The notes: generated by a model from the letters alone, not told the origin. Shown: positions 1 to 64,000, numbered from the stretch's first letter. The stretch: 64,000 nt of DNA from Cyanobacteriota bacterium (GCA_022402445.1 JAKRSF010000006.1:460540-524539), one strand, 5' to 3'. Made by a program: numbers and translations.

Positions 1-1248
1 GGGATCCACATAGAGCCCCTCCGCATTGGCATGGACCGTTTGGAACTCCTCATCGGAGTTGTAGCCATAGATCTGGAGCAGGGCCGGATTCGCGCTCAGG
101 TAGCGGCCATCGGCGGTGGTCTGAAAAATCCCCTCGATCGCATTCTCAAAAATGCTGCGATATTTCGCCTCCGCATTGCGCACCGCATCCTGGGAACTTT
201 CCAGCCGGTCCAGGGTGTTATTGAGAATCGACGCCAGTTCCGCCAGCTCATCGGTGCCGGGGAGTTCCTCCACCCGCATGGACGGATCCCCACTCGACCC
301 GATGGCGCTCACGCGATCGCTCAACTGCATCAACCGCGCCAGCACCAGCCGCTCCAGCAGCACCAGGGCCACCGTCCCCACCAGCAGGCCCACAATAAAC
401 AGCAGCGCAAACAGATAGCGGGTACTCACCTCCCCCTGGGCGTAGATCTCCCGAGGCAAATCCACCCGCACCAGCAAACTAGGGCGATTGTCAATATTGC
501 GCAAAATCGCATAGCCGCGAATTTGCCTGCGTCCCAGGGGCCGCGCCAGGGTAGCCTCATCATCCCCAAGGCTCAGCAGGGTTTGGACCGCCAACTGATC
601 CTGCGCATCCTTGAGGGTCGCTAGGGGCACCAAACTGATATTGAGCTGGGTCAAGCTGGCGATGCGGTTGAGTTCTGGCCCCTGCAAAAAACGGCCCACC
701 ACCAGGGTGCCGCGCACCGGCCCGTTGCCCTGGCTGGTGACGATGGGGCGCGAGGCGATGAGGACCGGCCCCTCGGGCAGGAGCATGATGCCCTTAATGA
801 TGGCGTCGGGGGAGGGGCTACGGGTCAGGTCCGGGCGATCGCGCAGGGCCTGACGGAAACTGTCGGCAATGGGGATGATCTCGCGCCGTTGCAGGTCATA
901 GCCCCGCTCAAACACGGGTTCCCCCTGGCCGTCGAACAGAATCAGCAGATTGAGCCGCAGGTAGTCAAAGGTGCGATCGACAAAGTTGGACTGCACGTAG
1001 GTACTGTTGCGGTCCGCCATGAAGCTATAGGTATCGTCCCATTCCGCATAGTCGCGGGCGGTGGCGTCAAGGTCCAAGGCCGTATCCGACAGCACATCCA
1101 CGGCCCGTTCCATATCCCGCTGCATTTCCTGGGCCTCTAGGGCGCGGAAATCATTCAGCAAAAAGCTTGAGGAGGTGGCGAACAGGACCAGGTTCAGGCA
1201 CAGAATGGCCAGACCGACGATGGTTAGGATTTTGACGCGTAATCTCAT
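1..1248 (-). CDS. CHASE4-HAMP-PAS membrane sensor, 3' part beyond left edge
   Basis: This reading frame starts at 1248 behind a strong Shine-Dalgarno (GGAGGTG, 5 bases before ATG) and stays open to the left edge, so its C-terminus is missing. Translated by hand, the 416 visible residues show a membrane segment at about 8-28, a periplasmic region of about 250 residues with the CHASE4 hallmark DYAEWDDTYSF at 67-77, a second membrane segment at 279-298, a HAMP linker at about 299-350, and a PAS domain starting near 361 (KYRSIFENAIEGIF). CHASE4 domains sense unknown extracellular or periplasmic ligands. The output domain (histidine kinase, GGDEF, EAL or other) lies outside the window, so the signalling class is undecided. 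Architecture is well supported; the exact role is not. Confidence 0.85.
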   Translation of the reverse strand, partial: MRLRVKILTIVGLAILCLNLVLFATSSSFLLNDFRALEAQEMQRDMERAVDVLSDTALDLDATARDYAEWDDTYSFMADRNSTYVQSNFVDRTFDYLRLNLLILFDGQGEPVFERGYDLQRREIIPIADSFRQALRDRPDLTRSPSPDAIIKGIMLLPEGPVLIASRPIVTSQGNGPVRGTLVVGRFLQGPELNRIASLTQLNISLVPLATLKDAQDQLAVQTLLSLGDDEATLARPLGRRQIRGYAILRNIDNRPSLLVRVDLPREIYAQGEVSTRYLFALLFIVGLLVGTVALVLLERLVLARLMQLSDRVSAIGSSGDPSMRVEELPGTDELAELASILNNTLDRLESSQDAVRNAEAKYRSIFENAIEGIFQTTADGRYLSANPALLQIYGYNSDEEFQTVHANAEGLYVDP

Positions 1249-1719
1249 GCACTCACCTCCCGATCGCGGGGCTCGGGGCGACCGGTTAGGCCAGCGGGGA
1301 AATAGGAACGAACTGCCATGGAGTCTTGATTCACAGGGCCAGGGGCGGGATCGGGATGGCATGACTCGGGCGCGCGATCGCGATCATGGCTCGGACACCA
1401 AAGCCACACCACCCCCCACGATGCGGTGCAACGGCTGCCGGGCTGCCTAACGATCAAGCCTAGTCTTTCAATCTATTCTGATGGATTTTGGTGACGCCCC
1501 TTAACCTTGGCGGGTCACCGGGGCTCCGGCCCTACCCATAATCAATGCCGATGATCCAGGGCGATCGCTGGGCGATCGCGATCGCGCGGACACCCTTCCC
1601 ATTGATGGTAGCGCAGTCCACCGGGGGGCTCCCACCCGGCGCAGCGCCCTGGCCCTTGGCCCCAAACGCAGGGCTCCCAGGGCTCCGAACGGCCCGCCAT
1701 GGAGGTCTAGAAAAAGAAC

Positions 1720-1792
1720 GGACGCGAAGGGACTCGAACCCCCGACACCCAGAACCGGAATCTGGTGCTCTATCCAACTGAGCTACGCGTCC
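1720..1792 (-). tRNA. tRNA-Arg (anticodon CCG)
   Basis: A 73-base cloverleaf folds on the minus strand. The acceptor stem GGACGCG/CGCGTCC pairs perfectly over 7 bp. The D arm has GCTC/GAGC and the anticodon stem is CCAGA/TCTGG around the loop TTCCGGT, which gives anticodon CCG (reads CGG, arginine). The T loop is TTCGAGT with a T stem containing two G-T pairs. CCA is not encoded. A run of T follows the 3' end on the minus strand. Confidence 0.96.
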
Positions 1793-1928
1793 TTAAGGAT
1801 TTGGCTCCGGCCCTTGCCTGAGCTAGACGATTATAGCCGCCGATCGCCGCGATCGCAATCGCCCACCCCGATCAGTTTAGATTGAACTTGGATTGAACCG
1901 TTTCCCCGACCCCGGAACCGCCGCCGCC

Positions 1929-4900
1929 CTAGGGATCCTTCAGCGGCACCGTCAGGCGATCCATGCGGCTCACCGCAAACCCCTGGGCATAGTCAATCCC
2001 CATGGCCGACAGGGCCTCCAGCACCGTTTCGCGCTCCACAAATTCCGCAATGGTCTTCAACCCCATGGCGTGGGCAATGCGGTGGCAGCTCTCCACCATC
2101 GTGCGGTCCACCGGATTGATATCAATATCGCGCACAAAACTGCCATCAATCTTGAGATAGTCCACCGGCAAACTCTTGAGGTACATCAGCGAACTCATGC
2201 CGCTGCCAAAATCATCCAGGGCAAAGGAACAGCCCAGGGCGCGGATCTCCTCCATGAACCGGGCTGATCGCCCCAAATTCGCGATCGCCGTCGTCTCCGT
2301 CACCTCAAAACACAGGCGATGTTTCGGGAAATGGCTATTGGTGATCCGCTCCTTGAGGAACGCAAAAAAGCGATTGCTATTGAGACTACTGCCGGACAAA
2401 TTAATCGTATAAATCCGCTCCGGCAAATCCATCCCCCGACTCTCCACCGCCGCGAAAAAGGCATCAATCACCCAGCGATCGATCTCCGGCATCAGGTTAT
2501 AGCGCTCAGCGGCGGGCATAAACTTACCCGGCGACACCTCCTGGCCCACCTCATCGATCATGCGCAGCAGCACCTCGCTAATGGGCGGCGAGCCGGGACC
2601 GCCCAGGGGCGCAATGCTTTGGGTATAGAGACAAAAGCGATCCTCCGCCAGGGCGCTGTTGATACGGGCGATCCACTGCTGCTCCGTCTGCCAGCGCAGG
2701 ATTTGGCTATCGTCCGCCTGACAGGCTTTGAGGTGCCCTGGCCCCTCCCGGCGGGCCGCTTGGCAGGCGGCGTCGGCGGCCCCGAGGATCACCTCCAGGG
2801 TGGAGCTATTGCGCTCGATGGGCACCAGGCCAATGCTGGCGCTGAGGGTGTAGATGGCCCCATGCCAGTAGAACCGTTCCTCGGCCAGTTTTTTGCGGCA
2901 GGCTTCCAGGAGGGCGGCGGCTTTGGTGAAGTCGCGCTCCGGTAGCAAGATGCCGAATTCGTCGGTGTAGAGCCGTCCGATGGTGGCGGTGGTGGGAAAT
3001 TGCTGTTTCAGAAAACTGCCGAGCCGTTCCATCAGGCGGGTGCTGGCGTCGTGGCCGCAGGTGGTGTCAACGATCGCGAACCAGTCCAATGATAGGCAGG
3101 CGAGGGCTTGGGGGATGCCGGTCTGGCGGACGGTGGCGATCGCGCCGCGCAGTTGGGCATCAAACCCCTGGCGATTGAGCAGGCCCGTCAGCACATCGTG
3201 GGTGGCCTGCCACATCAGTTCCTGTTCGAGATAGTGGGCTTCGGTGACATCCCGCAGCACCAGCACCTGCCCCGCCACCCCGCCCGCGTGATCGCGCAGG
3301 GGCGCGCAGGATAGGTCGGTAATGCACTGGTGCCCCTGGCGCGACACCAACCGGTAGCGACCGCTGAGGCCCCCCTTCCGGGCGATCGCCCTCACATTCA
3401 GCGGTTCCGCCGTGGCCCCATCCGCATCAAACAGTTGCAGCAACTCCTCGATTCCCTTCCCCCGCGCCTCCTCCTGGCTCCAGCCGAGGGTCCGCTCCGC
3501 CACGGGGTTGAGCCCCTGGATCCGCCGCTGTTCATCTAGCACCATCACCGCATCCCCAATGGACTGGAGGGTCACCTGGGCCAGTTCCCGCTCGGCGGCC
3601 AGTTGCTCCTCCGCCTGCCGTCGGGCCGTGATGTCTTCCCCCAGGACGATGTTGCGCCCGTCCGAAAGGGTCACCGTGGTCCAGAGGGTATTGAGATAGT
3701 CGCCGCTGCGGCTGAGCACCCGCCGCCCGTGCCAGGTGCCCTGGGGCCAGTGTTCTGGGCGATCGCGCGGATTCTGAAAAATTTGCTCCCACCGTTGGGG
3801 GGCCGCGTCGCTGTGGTCGCCGTGGTCGCCGTGGGGGTTGGTGGGGGTGTTGGTCTGGAGGTGGCCGTTGGTATTGAGGGGGGCGGTGATGTCGGTGTCA
3901 GCGGGGGCGGGGGCATCGGTCGCTGGTCCGAGCAACTGCTCAAAGGTGCGATTCACGAATTCAATGCGCCCGTCCCCGTCGCACAGGGCCAGGACCAGGG
4001 GGATGCGGTCAAAGATCTTTTGCAGCGTTTCCAGGTGCTGTGCCGTTTCCGCCTGACTGGCCTTGAGGGCGGAGATGTCCGTGTCGGCCCCCAGGACCAC
4101 CGTGGCGCGCCCGTGGCGATCGCGCAGGGCCAAGGCTCGACAGTTGAACCAGCGGTACGAGCCATCCCGCTGCTGGCCGCGATATTCCACCTGGAAAAAG
4201 GGCGTCTCCCCCGCCAAATAGCGCTCAAATTCCGCCAGGACGCGATCGCGATCGGCCCCATGGATCAACTGCCCCCACCGCTCCCGACTCACCGCCCGCG
4301 CCGTCGGTTGAAAGCCCCGCAACTCGCGCCAGCGGGGCGACAGCATAAACTCCCCCGTCTTGGGCTTCCATTCCCAGAGGCCATCATTGGCACTGCGGGC
4401 CATCAACTCCCAGAGGGCTTCGCGGGCCTGAAGCTGCTGCGACACCCACAGCCGCTGCCACAGCTCCCGCGCCAACTGCACACTCTTGACCATGCTGCGC
4501 ACCCGCCCCGGCCCCGCCGCCCGCAGCACCCGCCCAAAGCGCAGAAAGATGGCGTAGCGATAGAACGGCAGGGCCAATAACATCACGAGGCTCAGTAAAT
4601 CTAACCAGTTCCAAAAATTTTTAAAATAGTTCAACGGCGATCGCGCCGTGCGACAAAAGGTTGAAATAATATCAAAAATCAGCAGCCCTGATACGGCAAA
4701 AAAGAGACAGTCTGAGGCGATCGTCACCACGCTAGAGGCCGGAAAGAGAATCCCCAGGGCCAAAAACAGCAGATCCACCACCAACAGAAGCGAAATTAAC
4801 CCCTGAAGGGGCCAAAGATTAACCTTTTGGATTAACCAGTCTGGCATTTTGAATTGAACCATTAGCTGACGCATGGGGGTTCTGAGAAACTGCTGAAGGG

Positions 4901-4958
4901 CGTGGTCCATATGGAGGAGGAGGAGTGCCGGGGAGAACTTTGGAAATATCATGGGCAA
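1929..4958 (-). CDS. Voltage-sensor-like membrane domain fused to three PAS, a degenerate GGDEF and an EAL domain
   Basis: Predicted c-di-GMP signalling protein of 1009 residues. The N-terminus has four membrane segments (about 51-72, 80-103, 112-130, 134-158). Segment 3 reads NYFKNFWNWLDLLSL and segment 4 carries basic residues at 134, 140, 143, 146, 152, 154 and 158, which resembles S3-S4 of voltage-sensor domains; no pore follows. PAS or PAS-like regions lie at about 180-300, 310-455 and 455-575. The GGDEF domain (about 582-745) has YTDEF in place of GGDEF, so cyclase activity is probably lost. The EAL domain (about 760-1005) has EVL instead of EAL but keeps NLSG, EVTET, DDFGSG and the KIDGSF lysine, so phosphodiesterase activity is plausible. 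ATG codons at residues 1, 3 and 17 leave the start slightly open. It lies downstream of, and is separated by 675 bases from, the nitroreductase gene. Confidence 0.85.
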   Translation of the reverse strand: MPMIFPKFSPALLLLHMDHALQQFLRTPMRQLMVQFKMPDWLIQKVNLWPLQGLISLLLVVDLLFLALGILFPASSVVTIASDCLFFAVSGLLIFDIISTFCRTARSPLNYFKNFWNWLDLLSLVMLLALPFYRYAIFLRFGRVLRAAGPGRVRSMVKSVQLARELWQRLWVSQQLQAREALWELMARSANDGLWEWKPKTGEFMLSPRWRELRGFQPTARAVSRERWGQLIHGADRDRVLAEFERYLAGETPFFQVEYRGQQRDGSYRWFNCRALALRDRHGRATVVLGADTDISALKASQAETAQHLETLQKIFDRIPLVLALCDGDGRIEFVNRTFEQLLGPATDAPAPADTDITAPLNTNGHLQTNTPTNPHGDHGDHSDAAPQRWEQIFQNPRDRPEHWPQGTWHGRRVLSRSGDYLNTLWTTVTLSDGRNIVLGEDITARRQAEEQLAAERELAQVTLQSIGDAVMVLDEQRRIQGLNPVAERTLGWSQEEARGKGIEELLQLFDADGATAEPLNVRAIARKGGLSGRYRLVSRQGHQCITDLSCAPLRDHAGGVAGQVLVLRDVTEAHYLEQELMWQATHDVLTGLLNRQGFDAQLRGAIATVRQTGIPQALACLSLDWFAIVDTTCGHDASTRLMERLGSFLKQQFPTTATIGRLYTDEFGILLPERDFTKAAALLEACRKKLAEERFYWHGAIYTLSASIGLVPIERNSSTLEVILGAADAACQAARREGPGHLKACQADDSQILRWQTEQQWIARINSALAEDRFCLYTQSIAPLGGPGSPPISEVLLRMIDEVGQEVSPGKFMPAAERYNLMPEIDRWVIDAFFAAVESRGMDLPERIYTINLSGSSLNSNRFFAFLKERITNSHFPKHRLCFEVTETTAIANLGRSARFMEEIRALGCSFALDDFGSGMSSLMYLKSLPVDYLKIDGSFVRDIDINPVDRTMVESCHRIAHAMGLKTIAEFVERETVLEALSAMGIDYAQGFAVSRMDRLTVPLKDP

Positions 4959-5633
4959 TCGCCTAGGGAGTTGCCCTTAAACCGGGCTAAAAGTTTGGGA
5001 TTCTGTGCTGGGGAACCAATTTAGTTTTAGTCACGATCCTGGGGGCGATCGCCCTGGCCCTGGCCCATCCGCCGCCGCCGCCAAGGGCGATCGCGATCCA
5101 CCCCCGCGCCCCCGATCCGTACCGTTCCCATCCATCTACCCCCAAAGGATGCCCGATGGTCCCATGTCCCGTCCGGGCTGCGGTTGCTGTTCCGGTCCCT
5201 TTCTTGACTGTCCTAGCGGTGGCATCCCTTCAGATGCGGTACGCCCTAGCCAGCAGCCCGGTATTGGCCGCGATCGCCCGGAACCATCCCCCGATCCATG
5301 GCCCCCGACAATGATCTTCAAAGGCCAGTTCAATCCCCGCGAAACCTCAGTAGAATCACAGACTTTCCCCCAATCCGAACCATGGGAATGAGTTAGGGTT
5401 GCCCCCCTGTTGTGGCACAGATGGCCCAGGGCCGCAGGGGTACCCATAGTAATGGACCAGGGCACCGATGATGGGGGCAACAGAACTCAATCTGAACCGC
5501 AATCAAAACCTGGGGAAGCTCCAAAAAGAGCCCTTCAATCCCTTCAACGGCTAGATTATGGCGATCCTTCAGCTATTCCTGGGGATGATGGATAAATCGC
5601 CCGTCGAGGGGGGGGTACTGGAGCTGAGATCCC
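4959..5633. other. Long intergenic region without a supported gene
   Basis: This 675-base stretch separates two minus-strand genes and should carry the promoter of the GGDEF-EAL gene. I find no coding frame resembling a known family. The only structure I noted is a 9-base inverted repeat, GTTGCCCCC at 5398-5406 and GGGGGCAAC at 5473-5481, with a 66-base spacer. Base composition stays like the surrounding coding DNA. Confidence 0.5.
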
Positions 5634-6302
5634 CTAGGACGGGAAAGGTTCCCCATAGCGATCGCCGTAGCAGATGCGATCGAGGGGGAAACGCCCGCCA
5701 TATTGCTTCAAGGGTTCCGCCGCATAGCCCAGGGGCAGCAAGCAGCAGGGGATGACCGTTTCTGGCAGGCCAAAGGTTTCTTGGATCGCTGAAGTACTAA
5801 ACCCTTCCATGGGGCAGCTATCGACGCCGTAGGCTTTGGCGACCAGGGCGATGTGGCCGACCGCTAGCATCACCTGGCGATTGATCCAGGCTTCCATGTG
5901 GGTGAAGGAGGGGCGATCGCCCATCCCCTGGGGGATCCCCGTGCGCATGTAGTTGGCAAAGGCGTCGGGCATGGCCCCCTGCTGTTGACCCAGGGCAATG
6001 ACGGCTTCAATGTTGTCCGCCTCTGCCGCCGTGGTGTCGCCGCAGCAGATCAGGACCACGGGCGCTTCGGTGACCTGCCGTTGCCCAAAGGCGCAGGGGC
6101 TGAGTTTGGCCTTGGCGTCGGCGCTCTGGAGGACGATGAATCGCCAGGGCTGGAGGTTGAAGGCGGAGGGGGCTTGGGTGCCCAGGCGCAGGATTTCGTG
6201 GAGGACGGCGGTGGGGATCGCGTCGGGTTTGAAGGCGCGGGCGGAGCGGCGCTGGGCGATCGCATCGAGCAGGGACAGGGTGGGCTGGGGCTGGGCTGTC
6301 AT
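5634..6302 (-). CDS. Nitroreductase family protein
   Basis: 222 residues, the usual length for FMN-dependent NAD(P)H nitroreductases. The N-terminal IAQRRSARAFKPDAI and the APSAFNLQPWRFIVL segment are the FMN-binding signatures of the family (RRSxRxF and PSxxNxQPW). The C-terminal part has GVDSCPMEGF and a hydrophobic stretch typical of the dimer interface. Members reduce nitro-aromatics, quinones or flavins, and the substrate cannot be read from sequence. It is divergent from the phytol-kinase-like gene; the roughly 120 bases between them should hold both promoters. Confidence 0.9.
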   Translation of the reverse strand: MTAQPQPTLSLLDAIAQRRSARAFKPDAIPTAVLHEILRLGTQAPSAFNLQPWRFIVLQSADAKAKLSPCAFGQRQVTEAPVVLICCGDTTAAEADNIEAVIALGQQQGAMPDAFANYMRTGIPQGMGDRPSFTHMEAWINRQVMLAVGHIALVAKAYGVDSCPMEGFSTSAIQETFGLPETVIPCCLLPLGYAAEPLKQYGGRFPLDRICYGDRYGEPFPS

Positions 6303-6424
6303 GGTGATGGGGTAGAACCCTTGTATCGAGGGATTTCAGGATCAATGCCCTTGAATATAGCCTTTTGGGGCTTGGCCGCTGGGGAGGGGTGGCCAGTGCC
6401 GTACCCTGGAACGAGGCCCCTGGG

Positions 6425-7270
6425 ATGGCGATGGGGGCGCGATGGGGGATGGCGATGCTGGATTTACCGCTGGTTGGGTTCGGGGGCGATGGGGGGATGC
6501 TGGGGGTGCTGGTTCATGCCCTGGCCCAGTCGCCGGATGGACCGTTGGGGCCGCTCTGGGAGATGGCGATCGCGGCGGTGCTGGGGGCGGTGCGGTCTCC
6601 GGCGGTTTGGGGGGCGATCGCGCTGGTGGCCGCGTGGTTGGGGGGGGTGTTGGGGCTGGCGGAATGGCTCTATCGCCACCGGGGGGCCGATGCGGAGGTG
6701 GGGCGCAAGATTGTCCACATCGGCGCGGGGAATGTGGTTCTGCTGGCCTGGGGGTTTCAGATTCCGGCCTGGTTGGGGGTGGCGGCGGCGATCGTGGCGG
6801 CGGCGGTGGCCCTGCTGTCCTATCGCATTGCCCTGCTGCCCAGTGTCAATAGTGTGGACCGCCACAGTTGGGGCACGTTTTTCTATGCCGTCAGTGTGGG
6901 GGTGGCGATCGCGGTGGGCTGGGGGTTAGATCGGCCCTATCTCGCGGCGGTGGGCATTTGTGTGATGGCCTGGGGGGATGGGCTAGCGGCTTTGGTGGGG
7001 CAGAATTTTGGCCGCCATCGGTATGAAATCTGGGGCAACCGCAAGAGCATCGAGGGCACGGCGACCATGTGGCTGGCGAGCTTTGGGGTGACGGCGCTGA
7101 TTTTGACGATCGCCTGTGGACCGGCCTGGACCGTCGTGGCGATCGCGGCGGGGGTCGCCACGGGGGCAACGATCCTAGAAACCGTGGCGATTTTGGGGAT
7201 CGATAACCTGACGGTGCCCCTCGGTAGCGCCGCGATCGCCTATGGCCTGGTGCAGTGGTGGCAGGGCTAG
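6425..7270 (+). CDS. Phytol kinase/dolichol kinase-like integral membrane protein
   Basis: Polytopic membrane protein of about 280 residues. The conserved block EVGRKIVHIGAGNVVL and the later CVMAWGDGLAALVGQNFG, followed by IWGNRKSIEGTATMW, match the phytol kinase/VTE5, SEC59 and phosphatidate cytidylyltransferase-like superfamily. In cyanobacteria such enzymes phosphorylate phytol or prenols for recycling into tocopherol or chlorophyll side chains; this substrate is an inference. The start is uncertain: in-frame ATGs occur at 6425, 6431, 6449 and 6455, none with a clear ribosome site, and a TTG lies at 6365. It ends tail to tail with the DMT exporter, the stop codons overlapping by 4 bases. 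Confidence 0.78.
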   Translation: MAMGARWGMAMLDLPLVGFGGDGGMLGVLVHALAQSPDGPLGPLWEMAIAAVLGAVRSPAVWGAIALVAAWLGGVLGLAEWLYRHRGADAEVGRKIVHIGAGNVVLLAWGFQIPAWLGVAAAIVAAAVALLSYRIALLPSVNSVDRHSWGTFFYAVSVGVAIAVGWGLDRPYLAAVGICVMAWGDGLAALVGQNFGRHRYEIWGNRKSIEGTATMWLASFGVTALILTIACGPAWTVVAIAAGVATGATILETVAILGIDNLTVPLGSAAIAYGLVQWWQG

Positions 7271-8226
7271 GGGGACTTTTTCGGCTTCCCCGTCTCCCCT
7301 GGATCATCGGTTGGGCGGCGCGATCGCGGCAGTTGTCCCAGGGCACTCGCGATCGCCACCAGGGCCGCCCCCACCATCCCCTGCGGCCCGAACCACTCCC
7401 CAAAAATCCACCCGGCAAACAACGACGCAAACACCGGCTCCAGGGTATAGGTAATGCCAGCGGTGGCCGCATTGACCGTCCGCTGCCCAAAGCTCTGGAG
7501 CCAGGTGCTACCGGCGGTGACGATCGCCCCCAGGTACAGCAGCTCCCCCCAGCGCACCTGGCCCCAGTCCGTGGCGATCAGGTCACCCCCCGCGATCGCC
7601 CAGAGCAGACTGCCCCCGCCCATCACAACCCCCTGGGAAAACGTGAGGAGCATCGGGTCATAGCGACGGGCATAGGGCTCCAGACGGCAGATATAAAAGG
7701 ACCAGATAATCGCCGTCCCCAAGCTCCACAAATCACCGACATTGGGCGGCGATCCATCGAAGGACAGCAGCCCCATCCCCCCAAAGGCCAGTAGCGCCGC
7801 CCCCCAGATCCGCCGCCCCACCCGCTGGCCCCCCAGGCCAATCAGCAGCGGCACCAGCACCACATACAGCGACGAAATGAACGCACTGCGCGACGCCGTG
7901 GTGTACAGCAGCGCCACGGTCTGGGAGCCATAGCCCAACAGCATCCACAGGCCCAACTCCCAGCCGGGGAGCGATCGCCCCAGCCGAGGCCCTATCCAGG
8001 GCAGCACCACCGCCGTCGCCAGGGCAAACCGCACCAGCAGCATCACGCTCGGGGTCAGGGTATCTAGGTTGGATTGGATGACCACATAGCTGCTGCCCCA
8101 CAGGACGCAGGCGAGCAGCAGGGCCAGGAAACCGGTCCAGGGGTTGGTGGGCGATCGCCGATCGCGCGATCGCTCCAGGGCCGTAGCGTCTGGGGATAGG
8201 GGCACATTGAGAGGGGTCGGGTCCAT
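7267..8226 (-). CDS. DMT superfamily (EamA) transporter
   Basis: About 319 residues with ten hydrophobic segments in two EamA halves. The first half opens LLACVLWGSSYVVIQ and contains ASRSAFISSLYVVLVPLL; the second ends AGITYTLEPVFASLFAGW, the typical second-repeat signature. Such proteins export metabolites or amino acids and the substrate cannot be inferred. I choose the ATG at 8226 (MDPTPL); an alternative in-frame start lies 33 bases upstream. Its stop overlaps the stop of the convergent phytol-kinase-like gene, so no room exists for a separate terminator. Confidence 0.85.
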   Translation of the reverse strand: MDPTPLNVPLSPDATALERSRDRRSPTNPWTGFLALLLACVLWGSSYVVIQSNLDTLTPSVMLLVRFALATAVVLPWIGPRLGRSLPGWELGLWMLLGYGSQTVALLYTTASRSAFISSLYVVLVPLLIGLGGQRVGRRIWGAALLAFGGMGLLSFDGSPPNVGDLWSLGTAIIWSFYICRLEPYARRYDPMLLTFSQGVVMGGGSLLWAIAGGDLIATDWGQVRWGELLYLGAIVTAGSTWLQSFGQRTVNAATAGITYTLEPVFASLFAGWIFGEWFGPQGMVGAALVAIASALGQLPRSRRPTDDPGETGKPKKSP

Positions 8227-8489
8227 AGGTGATGCAAACTGGAGACAGACTAGAAACAAATCGGAACTGGGCTAAAACCGGCTCGGGGAGTTACCTTAGC
8301 AGGAGGAGCCGCGTCCCCCACGGATCGGACTTAGGCATAGGAACTTAGGCACCGATAAAAGCAGCCCCCAACCGCACCCATCCGGCCCAGGGCTGAGCGT
8401 CTAGGTCTAGCCCGGATCCAGATCCAGGCCCAACGCTCCAACCGGTCCAGGCACGAATATCGGCAGTCACAACGGGAGTAACCGCATCC

Positions 8490-9842
8490 ATGGGGCGTCT
8501 TAGCGATCGCGCCTACCGCCAACTCAAGGTAGCCATTGAAAGCCATTGCCGGAGCAAAAATATTTCGGGGGCGCGGCGGGATCTGGCCCTGCTGCGCCTG
8601 GAAAAACTGCGGCGATCGGCGGGATCTCCGGCCAGTTACCGGGAACTGCGGGCGATCGTTGAGGATATCCTGCCGGACTTTGAGGAGGCGACCTTGCGAT
8701 CGGCGGCCAAGGCCAATCGATCGCCCCAGGCGGCGCGGGCTGCAACGCTCCTAGGTTGGGGGACCGGCGGCGCGATCGCCCTGACCCTGCTGGGATTCAC
8801 TGGGTTTGTGGCCCTGGCCAATACGCCCTTCCCCCCGGTGCGGCGGTTTGTGGCGGACAAGGCTCCGGTGCTGCTGCTGCCCAGTTTCTTTCAGATGGAT
8901 GCGGCCTATCGCGGCGCGATCGCGGCGGTGGAGCAGGCGGATCAGTTGGTGGACAAGGCCACAACCCCGGCGGATTTGGCCCTGGGGCGCACGAAAGTGA
9001 CCGAGGCGCAAAAGCACCTGGACCGGCTGCCCGTCTGGGCCTTGGGCTATGAACCCCAGCGCATGTGCGGCCTGTGGGGGGGCTGCCAATTTAAGTTCAC
9101 CCTGGATGAATTTGAGAACGCCCGCAAATGGATCGCCCGCCTCGAAGCGCGCCTGTTCCAGGAGGACAATGCCCAAAAGGCATATCTAGCGGCGGAAACC
9201 GCTGCCCAAGCCGCCAAGCAGCAGCACCGCACCAACCCCAACGGCCCCGAGGGCACCGCCGCGATCGCCGCATGGCAGGCGGCCATTGATACCCTACGGA
9301 CGATTCCCCCCGAAACCCTGGCCGGGAAACAGGCGATCGCCAAGGTGCAAACCCATGAGCGGGACTTCCGGGCGGCGGCGGGCTATGCCCTAGGTAATGA
9401 AAAGGTGGGCACCGCGATCGCAGCGGCGAAGGAATTTGCGATCCGGGCCGCCCAAACCACCCAAAGTCCCCCCCATCCCGCTGAAGTCTGGCAAAACAGC
9501 GCCGATCTGTGGCGGGCCGCGATCGCCGAATTGGAGCGCATCAAACCCGACGATCCCGACTACGTAGGCTCCCGTAGACTCCTCGCGACCTATGCCGACA
9601 ACCTCGGCCAAATCCAAGGGCGATTGCAGCAGGAAAAAACCGCCGTCCAAGCCCTCGCTCGCGCCAAAACCCTAATCGCCCGCTGGCGGAGCAGCGCCGC
9701 CGCCGACAACACCAACCCCGCCCTCCTCGGGGATTTGCAGGAAATCATCAACCAGCTAGATCAAGTCAAACTGGGCACCAGCGCCACCCAGGAGGCCGAA
9801 GAATTACGGAAATTCGCCCAGGCTAAGCTCACAAGCCCCTAG
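8490..9842 (+). CDS. Conserved-looking protein with one central membrane anchor, function unknown
   Basis: 450 residues not recognised as a named family. A basic N-terminal region of about 85 residues is followed by one membrane segment at about 87-112 (LLGWGTGGAIALTLLGF), then a long Ala/Gln/Glu-rich helical region. A Cys pair occurs in MCGLWGGCQFKF at about 192-203, just after a conserved-looking RLPVWALGYEPQ. From about residue 220 on the composition suggests helical repeats or coiled coil, ending without a second anchor. It stands alone: a divergent exporter upstream and a 357-base gap downstream. Position of the anchor suggests a cytoplasmic N-terminus and a large soluble C-terminal domain, but topology is inferred. 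Confidence 0.7.
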   Translation: MGRLSDRAYRQLKVAIESHCRSKNISGARRDLALLRLEKLRRSAGSPASYRELRAIVEDILPDFEEATLRSAAKANRSPQAARAATLLGWGTGGAIALTLLGFTGFVALANTPFPPVRRFVADKAPVLLLPSFFQMDAAYRGAIAAVEQADQLVDKATTPADLALGRTKVTEAQKHLDRLPVWALGYEPQRMCGLWGGCQFKFTLDEFENARKWIARLEARLFQEDNAQKAYLAAETAAQAAKQQHRTNPNGPEGTAAIAAWQAAIDTLRTIPPETLAGKQAIAKVQTHERDFRAAAGYALGNEKVGTAIAAAKEFAIRAAQTTQSPPHPAEVWQNSADLWRAAIAELERIKPDDPDYVGSRRLLATYADNLGQIQGRLQQEKTAVQALARAKTLIARWRSSAAADNTNPALLGDLQEIINQLDQVKLGTSATQEAEELRKFAQAKLTSP

Positions 9843-10199
9843 CTCAACCGGTGCTGCATTGGTTGAGGGCGCTATTTTGAAGACATGGAGGCCGCTCCAC
9901 TGATGCGCCCTAGCATCATGATCGGGGCCATGCGATCGCCCCCTTCGGGTTTTCCCGGAGCCTAGATTTGCCCATGGCCCCCAGCCGAATTCCTTGGGGG
10001 TCCATGGACGATCAAATTTATGGGTTAATACCGACGACAGTTGCCCATCAGTTGTTGCAATACATGGCTAAAAAGCCTCGGCTGTGATCTTGATCGCACC
10101 CCCCCTCAGTAAATGTCACAGGTGGTTAAGGAACGCGATCGCCCCCATCGAGTCCAGTATTCTGGACAATAGAGGCAGGTTAATGAGGGGTCAGGAATT
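9843..10199. other. Intergenic region, probable promoter of the secreted pentapeptide gene
   Basis: No gene is supported in these 357 bases. The last 50 bases contain a 6-bp perfect inverted repeat and an AGGAATT sequence directly before the ATG at 10200. The remainder has ordinary composition and one HIP1 site overlapping an apparently structured GC segment near 9930-9960. Confidence 0.5.
10152..10167. promoter_or_regulatory. Operator-like palindrome upstream of the pentapeptide gene
   Basis: GTCCAGTATTCTGGAC is an inverted repeat of two perfect 6-base arms around TATT. It ends 32 bases before the ATG at 10200, a position that suits a repressor operator or a 5'-leader hairpin. No binding protein can be named. 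Confidence 0.35.
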
Positions 10200-10943
10200 A
10201 TGAAAGGCGTTCAAATCATCACCCGCACCGCGATCGCGCTTTCGTTCCTGGGCCTCTTGGCTGGTCCCGCCCGCAGTGCCGATCCTGAAAGCGTCAAGCA
10301 ACTGTTGGAAACCAACGCCTGCACCTACTGTGATCTGAGCGGTGCAGATCTCACACAAGCCCAACTCAGCGGCGCAGATTTGACCGGTGCAAATCTGAGT
10401 GGCGCACGGCTGAACCAAGCGGACCTGAGCCGCGCCATTTTGACCAATGCCAACCTGATCGCCGCACGGCTCCACGGGGCGCGGCTGTCGGAGGCGGACC
10501 TGCGGGGGGCGGACCTGAGTTTGGCGGGGCTGGTGATTGCCGAGCTAGACAATGCGGACCTCAGCGGCGCGAATTTGATCGGCGCCAACCTGGAATCCGC
10601 CAACCTGGTGGGGGCGAACCTATCGCGCACCCAGCAGACCACGGCGGGGCTGATGCAGGCGAACTGGAATCGCCCCAACCCGGAGGAAGCCTATCCCCTG
10701 GATGTGTTGGGGGTGAACCTGCGGGATGCGGATCTGCGGCGGGCGTCCCTGGTGGAGGCCCATCTCGAGGGGGCGGACCTGGCCGGTGCCAATCTGGATC
10801 GGGCGAACCTGAGCTACGCCAAGCTGGACGGGGCCAATCTTCAGCAGGCTCAACTGACCAATGCGGAACTGGAGGGGACGATCCTGACGGACATGACCAC
10901 GAGTCCCCACCTGAATGGCTCCCTGGGCTGGTCGTCCCTGTAG
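10200..10943 (+). CDS. Secreted pentapeptide-repeat protein
   Basis: 247 residues. A signal peptide ([27 protein letters not shown]) precedes the segment [21 protein letters not shown], a Cys-x-x-Cys cap common at the start of cyanobacterial pentapeptide proteins. About 30 A(D/N)LxX repeats follow in two blocks, separated near residues 145-175 by a non-repeat loop containing [17 protein letters not shown]. The fold should be a right-handed quadrilateral beta helix in the periplasm or thylakoid lumen. Biochemical roles of such proteins are mostly unknown. A strong terminator follows 72 bases after the stop. Confidence 0.9.
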
Positions 10944-11015
10944 GGTTCCGGGCGACGGGGCATGGCTGAAGCCACGAACCTCCTAGCCCCAGGGCTCAAA
11001 ATTCTCAACATTAAG

Positions 11016-11041
11016 GCTCCGATGTGGATCGGGGCTTTTTT
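11016..11041 (+). terminator. Rho-independent terminator
   Basis: GCTCCGAT (11016-11023), loop GTGG, ATCGGGGC (11028-11035) forms an 8-bp stem with one T-G pair and is followed by six T. It serves the pentapeptide gene and reaches the stop codon of the convergent queG gene. Confidence 0.88.
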
Positions 11042-12038
11042 ATGGGCCGGGAGAGTCTGGGGGCGGTGATGGGTCGGGGGCGATCGCGGCGATCGCATCC
11101 AAATTGGCCTGGGCATTGCGCCGCCACATGGGGGCCTTGATGCGCCGCAGGGCGGATCCGGTGAAGCGGCGGTCCCACTCCTCGTCCGTGAGGGTGGCCA
11201 GCTCCGCCAGGGGAGGATCGAGGTTTTCGGGGCGCGGCGTAAAATCCGCCACATCCGTCGGCTGGGCAAACCGTTGGTTCCAGGGGCACACGTCCTGGCA
11301 AATGTCGCAGCCCGCTACCCAGCCGCCGAGGCGATCGCGGATGGCCTCCGGTAACGTGTCGTCGCGGTTTTCGATGGTGTGGTAGGCGATGCAGCGGTTG
11401 GCATCCACCACATGGGGAGCCGCGATCGCCCCCGTGGGACATGCTTCGATGCAGCGATCGCAGGTGCCGCAGTGGGCCGTGTGGGGGCCATCGGGCATCA
11501 GGGCCAGATCCGTGATGATCTCCCCCAGAAAAACCCAGGAGCCGTACTGCCGGGTGATCAGATTGCCGTTTTTGCCAATCCAGCCGAGGCCCGCCTGCTC
11601 GGCCCATGCCTTGTCCTGGACGGGGCCGGTGTCGCCATAGAACCGGAAGGTATGGCCGCCAAACTGGCCGTTGAGCGCCGCCACAAATCGCTTCAGCCGC
11701 CCGTGGAGCACCTTGTGGTAGTCCCGCCCCCAGGCATAGCGGGAAATTTTGGCGCGATCGCGATCGCCGCTGGGCTGGTGGGGCGTGTAATAGTTCAGGG
11801 CCACCGCAATGACCGACCGGGCCTCCGGCACAATCTGCCGCACATCCCGCCGCCGGGGGTTATCCATCCAGGCCATCGACGCCTGATAGCCCGCCGCCAG
11901 CCACCGTTCCAGGGCCGCGCGATCGCCCTCACTCGGGGCACCGGAGGCAGGCACCGCCGCGATCGCCACCCGATGGAACCCAGCGGCGAGCCCCAACCGT
12001 TTCACCTGATCCGTCACCGAGTCCGTCACCTGATCCAT
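11040..12038 (-). CDS. queG: Epoxyqueuosine reductase
   Basis: 332 residues, normal for QueG, the cobalamin-dependent iron-sulfur enzyme that reduces epoxyqueuosine to queuosine in tRNA. The N-terminal region shows [17 protein letters not shown] and [12 protein letters not shown], and the middle has [19 protein letters not shown] and [20 protein letters not shown]. Two 4Fe-4S motifs are present: [16 protein letters not shown] and [11 protein letters not shown], the second preceded by [11 protein letters not shown]. The enzyme needs a cobalamin cofactor; cobS occurs 38 kb away in this window. It is transcribed alone on the minus strand behind a 332-base AT-richer leader. Confidence 0.96.
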
Positions 12039-12216
12039 AGCGCAGCCCTAGGGAGCCCATCAACTTGAAAAGGGCCAGCAATCCCTGATTGGAACCGGTG
12101 GCCCATGGCGATCGCATCCTGACCGCTGGAGAGTGTGTAGAGGAAGACGTGGAGGATGTGAAAAGGAGTGGAATGAACCGGGGGAGTGTTATGGGAGAGT
12201 GTCGAAAAATGATGGG

Positions 12217-12271
12217 AAAAATCTAGAGTCCTGGAACCCTAAAACCTAAAACAATGGAACCCTAGATTTTT
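12217..12271. promoter_or_regulatory. Inverted repeat in the rnhA-queG intergenic region
   Basis: AAAAATCTAG at 12217-12226 and CTAGATTTTT at 12262-12271 are perfect 10-base arms with a 35-base spacer; the spacer and 3' arm also hold a direct repeat of TGGAACCCTA. A second small inverted repeat, AGATCT-CGAAA-AGATCT, lies at 12279-12295. The 332-base gap (12039-12370) is the AT-richest part of this neighbourhood and must contain the rnhA transcript end and the queG promoter. No gene is visible in it. Confidence 0.4.
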
Positions 12272-12370
12272 AAACCTTAGATCTCGAAAAGATCTCTAAA
12301 CAATGGGCCTCTAAAGCATCGGAACGCTCCGGGCGATCGCCGCGATCGCCCAAAGCCGGTCGAAGACTGT

Positions 12371-13393
12371 TTAGATCTCGACCCGTTCGAGTTGCCACAG
12401 AATTTGGTTGCCTTCCCGACGGGCGCGGGTCACAATCCAATTGCGCCAAACCCAGTTGTCGCCACGGCTCGTGACCGCACTGGCATTGACATCCATCAGG
12501 TCCGCTAGCTCGGCGCTAGTGATCAGGTAGCCTTGGGCGGCCACCTCATCGGCAATGTGGAGGGTATCAATGAGGTGCTTGAGTTGGGCCACGCGCAATT
12601 CGCGGGGTAGTCCATCAAGTAACTCGGGGTTAGGACTCACGGATAGATTATCAGCCATAGGTTTGAGGGATTCCGGTGCACCGATAGATTCTAGCGCCTC
12701 CCCTTGATTCTTGTCCGTTTCGCCCATCAAGGTTAGTTGGGTGCCGTGGCTGCGGGGGCGATCGCCTGCGGCAACCGTCGCCGCCACCGGGGGAATCGAA
12801 GGGGGGGCAGTGGGCGACGTTGGTCCCGGATTTGGCCCTGGATTGGGTCCAGATTTTGGTTTTGGCGTTGGTGGCGGTTTTGGCGTTGGTTTTGGCGCTG
12901 GGGCTGGGGCTGACGAAGGGATTGGCTGGGCCAGGGCCGGGGGCCGTCCGGTGGCAAACCCCCGCGCGATCGCGTCGCACCGTTCATTGCCCGGATCCCC
13001 CGCATGGCCGCGCACATACTGCCAGCGGATGCCCGGACCATTGAGGCGATCGAGCTCCTCCCACAGGTCCCGGTTCAGTACCGGCTTGCCCGCCGCCGTC
13101 ATCCAGCCCTTGCGCTTCCAGCCCCGCACCCACTCCGTGATGCCCTTGATCACATATTGGCTATCCGTATAGAGGGTCACCGGCCCCGCCGTCTGGTCCT
13201 GCTCCCGCCGCAGATGGGTGAGCCCCGCGATCGCCGCCTGCATTTCCATACGGTTATTGGTGGTTTGGCGATCGCAATCCCCCAACTCCAGCCGCTGGCC
13301 ATCCTCCCAAAGGATCAGCACCCCCCAGCCCCCCGGCCCCGGATTCCCGGAACAGGCCCCGTCCGTATAAATACGCTCGATCCGTGCCCCCAT
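12371..13393 (-). CDS. rnhA: Ribonuclease HI with proline-rich linker and C-terminal extra domain
   Basis: 340 residues, about twice a plain RNase HI. Residues 1-150 are a complete RNase H domain: [16 protein letters not shown] (first Asp), EMQAAIAGL (Glu), [12 protein letters not shown] (Asp) and the final [10 protein letters not shown] region (Asp). It cleaves RNA in RNA-DNA hybrids. A Pro/Lys/Gly-rich linker (about 155-205) leads to a C-terminal module (about 265-340) with [33 protein letters not shown] and [12 protein letters not shown], looking like a small winged or helical nucleic-acid-binding domain. The ATG lies 3 bases after the folB stop, with GAGGTGG as ribosome site inside the end of folB, so the two are co-transcribed. 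Confidence 0.94.
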
Positions 13394-13396
13394 CTT

Positions 13397-13768
13397 CTAG
13401 GCCACCTCGCCCGCGCGATCGCGAGTCACCTCAACCGCCAACGTCCCATTGAAATCCTGGAGCGGAGCCGCCGGTTTCGTCACGCGCACCGTCACCCGCT
13501 GCGCCCCCTTCAACTCCAAAATCGCCGCCGCGATCGACTCCGCCACCCACTCGATCAAATCCGCCTTCGAGCCACAGGTAATCTCCCGGATACACGCGAT
13601 CGCCCGCCGGTAATCCAACGTCTCCTCAATGCGATCGCTCCGGCCCGCCGCCGCCAAATCCACATCAATCGTCGCATCCACCTCGAACCACTGCCCCAGA
13701 ACCTTCTCCTCCGGCAGATAGCCCGTATAGCCGTAGCACCGATACTTCGAGATATAAATCCGATCCAT
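13397..13768 (-). CDS. folB: Dihydroneopterin aldolase
   Basis: 123 residues from the ATG at 13768, normal for FolB, which converts dihydroneopterin to hydroxymethyl-dihydropterin in folate synthesis. Visible signatures are IYISKYRCYGYTGYLPEEK (usual G-x-x-x-x-E segment), DATIDVDL, ETLDYRRAIACI, SKADLIEWVAESIAAAIL and VTVRVTKPAAPL with the conserved KP. The longer upstream reading frame lacks family similarity. It sits between a small unknown gene (35 bases upstream) and rnhA (3 bases downstream) on one strand. Confidence 0.94.
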   Translation of the reverse strand: MDRIYISKYRCYGYTGYLPEEKVLGQWFEVDATIDVDLAAAGRSDRIEETLDYRRAIACIREITCGSKADLIEWVAESIAAAILELKGAQRVTVRVTKPAAPLQDFNGTLAVEVTRDRAGEVA

Positions 13769-13803
13769 ACGTTCAGAAAAACCTAGAAAAACCTCGCCAA
13801 CCC

Positions 13804-14181
13804 TCAGGAGATCGCCGTCTCCAGCGGACGACAGCCCGCCAGCCCCACCGACGGATCCGCCCCATAGGCAGAATCCGGCTGCCACACCGTCAAGGACTGA
13901 TCCAGCCCCACCCGGTAGAGGAACTGCACATCCGCCGCAAAATTCGGGCCAATCCGCAGGTTGGAATAATCATCCTCGCAGCTCTCGAAGCCAAAGCGCA
14001 CCACCAACTGGGCCGCCAAACAACCGGGCGTATCCACATTCTCACCGGACGCCTCCCGCTCCTGCCAGAACTTCTCCAGGAACCGCTCCAGGATCGGCAG
14101 CATCTTCGCCGGTGTACCATTGCGGCTCGAATAAATGATGGCAGGGTTACCTTCGACCACAATATGACAAGGAATGTTCAT
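13804..14181 (-). CDS. Unknown protein upstream of folB
   Basis: About 125 residues from the ATG at 14181 (MNIPCHIVVEGNPAIIYSS); an alternative ATG at 14241 adds 20 residues and I cannot decide between them because neither has a good ribosome site. The protein is soluble, with a helical LPILERFLEKFWQE segment and later VVRFGFESCEDDYSNL and ADVQFLYRVG. It looks like a compact conserved cyanobacterial protein but I do not recognise a named family. Its stop lies 35 bases before folB, suggesting an operon with folB and rnhA. Confidence 0.72.
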   Translation of the reverse strand: MNIPCHIVVEGNPAIIYSSRNGTPAKMLPILERFLEKFWQEREASGENVDTPGCLAAQLVVRFGFESCEDDYSNLRIGPNFAADVQFLYRVGLDQSLTVWQPDSAYGADPSVGLAGCRPLETAIS

Positions 14182-14427
14182 AGAAACCGCAACTAACTCG
14201 CGTATCGGCTGAGGAACAGATGGCGCGTCGTCCGTTTCCATCAAAGCACCAAATCTGCGTTGCCCAGAAAATTCCCGAGGGAATTTGAGTAGGATATTCT
14301 GGAAACGGCCAGCCCGCCCTAATTCGTTCAAAGCGGGCCAGTTGCCCCTGTCTCAACCGCGACGGCAAACCCATGCACCGTCTGCCGTCCCCATGACCCT
14401 TCTACGCTAGCCCCCATTGGTGTTTCG

Positions 14428-15627
14428 ATGGCACAAAATCCGCAACTCGAACGAGCAAAGCAAGGCGATCCCGAAGCCATTGCCGCCCTGATGCAGCGAT
14501 CGCTAGAGGCCAAGGGGATCAGTGTCCGGGCCGAGTCAGACGGTAGCGAAACCCTGCTCGTGACCCTAGAAGGCCCCCAGGCGGTCAACCGCGATGCCCT
14601 CGTGTCCTTCATCCAGAAGGGCATGATGCAGTTGGGCATCCGCACCCTGAGCACCGTCAAGGTGGAATGGCAAGAGCGCGGTTCCTTCCTGACGGAGTGG
14701 ACGGCGGAAATTCCCCTCGATGGCAGCGCGGCGTCTACGTTTGACAGCGTGCCCCTGTCGGATATGGGGCCGGCCAGCGGCGGGGCTTCCCTGGAGGATG
14801 TGGATGATGGGGCCTTGGAGGATGAGGAGTTTGACGATGAGGCGGATGCGGGGATGTATGGGGATGAGGATTTAGAGGAGGAGGACGGTGCCGTTGGGGA
14901 GACCGACGGGAAGGCCGCGAAGAAGGATAAGAAGAAGGGCAAGGATAAGGAGAAGAAGTCGTCTAGTTCGACGCCGCTGCTGCTGTTGCTGTTGATCGCG
15001 GCGATTCTAGGGGGCCTGTGGTACCTGTACCGTGAGGGGCGTTTGGATGCCTATATCGCCCAGTTGCCGGAGTCGGTGCAGGGGCCAATCCGTCAATACT
15101 TGCCGCCGGTGTCTGAGGCGGGGATGACGGGGGAGGAGCCTGTCCCGGTTGATCCGGCGGCGTCTCCAAGCCCTGAGGCTCCGGCGGCAGAGGCTCCGGC
15201 GGCATCTCCGAGTCCTGAAGCTCCTGCGGCAGAGGCTCCTGCGGCGTCTCCAAGCCCTGAGGCTCCGGTGGCAGAGGCTCCGGTGGCAGAGGCTCCGGCG
15301 GCGTCCCCGAGTCCTGAGGCTCCGGCGGCAGAGGCTCCGGCTGCTTCTCCGAGTCCTGAAGCTCCGGCTGCTTCTCCGAGCCCTGCGGGTCCGGCCCAGT
15401 CCTTTGCGACGGCGGTGCGATCGGCGACCCAGGCAGCCCAGGCGGCCCAGACGGCCCAGACGGCCCAGGAGTGGTCGGCGGTGGCTCAGGCTTGGCAGGC
15501 GGCGATCGCGGGGATGCAGGCGGTGCCGGAGGGGGATGTCAATTATGCGGTGGCGCGCGATCGCATCCCGACCTATGAGCGAAACCAGCGCTACGCGGAA
15601 ACGAACGCGGCGAACGCGGCCCAATAA
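14428..15627 (+). CDS. Membrane-anchored protein with acidic region and SPEAPAAEAPAA repeats
   Basis: 399 residues. An N-terminal globular domain (1-100, MAQNPQLERAKQGDPEAIAA) resembles a domain that I recall from other cyanobacterial proteins of unknown function. Then come a strongly acidic stretch (about 113-155), a Lys-rich patch (KKDKKKGKDKEKK), a membrane segment at about 180-200 (TPLLLLLLIAAILGGLWYL) and a region containing AQLPESVQGPIRQYLPP. Residues 244-320 are low-complexity Ala/Pro/Glu/Ser repeats, followed by a helical C-terminal domain of about 70 residues (WSAVAQAWQAAIAGMQAVP). The Lys patch before the anchor suggests N-terminus inside and the repeat region outside. Function unknown. 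Confidence 0.78.
   Translation: MAQNPQLERAKQGDPEAIAALMQRSLEAKGISVRAESDGSETLLVTLEGPQAVNRDALVSFIQKGMMQLGIRTLSTVKVEWQERGSFLTEWTAEIPLDGSAASTFDSVPLSDMGPASGGASLEDVDDGALEDEEFDDEADAGMYGDEDLEEEDGAVGETDGKAAKKDKKKGKDKEKKSSSSTPLLLLLLIAAILGGLWYLYREGRLDAYIAQLPESVQGPIRQYLPPVSEAGMTGEEPVPVDPAASPSPEAPAAEAPAASPSPEAPAAEAPAASPSPEAPVAEAPVAEAPAASPSPEAPAAEAPAASPSPEAPAASPSPAGPAQSFATAVRSATQAAQAAQTAQTAQEWSAVAQAWQAAIAGMQAVPEGDVNYAVARDRIPTYERNQRYAETNAANAAQ
15157..15390 (+). repeat. In-frame tandem repeat encoding SPEAPAAEAPAA units
   Basis: The DNA repeats a roughly 36-base unit (variants of TCTCCAAGCCCTGAGGCTCC followed by GGCGGCAGAGGCTCCGGCG) about six times with partial copies. Every copy keeps frame. The repeat would act as an extended, flexible spacer in the protein and is prone to copy-number change. 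Confidence 0.88.
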
Positions 15628-15855
15628 CGTCCTGCCGGTGGGGCGACGTTCCGGCGATCGCCCCTGGGGCCGTTCCCGATCCCTGGGGGCGGCCCTTTGG
15701 TTTGGGGGGCTGCGATCGCCCCTGGCCCCGCGCGATCGAGGGCGAGATGGCGATAGGATGGCCCCATTCCCCCCCGCGTATCCTTTTAATCTCCCGCCCT
15801 TTAACTTCCCGTTTGATGTCCCTTTAATTCCGGTTCAACCCTGGGCACAGCAACC

Positions 15856-16257
15856 ATGAATACAGTAGAACGGCTCATTGTGATGGCCGAAGACGAACTG
15901 ACGGAGTACAGCACCGAAGCGCGCAAAATCGAGAAATTGCGCCGGAAAATCTCCCTCGCGGTGCCGATCGCGGAACAACGGGCGGCGCGGGAGACTCTCA
16001 CGGAGGAATTGGCGGCGGCGAGCCCCCTAGAATCCATGGTGGAACGCCAGCGACAGGCGGTGGCGCTGCCCTTTTGGGGGATTGCGGGCCTGGGGCTGCT
16101 GCTGGGGGTTTCGCTCAATCAGCCGGGGGATTTTGTGTTCACCCTCGCGGGGGTGGCGGCGGCCTGGACCGTACAAAAGTGGGGCTGGCGTTTGCAGGCA
16201 AAACGGCTGATGCTGCACACCCTTGAAGAGATCGAGCGATCGGTGACGACGAAATGA
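15856..16257 (+). CDS. Small two-segment membrane protein preceding the ABC-F gene
   Basis: 133 residues. A charged helical N-terminal half (about 1-70, with KIEKLRRKISLAVPIAEQR) precedes two hydrophobic segments at about 72-88 (FWGIAGLGLLLGVSL) and 92-108, then a basic helical tail (LQAKRLMLHTLEEIE). I do not recognise a family. Its TGA overlaps the ATG of the following ABC-F gene by 4 bases (ATGA), so translation of the two is probably coupled. Confidence 0.75.
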   Translation: MNTVERLIVMAEDELTEYSTEARKIEKLRRKISLAVPIAEQRAARETLTEELAAASPLESMVERQRQAVALPFWGIAGLGLLLGVSLNQPGDFVFTLAGVAAAWTVQKWGWRLQAKRLMLHTLEEIERSVTTK

Positions 16258-18233
16258 GCATTCTCACATTACGGGAGGGGCGCAAGGATTTTGGCATCAA
16301 GGAAATCCTGCGCAGCGGCAGCCTGACGGTGGAACCGGGCGATCGCGTGGGGCTCATTGGCACCAACGGATCCGGCAAGTCCACCCTCCTGAAAATGTTG
16401 GCGGGGCTCGAACCGTTTGATGGAGGCGATTTTTGGGTCAATTCGGGCTACCGGGTAGCCTACCTACCCCAGGATCCGCAGCTTGGCCGCGATCGCACGG
16501 TCCTCGAACAGGTCTTTGCCGACTGCGGCGATCGCATGGCCCTGGTGCGAGAATATGAAGACATTTCCCACCGGCTCCCCCACACCACCGGCCCGGACCT
16601 AGAGCGCCTGATGGGACGGCTGACGGCGGTGGGCGATCGCCTCGCGGCAGCGGACGCTTGGGATTTGGAAACCCAGGCCAAAATCGTCCTCTCCAAACTG
16701 GGCATCGACGACTTCGACACCCCCGTCGCCCAACTGTCGGGGGGCTACCGGCGGCGGGTGGCCCTCGCGACGGCCCTGCTGTCCGAGCCGGATCTGCTGC
16801 TGATGGACGAGTCCACCAACCATCTCGATGCGGATTCGGTGCAGTGGCTCCAGGACTATTTAAGTGACTTTCGGGGGGCGCTGCTCCTAGTCACCCACGA
16901 TCGCTACTTTCTAGATCGGGTCACCACCCGCATTTTAGAACTCGATCGCGGCGATTTATATAGCTACGACGGCAACTATTCCTACTACCTAGAGAAAAAA
17001 GCGGCGGCGGAATTGGTCGAATCGGGCCGCCAGCGCAAGGTGCAAAATCTGCTGCGGCGGGAATTGGCTTGGCTCCAGCGGGGCGCAAAGGCTCGAAGCA
17101 CTAAACAAAAGGCCCGCATTGATCGCGCCGTGGCCCTACAGGAAACGGAATTTAAGGAAGATTTGGGGGCCGTCGAGGTGTCCACCGCCTCGCGCCGCAT
17201 TGGCAAAAAGGTCATTGAACTGGAAAATCTCTGCAAAACCTGGGGCGATCACCCGATCATCCGCGACTTTTCCTATACCTTTTCCCCCCGCGATCGCATC
17301 GGCATCATTGGTGGCAACGGGGCCGGAAAATCCACCCTCACCAATCTCATTGCCGGTCGCCTGGAACCCGATCAGGGGCGTGTGGACATCGGCGAAACGA
17401 TCCATATTGGCTACTTCGATCAGCATTCCAATGATCTGGCGGGCAAGGAAAATTGGCGCGTCATTAATTACCTCAAGGAAACGGCGGAACTCGTCAAAAC
17501 TGCCGACGGCACGGTCATTACCGCCGCGCAAATGCTGGAGCGGTTTCTATTTCCGCCGGATTTGCAATACGCCCCCATCGAAAAACTCTCGGGGGGAGAA
17601 CGCCGCCGCCTCTTTCTGCTCAAGGTGCTTTTAGAGTCGCCCAATGTCCTCATTCTCGATGAGCCGACCAATGATTTGGACGTACAAACCCTGGCGGTTT
17701 TAGAGGACTACCTCGAGAATTTCAATGGCTGTGTGATTGTGGTGTCCCACGATCGCTACTTCCTGGATCGGGTGGTCAATCAGCTATTTTGTGTGGAACC
17801 GGGGGGCCATTTGCGACCCTATCCCGGCAACTATTCCTTCTATTTGAATACAAAAGCCCGGGAGGCGGCGGAAGCGCGGGAACAGCAGGAAATTTTAGCC
17901 AAGGCTGCCGCGAAAGAGACCGCCGCGATCGCGAAGTCCAGCGCCCCCAAAGGAACCAGCAATCCAGCCACAGCAAACCCTGAGACCGCGCGTACCTCCG
18001 GCCGCAACCGAAAACTATCATTCAAGGAAAAGCGAGAACTGGAAACCCTAGAAACTAAAATTCCAGATCTAGAAACCGAAAAGGCCGCGATCGAAACCCA
18101 ACTCTACGAAAATCCCCCCAGTGAATTTGGGGAACTAGAGGCCCTATCCTCACGGCTAGCGGCCCTAGCCCTAGAGATTGATCAGGCCACGGAGCGGTGG
18201 CTAGAGCTATCAGAAATTGCGGAAGGGTCTTGA
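16254..18233 (+). CDS. uup: ABC-F family ATPase, Uup-like
   Basis: 659 residues with two ABC cassettes and no membrane domain. Walker A motifs are GLIGTNGSGKSTLL (about 35) and GIIGGNGAGKSTL (about 350); signatures are LSGGYRRRVALA and LSGGERRRLFLL; Walker B DLLLMDESTNHLD and NVLILDEPTNDLD. The inter-cassette linker contains the charged helices VQNLLRRELAWLQRGAKARST. A C-terminal coiled-coil region (about 595-655, KLSFKEKRELETLETKIPDL) is the Uup/ABC_tran_CTD type that binds DNA or ribosomes. ABC-F proteins act on ribosomes; Uup is linked to DNA transposon excision and ribosome quality. Gene symbol is by family, not verified orthology. Confidence 0.93.
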   Translation: MSILTLREGRKDFGIKEILRSGSLTVEPGDRVGLIGTNGSGKSTLLKMLAGLEPFDGGDFWVNSGYRVAYLPQDPQLGRDRTVLEQVFADCGDRMALVREYEDISHRLPHTTGPDLERLMGRLTAVGDRLAAADAWDLETQAKIVLSKLGIDDFDTPVAQLSGGYRRRVALATALLSEPDLLLMDESTNHLDADSVQWLQDYLSDFRGALLLVTHDRYFLDRVTTRILELDRGDLYSYDGNYSYYLEKKAAAELVESGRQRKVQNLLRRELAWLQRGAKARSTKQKARIDRAVALQETEFKEDLGAVEVSTASRRIGKKVIELENLCKTWGDHPIIRDFSYTFSPRDRIGIIGGNGAGKSTLTNLIAGRLEPDQGRVDIGETIHIGYFDQHSNDLAGKENWRVINYLKETAELVKTADGTVITAAQMLERFLFPPDLQYAPIEKLSGGERRRLFLLKVLLESPNVLILDEPTNDLDVQTLAVLEDYLENFNGCVIVVSHDRYFLDRVVNQLFCVEPGGHLRPYPGNYSFYLNTKAREAAEAREQQEILAKAAAKETAAIAKSSAPKGTSNPATANPETARTSGRNRKLSFKEKRELETLETKIPDLETEKAAIETQLYENPPSEFGELEALSSRLAALALEIDQATERWLELSEIAEGS

Positions 18234-18318
18234 GGACTAGTCTGCGCCACCCAACTGATCGGTGAATTGGACAGGATACGCTTACCAAGAACAGGATCTA
18301 TTACCTATTCCTGTTACC

Positions 18319-18657
18319 CTAGGACGTCGCTCGGGCCTGCCGCTTTTCCCTTTTGCGGTTACTTTCTAGGCGCTTAAGGGCATAGTGAATAGTGCTATTG
18401 CAGACCCCAAATTGCTGGGCGAGTTCCTTTTGGGTCATCTCAGGATTGGCTTGCATGACCTCCTCAAGCCGTTGCAAATCTAGCTTGTGAGATCCTTTAG
18501 GTCCAGGCTTCTGGGGCTCTAGGTTGTCGGGGGGCAAGCTCAGCCAAGCGTAGACTCGCCCGCGACTCACCTGGAAGATGCGGGCCGCCTCGGTCTTTGA
18601 GCCACCCTGACGAACAAAGTCCACTACCCGCTGACGTAGGTCTGTGCTGTAACTCAT
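18319..18657 (-). mobile_element. IS630-type transposase first ORF, orphan remnant
   Basis: 112 residues with two helix-turn-helix segments: STDLRQRVVDFVRQGGSKTE...SRGRVYAWL and TQKELAQQFGVCNSTIHYAL, as in the OrfA of IS630/Tc1-mariner elements. The DDE catalytic ORF that should follow is absent: within 85 bases downstream lies the end of the ABC-F gene. Terminal repeats are not evident. It is either a decayed insertion or a domesticated DNA-binding fragment. The reading frame itself is intact. Confidence 0.82.
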
Positions 18658-18813
18658 TCGTTGGTTGAGGAATGTGACCTCTTAATTCTTGAATTGACTA
18701 TAGTGTTCCGCTCGCTACTGCATCAAGCGTTCTGAAAAATTTTTAGTTGATCACGGGATTGACCATGGGGAAGGGCGATCGCGCCACTCCCCAAAAATCC
18801 CTACGGCCAAACC

Positions 18814-19431
18814 CTACAGCCGCCGCGTCACCCCGCGCACCACGCCGTACAGGTGAAAACTCATGCCATCTTCAATGACCGTCACCCCGTAGTCCGCATT
18901 TTCCGGCACCAGGGAAAGCTGACCATTGGCGGCAATTTTGAGGCGCTTCACCGTCACCAGCCCATCCACCATCGCCAGGACAATCTGGCCGTCATTGGCC
19001 TCCTCCTGGGCATCAATCACCAAGAGGTCGCCGGGGTGGATGCCCGCATTGATCATCGAATCCCCCGTCACGCGCACCAGAAAGGCCGATTGGGGATGGC
19101 TGCACAGGTGCGAATTGAGATCGACGGCCTCTTGGGTGATGGTGTCTTCGGCGATCGCGTGCCAGCCCGCCGCCGCCGGAGAATCGTAGAACGGCAAAGG
19201 AACCCGCGATCGCTCCACCACCCGCCCCGCAAACTGCAACTCCTCCGCTAGGCCACGGGTCACTTCTTCCGGACTCGCCTCCTGCACCCGCGACAGCCAT
19301 GCGTTCACCAAAGCTGGCAAGTGATCCACCATCCGCGCTGGCAGCCGCACCGCCCGCGTGGGCTCTCCATATTTTCCGGTGCCCGGAGGACGCCCCGCCC
19401 CTGGCCGCCGACCGCCACGTTTGCCCGCCAT
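18814..19431 (-). CDS. UmuD-like S24 autopeptidase with N-terminal basic extension
   Basis: 205 residues from the ATG at 19431, which has AAGGAAC 8 bases upstream; a longer frame is less likely. Residues about 80-205 are UmuD/LexA-type: cleavage site Ala88-Gly89 (SPAAAGWHAI), nucleophile Ser125 (VTGDSMINAGIHPGD) and Lys162 (DGLVTVKRLK). The 37-residue Ser-Lys spacing equals that of UmuD. The N-terminal 80 residues carry the KRGGRRPGAGRPPG motif and a ribbon-helix-helix-like RAVRLPARMVDHLPALVNAWL, so it may bind DNA like a repressor. No umuC neighbour exists in the window. It could serve error-prone polymerase V or be a LexA-like regulator. Confidence 0.85.
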   Translation of the reverse strand: MAGKRGGRRPGAGRPPGTGKYGEPTRAVRLPARMVDHLPALVNAWLSRVQEASPEEVTRGLAEELQFAGRVVERSRVPLPFYDSPAAAGWHAIAEDTITQEAVDLNSHLCSHPQSAFLVRVTGDSMINAGIHPGDLLVIDAQEEANDGQIVLAMVDGLVTVKRLKIAANGQLSLVPENADYGVTVIEDGMSFHLYGVVRGVTRRL

Positions 19432-19541
19432 AGCTATTGTTCCTTCAAGGCTCGATGGCCTGATTGGTGTACGTGATTCAAGTATGGCGAGAAAGGGGAG
19501 TGCCGTCAAATGGAGGCTTTAGGGGAGATTTTTTGGAGTGA

Positions 19542-21605
19542 TTACCGTTGGGGGCGGTGGGTGATTTGGTGGGTGCGGGGGCAGTAGCAGCGCGATCGCG
19601 TGGGGCTGGGCAGATCGAGGGGGGTTTGGGGGGTCCAGTCGTAGCTGGAGATGGCGTAGTTGGGGTTGCCGTAGGGGTCGCCGGTGATGATTTGCTGCCG
19701 CCAGCGTTGGAAGAAGCGGCGGGTGTCGCGGGGGTGGGGGTCGCCGCCGAGGTTTTGGCCCCTGGAGTAGGATTCGTGGTGGATCAAGGCTGCGCTGGGG
19801 CAGAGGATGACCCGGTGACCGGCGTCGCGCGATCGCAGGCACAGATCCACATCCCCGAAACCGACGGCGAAGCCTTCGTCATAGCCCCCGATCGCGTGGA
19901 ACACATCGCGGCGCATCAGGAGGCAGGCGGCGGTGACGGCGGAGAGATCGTGGGCGGCCTGGAGGCGATGGAGGGGGCCGGGATCGGGGGTGCCGTCGGG
20001 GGTGCGATCGCGGCGGAATTTACCAAAGTGTTCGGCCATGCCCTGCATTCCGATGCACACGCCCCCGTGCTGGATGGTGAGGTGATCGGGGTAGAGCAGT
20101 TTGGGTCCGGCGATGGCGACGCGATCGCTTGCGGTGGCCGCCACGAGCCGTTCGAGCCAGCCCGGAGCGATCGCTTCGATGTCGTTGTTGCAGAAGAGCA
20201 GGTGGGTGGCGCGATCGCTCAGGTGGCGGACGGCGTAGTTATTGATGGCGGAAAAATTGAACGGCCCTTCGTAGCGCAGGATGCGGCAGTGGGGTTGCTG
20301 GCCCAGGCTTCGGAAGTAGGCGATGCTGTCGGGATCGGTGGAGTCGTGGTCGATGAGCAGGATTTCGTAGGAAATGCCCTGGACCGTCGCGGCGATGCTG
20401 TCGAGGCACTGGCGCACGAGATCCCCGCAGTTTTTGGTGGGGATGATGATGGCGACGTGGCTGGTTTCGGGAATCCGGTAGCGCAGGTCGAGGACGGGGC
20501 AGGGGCGATCGCCGTTCTTTGCGTCATCTAGGGAAACCATTTCCGCCGGTTCACCGCACCGGTCCAGGTGTTCCCCCAGGGCTTGGCGACTGGCAGCGAT
20601 CGCGGTGGCGGCCCCGGACTGATTTTTCAGGCGATCACCCTGGCGCAGGTAGAGAATTTCGGGGATGTGGGCGATGGATTGGCTCCGTTCGCTGGCCCGC
20701 AGGAGCAGATCGTAGCGGCTGGCGGCCAGGGGGAGCGATCGCCACCCGCCGAGGCTTTCGAGCAGCGATCGCCGGAATCCGGTCAAGGCTCCGATGTAGC
20801 CGCGCGATCGCAGAAATTCCAGGGAAAAGGCCGGTCGAAACAGCCACCGCCAGCCCGCCGGTTCCGGCCCCGTCTGGGGTTCCGGCCCCACCGCCACCGC
20901 CTCATCGGAGTAGAACCAGTCGGGCCGATCGCGCCGCCACACCTCCGCCACCCGAAACAGCGCCCAATCCGTCAGGCGATCGCCCCCATCGAGCAGCACC
21001 ACCACCTCCCCCGTCGCCAGGGCCAGGGCCGCATTGGTGGCCACCGCCGCCGCCGTTTCCCCCTTGCAGTGGGTGAGATTCACCGGCAGCCCGCACCGGC
21101 CCCAGGATTCAATGGTCAGGCGCGTCCTTTCGGGCAAATCCGCCGCGATCGCCACGCACAGTTCCCAATGGGGATAGATCTGCCCCCGCACGGACTCAAA
21201 ACTCGCGATCGCCGCCCACAACGTCCCCGCTGCCGCCCCATCTTCCCCATCGGTCCCCGCCGCGATCGCCGCCGCGAGGGCCACCTCATCCCCGCCGGGG
21301 CCACCTTTAACCTTGAGCATCGATCGAGGACGCTCCCCCCCAGAGCCAGGACCCACCCCATCCCCAAACCCCACCGTCAGCAGCACCGACACCAAAGGGG
21401 GCCGCTCCATGGCCGCAATGCGCCGAAAAAACTGCCGTCGCCGCGCGGGCCGCGCCCCCTGCAAACACTGCTGCCAGCCATCGGGCCGCCACCGCAACGG
21501 CACCACGCGATCGCGCACCTTCCCCGCGATCGCCCCGATGCCCCCCCGCAACCACAGGCGATAGAGCCGATCAGGCCACAGTCTCAACGCCGCGATCGCC
21601 CTCAA
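19542..21605 (-). CDS. Two-domain family 2 glycosyltransferase
   Basis: 687 residues. Residues about 68-380 form a divergent GT2-like half (VVVLLDGGDRLTDWALF, FYSDEA); residues about 395-640 form a clear GT-A domain: VAIIIPTKNCGDLVRQCLDSI, EILLIDHDSTDPDS, THLLFCNNDIEAIAPGWLE (NND replacing DxD), ACLLMRRDVFHAIGGYDEGF and FGDVDLCLRSRDAGHR. This order is common in polysaccharide and O-antigen glycosyltransferases acting on cell-surface glycans. Its start overlaps the stop of the universal stress gene by 4 bases (translational coupling). Acceptor and sugar are unknown. Confidence 0.88.
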   Translation of the reverse strand: MRAIAALRLWPDRLYRLWLRGGIGAIAGKVRDRVVPLRWRPDGWQQCLQGARPARRRQFFRRIAAMERPPLVSVLLTVGFGDGVGPGSGGERPRSMLKVKGGPGGDEVALAAAIAAGTDGEDGAAAGTLWAAIASFESVRGQIYPHWELCVAIAADLPERTRLTIESWGRCGLPVNLTHCKGETAAAVATNAALALATGEVVVLLDGGDRLTDWALFRVAEVWRRDRPDWFYSDEAVAVGPEPQTGPEPAGWRWLFRPAFSLEFLRSRGYIGALTGFRRSLLESLGGWRSLPLAASRYDLLLRASERSQSIAHIPEILYLRQGDRLKNQSGAATAIAASRQALGEHLDRCGEPAEMVSLDDAKNGDRPCPVLDLRYRIPETSHVAIIIPTKNCGDLVRQCLDSIAATVQGISYEILLIDHDSTDPDSIAYFRSLGQQPHCRILRYEGPFNFSAINNYAVRHLSDRATHLLFCNNDIEAIAPGWLERLVAATASDRVAIAGPKLLYPDHLTIQHGGVCIGMQGMAEHFGKFRRDRTPDGTPDPGPLHRLQAAHDLSAVTAACLLMRRDVFHAIGGYDEGFAVGFGDVDLCLRSRDAGHRVILCPSAALIHHESYSRGQNLGGDPHPRDTRRFFQRWRQQIITGDPYGNPNYAISSYDWTPQTPLDLPSPTRSRCYCPRTHQITHRPQR

Positions 21606-22084
21606 TCCGGCACCACCATCACCGCGCAGGGGGCATGGTGCAGCACATAGCTACTCACACTGCCCATGAATAATTCACTAATTGCTGACTGGTGCCGTCG
21701 CCCCACCACGATCAAATCCGCAGGCCACGCCGCCGCCGCCTCACAGATCGAACGCCCCGGCGTCCCCTGGATCTGCACCGCCGTGATCGCCTCCACCGCC
21801 GCCGCCTCGGGCAACTGGGTCAGGGCCTCTAGGGCCTCCTGATTGCGCTGGCAATGGTCCGCCCAACTGCGCTGATAGCTGTCAAACGTACTCGCATCGG
21901 GGATATATCCCGGCACAAAAAACACATCCCCTCCGGGCGGCATGGGAGCCCCCCCCTCCCCCGGAAATAGGGAATGGAATAGCTGCACCTGCCCCTGGGC
22001 AAGGGCCGCCAAGCCGAGGCCCGCGCGGAAGGCCGCATGGTCCGCCTGGGGTTTGTCGAGGGCGATCAAAATGCGTTTGAACAT
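21602..22084 (-). CDS. Universal stress protein (UspA family)
   Basis: 160 residues with the Usp fold: KRILIALDKPQ at the start, IVQIQ-type strand near 115 (ITAVQIQGTPGRSICEAA), DLIVVGRRHQSAISELFMGS and VLHHAPCAVMVVP at the end. The ATP-loop consensus G-x2-G-x9-G-S is nearly kept, with His replacing the second Gly, so nucleotide binding is uncertain. The ATG has AGGTGAG just upstream. It overlaps the glycosyltransferase gene by 4 bases and follows the permease gene by 50 bases on the same strand. Confidence 0.92.
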   Translation of the reverse strand: MFKRILIALDKPQADHAAFRAGLGLAALAQGQVQLFHSLFPGEGGAPMPPGGDVFFVPGYIPDASTFDSYQRSWADHCQRNQEALEALTQLPEAAAVEAITAVQIQGTPGRSICEAAAAWPADLIVVGRRHQSAISELFMGSVSSYVLHHAPCAVMVVPD

Positions 22085-22134
22085 GATCTCACCTGGGGGC
22101 TTCCCTGGGGAAAAATGGCGTTGATCCAGTCCTA

Positions 22135-23406
22135 CTAGCCTATTTTCTCAAGAATTTGCTGGGAAATGATCCCCACCGCAATAAGAATCGTGATCGCTAA
22201 AATTCCTTTGCCACCGGGCAGCAGCCGCACGGATCGGGCTTCCCCTTCGGCGATCGCGCGATCGCGCTGCTGCCAAGCGACGGCGGCGGGCATGATGCCA
22301 AACAAAATCGACACCCCAAAGGCCCCGGCATAGTCCAAGGCGGCGAAAAATAGGGACGTGTCCCCCGTCACCAGGCCCAGGGGCGGCCCAAAAATCAGGG
22401 AATAGAGGGGCAAGCGCCGCTCCCGTTCCCCCAGCCGCCAGGGCACCGCGTCATTGAAAAAGTGATAGAGCCCATAGACTTGGCCGATCAGGGACGTGGC
22501 GACGGCGAATTCCGAGAAGATCGCGATCGCGGCCCCAAGCCACTCGATCCCCGACTGCTGCCGCAAAAAGTCCAGGGGATCAAAGGGATCCCCCGTGCCC
22601 CAGCCGTCGCCGACACTGCCCAAAATCGCCCCATTCCACACCACGAACATGAGTAGCGGCAGGCCCGTCCCCAGGAGGATCGCGCGGCGCAGTTGGCGGC
22701 CGTCCCCTTCGAGCTTCACCGCCAGGGTGGGCACAATATTTTGATAGACCAGGGCCACGAAGGCGATGGGCACCGTTTGGCCGATCGCGCCCCAGTTGCC
22801 CCGCGCCAGGTGCGCCCCATCCCACTGGCCCGCCGCCGCCGCCACCAGCAGGCCGAAGGCCCCCAACGCCAGGGTAAACAGCAGGGCATTGAGGGAATCG
22901 ACAAACCGTTCGGTGCCGAAATAGAGCAAGCCGCCAAAGATCGCCACGAACAGGGCGGGGCCAACCCAGGCGGGCGGTGCGGCCATCCCAAACCCCCAGC
23001 CCCAGTCCGCGATCGCTTGGCCGAGGATTTCGCCGCCGCGATCGAGATAGGCAACAATCAACGCATAGTGCAGGGCCGCATAGAGCCCCCCCGCTAGCCG
23101 CGCCCCCGATGGCCCAAAGCGATCGCGCACCAAATTCAGCAAACCAATGGCCGGTCGTCCGGTTCGGGCCATGGCATTGAGCACAATTTCCCCCATCACC
23201 AGACCGCACACGGCCATGTAGGCCCACACGGCTACCATCACCACCGTTGCGGGGATCGTACCCACGGGCTGGGTGGCCGCCGGTAGGGCGAGGATGCCTG
23301 CCCCCACGGTGGTGCCCGCCACGAGGGCGATACATTCCCCCAGGCGGCCGGGGCGGTGCTGCCAGCGATCGCCCGTCCATTCGAGGTTAGAAAACAGTCG
23401 AGCCAA
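22135..23406 (-). CDS. Aromatic amino acid permease (HAAAP/TyrP-Mtr family)
   Basis: 423 residues with eleven hydrophobic segments. The N-terminal glycine-rich helix VAGTTVGAGILALPAAT is the substrate and cation-binding signature of the aromatic and neutral hydroxy amino acid permease family; later VPIAFVALVYQNIVPTLAVKL and the final IFGPPLGLV fit. It should carry proton-coupled tryptophan or tyrosine uptake at the plasma membrane. Substrate choice cannot be read. The gene heads a same-strand run permease-usp-glycosyltransferase. Confidence 0.9.
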   Translation of the reverse strand: MARLFSNLEWTGDRWQHRPGRLGECIALVAGTTVGAGILALPAATQPVGTIPATVVMVAVWAYMAVCGLVMGEIVLNAMARTGRPAIGLLNLVRDRFGPSGARLAGGLYAALHYALIVAYLDRGGEILGQAIADWGWGFGMAAPPAWVGPALFVAIFGGLLYFGTERFVDSLNALLFTLALGAFGLLVAAAAGQWDGAHLARGNWGAIGQTVPIAFVALVYQNIVPTLAVKLEGDGRQLRRAILLGTGLPLLMFVVWNGAILGSVGDGWGTGDPFDPLDFLRQQSGIEWLGAAIAIFSEFAVATSLIGQVYGLYHFFNDAVPWRLGERERRLPLYSLIFGPPLGLVTGDTSLFFAALDYAGAFGVSILFGIMPAAVAWQQRDRAIAEGEARSVRLLPGGKGILAITILIAVGIISQQILEKIG

Positions 23407-23480
23407 GGTGTCGTGACGGGGAGAGAAAATCGGGGGAGGGGGAGCCGCGATCGCGCCGGGGCCATCGAAGCTAGCGGACC

Positions 23481-23939
23481 ATGCTACTGTGTTGTCGATA
23501 TTGGTGGATGACCGCAGCAGCAGAAGCAGCTATCGAGGGTGCGACTAGGATCGTCCATTCTCCAGTACCGATCCAGATAGGGATCGCGCATTCAATGGTT
23601 CTTGAGCCCTATACATTCATCGCCATTGTCAGCATCATGGCCCTGGCCACCGTGACGGTGGGGTTGGTGGGGTTGGTGGTGGGGGTGCTGATGAAGCTGA
23701 TCCTGAAGTCACCGCTGAAGCTGGGCCTATATGGAGCCTACACCGGTTCGATTCCCGGTGGACTAGCGGGCTATACCGTTGCCAGTACCATTGGCTCTGA
23801 ACCGATTGTGGCGTCGGCGACGGCCTTTGGGGCGGGGCTGGCGGGGGCGCTGCTGGGGGCGATCGCGGCGACGGCGGGGGCGAAATGGTTGACGGGGCGG
23901 CGGCGGCGGCGGCGGCGATCGCGCTCTCCCCAGGGTTAG
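23481..23939 (+). CDS. Small Gly/Ala-rich membrane protein with Arg tail
   Basis: Up to 152 residues; a later ATG at 23595 (MVLEPYTFIAIV) would give 114 and is a reasonable start. Two long hydrophobic segments lie at about 44-75 and 110-135, the second Gly/Ala-rich, and a tail of ten Arg/Ser residues (GRRRRRRRRSRS) ends the protein, suggesting a cytoplasmic C-terminus. The LGLYGAYTGSIPGGLAGYTVAS loop is distinctive. I do not recognise a family. Divergent from the permease gene by 74 bases. Confidence 0.6.
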   Translation: MLLCCRYWWMTAAAEAAIEGATRIVHSPVPIQIGIAHSMVLEPYTFIAIVSIMALATVTVGLVGLVVGVLMKLILKSPLKLGLYGAYTGSIPGGLAGYTVASTIGSEPIVASATAFGAGLAGALLGAIAATAGAKWLTGRRRRRRRSRSPQG

Positions 23940-24024
23940 GCGATCAGATTTTTTTCAGGATTCAGCACCGAACCGCCCCGAACCGTTCCTGTCTGGGGCT
24001 GGCGGGCGGGGGTTGGCTGGTGGA

Positions 24025-24053
24025 GGCTGGGCGGGAAAACCCCGCCCCTACGG
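24025..24053. repeat. Palindromic intergenic repeat, copy 1
   Basis: A 29-base sequence containing GGGCGGGAAAACCCCGCCC, whose arms can pair as a hairpin, is repeated at 25386-25414 with identical sequence. Both copies lie in non-coding DNA, as expected for a REP-like or MITE-like element. Confidence 0.8.
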
Positions 24054-24078
24054 GTGATCGATTGGGGGAGTGGATTAA

Positions 24079-24291
24079 TTAGGCTTCGTCGAAGGGTTCC
24101 ACGTCCAGCAGGTGCAGATAGGGCTCGACCAATTCCGGGCGGCGGAAGGCGATCGCGCGGAGCAGGTGCCAGTCCTCGAGCCCTTCAAAGGGGGTGCCGT
24201 AGTCGTCCTTTTCTAGACGGGCCGCTAGGTCCGCAACTTGCTCGGCGGTCATGGTGGCAATTTCCGGTTGAGAAATATGTAGGGTTTTCAC
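24079..24291 (-). CDS. Small DUF2555-like cyanobacterial protein
   Basis: 70 residues from a GTG start at 24291 preceded by GGAGGG, a much better start than any farther upstream. The sequence MTAEQVADLAARLEKDDYG, ...LEDWHLLRAIAFRRPELVEPY... and the acidic end LLDVEPFDEA match, as far as I recall, the cyanobacterial DUF2555 family, about 75 residues and of unknown function. It is soluble and acidic. Divergence from the TIGR04282 gene on the same strand leaves about 165 bases of leader. Confidence 0.78.
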   Translation of the reverse strand: MKTLHISQPEIATMTAEQVADLAARLEKDDYGTPFEGLEDWHLLRAIAFRRPELVEPYLHLLDVEPFDEA

Positions 24292-24457
24292 GGCCGTCCC
24301 TCCTCTGGTTCGCGATCGGGTGATGGATCGGGGGCGATCGCCGGGGGCACGCTCGCCGGGGCCGAACCGGCACCCGTGGACTGTTTTGATCTTAAGCCCC
24401 GCTGGCGATTGGTCTGGTGCTAGCCGAACGTTCCTTAATAGGACTTCAAACGGGTTT

Positions 24458-25234
24458 CTAGGGCGATGGGTGGGTTTCGGGGGCGATCGCGGGCGATCGC
24501 GGTGGGGGCGACTCAACTATCAATCCCAGACGGGCTAAGGTTTCTACGGTGCGGGGCAGGCCGTGGGCGAGGGGATGATCGTCCCGGAGGCGATCGCCCA
24601 GGCGGCGCAAATCTTCTGGATGATCAATATCTCCCCAGGGGGGCAAGAGGGTGGTGCTGTGGCCGGCGGTGGCGATCGCGGTGAGGGTTTGGGCGGCGGT
24701 TTGGTCGCTGCTCCAGGCGATCGCCTTGAAGGCGCTGGGGACGAAGGTGCGATCGCTAAAACCCAGGGCGTAATATCCCCCATCCAAGGCGGGGCCAAGG
24801 GCGCAGTCGCCGCGCGCGATCGCCTCAAACCCCAGATCGAGGTGGCCAAGAGGTAAATCGGGACTGTCGGTGCCGACGACGATCGCGCGATCGATGCCCA
24901 TTTCCCAAGCCATCCGGAAACAGGCCCCCAGGCGATCGCCCAAGTCCCCCGATCCTTGCGGTAGGAAGGGCCGCGATCGCCACGGACTTCCCCCCGGAAT
25001 TTCCCCATCGAGCCACTGGGCCAGGGTTTCGCTCCAGCCGTCGGGGCTCGGGCAGGGAAGGATGGCGACCTCGCGCGATCGCCCATAGGCCGTCAACCGC
25101 TCCAGCCAGTCCAGGACAAAAGCCCGATACACCGCCGCCGCGCGATCGGTCCCAATCCCCGCCGCCAAACGCGACTTCACCCGCCCCGGCACCGGCTCCT
25201 TGAGGAATACCAAAACCGCCGCCGAACTGCCCAT
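24458..25234 (-). CDS. TIGR04282 family nucleotidyl/glycosyltransferase-like protein
   Basis: 258 residues. It shows the nucleotide-sugar-transferase-like fold of the DUF2064/TIGR04282 family: VLVFLKEPVPGRVKSRLAAGIG at the N-terminus, AIVVGTDSPDLPLGHLD (DxPD-type motif), DCALGPALDGGYYALGF and the C-terminal LPPWGDIDHPEDLRR. The family has no well-established substrate; it is often found near glycosyltransferases and radical SAM or sterol genes. Here its neighbours are a small unknown and purK-6Sa, which gives no hint. Confidence 0.85.
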   Translation of the reverse strand: MGSSAAVLVFLKEPVPGRVKSRLAAGIGTDRAAAVYRAFVLDWLERLTAYGRSREVAILPCPSPDGWSETLAQWLDGEIPGGSPWRSRPFLPQGSGDLGDRLGACFRMAWEMGIDRAIVVGTDSPDLPLGHLDLGFEAIARGDCALGPALDGGYYALGFSDRTFVPSAFKAIAWSSDQTAAQTLTAIATAGHSTTLLPPWGDIDHPEDLRRLGDRLRDDHPLAHGLPRTVETLARLGLIVESPPPRSPAIAPETHPSP

Positions 25235-25385
25235 TCCATCCCCCGAAATGTGCCCTAGAATCCTATCCGGACAAGGAGCCTAGGGGCTGTCATCGTTTCA
25301 GTCACCGTAGGGATTGGGTCTCCCAACCCTCGCCCGACCGATCATCCCAAACCCGTTCAACCTCGGGGCGATCAATATCGGTGGG

Positions 25386-25414
25386 GGCTGGGCGGGAAAA
25401 CCCCGCCCCTACGG
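25386..25414. repeat. Palindromic intergenic repeat, copy 2
   Basis: Identical to the 29-base repeat at 24025-24053. This copy lies downstream of the 6Sa RNA terminator and upstream of the TIGR04282 gene, in a 515-base gap. Confidence 0.8.
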
Positions 25415-25439
25415 ATGCCAGCCGACGAAAGCCCCAAAA

Positions 25440-25484
25440 ATCACAAAACTCCCCCGTCCATTAACCGACCGAAGGAGTTTTTGA
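25440..25484 (-). terminator. Probable Rho-independent terminator behind 6Sa RNA
   Basis: Read on the minus strand, AAAACTCC and GGAGTTTT form an 8-bp stem extended by ATCA/TGAT around a loop with TTCGGTCGG, followed by TTTTT. It begins four bases after the proposed 3' end of the 6Sa RNA. Confidence 0.7.
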
Positions 25485-25487
25485 TTT

Positions 25488-25677
25488 AAGGTCTACCGCG
25501 ATGCCGTCTTGCCTCAGTTTCCGACCTGGATAAACCAGGGGGGAACCATTGCCGCCATTTAAAGTTTCCGGGTGCTAGGCCCGGTCTACTGCCACGGCGG
25601 TGGGGTTGGCTCCCGATTAAGGAAAAACATAGATCGCAAAACAATTGTTGGCAGTCACCAACACCGCAGCGAACCTT
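25488..25677 (-). ncRNA. ssaA: 6Sa RNA
   Basis: A 190-base non-coding segment directly downstream of purK, the position known for the cyanobacterial 6Sa RNA gene in Synechococcus. Its ends pair: AAGGTTCGCTGCGGTGTT at the 5' side and the 3' strand GGCATCGCGGTAGACCTT match in 17 of 18 positions counting G-U pairs, giving the long closing stem of a rod-like 6S RNA. Inside lie further stems such as TTCCGGGTGCTAGGCCCGG. A TATCAT -10 box sits 7 bases before the 5' end, and a terminator follows. 6S RNA mimics an open promoter and binds RNA polymerase. Start and end are by folding, so exact to a few bases only. Confidence 0.82.
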
Positions 25678-25750
25678 GAGAGTCATGATAGCGCAATCGC
25701 TCAGGGCGTCTAGCCCTTGACAGGAACCCTCAGGGGGATGTACTGGCGGT

Positions 25751-26959
25751 TTATTTTTCCGGGGGCGTGCCGTTGGGGTACCAGATCTGTTCGATGCGTC
25801 GGGTGATCGCGAGGAGCTCTGTTGGGTTAGCGGTGGCGGCGGTGACGGTGACGTGGCCCAGTTTGCGGCCGGGGCTGGCGCTGGTTTTGCCGTACCAATA
25901 GATCCGCGCACTGGGGATGGCGTCGAGGATGGCGGCGCGGCGATCGCGGTAATCCCCGACACTGCGCTCGAACCCTAGCAAATTCACCATCACGGCACCG
26001 GCACAGTGCATGGATCCGTCCCCGAGGGGCAGATCCGCCACGGCCCGCAGGTGCTGCTCGAACTGGGAGGTGTGGCAGGCGTCGATGGAAAAGTGGCCGG
26101 AATTGTGGGTGCGCGGCGCGATTTCGTTGACCAGGACGCGATCGCCGTGGGCCAGGAACAGTTCTACGGCAAATAACCCCACCCCGTCGAGCTTTTCCAC
26201 CAGGGTGCGGGCGATGCGATCGGCTTCGGCGGCGGCGGTGGGGGAAATGGGGGCGGGGGCAATGACCCGCGTGCAGACCTGATGATCCTGCTGGGTTTCG
26301 ACGATCGGATAGACCATCACGTCACCGGCGGGCGATCGCGCGGCCAGGGCAGCCAATTCCCGCTCGAAGGGGATGAACGCTTCAATGAGGACGGGCTGGC
26401 GATCGAGCCGTTCCCACACGCGGACCAGGGTGGCGCGATCGGGAATCACAAAGGTGCCCTGGCCGTCGTAGCCGTGGCGGCGGGTTTTGAGGACGATCGG
26501 AAAGGCGATCGCGGAGCCATCTTCCCAGGTGGTGCGGTCCTCGTCCCCGTCGTAGGTCAGGGCGGCGAAGGGGGGAACCGGTAGGCCGATGGTTTGCAGG
26601 AACTGCCGCTGGTGGTATTTGTCGAGGATCGGCGCGATCGCGGCCAGCTTCGGACGGAAATTCACCCCCCGCCGCTCCAGTCGCCCCAGGGCTTCGAGGT
26701 CTACAAATTCATTCTCGAAGGTGATCACCTGACAGGCGGTGGCGAGCCGCTCCGTGGCCACCGGGTCAGCGATGCCCCCGGCCACCCAGCCGTTGGTGCC
26801 CACCCGTGCGACGGCGGGATCGTCCCCGTGGGGGGTTTGCACCCGCAGTTCTAGGCCCAGGTGCGTTGCCGCGTCGGCCATCATCCAAGCCAGTTGGCCG
26901 CCGCCGATGATGCCAATGGGGCTCAGGGGGGAGGGGGTGCGATCGCGGGTGTCGTCCAT
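25751..26959 (-). CDS. purK: N5-carboxyaminoimidazole ribonucleotide synthase
   Basis: 402 residues with the ATP-grasp layout of PurK. Signatures: IGIIGGGQLAWMMADAATHLG, VITFENEFVDLEAL, LDKYHQRQFLQTIGLPVPPFA, FPIVLKTRRHGYDGQGTFV, LFAVELFLAHGDRVLVNEIAPRTHNSGHFSIDAC and QFEQHLRAV. The enzyme makes N5-CAIR from AIR, ATP and bicarbonate in purine synthesis. It begins 42 bases after a lumen pentapeptide gene on the same strand and precedes 6Sa RNA, the arrangement reported for Synechococcus. Confidence 0.97.
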   Translation of the reverse strand: MDDTRDRTPSPLSPIGIIGGGQLAWMMADAATHLGLELRVQTPHGDDPAVARVGTNGWVAGGIADPVATERLATACQVITFENEFVDLEALGRLERRGVNFRPKLAAIAPILDKYHQRQFLQTIGLPVPPFAALTYDGDEDRTTWEDGSAIAFPIVLKTRRHGYDGQGTFVIPDRATLVRVWERLDRQPVLIEAFIPFERELAALAARSPAGDVMVYPIVETQQDHQVCTRVIAPAPISPTAAAEADRIARTLVEKLDGVGLFAVELFLAHGDRVLVNEIAPRTHNSGHFSIDACHTSQFEQHLRAVADLPLGDGSMHCAGAVMVNLLGFERSVGDYRDRRAAILDAIPSARIYWYGKTSASPGRKLGHVTVTAATANPTELLAITRRIEQIWYPNGTPPEK

Positions 26960-27001
26960 AGGTGGGTGCTTAGAAACTGGGGTCTATCAGAATAGCGGAC
27001 C

Positions 27002-27532
27002 CTAGGGACACCCGAGGGAGTCGCGGGTGGCGATGCCGGTGGTGGGGTTGGTGCCGGAGGCGATCGCGCAGAGCTGTTTTTGCTGGTAGCCGTCCAGGAG
27101 CGCCCCATCGAAATCCGCGCCGGTGATCTGCACATCGCGGAATTCGGACCCGAGCAGGAGCGCTTCCGTGAGGACGGTATTCGTAAAATTGGTGCCGATG
27201 AATTTGACGGAATCCATCAGGGCATAGGTCAGGTCTGCGCCGCTGAGGTCCGTTTCCTTGAGCAGGGAGCCGCTAAAGGCCGCCGCCTGGGCCTGGGCAT
27301 CAATAAATTTGGCGTAGCTCAGGTTGGCGTTGGTAAATTCTGCGCCCCGGAGCGTCTGTTTAGAAAAGTCGCGCCGACTCAGTTCCGCATTGCTGTAGGA
27401 CGTGGGCGGTGCATATTCCTTGAGCTGGGCCGCCGCCGGGGCGATCGCCCCACACCACCCCAGGAGCAAGGTCAACAGCGCGATCGCGATCGCCCAGATG
27501 CGGGCCTTAGCGGGGGGCGATACCATAACCAT
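27002..27532 (-). CDS. Thylakoid-lumen-type pentapeptide protein
   Basis: 176 residues from an ATG at 27532 with GGGAGATG upstream. A signal peptide (IWAIAIALLTLLLGWCGAIAPAAAQ) is followed by LKEYAPPTSYSNAELSRRDFSKQTLRGAEFTNANLSYAKF, and 10 or so A(D/N)(L/F) repeats with E/F variants. The C-terminal GTNPTTGIATRDSLGCP is typical of lumenal pentapeptide proteins seen in cyanobacteria and chloroplasts, with two Cys near the end (LCAIAS and GCP). Likely located in the lumen; function unknown. purK follows after 42 bases. Confidence 0.88.
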   Translation of the reverse strand: MVMVSPPAKARIWAIAIALLTLLLGWCGAIAPAAAQLKEYAPPTSYSNAELSRRDFSKQTLRGAEFTNANLSYAKFIDAQAQAAAFSGSLLKETDLSGADLTYALMDSVKFIGTNFTNTVLTEALLLGSEFRDVQITGADFDGALLDGYQQKQLCAIASGTNPTTGIATRDSLGCP

Positions 27533-27700
27533 TTCACATCTCCCTCGGAGGCTTCAAAACCGCGATCGGGGTGTAGAAATCCCCCTTGCAGCATATCGGA
27601 AATTGCGGCAGTCGGTCGGCGGCGGCGATCGCCCCGGGGCCGCTAGGATGGGGCCATCCGTCGGCCTCAAACCCTCGGCATCGAACTCTACCAATTCCCT

Positions 27701-28048
27701 ATGCAAAGCTTTTTTCTGACCTGGCTGATCACCGCGATCGCCCTTGTGATCACTGCAAATGTCGTCACCGGCATCACCCTCCCGACGGGGTTTGTGGCCC
27801 TGGCCCTAGCGGCCCTGGTGGTGGGTTTAGTCAATGCGGTCGTCCGTCCGATCCTGGGCCTGCTGACTCTGCCCCTCAATATCTTGACCCTGGGCCTATT
27901 TAGCTTCGTCCTCAACGCCTTTTGTCTGATGCTGGCGTCCTACTTCGGCCCCGCAGGCTTCGAGGTGGCGGGCTTCATTCCGGCCCTGATCGGCTCCATT
28001 GTCCTGTCGATCGCCACGAGCATCCTGGGCTTTTTCTTTGGCCGCTAA
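27701..28048 (+). CDS. Holin-like/YvlD family membrane protein (PF04020)
   Basis: 115 residues, four hydrophobic segments in a compact protein. The order FFLTWLITAIALVITANVV, then GFVALALAALVVGLVNAVVRPILGLLTLPLNILTLG and FFFGR at the end fits the phage_holin_4_2/YvlD superfamily, which despite the name are ordinary bacterial membrane proteins. The NAVVRPILG-LTLPLNILTLGL block is conserved. Convergent with SelO, 27 bases between the stops. Confidence 0.88.
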   Translation: MQSFFLTWLITAIALVITANVVTGITLPTGFVALALAALVVGLVNAVVRPILGLLTLPLNILTLGLFSFVLNAFCLMLASYFGPAGFEVAGFIPALIGSIVLSIATSILGFFFGR

Positions 28049-28075
28049 CGGCAAACTAGCCAGCCGATCAAACCC

Positions 28076-29587
28076 CTATTCCCAAATGCGGGCCACCAAC
28101 TCCTGGAACGGCCCCCAATCATCCCGCTGGTCGATCGCCTCCCACACCGCCTCGATCTGGGGCCGCACCAACGAAACGAGTGAGTTGCGATCGCGCAGCC
28201 GCACCGCCACCCCCTGCACCTCCTCGGTTGAAAGATCCTGCAACCGTCGGTGGTACGCCTCGCACCAGCGGCCCCACCATTCCATCGCCTCCGCGTCGGG
28301 CAGCGTTTCCATCAACCCTGACCAGAACGGCCTCTCCGCCGCGATCGCCCCCACATCCCCCCGCCAAGCGGGCGAAAACCCAGACCGCAGCGCCGCAAAA
28401 AACTCCCCGTAGTGTACCTGGGAAAGCGCCAAAAACTGCACCGTCGCCTCCACCAGATCATCGTCCAGGTGTTCACCCTCTGGACTGTTGTCATCACAGG
28501 GCGGCAGACCCAAGCGCTCCACCATGCAACGACGGTAGGCCCGGTGGTACGCCTCCTCAAACCCCGCCAGCCCCGTCTCCAGCGCCGCGCGATCGATCAC
28601 CATCCCCAACGGCCGCTGCAACAGTTCCAAATTCAGATGGCAAATCCCCGGCTGATTGCCATAGGCATAGCGCCCGTAATAGTCAAAATAGGCCGCCGTA
28701 AAACGCAAATCATAGGTCGGGATAAACCCGTAGGGGCCGTAGTCAAAACTCTCCCCCGTCACCAACATATTGTCCGTATTCAAAACCGCATGGCAAAAGC
28801 CCGCCGCCATCCACTGGGCACACAGCCGCGCCACCCGCTCCACCAATTCCCCATAGAACCGGCCATAGCACTCCTGCACCGCCACGGCCTCCGGCGCTTC
28901 GTCCGCTAGCCCCGTCGCGGGCAGCAGATGGGGGTAATACACCTCAATGACGTGGTTCAGTAGCGCCTGCACGCGATCGCGGCGACCCTCATGGTGGTGG
29001 CGTTCAAAGGTACCAAAGCGCACATGGCTCTGGCCCATCCGCACCATCACGGACGATCGCGTCGGCGACGGCTCATCCCCGCGCCAGAGCTTCTCCCCCG
29101 TTTCCACCAAACTCAAACAGCGGGAGGTCGTCACCCCCAACCGCCCCAACAGCTCCGACGCCAGCACCTCCCGCACGCCCCCCTTCAACGTCAGGCGGCC
29201 ATCCCCCCCGCGCGAATAGGGCGTCGTGCCCGATCCCTTCGTGCCCAAGTCCCACAGGACCCCATCGACCCCGCGCACCTGCCCATACAAAAAACCCCGG
29301 CCATCCCCCAGTCGGGGGTTATATTCCCCAAACTGATAGCCGTGGTAGCGCATGGCCAATAGGGGTTCGCGCCCTTCAAAGCGCCCAAACGCCCTCACAA
29401 AATCCTCATCCGCGATCGCCGCCCCCTCTAAACCCAACCGGGGTAACAGACGATCATTGCGAAACCTTAATATTTGTTGCGGAAACTCTGCCGCCGTCAC
29501 CACGTCAAAAAAGCCATCCCCCAGTCCCTGGAACGCCAGTTCGTAGTCAAGACCCAAGAAAGGATTGCCGCGAACCATGGCGTCCAT
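28076..29587 (-). CDS. selO: Protein adenylyltransferase SelO (YdiU)
   Basis: 503 residues. SelO pseudokinases transfer AMP from ATP to Ser/Thr/Tyr residues of target proteins, using ATP in a flipped orientation. Visible parts: [15 protein letters not shown] (glycine-rich), [39 protein letters not shown]-like catalytic region [22 protein letters not shown] and the metal motif [12 protein letters not shown]. These match the YdiU/UPF0061 family. No Sec/Cys motif occurs at the C-terminus. ATGs at residues 1 and 4 are both possible. It follows the Rrf2 gene on the same strand after a 375-base gap. Confidence 0.93.
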
Positions 29588-29717
29588 AGGATTCAGGAGG
29601 AAAACAACAGCTCGTGTGACCTTACCCCGCAGTGGAACCCCAGTCCAGCCCCCGCGCTGCCCCGCCCCCTATTGCTGGCAGCATACGGGTGTCGGCCTGG
29701 GGAACCTTGCGAGATAA

Positions 29718-29747
29718 ACAACACAAGTGTTTCTAAACTAAAACACA
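29718..29747. promoter_or_regulatory. ACAC/GTGT repeats in the selO upstream region
   Basis: The 375-base gap 29588-29962 lies downstream of the Rrf2 gene and upstream of selO. AACACAAGTGTTT at 29719-29731 contains ACAC-AA-GTGT, and AAACACA repeats at 29740-29746, so three half sites are arranged as in an operator. T-rich tracts lie at 29782-29802. No gene is seen in the gap. Confidence 0.3.
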
Positions 29748-29962
29748 TCCCCTGGGGTTCTGACTAGGGGGGTGGTGAAGTTTTTTTGCTTTTTTTTGCG
29801 TTTTCGCGGGGGTCGATTGGGCCGTATTGCCCTCTAGGCAAGGATTTGGGTCGTTTTTTCGCAAGGGAGCGATCGCCCCGTCGGCCTCGGGTGCGTCGGG
29901 GGGTGGCCGGTGGGGGAAAGGGCGAAGGTGCGGGGAAAGGGGAAATTCGTAGGGGATGAACG

Positions 29963-30406
29963 CTAGATGGTGAAATTGGAATCTTGCCCCCGGGCCGCCT
30001 GCCAACTGCGGGCGTCGAAGTAGAGATCCTCCAGGGCGATTTCATCTAGGGCGCTTTGGAGCTTGGCCGACAGCCGCCGCCAGAGGGAAAAGGCCACCCA
30101 ATCTTCCGGACAGTCCGCATTGGGGGTTTGGCGGGGCAGCGGCGGGATTGATTCCCCCAAGGCCCGCAGAATTTGGCCGAGGGAGATGGTCCGGGGCGAT
30201 CGCGCGAGCCAGTAGCCCCCCTGGATGCCCCGCCGCGATCGCACCAGATCCGCCCGCCGCAGTTGAATCAAAAGCTTTTCGAGATAGGGGGCCGGAATAT
30301 TCTGGCGCTGGGAAATGCTCTGGACCGAGGCGGCGACCCCAGGGGGCTGGCAGCAGAGATCGAGCATGGCCTTGACCCCATAGTGACCGCGAGTTGTCAG
30401 CTTCAT
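29963..30406 (-). CDS. Rrf2 family transcriptional regulator
   Basis: 147 residues. The N-terminal winged helix MKLTTRGHYGVKAMLDL, ISQRQNIPAPYLEKLLIQLRRADLVRSRRGIQGGYWLA is the textbook Rrf2 signature. The usual three-Cys iron-sulfur cluster of IscR-type members is not clear: only CC near residue 18 and one Cys at about 100 are visible. It could therefore be a cluster-less Rrf2 repressor. Divergent from the cyAbrB gene by 462 bases. Confidence 0.92.
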   Translation of the reverse strand: MKLTTRGHYGVKAMLDLCCQPPGVAASVQSISQRQNIPAPYLEKLLIQLRRADLVRSRRGIQGGYWLARSPRTISLGQILRALGESIPPLPRQTPNADCPEDWVAFSLWRRLSAKLQSALDEIALEDLYFDARSWQAARGQDSNFTI

Positions 30407-30868
30407 AGGCCCCCATCAAGGACACTTAGCAACGGCGAATTGGCGGCGCGATCGCGAGTGGAAATGGCCTAGATTGCTAACAGCCGGATCCGCGATCGCC
30501 AGCCTCGGGGGAAGCGCCCCGCCGGGGTGATTGTAACTATCGGGAACGATCAGGTTGCCTATTTTGTGGAATTCCCTTAAAAAGACCCCATGAATCAGCG
30601 GATTGTTGTGTAATATTATTGGGCTTAGTGCTAGCATGAATCAAATAGTTTTTGAAGCATGTTGGCATAAAACTAAGGGCCGCGAGCGTTGGTGGATGGT
30701 TTCCCCACCGGGTTTGATGGGTCTGCCCTCGGGACATCCATCGCCAAAACCCATCAGGAATGATCAACCCAGGGTGCTGTTGCCCTAGGGGAAGTCTGGT
30801 GTTGATTAACGTTGCCAACCTCCGCCTGAAACCCCCATTGCACCGTCATTGAGAGAATTCAGCAATCC
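30407..30868. promoter_or_regulatory. Long divergent promoter region between Rrf2 and cyAbrB genes
   Basis: 462 bases with no supported gene. An AT-rich island at about 30560-30680 (TTGTTGTGTAATATTATTGGG) stands out from the GC-rich surroundings and likely holds the cyAbrB promoter, leaving a long leader. A short frame (about 50 codons from 30636) has no recognisable similarity. Confidence 0.4.
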
Positions 30869-31264
30869 ATGAGCAAGCGCAAGAAAAGCGAAGGTAAGCC
30901 CCTGGCAGGTCAGGAACTCCTTGATCGGGTAAAGGAGCTAGAGTCCCTGTCCAAGGAAGAGAAGGCACGGGCTTGTGGCTATTACACCGTGACGAAGGAT
31001 GGTGTCGAGCGGGTGAACATGATGAAGTTCTACAATGCGCTCTTTGAGGCGGAGGGCATTGAGTTGGATAATTCCCAGAAGCCCGGTGGGCGCGGGGGGC
31101 GCAGCGCGAGCTATCGGATCAGTGTGCAGTCGAATGGCAATTTGCTGATCGGTTCGGCCTATACGAAGCAGATGGATCTGGCACCGGGGGATGAGTTTGA
31201 AATTACCCTCGGACGCAAGCACATTAAGCTGACGCAGATGGAAAAGAACGGGGCTAAAAAGTAG
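30869..31264 (+). CDS. Cyanobacterial AbrB-like regulator (cyAbrB)
   Basis: 131 residues. The N-terminal part has LLDRVKELESLSKEEKARACGYYTVTKDGVERVNMMKFYNAL, characteristic of cyAbrB proteins, and the C-terminal AbrB-type swapped-hairpin segment reads SYRISVQSNGNLLIGSAYTKQMDLAPGDEFEITLGRKHIKL. These are abundant cyanobacterial regulators of carbon and nitrogen metabolism; unlike other AbrB proteins their AbrB domain is C-terminal. I cannot decide between cyAbrB1 and cyAbrB2 from sequence alone. The gene has a long AT-rich upstream region. Confidence 0.92.
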   Translation: MSKRKKSEGKPLAGQELLDRVKELESLSKEEKARACGYYTVTKDGVERVNMMKFYNALFEAEGIELDNSQKPGGRGGRSASYRISVQSNGNLLIGSAYTKQMDLAPGDEFEITLGRKHIKLTQMEKNGAKK

Positions 31265-31305
31265 GGCCGCTGCTGGTGTGATTCTTCGGTGCGATCGCGG
31301 TGGGC

Positions 31306-32478
31306 CTATTCCGGGCGATCGCGCCAGTCTTGCCAGCACCATTGAATGAATTTTAGGTACCGCTGGGCGAAGGCTTCGGGGGAAAACTGGAGGGCGTGCT
31401 GGCGAATTTGCTCGGCCTCGAAGCGATCGGCGAGGGCTTCAAAGGTTTCGACGGCGGCCATGAGGGCTTCGACGCTTTGTTCGCCATAGAGAATTCCGGT
31501 GCCGCGATCGCGATCGCGCCGCAGATCAATCACCGTTTCGCTGGTGCCGCCGCGATCGAGGGCAATGACGGGCGTCCCGCAGGCTTGGGCCTCGACGGGG
31601 GCAATGCCAAAATCCTCGTGGGCCGCATAAACAAAGGCTTTGGCGTGGGCTAGGTAATCATTGACCACTTCATCGGGCTGTTCCCCCAAAAGCTGCACAT
31701 GGGGGGCGGCCCGTTTGCGCAGGGCTTCGAGGGCCTTGCCGCCGCCGATGACCACCAGGGGTTTGCCGAGGCGGTTGAAGGCGTCCACCATCAGGTGTAC
31801 CTGTTTGTAGCCCACCAGGCGGGTGACGGTGACGTAATAGTCCCGCTTGTCCGGCTGTAGCGAGAACCGATGGACATTGACGGGGGGATAGATCACCTCG
31901 GCGCGGCGGCGGTAACAGCGCCAAATGCGGCGGGCGGTGGTGCGGGAGTTGGCGATGAAATAGTCCACCCGGTTGGCGCTCAGCACATCCCACTGGCGCA
32001 GGCGATGGAGGAGATAGCGGGTAAAAATTCCCGGCAGGCCCCGACCGGCGCGGCTGGTGGCGAGGTATTGGTGGGTGAGATCCCAGGCGTAGCGCATGGG
32101 GGCATGGCAGTAGCAGATGTGCAGTTGGTCGGCGCGGGTGAGGATGCCTTTGGCGACGGCGTGGGAGGAGGATAGGAGAATGTCGTAGGCCCGCAGGTCG
32201 AGCTGTTCGATCGCGATTGGCAACAGGGGCAGGTATTTTTGGACGCCGGAGCGGGCGAAGGGCAGGTGCTGTAGGAAGGTGGTGCCGATCGCGCGGCCGT
32301 GGAGATAGCTCTTGGGGTTGGTGGACTCGAAGTCAATGAGGGCGAACAGGTCCGCTTCGAGGTGCTGCAAAATTTCCTGCACGACGAGCTCTGAGCCGCC
32401 GGTGGCCTGGGGGGTGAGCCATTCGTGGATGAGGGCGTAGCGGAGGGGGGCGGACACGGCGCTGCTGAAAAGGGGCAA
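31306..32478 (-). CDS. Glycosyltransferase family 4
   Basis: 390 residues with a GT-B fold. The N-terminal half has EWLTPQATGGSELVVQEIL and the CYCHAPMRYAWDL loop; the C-terminal half has YYVTVTRLVGYKQVHLMVDAFNRLGKPLVVIGGG, and the nucleotide-binding EDFGIAPVEAQACGTPVIALDRGGTSETV segment of family 4 retaining enzymes. Acceptor not determined. Divergent from the SDR epimerase gene. Confidence 0.93.
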   Translation of the reverse strand: MPLFSSAVSAPLRYALIHEWLTPQATGGSELVVQEILQHLEADLFALIDFESTNPKSYLHGRAIGTTFLQHLPFARSGVQKYLPLLPIAIEQLDLRAYDILLSSSHAVAKGILTRADQLHICYCHAPMRYAWDLTHQYLATSRAGRGLPGIFTRYLLHRLRQWDVLSANRVDYFIANSRTTARRIWRCYRRRAEVIYPPVNVHRFSLQPDKRDYYVTVTRLVGYKQVHLMVDAFNRLGKPLVVIGGGKALEALRKRAAPHVQLLGEQPDEVVNDYLAHAKAFVYAAHEDFGIAPVEAQACGTPVIALDRGGTSETVIDLRRDRDRGTGILYGEQSVEALMAAVETFEALADRFEAEQIRQHALQFSPEAFAQRYLKFIQWCWQDWRDRPE

Positions 32479-32663
32479 GTCGGATAATACGATCCCACGG
32501 GGCGCAATCCTATGGGGCGGTGTGGATCGGTGGATTAGTGGATCGGTGAATGGAAATGGGCGAACGGCGGGCGGGCGGTGCGAACTGCTGCCAAAATGGA
32601 GGTCGGTCTTTTGCCCAAAGGGGTGGTGGCGCGGTGGTGGATGGGGCGGCGGTGGAGCGGGCG

Positions 32664-33815
32664 ATGGGTTCGGTGGAGCGCGGGGAGGATGGGGCGCTGT
32701 CGATCCTGCTGCTGGGGGGGACGGGCTTCCTGGGGGGGGCGATCGCGGGGGCGCTGCACCGTCGGGGCCATCGGTTGACGTTGTTTGATCGCGGGGGGCG
32801 ATCGCTTCCGGTTGGTTTAGACGTTGATCTAGAAAATCATGCCCAGATCGAGCGGATCCGGGGCGATCGCGGCGGGGATTTAGCGGCGCTGGCGACGGGG
32901 CGCTGGGATGTGGCGATTGATCTGTGTGGCTTGCAGCCGGACCACCTGCGGCGGACGGTGGCGGTGTTGGGCGATCGCGTGGATCGGTATGTCTACATTT
33001 CCAGTATCGCCGCCTACGAGAATCTCAATGTGCCGGGGATTACGGAGAGCGATACGTTGCGATCGCTGCCCGAAGATAGTTTTTCTGACCTGGCTGCGGT
33101 GGCGGATGGGGGATTGTTTGGGGCGCTCAAGGCGGAGGCGGAGCGGATTTTGGCGGCGGCCTGGGGCGATCGCCTGCTGATTGTGCGGCCTAGTTTGTTG
33201 ATTGGCCCTGGTGATCCGAGCGATCGCTTCAGCTACTGGGTGCGGCGGCTGGCGGCGGGGGGCGATGTGGTGGCTCCGGCTCCGCCCTTTCAGCCGGTGC
33301 AGTTTATGGATGTGCGGGATTTGGCGATCTGGATTGCCGACGCGATCGCCCAGGGCCGCAGCGGGGAATTCAATGCCGCCTGCCCGGAGCGCCAGTGGAC
33401 CCTAGGGTCAGTCCTTGCCACCATCCAAGAAGTGTGCGGCAGCGCCGTTCAGCTCCATTGGCTCGCCGAAGAATTTTTGCTAGAAGCGAAGGTGGAGCCC
33501 TGGATTGAACTGCCCCTGTGGCTGCCCGCGCGCGATCACCTGCGGGGGTTTGCGCGGATGGACTGCCGCAAAATCGAACGGGCGGGCTTGATTTGCCGTC
33601 CCCTGGCCCAGACCGTCGCCGATCTGCTGGCCTGGGATGAACAATTTGGCGCGCCGGATCGTCACCGGGCTGGGCTCCCGCGCGATCGCGAAGCGGCCCT
33701 GCTGGCCCAGTGGCGGCGGGACTGGCTCCCCCATCATCCCTCCCCTGATCCGGCCCTAGAGCCCCCCCAATCCACCCATTCCCCCGCATTGGAAGCATTT
33801 GATGTTGCCCTCTAA
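32664..33815 (+). CDS. NAD-dependent epimerase/dehydratase (extended SDR, atypical)
   Basis: 383 residues from ATG 32664, behind GGTGGAG at a good distance; the frame extends farther upstream but that part is low-complexity and unconvincing. The Rossmann motif LLGGTGFLGGAIAGALHRRG is intact, and DVAIDLCGLQPDHLRRTV, YVYISSIAAYENL and RPSLLIGPGDPSDRFSYW follow. The usual YxxxK tyrosine region reads as a variant (YISSIAAYENL) and a clear catalytic Lys is less obvious, so catalysis could differ. Such atypical SDRs occur in cyanobacterial sugar or carotenoid metabolism. Overlaps the following hydrolase start by 14 bases. Confidence 0.82.
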   Translation: MGSVERGEDGALSILLLGGTGFLGGAIAGALHRRGHRLTLFDRGGRSLPVGLDVDLENHAQIERIRGDRGGDLAALATGRWDVAIDLCGLQPDHLRRTVAVLGDRVDRYVYISSIAAYENLNVPGITESDTLRSLPEDSFSDLAAVADGGLFGALKAEAERILAAAWGDRLLIVRPSLLIGPGDPSDRFSYWVRRLAAGGDVVAPAPPFQPVQFMDVRDLAIWIADAIAQGRSGEFNAACPERQWTLGSVLATIQEVCGSAVQLHWLAEEFLLEAKVEPWIELPLWLPARDHLRGFARMDCRKIERAGLICRPLAQTVADLLAWDEQFGAPDRHRAGLPRDREAALLAQWRRDWLPHHPSPDPALEPPQSTHSPALEAFDVAL

Positions 33816-35805
33816 ACCCTCCTTGGCCGTGCCGGTGTTGCGTCGTTGGATCCTGGCGATCGCGGTGTCTTTGGGGGCGGCCCCGATCCTCGGCGGCGGT
33901 GCGATCGCCCTGAACCCCACCGATCGCTTCGAGGCGGGTGAATGTCCCTTTGATGTGGCGGAAGTGATGGGCGATCGCCCGGTCCCGGAAACCCAGTGTG
34001 GCCGCATCACCGTCCCCGAACGCCACGGCAACCCAACGGGCAACACCATCCGTCTCGGGGTGGCCGTCTTCAAAAGCCCCAACCCCAACGCGGCGGCAGA
34101 TCCGCTGGTGATTGCCCAGGGGGGGCCGGGGGCGTCGATTCTGGAGCTGGCCCCGTACCTGCTGCCGGATTTGCAGGGGGAAAATGGCTGGCTGCGTGAT
34201 CGCGATGTGGTCCTCGTCGAGCAGCGGGGCACGCGCTATTCCGAACCCTTTTTGTTCTGCCGGGAGCTCTACGATTTTTCGGTGGAAAATGCGAGCCGCC
34301 CCAATAGTGAGGAATTGCAGGCGGCCCTCTATAGCGCCGTTGGCCAGTGCCGCGATCGCCTGGTGGCGGAGGGGGTGGACCTGGGGGCCTACAACAGCCT
34401 AGAAAATGCGTCGGACATGGTGGCGGCGATCGACGCCCTGGGCTACGACGGGCCGTTCAACTTCTACGGCATTTCCTACGGCACCATGCTGGGGCAGCAC
34501 CTCATGCGTGACCATGGCGATCGCCTGCGCAGTGTGGTCCTCGATTCCGTCGCGCCCCTGGACATCAGTTTTATTGAGGGCATCCCCAAAAATACCGATC
34601 GCGTCCTGCGCAAACTCTTCGACACCTGCAACGCCGACCCCACCTGCCGCGATCGCTACCCCAACCTGCGGGAGCAACTGTTCACCGCGATCGCCTTCCT
34701 GAACGAAACCCCCATCCCCGTGCAGTTGCCCAACATCGGCAAAATCCAAGAGGATCTCGCGGCGGGCGTTGCGCCGGAATTGGTGGCCGGCCCCGCCTAT
34801 CAGGTGCCCGCCCTCCTGGATGGGGACTCCCTCCTAGCATCCCTGAACGCCTCGTTTTATGTGGCGACCGAAATTCCTAAACTGCCCCAGGCGATCGCGG
34901 AATTCGAGCAGGGGAATTATGCCGGTGTCCTGCGCGTCCTGCCCGCCCTCGTCTTCAGCACCAGCCAAGCGGATGGCATGTATAACTCCGTCCTCTGCGC
35001 TGAGGATATGACCTTCACCCTCGACGGGATCGACACCGACGGCATTGATCCTGCCCTAAGGGAGATTTTAATTAAGGCCCCCGAAGGGATGATCGAAACC
35101 TGTAACGTTTGGCAGGTGCCTTCCCTGCCGGATCGGGTGAATGAGCCGGTCCGCAGTGAGATTCCTACCCTGCTGCTCAGCGGTGACCTCGATCAAATCA
35201 CGCCGCCGGAATTTGGCGATCGCGTGGCGGCCACCCTCCCGCGATCGCGCCACTATGTGTTCCCCGATCGCGGCCATACCCTCATCGGTAACTCCAGGTG
35301 CGCCGCCGCGATCGTCGGTGATTTTCTGCGGGAGCCCACCGCCGCCCCCGACGATGACTGCGTTGCTGACCTCAAGCTGGAATTTACCTACCCCAGCGCG
35401 ATCGCCACGGAGCCCTTAACTATTCCCGCCCTGGGCCTCCAGTTGGCCATCCCCCAGGGCTGGCAGCAGGACGACAATGACGCCCCCGTCTGGAGCGAAT
35501 TGGGCGAAAATGGCCTCCCCACCGGACGCGCGATCGTGGCCCTGGGGGGCTTTGAACTGCCGCCGGAAGCGCTGCTCAATTTCTTCCCCTACGCTTTCCG
35601 AACGGCCGAATCGCGCACCTACGGCGATCGCACCTGGCAAATTCACCCTGTCGATAATCCGGCGGCGGTGTCTGCCGTGGCGACCACCCAAATTAATGGC
35701 TTGACCTACGCGATCGCGGTGGACAGTGACGCCCTCTGGCATCGGGATGCGGTCCTCGAAGCGGTCCTGACGACTTTCCGCGCGATCACCCCCGCCGCTA
35801 ATTAA
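33802..35805 (+). CDS. Secreted alpha/beta hydrolase of the S33 peptidase type
   Basis: 667 residues with an N-terminal signal peptide (WILAIAVSLGAAPILGGGAIA). The fold and motifs match tripeptidyl aminopeptidase-like S33 hydrolases: oxyanion loop IAQGGPGAS, EQRGTRYS, nucleophile GISYG (Ser about 225), acid in LLLSGDLDQITPP and His in DRGHTLIGNSRC. The C-terminal 180 residues (from about 490) are a separate domain with LQLAIPQGWQQ of unknown role. Likely periplasmic. The ATG at 33802 is preferred over an adjacent TTG at 33799. It overlaps the SDR gene and ends 15 bases before the AIPR gene. Confidence 0.88.
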   Translation: MLPSKPSLAVPVLRRWILAIAVSLGAAPILGGGAIALNPTDRFEAGECPFDVAEVMGDRPVPETQCGRITVPERHGNPTGNTIRLGVAVFKSPNPNAAADPLVIAQGGPGASILELAPYLLPDLQGENGWLRDRDVVLVEQRGTRYSEPFLFCRELYDFSVENASRPNSEELQAALYSAVGQCRDRLVAEGVDLGAYNSLENASDMVAAIDALGYDGPFNFYGISYGTMLGQHLMRDHGDRLRSVVLDSVAPLDISFIEGIPKNTDRVLRKLFDTCNADPTCRDRYPNLREQLFTAIAFLNETPIPVQLPNIGKIQEDLAAGVAPELVAGPAYQVPALLDGDSLLASLNASFYVATEIPKLPQAIAEFEQGNYAGVLRVLPALVFSTSQADGMYNSVLCAEDMTFTLDGIDTDGIDPALREILIKAPEGMIETCNVWQVPSLPDRVNEPVRSEIPTLLLSGDLDQITPPEFGDRVAATLPRSRHYVFPDRGHTLIGNSRCAAAIVGDFLREPTAAPDDDCVADLKLEFTYPSAIATEPLTIPALGLQLAIPQGWQQDDNDAPVWSELGENGLPTGRAIVALGGFELPPEALLNFFPYAFRTAESRTYGDRTWQIHPVDNPAAVSAVATTQINGLTYAIAVDSDALWHRDAVLEAVLTTFRAITPAAN

Positions 35806-35820
35806 AGCACATGCATATCT

Positions 35821-37488
35821 ATGAACATCAACGCCTCAATTATTGACCAGCGCCTCGTATCTGTCGTCAAGAACATCCGTCAACGGGCCTACGAAGAATT
35901 ACGAATCCAGGACAACAAGCTGAAATCTTTAGCGTTTGTCTACCTGTGCGTCAAAACAATTCTGGACTTAGATGACGACGATGCCTTTGATTGCTTAACT
36001 GAAGGTGGCGGTGACTTTGGCGTTGATGCCATGCACATTTCCGAAGAATATGATGGAGAGTTCACAGTTAGCCTATTTCAGACAAAATACAAAGATAGCC
36101 TAGAGGCAAGGTCCAATTTTCCTGAAGAAGGAATTGAAAGCCTAATCAATGCGATCCAATATCTATTTGATCCATCCGCCCAACTTAAATCTATTAACAA
36201 AAGACTACTAGTAAAGGTAGAAGAGGCTCGCAGTCTGATTCGAGACGGCTACATTCCACAGGTTCGAGCGCTGGCCTGTAATAACGGACTCAAGTGGAAT
36301 GAGTCGGCCCAGGAAGCAATTCAGCGTGCTCAATTTGGCGATCAAGTTACGTGGGAACACGTAAATCATGATCGCCTAGTTCATATCTTCCGATCTCCTA
36401 AGTTTATCAACGACACCTTGCAACTCAATGGCAAAGCAATTGTTGAGGACATGGAATTCAGCAGGGTTTTGGTTGGCAAAATTTCTGTCGCCGAAATTGC
36501 CACACTCATAGAGCGCCATGGGGAACGACTGTTGGAGCGAAACATTCGTCGCTATCTGGGTTTACAAGGCAATCGCATCAACAAGAGTATTCATGACACC
36601 TTGACCAGTGGCGAGAAAAATAATTTTTACTTTTACAACAATGGAATTACGTTGATTTGTAGCAACTTCTCCTATAACGCCTTGCAAAATGGTGACTATC
36701 AGGTTCGAGTTGAAGATTTGCAGATTATCAATGGAGGACAAACTTGTATCACTATCTATAAAACATTAAAGCAACCTGATTTGTTTCACCAAAATTCTCA
36801 GGCTTATGTTCTACTTCGTCTCTATCAATTGCCTCGCGAAAATGAAGACTTGGTGCAAAAGATAACCTATGCGACCAATAGTCAAAATCCAGTGGATCTC
36901 AAGGATTTGCGGGCAAATGATGAGCGACAGCAGCAGCTAGAAATAGATATTCAACAATTGGGATTTAGATATCGACGAAAACGCTCTGAGAAAAGCAAAG
37001 AACCTACGGACATTACATCGGGATTGGCTGCCGAAGCGATTTTGGCTGTGTGGCGCGAAAAGCCTCATCAGGCAAAGTTTTTTGTCCGTGAGCATTTTGG
37101 AAAGTTGTATCATTCAATTTTTACTGCACAGCTCAATGGGGCGCAGGTTATTATTGCCGTCCAGATTTACAAAATGGTGAAAAATCGCCTTGGACGACCG
37201 AAGTCTAATGAACCTGATTCTGTACGCTATGCCCCATGTTTTATTGCCATGCAAATGGGACGAAAGCTTTTGTCCGATCTAAACATTCAATTAGAGGAGC
37301 TGAATCATCGTAATTTTGAGGCTGCTCAGCGACTTCTTGAAAAAAATAGTAGGAATTACTTCAGTGACGCGATTCAGGATGTCCAAGAGGCGCTTCGGAA
37401 TCTTTACGGAGACCAGGAAATTTCGCTACAGCAGCTATCGGCGACATTCCGGCGTGGTGATTTGATTAGTCGGCTACCAAAAGACTAA
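35821..37488 (+). CDS. AIPR family protein (abortive infection phage resistance)
   Basis: 555 residues. The AIPR domain (about 225-380) shows ERNIRRYLGLQGNRINKSI, NNFYFYNNGITLICSNF and LQIINGGQTCITIY, which are its central motifs. The N-terminal part resembles a PD-(D/E)xK nuclease fold: GGGDFGVDAMHI (Asp at 65 and 69) and FQTKYK (Gln87, Lys89). Known AIPR proteins are implicated in abortive phage resistance. This gene is visibly AT-richer than its neighbours and contains no GCGATCGC; HIP1-free DNA runs from 35718 to 37527, so recent acquisition is likely. It starts only 15 bases after the hydrolase gene, with no clear ribosome site. Confidence 0.9.
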   Translation: MNINASIIDQRLVSVVKNIRQRAYEELRIQDNKLKSLAFVYLCVKTILDLDDDDAFDCLTEGGGDFGVDAMHISEEYDGEFTVSLFQTKYKDSLEARSNFPEEGIESLINAIQYLFDPSAQLKSINKRLLVKVEEARSLIRDGYIPQVRALACNNGLKWNESAQEAIQRAQFGDQVTWEHVNHDRLVHIFRSPKFINDTLQLNGKAIVEDMEFSRVLVGKISVAEIATLIERHGERLLERNIRRYLGLQGNRINKSIHDTLTSGEKNNFYFYNNGITLICSNFSYNALQNGDYQVRVEDLQIINGGQTCITIYKTLKQPDLFHQNSQAYVLLRLYQLPRENEDLVQKITYATNSQNPVDLKDLRANDERQQQLEIDIQQLGFRYRRKRSEKSKEPTDITSGLAAEAILAVWREKPHQAKFFVREHFGKLYHSIFTAQLNGAQVIIAVQIYKMVKNRLGRPKSNEPDSVRYAPCFIAMQMGRKLLSDLNIQLEELNHRNFEAAQRLLEKNSRNYFSDAIQDVQEALRNLYGDQEISLQQLSATFRRGDLISRLPKD

Positions 37489-37583
37489 TGGCATTGATGG
37501 GAATTTCAAAAGGGAGAATCCGGCGAGGCGATCGCGGCAACCGCTAGGATGGCAGCAGGTCAACCCCCGAGAGGTCCGTCGTT

Positions 37584-39335
37584 ATGCTGTCGTCATCCCC
37601 CACCCGAACGGCTACCCCGTCCCGCGATGTGCAGACCATGCCCATTGGTCTGGGGACGACGGCGCTGCGATCGCGGACTTGGGAGCGGCTGAAGTTTGAG
37701 ATTGAATATTCCCTCCAGAAGGGCACGACGGCCAATAGCTACCTGGTGCGCGGGGCTGAAGCGATCGCCCTGATTGACCCGCCGGGGGAGACGTTCACGG
37801 AGCAATTCCTCAAGGCATTGGCGGTGCAGGTGGGCGATCGCGCGATCGATTACCTCATCCTCGGGCACCTCAACCCCAACCGTTACGCCACGTTGGTACA
37901 CCTGCTTGATCGCTACCCCAAGGCCACGGTGGTGTGCTCGAACCCCGCCGCGCGATCGCTCGAAACCCTCCTGGGCGATCGCGCCGCCAAGCCGACCATC
38001 CGCATTGTCAAAGGGGAAGACACCCTGGACCTGGGGGACGGGCACCGGTTGCAGTTTGTGCCGATCCCGACGCCCCGCTGGCCCGACGGTCTGGCGACAT
38101 TTGATCCGGCCAGCGGCATCCTATTCTCCGATAAGTTCTATGGAGCCCACGTCTGCGGCGATCAGGTGTTTGACGAGGGCTGGCAGATCTATGCGGGCGA
38201 TCGCCGGTTCTACTTCGACAGTCTCCACGCGGCCCAGGTGAACCAGGCGATCGCGGCCCTTGATAAGCTCGACGGCTTCGCGGCGACGGAAATTGCTCCG
38301 AACCACGGGCCGATCGTCCGCTATGGCCTGACGGAATTGAGGGGGCTGTACCGCACCTGGGCCCAGCAGCAGGCGAGCCAAACCCAGACGGTGGCGCTGC
38401 TCTATGCGTCGGCCTATGGCAATACGGCGGCGGTGGCCCAGGCGATCGCCAGTGGCATCACGAAGGCGGGGGTGGCGGTCAATTCTCTCAACTGTGAACA
38501 CGCCAGCGCGGAAGAGATCCAAACCGCGATCGCGGCCTGCGACGGTTTCATTATTGGTTCGCCCACCCTCGGCGGCCATGCGCCAACCCAGGTGCAAACG
38601 GCGCTGGGGCTGATTATTTCCACGGCGGCGAAAACCAAGCCCGCTGGGGTGTTTGGCTCCTTTGGCTGGAGCGGCGAGGCGATCGACCTGTTGGAAAGCA
38701 AGCTCAAGGATGCGGGCTACAGCTTTGGCATGGACACGATCCGCGTGAAATTTGCCCCCACCGCCGCGACGCTCAAAACCTGTGAGGAGGCGGGCACGGA
38801 TTTTGCCCAAAAGATCAAGCGCAGCAGCAAACGCCGCGCCGCCCAGCCCGCCGCCGTGACGGGTACTGCCGATCGCACGGCCCAGGCGGTGGGTCGGGTC
38901 GTGGGGGCGTTATGTGTGGTGACGGCCCAGCGGGAGGATGTGGAAACGGCGATGCTGGCGTCTTGGGTCTCGCAGGCGACGTTTAATCCCCCCGGTTTGA
39001 CGGTGGCGGTGGCGAAGGAGCGGGCGATTGAACTGTTGCTCAATGAGGGGGATCAATTTGTCCTCAATATCCTGCCGGAGGGGAGTGATTTGTGGAAGCA
39101 ATTTGTCAAGAATTACGCTCCCGGTCAGGATCGATTCGAGGGCGTTGAAACCCAGCAGGCGGCCAATGGGGCGCGTATCCTGACGGGGGCGATCGCGTAT
39201 CTAGAATGCACGGTGAAGCAGCGGATGGAGTGCGGTGACCATTGGTTGACCTATGCCGTCGCCAGTCAAGGGTCGGTGCTCGATGGCGATCGCGTGACGG
39301 CCCTGCACCACCGCAAGTCCGGCAGCCATTATTAA
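37584..39335 (+). CDS. flv1: Diflavin flavoprotein, Flv1/Flv2 type
   Basis: 583 residues with lactamase-like, flavodoxin (about 264-405) and flavin-reductase (about 435-575) domains, as in cyanobacterial A-type flavodiiron proteins. The flavodoxin nucleotide loop YASAYGNTAAVAQAI and the reductase part GALCVVTAQREDVETAMLASWVSQATFNPP are clear. The diiron ligand stretch reads HLNPNR at 95-100 instead of the canonical HxExDH, and later positions also change (PTPRWPDG, SDKFYG). Such substituted ligands are known for Flv1 and Flv2 partners of Flv3 and Flv4 in oxygen photoreduction. No partner gene is in the window, so the Flv1 name is provisional. Confidence 0.9.
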   Translation: MLSSSPTRTATPSRDVQTMPIGLGTTALRSRTWERLKFEIEYSLQKGTTANSYLVRGAEAIALIDPPGETFTEQFLKALAVQVGDRAIDYLILGHLNPNRYATLVHLLDRYPKATVVCSNPAARSLETLLGDRAAKPTIRIVKGEDTLDLGDGHRLQFVPIPTPRWPDGLATFDPASGILFSDKFYGAHVCGDQVFDEGWQIYAGDRRFYFDSLHAAQVNQAIAALDKLDGFAATEIAPNHGPIVRYGLTELRGLYRTWAQQQASQTQTVALLYASAYGNTAAVAQAIASGITKAGVAVNSLNCEHASAEEIQTAIAACDGFIIGSPTLGGHAPTQVQTALGLIISTAAKTKPAGVFGSFGWSGEAIDLLESKLKDAGYSFGMDTIRVKFAPTAATLKTCEEAGTDFAQKIKRSSKRRAAQPAAVTGTADRTAQAVGRVVGALCVVTAQREDVETAMLASWVSQATFNPPGLTVAVAKERAIELLLNEGDQFVLNILPEGSDLWKQFVKNYAPGQDRFEGVETQQAANGARILTGAIAYLECTVKQRMECGDHWLTYAVASQGSVLDGDRVTALHHRKSGSHY

Positions 39336-39378
39336 TGGGATTGGGGTATTCTCCGACGGGTCAAAACTCTGATTGCAT

Positions 39379-39450
39379 GATCATTCAATCGGTTGGGGCA
39401 AGGGGCTGCCATCCCCTTGTCTTGGCGATTGGCGCTCCATTGAAATGATC
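39379..39450. repeat. Imperfect inverted repeat in the flv1-glpD gap
   Basis: GATCATTCAAT (39379-39389) and ATTGAAATGATC (39439-39450) pair with one bulge. Nested inside is the perfect hairpin CAAGGGG (39399-39405), CTGCCAT loop, CCCCTTG (39413-39419). It lies in a 304-base gap without a gene and may be a small mobile or transcript-ending structure. No T run follows. Confidence 0.6.
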
Positions 39451-39639
39451 GGCTTTGGCATGGGTGACTGGCTTGATCTGGGATTGTATTCTTTGTTTTG
39501 AGTGATTTTTAGGGTCTGGTTTTTGTGTTCCTTTGAGGTGGGAGCTACGGGGCGCAGTCGCGGTGGCCCCTAGATTCACCCCAAACCCTCCCCGCAAGCG
39601 ATCGCGCTACAACAGAGGGGACGCAAGCCTAAGAATCTA

Positions 39640-41295
39640 ATGAATCGAGAAGACCACATCGCCCGCCTCAAACGCGACGACTTTGACCTCCTCGTCATTG
39701 GCGGCGGCGCAACCGGCACGGGCATCGCCCTCGATGCGGCCACCCGCCATTTAAAGGTGGCCCTGGTGGAGCGGGACGATTTCGCCGCAGGCACCAGCAG
39801 CCGCAGCACCAAACTGATCCACGGGGGCGTCCGCTACCTGGAACAGGCGGTGAAGCGGCTCGATCGCGGTCAATTCAACCTCGTGCGCGATGCCCTGGCG
39901 GAACGGGCCACCCTGGTGGAAATTGCCCCCCACCTGGCCCAACCCCTGCCGATCGTCACGCCCCTGTATAACCCCCTCCAGGTGCCCTACTTCACGGCGG
40001 GCCTCAAACTCTATGACCTGCTGGCGGGGCGGGCGAACCTGGCCCCGAGCCGTTTCATCACCGCCCAGGAAGCGTGCGATCGCGTGCCCCTGCTCAACCC
40101 TAAAAACCTCTGCGGCGCGGTGATCTACTATGACGGCCAGTTTGACGATGCCCGCATGAACGTGACCCTGGCCCTGACCGCCGCCGAAGAGGGGGCCGCG
40201 ATCGCCAACCATGTGACCGTCACGGGGCTGCAAAAGGACACCACCGGTCGCCTCTGCGGAGCCACCGTGCGCGACAACCTCACGGGGGACACCTGGGCGA
40301 TCGCCGCCAAGGTCATCCTCAACGCCACCGGACCCTTTTGTGATGCCATCCGTCAATTGGATGATCCCGCCGCCGCGCCCGTCCTGCGCATGAGCTCCGG
40401 TGTCCACATTGTCCTGGATGGAAAATTTGCGCCCCCCGCCACCGGCCTGCTGATCCCCGAAACGGAGGATGGGCGGCTGCTCTTTTTGCTGCCCTGGCGC
40501 GATCGCGTCCTGGCCGGCACAACGGACAATCCCGCCGAACTGACGGACCATCCCCAGGCCACCGAGGGGGAAATTGAGTACATTTTGCGGCACCTGCGGC
40601 GCTATTTTGCCCTGCCGGTCGATCGCAGCGACGTGCTGGCCTCCTGGGCGGGATTGCGGCCCCTGGTGGCGGATCCGAAGGCAGCGGACACGGCCAAACT
40701 GTCGCGGGATCATGTGATCAACCGCAGCGCCTCGGGCCTGCTGACCATCACCGGCGGCAAGTGGACCACCTACCGCAAAATGGCTGCCGATGCGGTGAAG
40801 GTGGCGATCGCCGAGGGTGGTTTCAACCCCGATCGCGCCAGCCAAACCGCCCACCTCAAACTCGTGGGGGCCAAAGCCTACAGCCCCGCCGACGCGGCCC
40901 ACCTGCAAAGCCAATTGCAAACGACCTATGGCCTCGATGCCGCCACCGCCCACCACCTCAAACGGGCCTACGGCGATCGCGCGATCGTCGTCGCCCAGAT
41001 TGCCCAGGGTGGCTATGGCGCAAAACTCGCCCCCCAATTCACCTACCTCGAAGCGGAAGTAATCTACGCCGTCCGCCACGAGGCCGCCTGCACCCCCATG
41101 GACGTGCTCGCCCGCCGCACCCGCCTCGGCTTCCTCGACACCGCCGCCACGATCGCCGCCCTACCTCGGGTGGTGGACCTCATGGGGGACGAACTCCACT
41201 GGTCCAGCCGCGATCGCCACGCCCACACCGAAGCGGCGATCGCCTACTTCCAAGCCACCCCACCGCTCCCGGAACCCGTCCCCCAAGGATCCTAG
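39640..41295 (+). CDS. glpD: Glycerol-3-phosphate dehydrogenase (FAD-dependent)
   Basis: 551 residues. The FAD motif LLVIGGGATGTGIALDAATR begins the protein; next come GTSSRSTKLIHGGVRYLEQAV, the substrate segment YYDGQFDDARMNV and ITGGKWTTYRKMAADAV at about 380. It oxidises glycerol-3-phosphate to dihydroxyacetone phosphate at the membrane, passing electrons to quinone. The C-terminal part has the GlpD C-terminal domain (QIAQGGYGAKLAPQFTYLEAEVIYAVRHEAACTPMDVLARRTRLGF). It stands alone, with gaps on both sides. Confidence 0.96.
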   Translation: MNREDHIARLKRDDFDLLVIGGGATGTGIALDAATRHLKVALVERDDFAAGTSSRSTKLIHGGVRYLEQAVKRLDRGQFNLVRDALAERATLVEIAPHLAQPLPIVTPLYNPLQVPYFTAGLKLYDLLAGRANLAPSRFITAQEACDRVPLLNPKNLCGAVIYYDGQFDDARMNVTLALTAAEEGAAIANHVTVTGLQKDTTGRLCGATVRDNLTGDTWAIAAKVILNATGPFCDAIRQLDDPAAAPVLRMSSGVHIVLDGKFAPPATGLLIPETEDGRLLFLLPWRDRVLAGTTDNPAELTDHPQATEGEIEYILRHLRRYFALPVDRSDVLASWAGLRPLVADPKAADTAKLSRDHVINRSASGLLTITGGKWTTYRKMAADAVKVAIAEGGFNPDRASQTAHLKLVGAKAYSPADAAHLQSQLQTTYGLDAATAHHLKRAYGDRAIVVAQIAQGGYGAKLAPQFTYLEAEVIYAVRHEAACTPMDVLARRTRLGFLDTAATIAALPRVVDLMGDELHWSSRDRHAHTEAAIAYFQATPPLPEPVPQGS

Positions 41296-41815
41296 GGCGC
41301 ACCAACGGGCCTCCAACTCCCCCCGAGGCGGGCCTCAGAAAGGCGCGGCGATGCGCAAAATGCAACGAATTTGTGATGTCTCGCAACAAATGTTCTGAAT
41401 TACAACAGAAATCTAAAGAGAACATCAAGAATCCCCATCTTTCTGAAGAAAACCTAGAGAATACACACCGAACGGAGTATCGAACTGAATTCGGGTCTCG
41501 CATCTAAACGGGGGCTTCGGGGCATGATTTGTGTCCCCAGTCCCTTTTTTCATGGCTTTAGCTTTCCCTCGGAATTCGTCGCTGGCCCGGATTCCTGGCC
41601 TGGGGGGCTGGGGCGATCGCCGGATCTAGGCGGCGGGAGGGTGTGGGCGCGGATCGCTAGGGATGGATCATTTGGATCATTAGGGGGCCGCGATCGCCCC
41701 CGTAGGCCAGTTCAGGGGCTGCCAGGGATGGCAGACATTTCCCAGGGCGGTGCGTATCTTGGAACAGGGGGCCAGTTAGATCACGGAATCCCCTTGAACC
41801 CAGGAGAGAGAGTGC
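41296..41815. other. Intergenic gap with an AT-richer core
   Basis: 520 bases between glpD and the FAD oxidoreductase. The first 60 bases continue the local GC-rich style, but 41360-41510 is conspicuously AT-richer (AACAAATGTTCTGAATTAC, AAGAAAACCTAGAG). No gene or RNA is recognised in it. The region must hold the promoter of the oxidoreductase; AGGAGAG stands right before its ATG. Confidence 0.5.
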
Positions 41816-43405
41816 ATGACGACATCCCAGCCGCGCGTTTATGACCTCATCGTTTACGGTGACGAAGTGCCCGGAGTGCTCGCCCTCGTTGCCGCCGCGC
41901 GGGAAGTTTATCGACGCCAGCGGCGCTACCCCCGCACGCTGCTGATGCTCAAGGGGCTTTCGACCGATGGCATTGGTGGCCATTTAGTGCGGGGGCGACT
42001 GGCCTATCTGGATCGCAGTCATGTGAGCCCCGCCCTGCGCCAGCAGCACGGCCTCGCCACCTTTGGGGAACCGGCGGCCCTGTATCGGGAATTTTTGGAG
42101 CGATCGGGCGTCGTCAGCATCGGCCTCGACTGGCAAAAGGCGGGGGCGGCCCTGCGGCAGATGCTCGCGGAGGTGTCGGCGGATCTGGTCAGTTTGGTGA
42201 ATATCGCCACCGTCCGCAAAAATCCCGCCGATGGCACCCTGCGGGAGATCGTCCTGGAGCGGGGCGAGGTCTATGCGGCGCGGCAGTTTATTGATGCGAC
42301 GGTGAATGCGGAACTGGCGACGGCGGCGCAGGTGCCCAAGGTGGACGGCTTTGGGACCATGGGCCTGCCGAATGCGACGCTGCCGGTGACCTTGACCTTC
42401 GAGACGGAGGGGCTGACGGTGACTCGCCTGCGGCAGATCGAGGCGAGCTATATCAAGCGGCTGACGGATGTGAAGGATAAGGCGGCCCAGAGCTATTTGA
42501 TGATGGCGGCGGGGCAGGATGCGTCCTTGGCGAAGCTGTGGCGATCGCAGATGGTGGACGCCAATGGCAACCCCCGGACGATGGTGGTGGGCCAAGATTT
42601 TATTGATGTGCGCTGCCGTGCCCTGTCGGTGTTCTACCACGCGAGCCGGGGTAAGCGCATGGATTTGCAGGCGAGCGGTGCGGTGCTGGATGTGCCGAAT
42701 ATTGCCCTGCTGCCGGGGGGGCGGCTGTCCTGGAATGCGCTCCTGTGCCATGTGGATGGGGCCGAGGCCAATGCCCTGGCCCGCAATGGGGCGCGCCCGA
42801 GTCCGCGCATTTTGACGGAGATGGAGGTGGTGGGCCGCTGGGGTCGGGCGATCGGGGCGACGGCGGTGACGCCCGCGAAGGAGCTTTATATTCGCTATGC
42901 GGGCAATATTACGGATGCGATCGCGCCGCTGTCGGGGGCTCAAATGCTGGCGGGGGGGGTGCCGGAGCCGGAGGCCTTGGGCTCCTTTGGCTACCATTTC
43001 GATGTGCGCGGCGGCATTGCGGGGCTCGGCGATCGCGCAACGGCCCGGGGCTATCGGGAGACGCTGCAATTTGCCCTGCCGGTGTTTAACTACGGCATCG
43101 GCCATGCCCAGGTGAAATCGGTGCCGAATTTGGCGGTGGTGAGTCCCGCATCGGCCTATGTGGGGGTGGCCGGGGCCGCTGGGCGCATTGTGGAACTGAA
43201 TGTGGGGGTGGGCCAGGGCATTGGCATCGCCGCCGCGATCGCCCTGGTGGACAATCGCCCCCTGAAGGGGGTGACCAATCGGGAGGTGCGGCAGGTGCTG
43301 AGCACCACGGGCCGTTTGCCGAAGCGTTTTGGCCGCGCCGATGGGGATCAGGCCCGCCTACAGCGGTTTGAGCAGGCGGTGGTCCCGCGCGAACTCTACG
43401 CCTAG
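41816..43405 (+). CDS. FAD-dependent oxidoreductase (FAD-binding PF12831-like)
   Basis: 529 residues from an ATG with AGGAGAG upstream. The N-terminal DLIVYGDEVPGVLALVAAAR is a degenerate dinucleotide-binding fold (the glycines of GxGxxG are replaced), and the protein later has LMLKGLSTDGIGGHLVRGRLAYLD, QFIDATVNAELA and a C-terminal SPASAYVGVAGAAGRIVELNVGVGQGIGIAAAIAL typical of FAD-dependent dehydrogenases of this family. Substrate unknown. It precedes the L,D-transpeptidase gene on the same strand by about 100 bases. Confidence 0.8.
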   Translation: MTTSQPRVYDLIVYGDEVPGVLALVAAAREVYRRQRRYPRTLLMLKGLSTDGIGGHLVRGRLAYLDRSHVSPALRQQHGLATFGEPAALYREFLERSGVVSIGLDWQKAGAALRQMLAEVSADLVSLVNIATVRKNPADGTLREIVLERGEVYAARQFIDATVNAELATAAQVPKVDGFGTMGLPNATLPVTLTFETEGLTVTRLRQIEASYIKRLTDVKDKAAQSYLMMAAGQDASLAKLWRSQMVDANGNPRTMVVGQDFIDVRCRALSVFYHASRGKRMDLQASGAVLDVPNIALLPGGRLSWNALLCHVDGAEANALARNGARPSPRILTEMEVVGRWGRAIGATAVTPAKELYIRYAGNITDAIAPLSGAQMLAGGVPEPEALGSFGYHFDVRGGIAGLGDRATARGYRETLQFALPVFNYGIGHAQVKSVPNLAVVSPASAYVGVAGAAGRIVELNVGVGQGIGIAAAIALVDNRPLKGVTNREVRQVLSTTGRLPKRFGRADGDQARLQRFEQAVVPRELYA

Positions 43406-43506
43406 GCCAGATTCCCGATCCCCGATCCGCGAGCTACCTCGTCGGGCCGTCTGGGCTGCATTGACCAAGCCATTTCCTACGTTCGTTTTCCCTGGGAGCC
43501 GTGACC

Positions 43507-44079
43507 ATGTTCAAGCGCATCCAAACCCAACCCAACCCTCAACCGCCGCCCCCATCGTTCCCCCGGCGGGGCCATGGCCTGTTCCGTCCCCTGGGGGCTT
43601 CCCTGGCGGCCTTGGCCGGTGCCCTGTCGATCGCGGCGGTGCCCCTGACGCCTAGGGCCGCCCACAGCCACATGATCGCCGGACCCGAGGCGGTGGAAGG
43701 TCGCATGGCGGAACTGCGGCAAACCCGCGATCGCTGGATCCAGATTGACCTGGGTCGCCAGCGGTTGATTGCCTGGGAAGGGGGCCAGCCCGTCTATGCG
43801 GTCATCGTCTCCACCGGCAAAGCCTCGACCCCCACGCGCCCCGGCGTCTTCGCCATCCATGCCAAGCGGCACCCGGAGCGGATGCGCGGTCCGGGCTACG
43901 ACATTCCCAACGTGCCCCACGCCATGTACTACCACCGGGGCTACGCGATCCACGGGGCCTTTTGGCATAACCAGTTCGGGACGCCCGTGTCCCACGGCTG
44001 CACCAATGTGGCCCCGGACCATGCCCGCTGGCTCTATAACTGGGCCGAGATTGGGACCCCCGTGGTGGTGTCGCCCTAG
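43507..44079 (+). CDS. L,D-transpeptidase (YkuD) with signal/anchor
   Basis: 190 residues from ATG 43507; a GTG at 43501 in the same frame adds two residues. An N-terminal hydrophobic segment (LGASLAALAGALSIAAVPL) acts as signal or anchor. The YkuD domain starts RDRWIQIDLGRQRLIAWEGG and has YHRGYAIHGAFWHNQFGTPVSHGCTNVAPDHARWLY with the catalytic His and Cys of SHGCTN. The enzymes cross-link peptidoglycan or attach lipoproteins in the periplasm. Tail-to-tail overlap of 4 bases with the anti-sigma kinase gene. Confidence 0.9.
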   Translation: MFKRIQTQPNPQPPPPSFPRRGHGLFRPLGASLAALAGALSIAAVPLTPRAAHSHMIAGPEAVEGRMAELRQTRDRWIQIDLGRQRLIAWEGGQPVYAVIVSTGKASTPTRPGVFAIHAKRHPERMRGPGYDIPNVPHAMYYHRGYAIHGAFWHNQFGTPVSHGCTNVAPDHARWLYNWAEIGTPVVVSP

Positions 44080-44618
44080 GAGGCTTCGGCCTGGTCGGGA
44101 TGGGTGAGGGGGTCAAAGTAGCGAATCAGTAGGAGGCGGTTGTGGCCATCCCCCTGGCGTTCATAGCTCAGGACATCGGCCACCCGCTCTAGGATCTGAA
44201 GGCCCCGCCCCCCCCCGGAGGAGCAGTCAATTTCTAGGGGCATCCGGGCGATCGCGGCCTGGAGGTCAAACCAGGTCCCGCGATCAAAAATCGATAGCTT
44301 CAAATAATCGCGCCCCAGCTCCCCCAGCAGGACAATGGGCGTCTCGGGGGGCTGCGATCGATGGGCATGGCGCACCGCATTGGTGAACCCCTCCGCCAGG
44401 GCGGACTGGCATTGTAGCCAAACCTCCCGGGGCACATGGGGGCCATTGAAGACCTCGAACCATTGCAGGATGCGCGTGAGATCCTGAAGGTTGCTTTCCA
44501 CCTCCAGACGATCGGTCCGGGGGGTGGCCAAGGTTAGGTCATTACTTTCTGCCACGGGTGATCGCCACAAACTGTTAAATTCGGCACTCGACCACCGAGT
44601 CCTTACGCCAAAATACAT
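44076..44618 (-). CDS. Anti-sigma regulatory kinase (HATPase_c, RsbW-like)
   Basis: 180 residues. The Bergerat-type ATP-binding fold shows the N box ALAEGFTNAVRHAHR, the DRGTWFDL (D-x-G) loop and GGGRGLQIL. This is the RsbW/SpoIIAB-type serine kinase that phosphorylates a STAS antagonist and may sequester a sigma factor or another target. It is divergent from a receiver-PP2C phosphatase (290 bases) and near a STAS protein, matching a partner-switching module. Confidence 0.9.
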   Translation of the reverse strand: MYFGVRTRWSSAEFNSLWRSPVAESNDLTLATPRTDRLEVESNLQDLTRILQWFEVFNGPHVPREVWLQCQSALAEGFTNAVRHAHRSQPPETPIVLLGELGRDYLKLSIFDRGTWFDLQAAIARMPLEIDCSSGGGRGLQILERVADVLSYERQGDGHNRLLLIRYFDPLTHPDQAEAS

Positions 44619-44908
44619 CTGGAACCGTTGACCCCGCTGGGGTGTCTGCGTCCTAGGCCGTGCCGGGGTTACCCTGAATAACGGGTGGGCAACTTTGTCT
44701 AAGACTCTAGCTCAATTTACCCGCGATCGCCGTTTCAAAAAGCGGCAAAATCAAAAGGTAAGTTTTGGAGGGGGCGCTAGAATCCGTCGCCCCGGACCCG
44801 AGGCGTTTGATCGGCCTCGCCCTTGACCCTTGCTCGGGTTTTTCAATTATCTGACCATTAATCTACCTTGACCCTGACCCGTCAGGCGTCACCCCACGTC
44901 CCCAGCCT

Positions 44909-46030
44909 ATGTTTCGCATCCTGATTGTCGATGACGATCCCGCCATCCGTCTGCTGCTCCAGCGGACCCTCAAAAAACAAGGCTATGACGCGATCGTGGC
45001 GGAAGACGGTATGCAGGGGCTGCAAAAGGCCGAAACGGAAAATCCAGCCCTGATCATTTGCGACTGGATGATGCCCCACCTGGACGGCATTGAGGTGTGC
45101 CGCAATGTCAAGGCGAATGCGGGCCTTTCGACGACGTTTTTTATTTTGCTGACCTCCCTCGGGTCCGTGGAGGATCGGGTGCGGGGGCTCGATGCGGGGG
45201 CGGATGACTTTTTGTCGAAGCCCATTGAGATGAATGAACTGAAGGCGCGGGTGCGGGCGGGCCTGCGGCTCCATCAGCTCAGCCGTGACCTCCAACACCA
45301 AAAGCGCTTGCTGGAGGATGAACTGGCGGAGGCGGCGGACTATGTGCAGTCGCTGCTGCCGTCGCCGATCGCGGCCCCGGTGGACATCAGCGCCCGGTTC
45401 ATCCCCTCGCGGCAGTTGGGGGGCGACTGTTTTGATTTCTATTGGCTGGATGACGATCGCCTGGTGGTCTATCTGGTGGATGCGGCGGGCCACGGACTCA
45501 AGGCCGCCCTGCCGTCGCTGTCGGTGCTGAATTTGCTGCGATCGCAGGCCCTGCCGAACCTGGACTACGGCCGCCCGAGCGCCGTCCTGAGCGCCCTCAA
45601 TAGCGCCTTTCAAATCTCCGATCGCAACGACAAATACTTCACCGCCTGGTATGGGGTCTACCACCGGCCCAGCCGCACCCTGACCTATGCCAGCGGCGGC
45701 CATCCCCCCGCCATCCTCGTGTCGAGCACCACCGCCCCCCAGCCCCTGCGCACCCCCGGCCTGCCGGTGGGCATGTTCCCCGAAGCGGACTACCAGGATG
45801 CCACCGTCACCATTGACCCCAGCAGCAGCCTCTACATTTTCAGTGACGGCATTTATGAAATTAACCTAAAGGACGGATCCCTCTACGGCCTCGATCCGTT
45901 CATTGAACTGCTGGACCAGGCCCATAAGGGGGGCAGTGGCACCGTCGAAGCGGTGGTCGAAAAGGTCAGCGATCTCAATCCCCTCAGCTACTTTGAGGAT
46001 GATCTGTCGCTCCTGCGGTTGGTGTTCTAG
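44909..46030 (+). CDS. Response regulator with PP2C (SpoIIE/RsbU) phosphatase output
   Basis: 373 residues. The receiver domain has the acidic pair DDD at 8-10, phosphoacceptor Asp52 (ICDWMMPHLDG), Thr82 and Lys104 (FLSKPIEMNE). A coiled linker (about 120-150) leads to a PP2C-type serine phosphatase with QLGGDCFDFYW, VDAAGHGLKAAL, ASGGHPPAILV and the final DDLSLLRL. Phosphorylation of the receiver should switch the phosphatase, which dephosphorylates the STAS protein encoded next door. No paired histidine kinase is adjacent. Confidence 0.95.
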   Translation: MFRILIVDDDPAIRLLLQRTLKKQGYDAIVAEDGMQGLQKAETENPALIICDWMMPHLDGIEVCRNVKANAGLSTTFFILLTSLGSVEDRVRGLDAGADDFLSKPIEMNELKARVRAGLRLHQLSRDLQHQKRLLEDELAEAADYVQSLLPSPIAAPVDISARFIPSRQLGGDCFDFYWLDDDRLVVYLVDAAGHGLKAALPSLSVLNLLRSQALPNLDYGRPSAVLSALNSAFQISDRNDKYFTAWYGVYHRPSRTLTYASGGHPPAILVSSTTAPQPLRTPGLPVGMFPEADYQDATVTIDPSSSLYIFSDGIYEINLKDGSLYGLDPFIELLDQAHKGGSGTVEAVVEKVSDLNPLSYFEDDLSLLRLVF

Positions 46031-46062
46031 GGGGGCATCAAATCACCCCAAAGGCCGCCGAA

Positions 46063-46082
46063 CAAGGGGCTTAAGCCCCTTG
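46063..46082. repeat. Perfect 20-base palindrome between convergent genes
   Basis: CAAGGGGCTTAAGCCCCTTG lies between the stop of the receiver-PP2C gene and the STAS gene. Such palindromes followed by GCTACAACC are common intergenic repeats in cyanobacteria. It may act as a bidirectional terminator, but there is no T run. Arms CAAGGGG/CCCCTTG also occur at 39399-39419 with a different centre. Confidence 0.75.
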
Positions 46083-46138
46083 CTACAACCGGTTTATGGG
46101 AGACTCCGGGAGGGGTTTAGCCCATTCAAATCCGTGGC

Positions 46139-46459
46139 CTAGCCCGCGATCGTCGCCTCGAACGCCTCGCGATCTTCATACATCACAAAAACCCGATCCA
46201 TGCTCGTCAGCTCGAACAGCATCTTGACCTGATCATTCGCCGCGCAGACAAACATCTTGCCCCCCGACGATCGCACCGTCTTGAGGGCCAGCACCAGCGC
46301 CCCAAGGCCCGAGCTGTCCATAAACGTCACATCTTGGAAATCCACCAAAATCGTCGTCGCGCCAGCGCGCACCCGCTTGGCAATCTCTTCGCGGAACTCC
46401 CCCGCCTGCGTGCTGTCCAAAATTCCCGACGGTTTAACGACTTGAATCGTAGAATCCAT
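46139..46459 (-). CDS. STAS-domain anti-sigma factor antagonist
   Basis: 106 residues from ATG 46459 (MDSTIQVVKPSGILDSTQA); an ATG at 46480 is a possible alternative and a longer frame upstream is unsupported. The STAS fold is clear, with DFQDVTFMDSSGLGALVLALKTVR containing the serine phosphorylated by the RsbW-like kinase. Dephosphorylation by the neighbouring PP2C would let it bind the kinase. Convergent with the phosphatase gene and divergent from sir across about 275 bases. Confidence 0.92.
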   Translation of the reverse strand: MDSTIQVVKPSGILDSTQAGEFREEIAKRVRAGATTILVDFQDVTFMDSSGLGALVLALKTVRSSGGKMFVCAANDQVKMLFELTSMDRVFVMYEDREAFEATIAG

Positions 46460-46733
46460 GGCTTTAGTAATGCTCGACATCCCAATCGAATAGTTCCCAA
46501 GACCCAGGCGATCGCACCCGCCACCCGGCCCTTCTCCGTTCACCCGTCTTCGCAGCCCGCCCCTAACCCGGATGATGCAAGTGTAACAGCCCCGATCCTT
46601 GCGATGGCAGCCCCCGAAACGATTGCAAAGTTTTTCAACCCCCCGCCCGCGCCAAAATGGGAATGATACGATAAGGATCATTCACCGAAATTCCGACCGA
46701 TTTAGGCGTTTTTCTGAGCGCATCCCTCGATCC

Positions 46734-48683
46734 ATGGCCCACTCTGCTAGTTCGACCATCACCGCCGCTGCCCCTTCCAAGGTGGAAGGCATCAAGGAAC
46801 GCAGCAATTTTCTTCGGGAGCCGGTGGCTTCGGAGCTATTGCTCGACACCAATTACTTCAGCGAGGATGCGATCCAGATCCTCAAGTTCCACGGCTCCTA
46901 TCAGCAGGACGATCGAGATCAGCGCGTCCGGGGCCAGGAAAAGAAATACAGCATGATGCTGCGCACCCGCAGTCCGGGGGGCTATATCCCGCCGGAGCTT
47001 TACCTGACGCTCGATCGCCTGTCGGGGGACTATGGCAACCAAACCCTGCGGGCGACGACGCGCCAGGGCTGGCAGCTCCATGGGGTGCTCAAGAAGAATC
47101 TGAAGGCGACGATCGCGGCGATCGTCAAGAGCATGGGTTCGACCTTGGGGGCCTGCGGTGACCTGAACCGGAATGTGATGGCTCCTCCGGCCCCGTTCCG
47201 CAATGATCCGGCCTATGCCTATGCCCTGGACTATGCCAACAAAATCGCCGATCTGCTGACGCCCCAGACGGGGGCCTATTACGAAATTTGGCTCGATGGG
47301 GAGAAGGCCATTTCCGCCGAGGAGGATCCGGCGGTGAAGGCGGCGCGCCAGGGGGCGGGGCCGGGGAAGGGGTCCCTGAAGGGGAGCGAGGTGGAGCCGA
47401 TCTACGGCACCCAGTACATGCCCCGCAAGTTTAAGTGTGCGGTGACGGTGCCGGGGGATAACTCGGTGGACCTGTTCACGCAGGATCTGGGCCTGGTGGT
47501 GATCGTCGATGGGGACGGTCAGTTGGAGGGGTTTAATGTGTATGCGGGGGGCGGTCTGGGCCGTACCCACAATAAGGAAGAGACGTTTGCGCGGGCGGCG
47601 GATCCGATTGGGTTCGTGGCGGCGGCGGATGTCTACGACCTGGTGAAGGCGGTGGTGGCGACCCAGCGGGACTATGGCGATCGCGTGAACCGTCGCCATG
47701 CCCGGATGAAGTACCTCATCCACGATTGGGGGGTCAAAAAATTCCGCGAGCAGGTGGAGAAGTTTTTTGGTAAGAAGCTGGAGCCGGTGCGATCGCTGCC
47801 GCCGTTCAAGTATGAAGATTTCCTGGGCTGGCACGATCAGGGGGATGGCCACTATTTCCTGGGCATTTCGATCCGCAATGGCCGGGTCCATGATGTGGGC
47901 GATCTAAAACTGCGATCGGCCCTGCGGGAGATTGTGGAAACGTTCAATCTGCCGATGCTCCTGACGCCCCACCAAAATGTGTTGTTCTACGACATTAAAC
48001 CGGGCGATCGCACCAAAATCGACGGCATCCTACAGAAATGCGGCGTGGCGACCGTGGCGGAGATTGATCCGCTAGAGCGGTATGCCATGGCCTGTCCGGC
48101 GCTGCCCACCTGCGGGCTGGCGATCACCGAGTCGGAGCGGGCGCTGCCGGGGATCCTGGAGCGGATCCGTGCCCTGACGGTGAAGCTGGGGTTGGGGGAT
48201 GAGCATTTTGTGGTGCGCATGACCGGCTGCCCGAACGGCTGCGCGCGGCCCTACATGGCGGAACTGGGGTTTGTGGGCAGCGGCCCGGAAGCCTATCAAG
48301 TTTGGCTGGGGGGCTCGCCGAACCAAACCCGCCTCGCAAAACCCTTTGTGCAGCGCCTCAAGGATGCGGACATTGAAACGTTCCTGGAGCCGATGCTGGT
48401 CTTCTTCAAGCGATCGCGGCAAACGGGCGAGAGTTTTGGGGATTTCTGCGATCGCGTCGGCTTCGAGGCATTGGAGGAATTTAGCAAAACCTATCCCCTC
48501 GGCTCCGGCGTGGTGAAGGCCAGCCGCCCCAACCGCACGGCCAAGGCGGGCAGCGCCACCCGGCACCGCATCGGCGTCCGTGACGATCTCTATGGCGACC
48601 TCCAGGCGATCGCGGCGGAGCGCGGCGTCTCCATCACCTCCCTGGTCAATGAAGCCGTAGCGGCCCTGCTCCAAAAGCAGTAA
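46734..48683 (+). CDS. sir: Ferredoxin-sulfite reductase with RHH-like C-terminal tail
   Basis: 649 residues from ATG 46734. The enzyme reduces sulfite to sulfide with six electrons from ferredoxin, using siroheme and a 4Fe-4S cluster. Motifs: [71 protein letters not shown], and the cluster ligands [16 protein letters not shown] and [22 protein letters not shown]. After the usual end, residues about 600-649 form a basic segment and a ribbon-helix-helix-like motif ([33 protein letters not shown]). A perfect terminator follows 81 bases downstream. Tail function is unknown. Confidence 0.96.
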
Positions 48684-48763
48684 TCAGACCAGCAGATCAA
48701 CAAAACTCCCTCCCCGGTTTCCCTTCCTGATTTAGAGGATTTAGAGGCCGGGGACTTGTGCCC

Positions 48764-48792
48764 ACCTCCCTAACGAAGGGGGGTATTTTTTT
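48764..48792 (+). terminator. Rho-independent terminator for sir
   Basis: ACCTCCC (48764-48770), loop TAACGAA, GGGGGGT (48778-48784) gives a 7-bp stem with one T-G pair, followed by A and seven T. It lies 80 bases after the sir stop and before a convergent gene. Confidence 0.9.
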
Positions 48793-48906
48793 GACGCACC
48801 GTCCTAAAGCATCACAGATCCAAAGACAATCCCCCCGACCCAAGGGGGGCGAGGGGACATCCATCCGCATTGGAAACGTCGGTTTGGGCCGCAGGACGAG
48901 CATCCC

Positions 48907-49356
48907 CTAGAGGAAAAAGCGCTCATCCTCATCATTGGCATCCAAATGGGTCAGCAACACCCGATCAAACATGGCCTCTAGGGCCGCATCATCCAAATCT
49001 CGGGCCTGACGATCGCGCAGGGGATCCGTCAGGGGCTGAAGGGTCAGAATGCAGCGATCTTGCACCAGATTGAAATAACTCTCCCGATTGGGGGAAAGCT
49101 TCAGTTCGAGATAGTCAAAGCTGCATACATTTAGGTATAGGGCGCGGTTTGCCACCAAAGTCGCCTGCCGCTCATCGGCAAACACTTCGATCACAACCCC
49201 TTCCCCCTCGCTCGCGATCGCACCGTCGCAGCGATAGGTGTAGTAGACGCGCCCTAAGCCTGCAAGCAGCTTCTGCATATCGAGCTTACTAACCACGGTG
49301 CCTTCATCCACGATGCACGGGGCCGGTAGCTGAGTCGTCGGTTGGCGGTAGCTCAT
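48907..49356 (-). CDS. Soluble acidic protein of unknown function
   Basis: 149 residues. Highlights are DEGTVVSKLDMQKLLAGLGRVYYTY, an EVFADERQATLVANRALYLNVCSFDYLEL segment, and a Leu-rich acidic C-terminus (LDANDEDERFFL). It looks conserved and single-domain, but I cannot name the family. Convergent with sir, divergent from cobS by 255 bases. Confidence 0.72.
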   Translation of the reverse strand: MSYRQPTTQLPAPCIVDEGTVVSKLDMQKLLAGLGRVYYTYRCDGAIASEGEGVVIEVFADERQATLVANRALYLNVCSFDYLELKLSPNRESYFNLVQDRCILTLQPLTDPLRDRQARDLDDAALEAMFDRVLLTHLDANDEDERFFL

Positions 49357-49611
49357 GACAGGAGGTAGCAGAAGCTCATTTACGATAAAAGATTAAGTTT
49401 GGCTAAAGCTTAGGTTGATTCTAACCAACCGGCCTTAGAAGCCCCCTTAGCAAAATTACCGAATTCCCCACTGCTTCACCTTAGCTGATTCAAAAAATGA
49501 CCGCCAAGGGGCTTGGGAAATCCGGTGACTTGGGGGGTGGCCTGCGTGATTATACGCAAGTGGCGGGCCGGGTAGGATGGGGGCGCGGGGCGACGTTGGG
49601 AGGGTGAAGGG

Positions 49612-50493
49612 GTGAAGCGGCAGTCGGGGCGGTCGGTGGAGCGGTCGGGGGGGCGGCGATCGCGGCGGATGGTGCGGTCTGGGCCAGTCCGGCGGCGGTC
49701 GGGGGGGATGGCGGCGATGCTGGCGGCGATCGCGGGGGCGCTGATGTTTTATACGGTGCTGCCGATTCCGAACCGGTGGGGGGCAGATTTTCGGGCGATC
49801 GCGCGGTGGGGGCCGGTGGTGGGGCTGCTGATTGGGGCGCTGCTGGTGGCGTTGGATTGGGGCCTTGGGGCGATCGCGGTGCCGCCGTTGAGTCGGGCGG
49901 TGGTGGTGGTGCTGGGGTGGGTGGCGGTGACGGGGGGGCTGCACCTGGATGGGGTGATGGATACGGCGGATGGGCTGGCGGTGGTGGATCCGCAGCGGCG
50001 GCTGGCGGTGATGGCGGACAGTCGCACGGGGGCGTTCGGGGCGATCGCGGGGATGACGGTGCTGCTGATGAAGGTGGCGGCCCTGGCGGATTTGATGGCG
50101 ATCGCGGCGGGGCCGGGGCGGTTGCTGATTTTGCTGCTGGTGCCGTTGATGGGGCGCTGGGGGCAGGTGCTGGCGATCGCGCGCTATCGGTACCTGCGGG
50201 CACAGGGGAAGGGGGCGCTGCATAAACGCGACAGCGGCGGTCTGTGGGATCTGCGCCTGGGGACGGGGGTGGCGATCGCGATCGCGGCGGCCTATGCGGG
50301 CATGGTGCCGGGGGGCTGGCCGCTGGCGGTGGCGTTGGTGGGCGGGGGGGGCGCGATCGCGATCGTGGTGGCGGCGTGGCTGAACCGGCGCTTTGGCGGC
50401 CACACGGGGGACACCTACGGGGCCACGGTGGAATGGACCGAGACGCTGCTGCTGCTGGCGATGGTGCCCCTGGCGGCGGCGGCGACTCCCTAA
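49612..50493 (+). CDS. cobS: Adenosylcobinamide-GDP ribazoletransferase
   Basis: Up to 293 residues from a GTG at 49612; ATGs at 49669 and 49708 may be the true start since the first 32 residues are Arg-rich and unlike the family. The membrane enzyme joins adenosylcobinamide-GDP with alpha-ribazole in cobalamin synthesis. Visible signatures are FYTVLPIPNRW, GGLHLDGVMDTADGLAV (metal motif), RRLAVMADSRTGAFG and the C-terminal GGHTGDTYGATVEWTE. It stands alone here. queG in this window needs its product. Stop is 2 bases before the TPR gene on the other strand. Confidence 0.93.
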   Translation: MKRQSGRSVERSGGRRSRRMVRSGPVRRRSGGMAAMLAAIAGALMFYTVLPIPNRWGADFRAIARWGPVVGLLIGALLVALDWGLGAIAVPPLSRAVVVVLGWVAVTGGLHLDGVMDTADGLAVVDPQRRLAVMADSRTGAFGAIAGMTVLLMKVAALADLMAIAAGPGRLLILLLVPLMGRWGQVLAIARYRYLRAQGKGALHKRDSGGLWDLRLGTGVAIAIAAAYAGMVPGGWPLAVALVGGGGAIAIVVAAWLNRRFGGHTGDTYGATVEWTETLLLLAMVPLAAAATP

Positions 50494-50494
50494 G

Positions 50495-51949
50495 TTAGGG
50501 TCGGCCCTCTAGCAGTTCCTGGGCCATGCGGCGGGTGTTTTTCGCCTCTTCGTAGTCGGGATCGATGGCGAGGGCTTGGTCGAGGTGTGCCATGGCGTCC
50601 TCCAGATCACCGGGCTGGTTCCGCTGGATGAGGACGGCGGCGAGGCCCTGGCGGGCAAGGGCGGCGATCCAGTCGCTCTGGGAAATGCCGATCGCGCGGT
50701 GGTAGCTGGCGATCGCCCCCTCAAAATCTCCCATGAAGGCGAGGGCATCCCCCAGATTGTTGTGGGCGTCGTCGTTGTCGGGGTTGAGTTCTAGGGCGTA
50801 GCGGTAGCTGGCGATCGCCCCGGCCACATCCATCTGACCGTAGAGGGCCATGCCTAGGCCGTTGTGGGTCGCACTGTTCCCCGGATTGATTTCTAGGGCG
50901 CGGCGGTAACTGGCGATCGCCGCCTCCCCCTGCCCCCGCATATCCAACGCTGCCCCCAGACCTGCATGGGCATAGTCCAGATTGGGATTGAGTTCGATGG
51001 CGCGGCGGTAGCTGGCGATCGCCCCGTCCCAATCCTTCGCGTCCGCCAGAACCGTGCCCAGGTGGCTGTGCATTTCGGCGTCACTGGGATCTAGTTCCAG
51101 GAACCGGCGGTAGTTCGCGATCGCCCCCTCCAAATCCCCCTGCTGGTAGAGCACCCCCCCCAGGCCCGCGTAGGACTTGGCAAAGGTTGGGTCAACGGCA
51201 ATGGCGAGGCGGTATTGCTCAATGGCCTCCTCCAAGTTCCTCTGGAGCCGGAGCGCCAACGCTAGCATGTTGTGGGTATCGGCGTCGCCGGGATTGAGGG
51301 ACACCGCGCGGCGGTAGGCCGCGATCGCCCCGTCCGTATCATCCCCGAGCAGCAGCGCTATACCTAATTGACGGTGGGCTTCGACATCATCGGGATAAGC
51401 GGCAATGGCTTGGCGGTAACTGGCGATCGCCCCCGCCAGATCCCCCTGTTCCATCAGAACGTTCCCTAGGTTGATGTGGGCCGCGCCGTAGTTGGGATTG
51501 ATCGCCACGGCACGGCGGTAGGCCGCGATCGCCCCCTCCAGATCCCCCTGGGTTCCGAGGGCAATGCCCAGGTTGTAGTAGGCGCTGGCGTAGTCGAAAT
51601 CCAGATCCGTGGCGCGGCGGTAGCTGGCGATCGCCCCATCGAGATCCCCCAACGCCTCCAGGGCCATGCCCAAATTATTGTGGGTGACGGAATCATTGGG
51701 GCTCTGGCTCAGGACTTCCCGAAACAGCCGCGCCGCCTCCCGATAGTCCCCCCGGTGATAGGCTTCTGCCCCCTGATTGCGCAGTTGCTCTAGCTGGTCA
51801 AACAGTTGCCCTAGGGCATCGCTACTTTGACCTAGGGGGGCGATGATCTGGCCTTCGGCGGCCTGCCGTGGTCCACTGGCGGCTTCGGCCCCCGACATCA
51901 TCACCAATACCCCCGCCACGCCCCCCAGCCAAGCTACAACTCTCGCCAT
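50495..51949 (-). CDS. Secreted TPR-repeat protein, copy A
   Basis: 484 residues with a signal peptide (MARVVAWLGGVAGVLVMMSGAEA) and about 11 tetratricopeptide repeats of 34 residues of the form GAIASYRRALELNPN. Each unit's GAIA is encoded by a HIP1 octamer, so HIP1 recurs in a 102-base register. The protein is probably periplasmic and mediates protein-protein contacts; its partner is unknown. The 363-base 5' block (51627-51989) is identical to the downstream paralogue's start, showing recent duplication or gene conversion. Confidence 0.88.
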   Translation of the reverse strand: MARVVAWLGGVAGVLVMMSGAEAASGPRQAAEGQIIAPLGQSSDALGQLFDQLEQLRNQGAEAYHRGDYREAARLFREVLSQSPNDSVTHNNLGMALEALGDLDGAIASYRRATDLDFDYASAYYNLGIALGTQGDLEGAIAAYRRAVAINPNYGAAHINLGNVLMEQGDLAGAIASYRQAIAAYPDDVEAHRQLGIALLLGDDTDGAIAAYRRAVSLNPGDADTHNMLALALRLQRNLEEAIEQYRLAIAVDPTFAKSYAGLGGVLYQQGDLEGAIANYRRFLELDPSDAEMHSHLGTVLADAKDWDGAIASYRRAIELNPNLDYAHAGLGAALDMRGQGEAAIASYRRALEINPGNSATHNGLGMALYGQMDVAGAIASYRYALELNPDNDDAHNNLGDALAFMGDFEGAIASYHRAIGISQSDWIAALARQGLAAVLIQRNQPGDLEDAMAHLDQALAIDPDYEEAKNTRRMAQELLEGRP

Positions 51950-51989
51950 GGTCGCTCCCCGATGAGTTCCCTCCGGTTGTAGCGAATGG
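51627..51989. repeat. 363-base identical block, copy A
   Basis: Matches 52921-53283 base for base, at a constant offset of 1294. It covers the first about 107 codons plus 40 bases upstream of the ATG. Similarity continues weakly upstream for another 30 bases. At its inner edge the two copies part exactly at a HIP1 site (before it, CTG in A and GCC in B). Confidence 0.95.
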
Positions 51990-52040
51990 CTCCGTAAATT
52001 TGCTGAATTATAAAGAAAACTTTGGCCATGGACGGCAGAC

Positions 52041-53243
52041 TTAGCGATCGCCGCGAGATCTGAGGCGCTCCTGGAGTTCTCGGTAATTGTCCTGGGCCTC
52101 CCTATAGTCCGGATTCAGGGCCAGGGCTATCTCTAAATGCGCGATCGCCCCCTCCAAATCCTCCGCCTGCACCAGCAGCACCCCCAGGTGATTGTGCATC
52201 TCCGCGTCATCCGGCCTCAGCTCTAGAAAACGGCGGTAGTTCGCGATCGCCCCGTCCAAATCCCCCTGCTGATAAAGCGTTGCCCCCAGGCCAGCGTAGG
52301 AATAGGAAAAGGTTGGGTTAACGGCAATGGCGAGGCGGTATTGCTCAATGGCCTCCTCCAAGTTCCCCTGGAGCTGGAGCGCTAACGCCAGCATACTGTG
52401 GGTATCGGCGTTGCCGGGATTGAGGGACACCGCGCGGCGGTAGTGCGTGATCGCCCTTTCCGTATCCGTGCGCAGCAGTAGCGACCCCAGTAGGCGATGG
52501 GCTTCGAGGTCGTCCGGATAGGCTTCAATGGCGCGGTTATAGCTCGCGATCGCCCCCGCCTCGTCCCCCTGGATTGCCAGGAGGCCGCCCAGATTGCGGT
52601 GGGCCGCGCCGTAGTTAGGATTGATCTCCACGGCACGGCGGTAGGCCGCCATCTCCCCCTCCCTATCCCACTTGAGAGCAAGGGCACGGCCCAGGTCGTA
52701 GTAAGCGGCAGCGTAGTCGAAATCAAAGTCCGTGTCCCCTTGAATCGTCAGGAGAGTGTCTAGGGTTAGGTGAGCCGCATCGTAGTTGGGTTCGAGCGCC
52801 ACGGCACGGTGGTACGCCGCGATCGCGCCGTCGAAATCCCCCTTTTTCCCGAGGGCAATGCCCAGGTTGTAGTGGGGGGCAGCATAGGCGGCATCAATGT
52901 CGGCAGCTTGGCGGTAGGCCGCGATCGCCCCATCGAGATCCCCCAACGCCTCCAGGGCCATGCCCAAATTATTGTGGGTGACGGAATCATTGGGGCTCTG
53001 GCTCAGGACTTCCCGAAACAGCCGCGCCGCCTCCCGATAGTCCCCCCGGTGATAGGCTTCTGCCCCCTGATTGCGCAGTTGCTCTAGCTGGTCAAACAGT
53101 TGCCCTAGGGCATCGCTACTTTGACCTAGGGGGGCGATGATCTGGCCTTCGGCGGCCTGCCGTGGTCCACTGGCGGCTTCGGCCCCCGACATCATCACCA
53201 ATACCCCCGCCACGCCCCCCAGCCAAGCTACAACTCTCGCCAT
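52041..53243 (-). CDS. Secreted TPR-repeat protein, copy B
   Basis: 400 residues. The first 107 are identical to copy A, including the signal peptide, then the repeats diverge: one unit is a residue shorter (LLRTDTERAITHY) and a block TIQGDTDFDFDYAAAYYDLGRALALKWDREGEMAAY is unique. About nine TPR units are present. It lies 91 bases upstream of copy A on the same strand, so both could be on one transcript or each carry its own duplicated promoter. Likely periplasmic adaptor; partner unknown. Confidence 0.88.
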   Translation of the reverse strand: MARVVAWLGGVAGVLVMMSGAEAASGPRQAAEGQIIAPLGQSSDALGQLFDQLEQLRNQGAEAYHRGDYREAARLFREVLSQSPNDSVTHNNLGMALEALGDLDGAIAAYRQAADIDAAYAAPHYNLGIALGKKGDFDGAIAAYHRAVALEPNYDAAHLTLDTLLTIQGDTDFDFDYAAAYYDLGRALALKWDREGEMAAYRRAVEINPNYGAAHRNLGGLLAIQGDEAGAIASYNRAIEAYPDDLEAHRLLGSLLLRTDTERAITHYRRAVSLNPGNADTHSMLALALQLQGNLEEAIEQYRLAIAVNPTFSYSYAGLGATLYQQGDLDGAIANYRRFLELRPDDAEMHNHLGVLLVQAEDLEGAIAHLEIALALNPDYREAQDNYRELQERLRSRGDR

Positions 53244-53283
53244 GGTCGCTCCCCGATGAGTTCCCTCCGGTTGTAGCGAATGG
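52921..53283. repeat. 363-base identical block, copy B
   Basis: Identical to 51627-51989 with a constant offset of 1294. The upstream part (53244-53283) includes the same ribosome-site and leader sequence as copy A, so the duplication brought the promoter with it. Confidence 0.95.
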
Positions 53284-53344
53284 GTCCGTAATTTTGCTGA
53301 ATTGTAAAGAAAATTTCGACCCGGTTTGCCCCTAGGAGGTGGCC

Positions 53345-54355
53345 CTAGGCGATCGCGGTGGCGGCCCCTAGCTGGTGGGCCAATTGGGCAATGTCATCGT
53401 GGCGGGCGATCGCGGTTTTCCAAGCGGGGGGGATGGCGCGATCGCCAAAGGCCAACCCCGCCAAACCACCCGTTACACAGGCTGTCGTGTCCGTATCGCC
53501 GCCCAGGTTCACCGCCATCAGGGCCGCTTCGCAGTAGTCTTCGCTGCGGAGGAGGCACCACAGGGCCGCTTCGAGGGTGTGGAGCACGTAGCCGCCGGAG
53601 GTGATTTCCGATTCCGCTAAATCCTTAAAACTCGGATCGCCCAGGCGCTGAAAGTGGGGCCATTCCACCGCTAGGGTTGGGGTCAGTTCGTCGCCGGGGG
53701 TTTCTAAGCGATCGCCGAGTTCCCGAAAGGCATCGATCCGGGCCAGGTCGCGATCCTCCCCCGACAGCAGCCGCAGACCAATGGCAACATATAACTCACA
53801 GGCCAACTGCGATCGCGGATGGGCATGGGTAATGGCCGACACCCGCCGCACGCGATCGCCCCAGACCGCCCGCTCCCAGTGGCGCGCCACGAACACCATC
53901 GGCAAAATTCGCATTAGGGAACCGTTGCCATTGCTGCGATCGGCCGTCTCCCCCGATCGCTCCGGCGAGATCCCCGCCGCCACCCGCCCCAGGGCCACCT
54001 CGGTGGTGCCGCCAATGTCAAAAACTTCCCCCCGCGCCGCCCAGTGGGCCTCGGTTCTCCAGCGGGCCAGGTTCCGCGCGATCGCGGCCAGGTCAAACCC
54101 CATCGGCCCCTGCGCCGCCAAGGATTCCGCCAAACAGAACAGCAGAGAACTGTCATCGGACCAGGTACCGGGCGGCTGATTCCAGGTGCCATAGCCCCGA
54201 AAATCCGTCACCGGATCCCCCTGGCGCGCCGCCCGACTGGAAAACTCCACCGGCACCCCCAGGGCATCCGCGATCGCCGCCCCAAACAACGCCGCCACCA
54301 CCGGGCAATCCTGGGGGCGATCCTCCCCCTGGGAAACCGCGATCGCCTCAGCCAT
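53345..54355 (-). CDS. ADP-ribosylglycohydrolase family protein
   Basis: 336 residues of the DraG/ARH fold, which removes ADP-ribose from proteins or related substrates. Metal and substrate signatures: AALFGAAIADALGVPVEFS, WNQPPGTWSDDSSLLFCLAESL (ligand TDD-type), GNGSLMRILPMVF, ITHAHPRSQLACELY and ALMAVNLGGDTDTTACVTGGLAGLAFG. The start ATG overlaps the end of the pentapeptide gene upstream by 8 bases, so they are translationally coupled. No DraT transferase is visible nearby. Confidence 0.92.
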   Translation of the reverse strand: MAEAIAVSQGEDRPQDCPVVAALFGAAIADALGVPVEFSSRAARQGDPVTDFRGYGTWNQPPGTWSDDSSLLFCLAESLAAQGPMGFDLAAIARNLARWRTEAHWAARGEVFDIGGTTEVALGRVAAGISPERSGETADRSNGNGSLMRILPMVFVARHWERAVWGDRVRRVSAITHAHPRSQLACELYVAIGLRLLSGEDRDLARIDAFRELGDRLETPGDELTPTLAVEWPHFQRLGDPSFKDLAESEITSGGYVLHTLEAALWCLLRSEDYCEAALMAVNLGGDTDTTACVTGGLAGLAFGDRAIPPAWKTAIARHDDIAQLAHQLGAATAIA

Positions 54356-54995
54356 AGGCCGCGTCAGACTCCCCCGTCACCCGCACCCGCGCCCCGTGGT
54401 TCGCCTGCCGTTGCCGCACCATCTCGTGGAGCACCCGCTCCGTCTGGGCATCGTGGTGGCGCACCTCCGCCAGGGCCAGCATCCCCTCCACCGACAGGTT
54501 CGTGCCGCTGAGGTTCGCGTCCGTAAAATTGGCATCGCTCAAGAAGGCGCTGTGGAGATCCGCGCCGCTGAAATTGGCCCCCAGGGCATTCATCCGCGCC
54601 AGGTTCGCCCCGCGAAAGGTGGCCCCGTCAAAATCCGCCCCAATGCAGCAGCTCTGGCTCAGGTCCGCCCGATCAAACCGCGACACCGCCAGCATCGCCT
54701 CGATCGCACTGACCTGATGGAGCCGCGCCCCGACAAAATTCGCCCCGATCGCCCGCGCCCAGGTGAGCTTTGCCCGCCCAAAGTCCGCGCCGATCGCATC
54801 AATGCCGATCAAATTCGCGCCGCTGAGGTTGGCCCCCCGCAGGTCCGCCCGAGTGAGATTCGCCAGGACCAGGTTGGCATTTTGTAGATTAATGCCCGCC
54901 AGGGTTGCGCCGCACAGGTCCGCCTCCCGCAGATCCACCTCCGAAAAATCCCGTTCACCCCGTCCATACCGGATCAATAATTCTTGAGCGTCCAC
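54348..54995 (-). CDS. Cytoplasmic pentapeptide-repeat protein
   Basis: 215 residues from a GTG at 54995 with GGGAGAGCC upstream. MDAQELLIRYGRGERDFSEVDLREADLCGATL is a common start of cyanobacterial pentapeptide proteins; some 30 A(D/N)LxX repeats follow. The last 40 residues (HHDAQTERVLHEMVRQRQA) are non-repeat and helical. No signal peptide. The 8-base overlap with an ADP-ribosylglycohydrolase gene suggests the two work together. Confidence 0.9.
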   Translation of the reverse strand: MDAQELLIRYGRGERDFSEVDLREADLCGATLAGINLQNANLVLANLTRADLRGANLSGANLIGIDAIGADFGRAKLTWARAIGANFVGARLHQVSAIEAMLAVSRFDRADLSQSCCIGADFDGATFRGANLARMNALGANFSGADLHSAFLSDANFTDANLSGTNLSVEGMLALAEVRHHDAQTERVLHEMVRQRQANHGARVRVTGESDAAYG

Positions 54996-55275
54996 GGTTT
55001 TAGGCTCTCCCTGCTGCTAACATCCCCCAAGTCCCCCGATGATGCTCCCGGTTCCCCGCCGGAGATGCGTCCCGGCCAGGGGCGATCGCGGGGCTCGTAC
55101 AATGGCAATGGTGGCTTGCCTAGGCCCCCGTGCCCTGGAACGGATGATTCCGGCGGCTTCGGCCCTGGGTCAAAAATGCCACGTCGGGTAGAAAAAGATA
55201 CCCACTACAGTTTAGCCGCTTTTCCGAGGGGGATCTCCCCGTGGGGGGGGCGGCCCCCAATAGGAGTTCGTCCCC

Positions 55276-56688
55276 ATGACCGCGATTGATCTAGCCCCCC
55301 AGTCTTCCCCCCAGTGGCAGCAGGGAGCCCTGGTGGATCTGTCCATTGATGATTTGACGGATGGGGGTGATGGGGTGGGGCGCTGGCAGGATCGGCCGGT
55401 GTTTGTGCCGGATACGGTGCCGGGCGATCGCGTGCGGGTGCGGCTGGTGTTCACAAAGCCTCGGTTCGGGCGCGGGGCGGTGGTGGAGTTGCTGGATCCG
55501 TCGCGCGATCGCGTGCGGCCCCCGTGCATCGTGGCGGACAAGTGCGGCGGCTGCCAGTGGCAACCGGTGTCCTACGAGGCCCAGCTCGCGGCGAAGGAAC
55601 GGCAGGCGATCGAGGCCCTGCGGCGCATTGGTGGGTTTATCGATCCGCCCGTCGCGCCGATTTTGGCGGCCCCGTCCCCGTTGAACTACCGCAATAAGGT
55701 GACCTATCCCATCGCCGCCGGTCCCGATGGCCAGGTGCGGGCGGGCTACTACCGCAAGGGCAGCCACAAGTTGGTCAACCTCAACCGCTGCCCGATCCAG
55801 GATGAGCGCTTTGATCCGCTGCTGAGCTATTTCAAGGATGAGATCCAGGCCCTCGACTGGCGGCCCTACGATGAGGAGACCCACCAGGGTCAAATTCGGC
55901 ACATCAGTTTCCGTATTGGCCGCCGCACGGGGGAGATGTTGGTGACGCTGGTGTCGCGGGAGCCGGAGTTGCCGGAGCTGGAGGTGCGATCGCGACGCTG
56001 GCTCGATGAGGTGCCGAATCTTGTTGGGGTATTTTTGAACGTCAATCCCCAGCGGGGCAATCGCATTTTTGGGGAGGATACCTACATCGTGGCGGGGCGC
56101 GAGTACATCCTTGAGCGGCTCGGGGATCTGGAGTTTCGCATGGGGCCGGATACGTTTTTCCAGGTTTATACGGAACAGGCGGAGGCGATGATCGCCGCGA
56201 TCGCGACCCAGCTTGACCTCAAGGGCCATGAAACCGTCGTCGATGCCTACTGCGGCGTGGGCACCCTGGCGCTGCCGCTGGCGAAACGGGCGGCGCGGGT
56301 CATCGGCATCGAGGTGCAGGGGCCAGCGTTGGATTGGGCGCAGTTTAATGCCCGCCGCAACGATCTCAATAACACCAAATTCCACGAGGGCACCGTCGAG
56401 GAAAAACTACCGGAAATTTTGGCGGGCCTCGCGGCGGCGGATGCTCCGGCGAATGTGGTGGTGCTGGATCCCCCCCGACGGGGCTGCCAACCGGAGGTGA
56501 TTGCGGCCCTGCGGGAGGCGATGCCCCAGCGGATTGTTTATATGAGCTGCAAGCCTGCGACCCTGGCTCGGGATCTGGAGCGCCTGTGTGCCGATGGGCT
56601 CTATCGGTTGGTGATGGTGCAACCGGCGGACTTTTTCCCCCAGACGCCCCATGTGGAATGTGCGGCGTTTCTGGAGCGATCGCCCTAA
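55276..56688 (+). CDS. rlmD: 23S rRNA (uracil-C5)-methyltransferase, RlmD/RumA family
   Basis: 470 residues from an ATG with AGGAG upstream. An N-terminal TRAM domain (about 18-75), four-Cys iron-sulfur loop (PPCIVADKCGGCQW, later NLNRCPIQD), and a Rossmann methyltransferase with VVDAYCGVGTLALPLAKRA, NVVVLDPPRRGCQPEVI and catalytic Cys in MSCKPATLARDL. Such enzymes methylate uracils of 23S rRNA (position 1939 for RlmD, or 747 for RlmC), so the exact target is provisional. Divergent from the pentapeptide gene. Confidence 0.93.
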   Translation: MTAIDLAPQSSPQWQQGALVDLSIDDLTDGGDGVGRWQDRPVFVPDTVPGDRVRVRLVFTKPRFGRGAVVELLDPSRDRVRPPCIVADKCGGCQWQPVSYEAQLAAKERQAIEALRRIGGFIDPPVAPILAAPSPLNYRNKVTYPIAAGPDGQVRAGYYRKGSHKLVNLNRCPIQDERFDPLLSYFKDEIQALDWRPYDEETHQGQIRHISFRIGRRTGEMLVTLVSREPELPELEVRSRRWLDEVPNLVGVFLNVNPQRGNRIFGEDTYIVAGREYILERLGDLEFRMGPDTFFQVYTEQAEAMIAAIATQLDLKGHETVVDAYCGVGTLALPLAKRAARVIGIEVQGPALDWAQFNARRNDLNNTKFHEGTVEEKLPEILAGLAAADAPANVVVLDPPRRGCQPEVIAALREAMPQRIVYMSCKPATLARDLERLCADGLYRLVMVQPADFFPQTPHVECAAFLERSP

Positions 56689-56786
56689 TGAACAAGGATG
56701 AATTGCGGTGCGCTGCGGCGGGATTTCAATGGTTAGGAGAAATGCCAATGGTATGGCGGCCTAACGGACCCTGCCGCTGATGCTAA

Positions 56787-57389
56787 TTAGGTCCAAATGC
56801 GATCAAGATTGAGGATGAATCCCGGCAATACGTCTTCGCCGGACAGGCTGGCCGGCCGCGATCGCGCTTCGGGTTCTCTGCCGGTGCGATAGATTTCTAC
56901 CACCTGACGTTTCGGGTCGATCAGCCACCCGAGTCGCGCTCCGTTAGCGAGATATTCCTGCATTTTTGCCTGGGTGAGCTTGAGGGCATCGGATTGGGAG
57001 CGGAGTTCTACCACGAAGTCCGGGCAAATGTGCGGAAAGGTTTCGCGCTGGGCCTCGGTGAGGGCGTCCCAGCGATCGCGGCTGACCCAGGAGGCGTCGG
57101 GGGACAGGATCGCACCATCGGGCAAGGTGAATCCGGTGGAGGAGTCGAAAACTTCGCCGGGGTAATCGTTGTCTTCGTACCAGCGATAGAGCTGACCGCT
57201 GATGTTGATGTTGCGTTTGCCGGTTTCCCAGCCGGTGGGTGGGTTCACGATGAGTTCTCCGGTGGCGGTGCGCTCTAGCCGTAGGTCGCGGTTGTGGGGG
57301 GCGATCGCGGCGAATTGCTCGGGGGTGACCTGGAATTTGAGGGTGGCGGGGATGTGGAGCGTGTGGGTTGTGGCGATCGGTGGTTTCAT
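56787..57389 (-). CDS. Uma2 family (DUF820) endonuclease-like protein
   Basis: 200 residues from ATG 57389 (MKPPIATTHTLHI); longer frames are less likely. The Uma2 fold is a PD-(D/E)xK nuclease relative very abundant in cyanobacteria. Motifs: AAIAPHNRDLRLERTATGELIVNPPTG, FDSSTGFTLPDGAILSPDASWV, PDFVVELRSQSDALKLTQAKMQEYLANGARLGWLIDP and a Pro-rich end with GEDVLPGFILNLDRIW. Catalytic Asp, Glu and Lys positions look preserved. Function in the cell is unknown. Confidence 0.93.
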   Translation of the reverse strand: MKPPIATTHTLHIPATLKFQVTPEQFAAIAPHNRDLRLERTATGELIVNPPTGWETGKRNINISGQLYRWYEDNDYPGEVFDSSTGFTLPDGAILSPDASWVSRDRWDALTEAQRETFPHICPDFVVELRSQSDALKLTQAKMQEYLANGARLGWLIDPKRQVVEIYRTGREPEARSRPASLSGEDVLPGFILNLDRIWT

Positions 57390-57624
57390 GGGGGGAACGC
57401 CTCCGCTGCTGGATCTGCATACCATTTTACCGAGGGGGATTCGGTGGTTTGGCGGAATGATAAAAATAGCCCCACCAAAACGGTAGGGCATGTTAGAGCT
57501 GATTCCTAATCAGGTTTTACAACGGTTGTCCCTGTCCTGAGGGGAGATCGGGGCGCGATCGCGGGCATTAGTACAGCCCTAAACGCCCCCGACCGCCATA
57601 GTTTAAAACCGGCCTAAATTGTCC

Positions 57625-57861
57625 CTATTCCTCATCCCAAAGGGCTTGGGTATAACCAAGGGAGGTGAGGGCGGCCTGCTCAGCGGCGCTTAAATCCTCC
57701 CAATATTGCTCATCGGAGGCGGGGGGATCCGTGTCCTCTTCCCAACTGGCTTCATCCCATCCGAGGGTTGACCAGGCCGCCTGTTCCTCGGGGCTCATGT
57801 CCGCCCAGCCCACCTCTTCCCAAACGCCGTTGGGATCGCCGTCCACTGCACGAATTGCCAT
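57625..57861 (-). CDS. Trp-rich tandem-repeat acidic peptide
   Basis: 78 residues from ATG 57861 with a GAGGT ribosome site. Two similar units follow a short start: VGWADMSPEEQAAWSTLGWD and QYWEDLSAAEQAALTSLGY, each with W-x2-(L/M)S-x2-EQAA-x4-LG(W/Y) pattern and an acidic end (SWEED, LWDEE). Similar short motifs occur, to my memory, in other cyanobacterial and algal proteins of unknown function. The protein is acidic, soluble and has no membrane segment. Confidence 0.75.
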   Translation of the reverse strand: MAIRAVDGDPNGVWEEVGWADMSPEEQAAWSTLGWDEASWEEDTDPPASDEQYWEDLSAAEQAALTSLGYTQALWDEE

Positions 57862-57985
57862 AAATACCTCAGTTTGAGTGGGAAATGATGGTCGGCGTCG
57901 GGACGGTTTTAGGGCGCACCGGTGGGCCGAATAAATTGGGTATAGCACCCCCATTTCAAGGGGTCAATACGGAAATTTACGGGGC

Positions 57986-60900
57986 TTAGAATCGCCGTTC
58001 AAATTGGATAGAAAAGCGATCGTCGCCGCGAAAATCCGTCGAGCCCCGCATGATTAAGTTGCCGTCAATGCGATAGAGCAGGTTGAGGCGGGTGGCGCTG
58101 TCGCGGGTGGAAAAAATCTGGGTGACGGAGGCGGATAGGCTGCGGTTGATGTCTACACCCGCTTCGAGGGCGATGCCAAGGCTGGTTTCCGCGTCCCGGC
58201 GATCGCGGCCCGGTCGCCTAGAGGACAGGACGGTGGGATAGATCCGAAAATCCGTCAGGCCGATCGCGCTGGCGATGTTGCTCTGGATGGTGTTGAGGAT
58301 GCCCGCCCCGGCAATGCCCGCGATCGCGGCGGCCCCGCTGGTGCCATCATCGACGGTGTTGGCGAGGCTGCCCCCAATGAGGGCAAAAATCTGCCCTTCG
58401 CTGCGGGTGGGGCGACTGGTCAGGGCGATGCGATCGAGGATTTCGCTGGCGGGGCCTTCCACGGTGGCCTGGACGCGGACGGTGCGGGTGTTGTCCACGA
58501 AGCCGACGATATTTTCCGCCACTTCCCCCGGATTCTGGGCGGTGCTGTCGTCCGTCTGGAACGGATTTCGGGGCGATTCGGGCACATAGGCCACCAATTT
58601 CACCTTGAGATAGGGGTCTAGCCCCAGTTCTGGCCGAAATTCGGCGTATTGCTCCTCGCCCCGCTCCAGGAAAAATTGGGTGGCAAAGAGGTTCACTTGA
58701 CCCCGCTTGACGGCGATGCGCCCGGACGGTTCGATCGCGTCGAGGCGGCCATTGAGGGTGAGGGTGCCTTCGGCGAGGAAGTTAATGACCGGTAATTTAA
58801 GGATTTGCAGGCCGCGCCCCAGTTCGATCTTCAGGTCCGAGAAGGTGGGCTGAAATCCCCCGTCGTCGCCGGTGGGAAGGTCAATGGCGCGGCTGGTGGC
58901 GGTGGGGCTATTGCCGGTGGGGCTATTGCTGGCGGGGCCGATCGCGGCGGGGCTGGGGGGTGCGATCGCCACGGCATTGGGATCCGAGGGCAAAATCACG
59001 CGGCCGCGCACCAGGGTGAGGGTGCCGCCGATCTGGGGGGCCAGGGCGGTGCCGCCGAGGATGATATTGCCCTGGACGCCGCCCTCATAGAGATCCCGGA
59101 GGTTGAGGGCCAGATCGTTCAGTTGGAGACTCAGGGGCGGTTCGCTGCCTAGGGCGGCCTGGTCAAAAATCGGCAGAACCCCCCGCACGGCCACGGTGCC
59201 GCCGCCGAGGGTGCCGGTGATTTCCTCCACTTCGAGGCGGTTCCCGGTGAAGAGGGCGCGGCCGGTGAGGTTTTTGACGGGATCCGGCAGCCCTTCTAGG
59301 CCCACGATCGCGTCGTCGAGGCTGACGGAACCGATGGCGATGGGCTGGGCGAGGGTGCCGCGCAGTTGCAAAAATGCTTTACCTTGCCCCCCCTGCCAGC
59401 GGAATTGGGGCACCACGAGGCCCAGCAGACCGATCGCGTCGTCCTCCACATTGGCATCGAGGCTGAGATTATTGGAGGCGGGCTGGACGCTGGCGAAGGG
59501 GAGGGGGGCGGGCAGGCTTCCGGCGAGGGTGATGGGGCGATCGCCGGTGATGAGGAACTGGCTACCGAAGTCGAGACGGGCTTGGCTGTAGCTAAAACCG
59601 CCACTGGCGCTGTTGATGGGGGTTTCGTTCAGTTTGCCGTCCCGCAGGACGATGCGCCCCCGCGCCCGTGGATCGTCGATGCTCCCCGCGATCGCGGCGG
59701 TCAGGTCCAGGTCACCGGCCAGCTTGGGCAAGTTCGCTTGGGTGTAGAGATCGCGGATGCGCGGCAGGGTGGGCAGGATTTCGGCGGGGAAGTTGGTGAC
59801 CTGTAGCTGGCCGTCCTGTTCGCGCCCGAGGCGACCGGAAAAGGCGACGGTGGTGTCGCCGCTGCGCAGCTCGAAGGGCCGCAGGGCGAGGATGCCGTCC
59901 TTAAAATCCCCTTCGAGGGTGACGCGATCGAGTTGGATGCTGATCTGGTCGCGGACGCAGGCTTCCGGGGCGCGCCACTGCCAGTTTTCCCCCTCCAGGT
60001 TGAAGCGGGCGTTGATGCCCTGGCGGACGGTGCCGCTGAAGGTGATCGCGCCGCCGAAGCTGCCATCGAGGCGATCAAAATCCGGCACGAGGCTGTCGAG
60101 GCAGCGATCGCGGGTTTGGGCCGCCAGGAGGGTTTTGATTTCCGCGAGGCGGCGCAGTTGCAGGATCAGGGTTTGGTCGCTGGTGTCGATTTCTAGGGGG
60201 CTGACGGTTTCGGCGCTGGCGTAGGTGGGGGGGCGTAGGGTTTCGGCCCAACTGGCGATCGCATTGAAGTCGCTGATGCGGGCGAGGCTTAGCAGCGGCT
60301 GTAGGCGGGCGTCGGTGACCGTGAGGGTGCCGGTGAGGGCGGGATCATCGAGGAGGTCGAGGCGGGCGGTGAGGCCATAGCGGCTGGGGCCGTCGGTCAA
60401 AAGTCCTTGGGTGAGGGTGAGGCGATTTTGGCGATAGCTGAATTGGGCATCGAGGCGCTCGAAGCGGTTCACCCCCAGGCCGGGGTTGGCGATCGCGAGG
60501 GTGCCGTTGGCGGTCCAGGTTTTGAGGTTGACGGTGCCGTTGGCGGTGAGGGTGCCGCGCGGGGCTCCCAATTGCAACGTGAGGTCGGGGGGTAGGCGGA
60601 GGCGATCAAGGTCGATATCCGTCGCGGCGATCGCGAAATCATCCCCCTGGCGCTGGCCCGTGAGGCGGTTGTCTTGCCATGCCAGATCGAGTTTTGTTGG
60701 GAGATATTGGCGATCGAGGGTCAGGTGGAGGCGATCGCGATCGCCCGTGCCGTCGAGCTGGACGCGGATGGGGCGGTTGAGGCCACCGGCGATGGGGCCA
60801 GTGAGACGGGGCTCGAAGGCAAAACCGGCGGCGTCGAGGCGATCGAGGGTGAGATTGCCCGCCAGTTGCGGCTGGGTGAGGGGGCCGGTGACGGTGCCCC

Positions 60901-63613
60901 GGAAGGCGGCGGTCCCGGCCAAAAGGGGCTGATCGGCGCGGTAGTCCCGCAGGGCGGCGGGAATAGAAATGCCCAATTCCTCCGCCAGATCCGGCAGGGG
61001 TTCGAGGGGCAGATTTTCGATGTCCGTCCGCAGGTTTAACGATCCCAGTTGCGGCACTAGGCCCTGAAAGGTGACGCCCAGGGTGCCGCTGGCCTGGAGG
61101 TTTGGCCCCGTGACCCGCCGCAGGGCGATCGCGCTGCCGGTCCAGTCCGCGTCGATTTGTAGGGGCAGTTGCCGGTTGAGATAGGTGGCCTGGTTCGCCG
61201 TGAGCAGCCGCCCGCGATCGCCCGCCGTCAGGGTGCCGCGCACCGTCGCCGCGATCGCCGTGGGGTCAGGGTTTAGCAGCGCCGCCAGGGGACCGTTGGC
61301 CGTGGCCGTACCGGTCCAGCGACCGGGCACCTCCGGCACCAGGGCCGTCAGGGAGAGGCGATCGCCCTGGGCCGTGGCGCTCCATTGGCCCCCTGCTAGG
61401 GTTGCCCCGGCGGTGAGGCTGCCCTCCGCGAAATTACGCAGGGTGGCGGTGGCATTGCCCCGCAGGGTTTGATTAAATGGCTCCGCTAAATTCCCGGACA
61501 CCGTGGCGGCGGCGGTGGCGATCGCGGGCCGTGCCGGGGACCAGTTGGGCAGGAGCGATCGCAGGGGCAGATCCCGGAGGGTGCCGGTGGCTTGCCATTG
61601 TGTATCAACTAATGTGAGGGCGGCGGTGGCGTTCCCTCCGGCCACTTGGCTATTGAGGCGGGCGGTCAGATCCGTCACGCGGCCCTGGCTGAGGCGACCG
61701 CTGAGGCGACCGACTCCCGTGACCGTCCCCGCGATCGCGCTGCCCAGAAATTGTTTCGCGTTCGCGGGCAACGCCGCCGCCAACGGTTCCAGTTGCAGAT
61801 TGGTCCAGGTGGCGGAACCCCCCAGACGATCGCCCTGGCCCGTCACCGCCGCCGCGATCGCGCCCCCCAGCCAAGTGAGATCCGCCGAGCCGCGCCAATC
61901 CGTTAAACTGCCCGTTGCCGCCACGCGCCCATCGAGCCGCCCCAGGGCCACCGGCAAATCGCGACCCAAACCCAAATTTCCTGCCAGGGCATCGAGATCC
62001 ACCCGATCCAAATTCGCGTTCAGGGCCAGATCATTGATAGAAAACCCCGCCAGGGATTTGGGATCCGTCAGGGCCACCGTTGCGCCGCCCGTCCCCGCGA
62101 TCGCGCCGCCCCCCACCGGCACCGCCCGCCACGCCGTCACCCGCGTCCGCAGGGGAAACCACTTCCGCAGGCGATCGGGCACATTTCCTAAGGTGAGGCG
62201 ATCGCCCGCCCCCATGCCCGCACTATTGACCGCCACCGTCGCCGACACCCCCGCCAGGGCCACGCGATCGACCTGGATCGCCGCCACGCTGTCGATCTGG
62301 GCCGTCACGCGCGGTTGTTGCAGCGGCCCCTGGACCCGCCCATCGATCGCCCAACGCCCCACCAACGGCACCGGCAATGGCACATTTAATGCCGCCAAGG
62401 CCGTCGCCCCATCCAGATCCGGCGATCGCCAGCGCAGATCCAGCCCCGCCGCCAACGTACTGTCCAAAGGCGCATCCAGCCGCAGCTCACTGCCCGCCAA
62501 ATCCACGGCCCCCGTCACCAGGCCCGCCACGGGACCGTAGGCCGTCTGCATTTGATCAATCTGAATCCGGCGATCGCGCAGGCGCAGGGTGCCATTGGCG
62601 ATTTCCACCGGCTGGGGCAGCCCCTCCGTCACCCGCACGCCGGACAGTTGCACCGTCCCATTGAGGGTGGGCCATGCCGCCGCCGCCCCGTCGTAGGCCC
62701 CATCAATCTGGAGGGCCGCCGTCCCCGCCGACGGAGCCAAAGGACCGGGCACAAATTGGGCCGTAATCGCCAAGGGCAGCCGTCGCCCCTGGAGCCGCGA
62801 TCGCAACTGGCCCGTTTCAAAATCCCAGCGCCCCGCCCCGCGAAATTCGCCGCCCCCCGCGATCGCCGTCGCCACCTCAAAGCCAATGGCCTGGGGAGCC
62901 CCCTCGCGCCAACTGTCTAGGGTCAGCCGCGCATCGGTTTCCCGCAATTGCAGGGGTTTAACGGCGGACTGATCCCGCGATCGCCCCGCAAACTGGGCCG
63001 ACGGGATCACCGTCACCCGCGCCCCCTCCACCGCCACACTGGCCACCTGGAGTGAAAAGGGCGGCGGTTCCCCCCCGGATTTGATGCGCGGATCCACAAA
63101 CGCGCCGGTCCCGTCCTGGAAAATTTCCGCCTCCGCCCCCACAAACCGCAGATGGATCGGAATGGCGCGATCGCCCAACAAATTCGAGGGCCGCAAAATC
63201 CCCCACGGGTCAAAGGACACTTCTACCGCCGCCGCCGTAGCGCGATCGCCATCCCCCGGCCGAGGCAGCAGCGCCGACGGCCCCAGCCGCAACCCAAAGG
63301 GGGAAATGCGCTCCAATGGCCCCACCTCAATGGGCCGCAGCAGCACATCCGACAGCGTGGCCGACAAAAACAACGGCAGCCGCTCATGGAGCCACCACCA
63401 GCCCACCCCCGCCGCGATCGCGATCGCCCCCGCCATCACCCAAATGCTCAGGAGCGCCCCCCGCCGCGCCAGCAGCAGCAGCCACAGGAACCGCGATCGC
63501 ACCGCCGCCCGACAGCCGCGCGGCCCACAGCCAGAGTTCTCCCCTGGGCCTAGCTCAGGATTCGGGTCTGGACCCAGGTCTGGACTCGGTTCTGGATTCG
63601 GGGAATGGGCCAT
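57986..63613 (-). CDS. TamB/DUF490-type giant translocation and assembly protein
   Basis: 1875 residues. A Pro/Asn-rich cytoplasmic tail is followed by one membrane segment at about 47-72, then an extended beta-rich region with many repeats such as GTVTGPLTQPQLAGNLTL. The C-terminal DUF490 domain has PSGRIAVKRGQVNLFATQFFLERGEEQYAEF, QATVEGPASEILDRIALTSRPTRSEGQIFALIGGSL and the final RSLSASVTQIFSTRDSATRLNLLYRIDGNLIMRGSTDFRGDDRFSIQFERRF. TamB-like proteins bridge the periplasm and help insert or move lipids or outer-membrane proteins. In cyanobacteria these are often unlinked to tamA. Divergent from the DUF3110 gene by 138 bases. Confidence 0.93.
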   Translation of the reverse strand: MAHSPNPEPSPDLGPDPNPELGPGENSGCGPRGCRAAVRSRFLWLLLLARRGALLSIWVMAGAIAIAAGVGWWWLHERLPLFLSATLSDVLLRPIEVGPLERISPFGLRLGPSALLPRPGDGDRATAAAVEVSFDPWGILRPSNLLGDRAIPIHLRFVGAEAEIFQDGTGAFVDPRIKSGGEPPPFSLQVASVAVEGARVTVIPSAQFAGRSRDQSAVKPLQLRETDARLTLDSWREGAPQAIGFEVATAIAGGGEFRGAGRWDFETGQLRSRLQGRRLPLAITAQFVPGPLAPSAGTAALQIDGAYDGAAAAWPTLNGTVQLSGVRVTEGLPQPVEIANGTLRLRDRRIQIDQMQTAYGPVAGLVTGAVDLAGSELRLDAPLDSTLAAGLDLRWRSPDLDGATALAALNVPLPVPLVGRWAIDGRVQGPLQQPRVTAQIDSVAAIQVDRVALAGVSATVAVNSAGMGAGDRLTLGNVPDRLRKWFPLRTRVTAWRAVPVGGGAIAGTGGATVALTDPKSLAGFSINDLALNANLDRVDLDALAGNLGLGRDLPVALGRLDGRVAATGSLTDWRGSADLTWLGGAIAAAVTGQGDRLGGSATWTNLQLEPLAAALPANAKQFLGSAIAGTVTGVGRLSGRLSQGRVTDLTARLNSQVAGGNATAALTLVDTQWQATGTLRDLPLRSLLPNWSPARPAIATAAATVSGNLAEPFNQTLRGNATATLRNFAEGSLTAGATLAGGQWSATAQGDRLSLTALVPEVPGRWTGTATANGPLAALLNPDPTAIAATVRGTLTAGDRGRLLTANQATYLNRQLPLQIDADWTGSAIALRRVTGPNLQASGTLGVTFQGLVPQLGSLNLRTDIENLPLEPLPDLAEELGISIPAALRDYRADQPLLAGTAAFRGTVTGPLTQPQLAGNLTLDRLDAAGFAFEPRLTGPIAGGLNRPIRVQLDGTGDRDRLHLTLDRQYLPTKLDLAWQDNRLTGQRQGDDFAIAATDIDLDRLRLPPDLTLQLGAPRGTLTANGTVNLKTWTANGTLAIANPGLGVNRFERLDAQFSYRQNRLTLTQGLLTDGPSRYGLTARLDLLDDPALTGTLTVTDARLQPLLSLARISDFNAIASWAETLRPPTYASAETVSPLEIDTSDQTLILQLRRLAEIKTLLAAQTRDRCLDSLVPDFDRLDGSFGGAITFSGTVRQGINARFNLEGENWQWRAPEACVRDQISIQLDRVTLEGDFKDGILALRPFELRSGDTTVAFSGRLGREQDGQLQVTNFPAEILPTLPRIRDLYTQANLPKLAGDLDLTAAIAGSIDDPRARGRIVLRDGKLNETPINSASGGFSYSQARLDFGSQFLITGDRPITLAGSLPAPLPFASVQPASNNLSLDANVEDDAIGLLGLVVPQFRWQGGQGKAFLQLRGTLAQPIAIGSVSLDDAIVGLEGLPDPVKNLTGRALFTGNRLEVEEITGTLGGGTVAVRGVLPIFDQAALGSEPPLSLQLNDLALNLRDLYEGGVQGNIILGGTALAPQIGGTLTLVRGRVILPSDPNAVAIAPPSPAAIGPASNSPTGNSPTATSRAIDLPTGDDGGFQPTFSDLKIELGRGLQILKLPVINFLAEGTLTLNGRLDAIEPSGRIAVKRGQVNLFATQFFLERGEEQYAEFRPELGLDPYLKVKLVAYVPESPRNPFQTDDSTAQNPGEVAENIVGFVDNTRTVRVQATVEGPASEILDRIALTSRPTRSEGQIFALIGGSLANTVDDGTSGAAAIAGIAGAGILNTIQSNIASAIGLTDFRIYPTVLSSRRPGRDRRDAETSLGIALEAGVDINRSLSASVTQIFSTRDSATRLNLLYRIDGNLIMRGSTDFRGDDRFSIQFERRF

Positions 63614-63751
63614 GGGAACGGCATCAACAACCGATCAACGGAATAGACAACAACCCCAGCCGCCAACGGCGATCGCCCCCGGCGCGGGCTGCTAGCGTTG
63701 TAGCATGGTTTCCACAAGCACCCACCCCGGGAGTCACCACCGAACCACCAT

Positions 63752-64000
63752 GCGCGTCTTCGTCCTGCTCTTCAATGCCCGCACTGAAAATGAAGGGATC
63801 CACTCCCTGCGCGTCCAGGATGAGGAGGGGGAAATGCACAATGTGGTGCTGATGTTTGAGAACGAGGATGATGCCACCCGCTTCGGTTTGATGCTCGAAG
63901 CCCAGGATTTTCCGCCCGTGACGGTGGAGGCCCTCGAAGAAGAGGAGGTGCGGGAATTTTGTGAAGGGGCGGGCTACGATTGCCAATTGCTCAAGGAGGG
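63752..64000 (+). CDS. DUF3110 protein, cut by right edge
   Basis: The frame opens at ATG 63752 and has no stop before the edge (83 codons). MRVFVLLFNARTENEGIHSL, then ENEDDATRFGLMLEAQDFPP and VREFCEGAGYDCQLL match the cyanobacterial DUF3110 family of unknown function, also known in plastids. The C-terminus is missing. Confidence 0.88.

Follow-up and report, generated by a model that had tools for sequence, protein, structure and literature searches.

A voltage-sensor-like domain without a pore precedes PAS, GGDEF, and EAL domains in a cyanobacterial protein

RESULTS

One open frame encodes a four-segment membrane domain, three PAS domains, GGDEF, and EAL.

The gene analyzed here lies on the minus strand of the window, by which we mean the whole 64,000-nucleotide stretch of DNA from a Cyanobacteriota bacterium that was examined. 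An earlier note, made from the same sequence, had placed an open reading frame at positions 1929 to 4958, and this frame proved to be open throughout (Table 1). Its start codon is uncertain, as ATG codons at 4952, 4910, and 4874 compete with the TTG at 4958, and the relatives described below start near 4910/4874. Since all 1,009 codons are open and the domain order is kept in relatives, a truncated channel pseudogene was ruled out. Downstream on the same strand, a gene at window positions 1 to 1362 (minus), which runs on to L055:2520, encodes a 1,460-aa CHASE4-HAMP-PAS-GAF histidine kinase, and a tRNA-Arg (CCG) gene (1719 to 1792, minus) sits between the two.

Pfam located PAS domains at three places, followed by a GGDEF domain whose GG(D/E)EF signature reads YTDEF, in agreement with the three PAS domains and degenerate GGDEF originally proposed. 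Inside PAS 2 lies a low-complexity stretch of ~50 residues rich in T, N, P, H, and D (residues 347 to 396; 3770 to 3920, minus). In the relatives this stretch is shorter, and they have no equivalent of the 13-residue insert that directly precedes S1 in the window protein.

Table 1. Positions of the gene and of its predicted domains and segments in the window
Feature	Residues	Coordinates	Strand	Remarks
Whole gene, VSD-PAS-PAS-PAS-GGDEF(degenerate)-EAL		1929..4958	minus	Single open frame, 1009 aa from TTG 4958
Voltage-sensor-like domain (VSD), S1-S4	51-150	4509..4808	minus	Ion_trans 54-148; PDB profile search; HHalign with controls
S1	54-73	4740..4799	minus	D62, aligned to S1 aspartate of Ci-VSP
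S2	80-102	4653..4721	minus	Acid D96; aliphatic L93 at -3 from D96
S3	114-131	4566..4619	minus	Motif W-N-x-L-D (N117, D120) and P131
S4	133-150	4509..4562	minus	R134, R140, R143, R146; I137
S4-to-PAS linker	151-185	4404..4508	minus	Predicted helical; without S5/S6
PAS 1 (PAS_3)	206-290	4089..4343	minus	Pfam; missing from the G008 relative
PAS 2 core (PAS_8)	311-348	3915..4028	minus	Pfam; low-complexity insert follows
PAS 3 (PAS_4)	465-575	3234..3566	minus	Pfam
GGDEF domain	585-739	2742..3206	minus	Pfam; signature YTDEF at 664-668
EAL domain	765-998	1965..2666	minus	Pfam, 196.9 bits

The N-terminus is related to the voltage-sensor domains of ion channels.

The Ion_trans (PF00520) match in the N-terminus spans profile positions 7 to 109 of 241, which correspond to S1-S4 only. 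No S5-P-S6 pore domain was found after S4 with this profile: the match stops at position 109, and PAS follows. The score was 27.2 bits for the N-terminus alone and 23.0 bits for the whole protein (cutoff, 25). Since a single sequence was thus borderline, we did not rest the case for a VSD on it and instead used the five members of the family described below, four of whose VSDs are recognized by Pfam as Ion_trans. In a PDB search, a profile built from these five VSDs matched channels of the Nav, Cav, and NavAb types with E values of 1.7e-14 to 8e-9. The PaFPC1 sodium channel ranked first (1.7e-14 as a sum over its repeats), bacterial chains with a single repeat, annotated "Ion transport protein," reached 8e-9, and the best 60 matches were all voltage-gated channels. 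In whole genomes, the same profile found Nav-like channels, including that of the window genome (7e-10) and that of G001 (3e-14). When the five VSDs were compared with 14 channel-type VSDs in HHalign, 97 columns running through S1-S4 were aligned (score, 86.7; probability, 98.6; P = 1.3e-15), compared to a score of 21.3 for the reversed family and a mean of 14.1 (maximum, 26.8) for 200 local block-shuffles. At the level of sequence, these comparisons settle that the N-terminus is homologous to channel VSDs. Lacking S5-P-S6, the protein by its sequence carries a voltage-sensor domain without a pore and is not a voltage-gated ion channel. The original description of the N-terminus as a voltage-sensor-like S1-S4 unit with no pore was thus borne out by homology in Pfam, the PDB profile search, and HHalign.

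The same note had asked whether a profile search would return a plain MASE or 7TM sensor in place of a VSD. Neither MASE nor any other known membrane-sensor family was matched in Pfam at E values up to 1, and a sensor of this type was ruled out. Single-sequence AlphaFold2 models of residues 17 to 202 and 44 to 172 were of low confidence (pLDDT of 61 and 70, respectively); four helices were predicted in the N-terminus, likewise at low confidence. The top Foldseek hits of these models were KCNQ4 and then a VSOP/Hv1 chimera; no match was significant, and they were not counted as support.

The window genome also encodes a full Nav-like channel (L001, G000:C8) and a second, Kv-like channel (L002, G000:C11), so that canonical VSDs coexist with the pore-less one.

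S4 arginines and the S2 acid are conserved in a charge-poor sensor.

Of 80 membrane positions compared across the five diverged members, just five are invariant, namely, N117, P131, R134, R140, and R143. The chance that three named positions, here the three S4 arginines, would all be invariant when 5 of 80 are is 1.2e-4, which disfavors a mere membrane anchor. R146 is an arginine in three members and a serine in the other two, and the VSD from G008 carries an extra arginine at 149. The S2 acid D96 is D or E in all five members; the S1 aspartate D62 is present in four, as is D120 of S3. The FWNWLD motif that had been noticed in segment 3 is indeed there, at residues 115 to 120, and includes both N117 and D120. 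At -3 from the S2 acid, all five members have L or I where the cyanobacterial channels have F, and the aromatic residue of the charge-transfer center is therefore absent. This aromatic is not known to be a strict requirement of a VSD.

Alignment with the cyanobacterial channels places R140, R143, and R146 opposite S4 arginines two to four. Where the Nav-like channels have their first gating arginine, the window protein has I137, and R134 stands at an extra outer position. The S4 charge pattern therefore consists of a regular series of three, the first two of which are found in every member, plus one offset arginine, below the four to six continuous charges of most channel S4s (PMC10651576). 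The earlier note had read basic residues at 134, 140, 143, 146, 152, 154, and 158 as an S4 series spaced about every three positions. The residues are where it put them, but the spacing applies only to 140, 143, and 146, since 134 precedes 140 by six and 152, 154, and 158 lie past the membrane segment. In the linker between S4 and PAS, K158 and L162 are invariant in the family. The positively charged N-terminus and S2-S3 loop (RTARSPLNYFKN) fit, together with hydropathy, a topology in which both the N terminus and the C terminus would be cytoplasmic.

The EAL domain retains its catalytic residues, and the GGDEF signature is lost in the window protein.

The EAL domain, which had been called mostly intact, needs no such qualifier: it is fully intact at every catalytic position checked (E795 in EVLLR, N853, E885, D915, D916, K936, E972, and Q992), and the four GGDEF-EAL members of the family are identical at all of them. 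Given that L051, L052, and L053, the other three of these members, have an intact GGDEF, loss of the signature is particular to the window protein. When the last 427 residues were compared with the PDB, the closest relative was RbdA of Pseudomonas aeruginosa (5xgb; 2.9e-107 over 415 residues), the match covering the whole GGDEF-EAL pair; FimX was also among the solved relatives. RbdA behaves as a phosphodiesterase whose activity GTP stimulates through the GGDEF domain (PMC10874727). The EAL domain of the window protein is a putative c-di-GMP phosphodiesterase.

A small family carries the VSD on two kinds of output.

When genome contigs were scanned with the full protein, all matches were to its PAS-GGDEF-EAL half. 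For the N-terminus, relatives turned up in four further genomes, two from the same family (G003 and G001) and two from another order of the class (G008 and G032), with N-termini 24 to 35% identical to that of the window protein. Three of them (L051 in G003, L052 in G001, and L053 in G008) have the arrangement VSD-PAS-GGDEF-EAL. The fourth (L054 in G032; 1955 to 3928, minus) is a VSD-PAS-PAS-class III nucleotide cyclase fusion (Guanylate_cyc, 219 bits). The VSD of L054 goes unrecognized by Pfam alone and has neither the S1 nor the S3 aspartate, but it keeps R134, R140, R143, and R146, and we assigned it to the family because it is similar to the window domain (6.8e-6). G032 is a draft genome with an estimated contamination of 8%, which leaves its taxonomic origin less secure than the sequence itself. 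Contamination as the origin of the fusion itself was ruled out by its occurrence in five genomes from two orders.

Strong VSD matches were confined to these five genomes, namely, three of six from the home order and two of two from the other order, in a survey of two overlapping sets, 390 genomes from the class and 386 from the phylum. None was found in 65 genomes of one more order, and scans of viral contigs and plasmids likewise returned none. When all Ion_trans matches in 72 genomes were inspected, the G008 fusion was the sole match confined to S1-S4 within a long frame; the others were full channels, pore-side matches, or fragments of ~110 aa. In a tree with channel VSDs, the five group on one side of a branch (support, 90/91), which is moderate evidence for a single origin, given the long branches of the tree. 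Gene neighborhoods differ between the lineages and offer no functional clue.

The fusion combines features of Ci-VSP, bacterial channels, and RbdA.

The best PDB match of the N-terminus as a single sequence was the voltage sensor of the ascidian protein Ci-VSP (4g80), at an E value that is not significant (0.25). In the printed alignment, D62, D96, and D120 lie opposite aspartates of Ci-VSP. Arginines stand at 0, 6, 9, and 12 (R-x5-R-x2-R-x2-R) in the Ci-VSP S4 string GRLVVLARLLRVVR and with the same spacing in the window string YRYAIFLRFGRVLR. This match is a reading by eye, since HMMER left the two strings unaligned (Ci-VSP has a longer S3-S4 loop). Both proteins place a pore-less S1-S4 before a cytoplasmic enzyme. 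In Ci-VSP this enzyme is a PTEN-like lipid phosphatase and S2 carries a phenylalanine, whereas the bacterial protein carries PAS-GGDEF-EAL and an aliphatic residue at that position; the PTEN-like phosphatase domain that marks VSP/TPTE proteins is absent from it in Pfam.

Bacterial Nav-like channels, cyanobacterial ones included (NavAb/NavMs type; L001, L040, and L042), share the homologous VSD and the S3 motif W-N-x-x-D with the window protein. In contrast to the latter, they run on into S5-pore-S6 and end at ~300 to 400 aa, and the offset R134 of the fusion replaces their first arginine. RbdA (PA0861) has the same EAL residues but differs in its intact GGDEF and in its membrane part, which in the window protein is a VSD. 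The adenylyl cyclases of Paramecium, Plasmodium, and Tetrahymena combine a VSD with a K+ channel (Weber 2004, as cited in PMC10651576). As that citation presents them, these alveolate enzymes resemble the bacterial family in joining a voltage sensor to a second-messenger enzyme, and the K+ pore belongs to the alveolate proteins only; L054 is thus their pore-less parallel.

DISCUSSION

We propose that the window protein works as a bacterial counterpart of Ci-VSP, with movement of S4 setting the rate of c-di-GMP hydrolysis, and we give this reading, voltage dependence included, a probability of about one-half. The suggestion in the earlier note that membrane voltage or a bound ion could steer c-di-GMP breakdown is in this respect a reasonable one. 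VSD homology, the absence of a pore, the conserved charges, and the intact EAL residues are read directly from the sequence; from there, we infer topology, phosphodiesterase activity, S4 movement, and coupling. Given the inside-positive N-terminus and S2-S3 loop, the catalytic half would be cytoplasmic. Shifts in membrane potential would move S4 such that R134, R140, R143, and R146 pass the acids D62, D96, and D120. The linker between S4 and PAS, predicted to be helical, would carry this movement to the PAS-GGDEF-EAL stack, in which the EAL domain would hydrolyze c-di-GMP. The degenerate GGDEF would no longer make c-di-GMP and would at most be regulatory. The VSD module itself appears to be portable, as the same domain precedes a class III nucleotide cyclase in L054. 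We suggest, slightly more tentatively, that the family represents bacterial voltage-gated enzymes, in which a working pore-less sensor would sit interchangeably on a c-di-GMP phosphodiesterase or a class III cyclase and act without an ion current.

With S4 charge poor and the S2 aromatic missing, the chance is appreciable that the domain responds to some other signal or serves purely as an anchor. On this reading, its ancestor was a channel VSD but voltage sensing has been lost, and it would be an anchor or a receptor for another cue, such as a lipid, a proton, or a redox partner, with the PAS domains setting activity. We take this to be a minority possibility but a serious one. Isoleucine in place of the first gating arginine, the R146S change in two relatives, and the lost S2 aromatic all speak against a voltage sensor, as do the missing S1 and S3 aspartates of the cyclase relative; the main input could come from the three PAS domains, and PAS-GGDEF-EAL modules of the same type function elsewhere behind other N-termini. 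Yet R134, R140, R143, and the S2 acid have been kept in all five members despite the low identity of their N-termini, and an anchor does not need buried arginines. That membrane-buried arginines are conserved across changing outputs makes the anchor less likely, and retention of the domain while the output switches from GGDEF-EAL to a class III cyclase counts in favor of voltage sensing.

It is improbable, by our estimate, that the VSD conducts protons or cations in the manner of Hv1 or of a gating pore and that the PAS domains respond to local ion entry instead of to S4 mechanics. The domain is pore-less and has an S1 aspartate at the position of that in Ci-VSP, and gating-pore currents are usual in VSDs that lack an S4 arginine (PMC10651576). 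However, it is fused to an enzyme and is no stand-alone channel, and the tryptophan described as totally conserved in Hv1 S4 (PMC10377628) is absent from residues 133 to 150 of the window protein (YRYAIFLRFGRVLRAAG).

We think it similarly unlikely that the output is something other than hydrolysis, with the GGDEF-EAL pair being, like FimX or LapD, a pseudo-enzyme or a receptor for c-di-GMP. The degenerate YTDEF and the presence of FimX among the solved relatives would suit such a role, but the closest solved relative is the phosphodiesterase RbdA, and the catalytic EAL positions checked are not only present but also invariant in the four GGDEF-EAL members. An ordinary MASE-type or unrelated sensor with arginines placed by chance is scarcely credible: the whole-protein score of 23.0 bits falls short of 25 and neither low-confidence model gave a significant VSD match, but profile evidence at 1e-14 to 1e-15, with controls, and the lack of any match to such a family in Pfam refute it at the profile level.

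Eukaryotes are known to have fusions of a VSD to an enzyme, such as Ci-VSP and the alveolate cyclases with a VSD plus a pore, and the sNHE exchanger is a further case (PMC10651576). A 2023 review concluded from database searches that every known prokaryotic VSD is accompanied by a pore domain (PMC10377628), a statement that the pore-less family contradicts as far as sequence can. No description of a VSD with a GGDEF, EAL, or diguanylate cyclase domain was found in the open-access literature, to which our search was confined, and the remark in the earlier note that it knew of no described protein with this arrangement stands within that scope. Bacterial communities are known to undergo changes in membrane potential, but a protein that converts voltage into a c-di-GMP signal would, as far as open-access papers show, be undescribed. 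The family would stand as a bacterial parallel to Ci-VSP and to the alveolate fusions with cyclases. It is a compact candidate for controlling second messengers electrically and for engineering c-di-GMP or cyclic nucleotide output under voltage control. If the proposal is true, some bacteria may turn membrane voltage directly into second-messenger signals.

Other genes in the window.

Elsewhere in the window, a gene for an AIPR-domain protein of the abortive-infection phage-resistance family (35821 to 37488, plus) adjoins one for a flavodiiron protein with a flavin-reductase tail (37584 to 39335), and a ferredoxin-type nitrite/sulfite reductase is also encoded. The flavodiiron protein and this reductase, along with compact genomes of 1.6 to 1.8 Mb in the surveyed set, suggest that the class is probably Cyanobacteriia. 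Two adjacent TPR-repeat genes (50495 to 51949 and 52041 to 53243, minus) have identical first 50 residues and share 300-base stretches that are 83 to 85% identical; they are probably the product of a recent tandem duplication.
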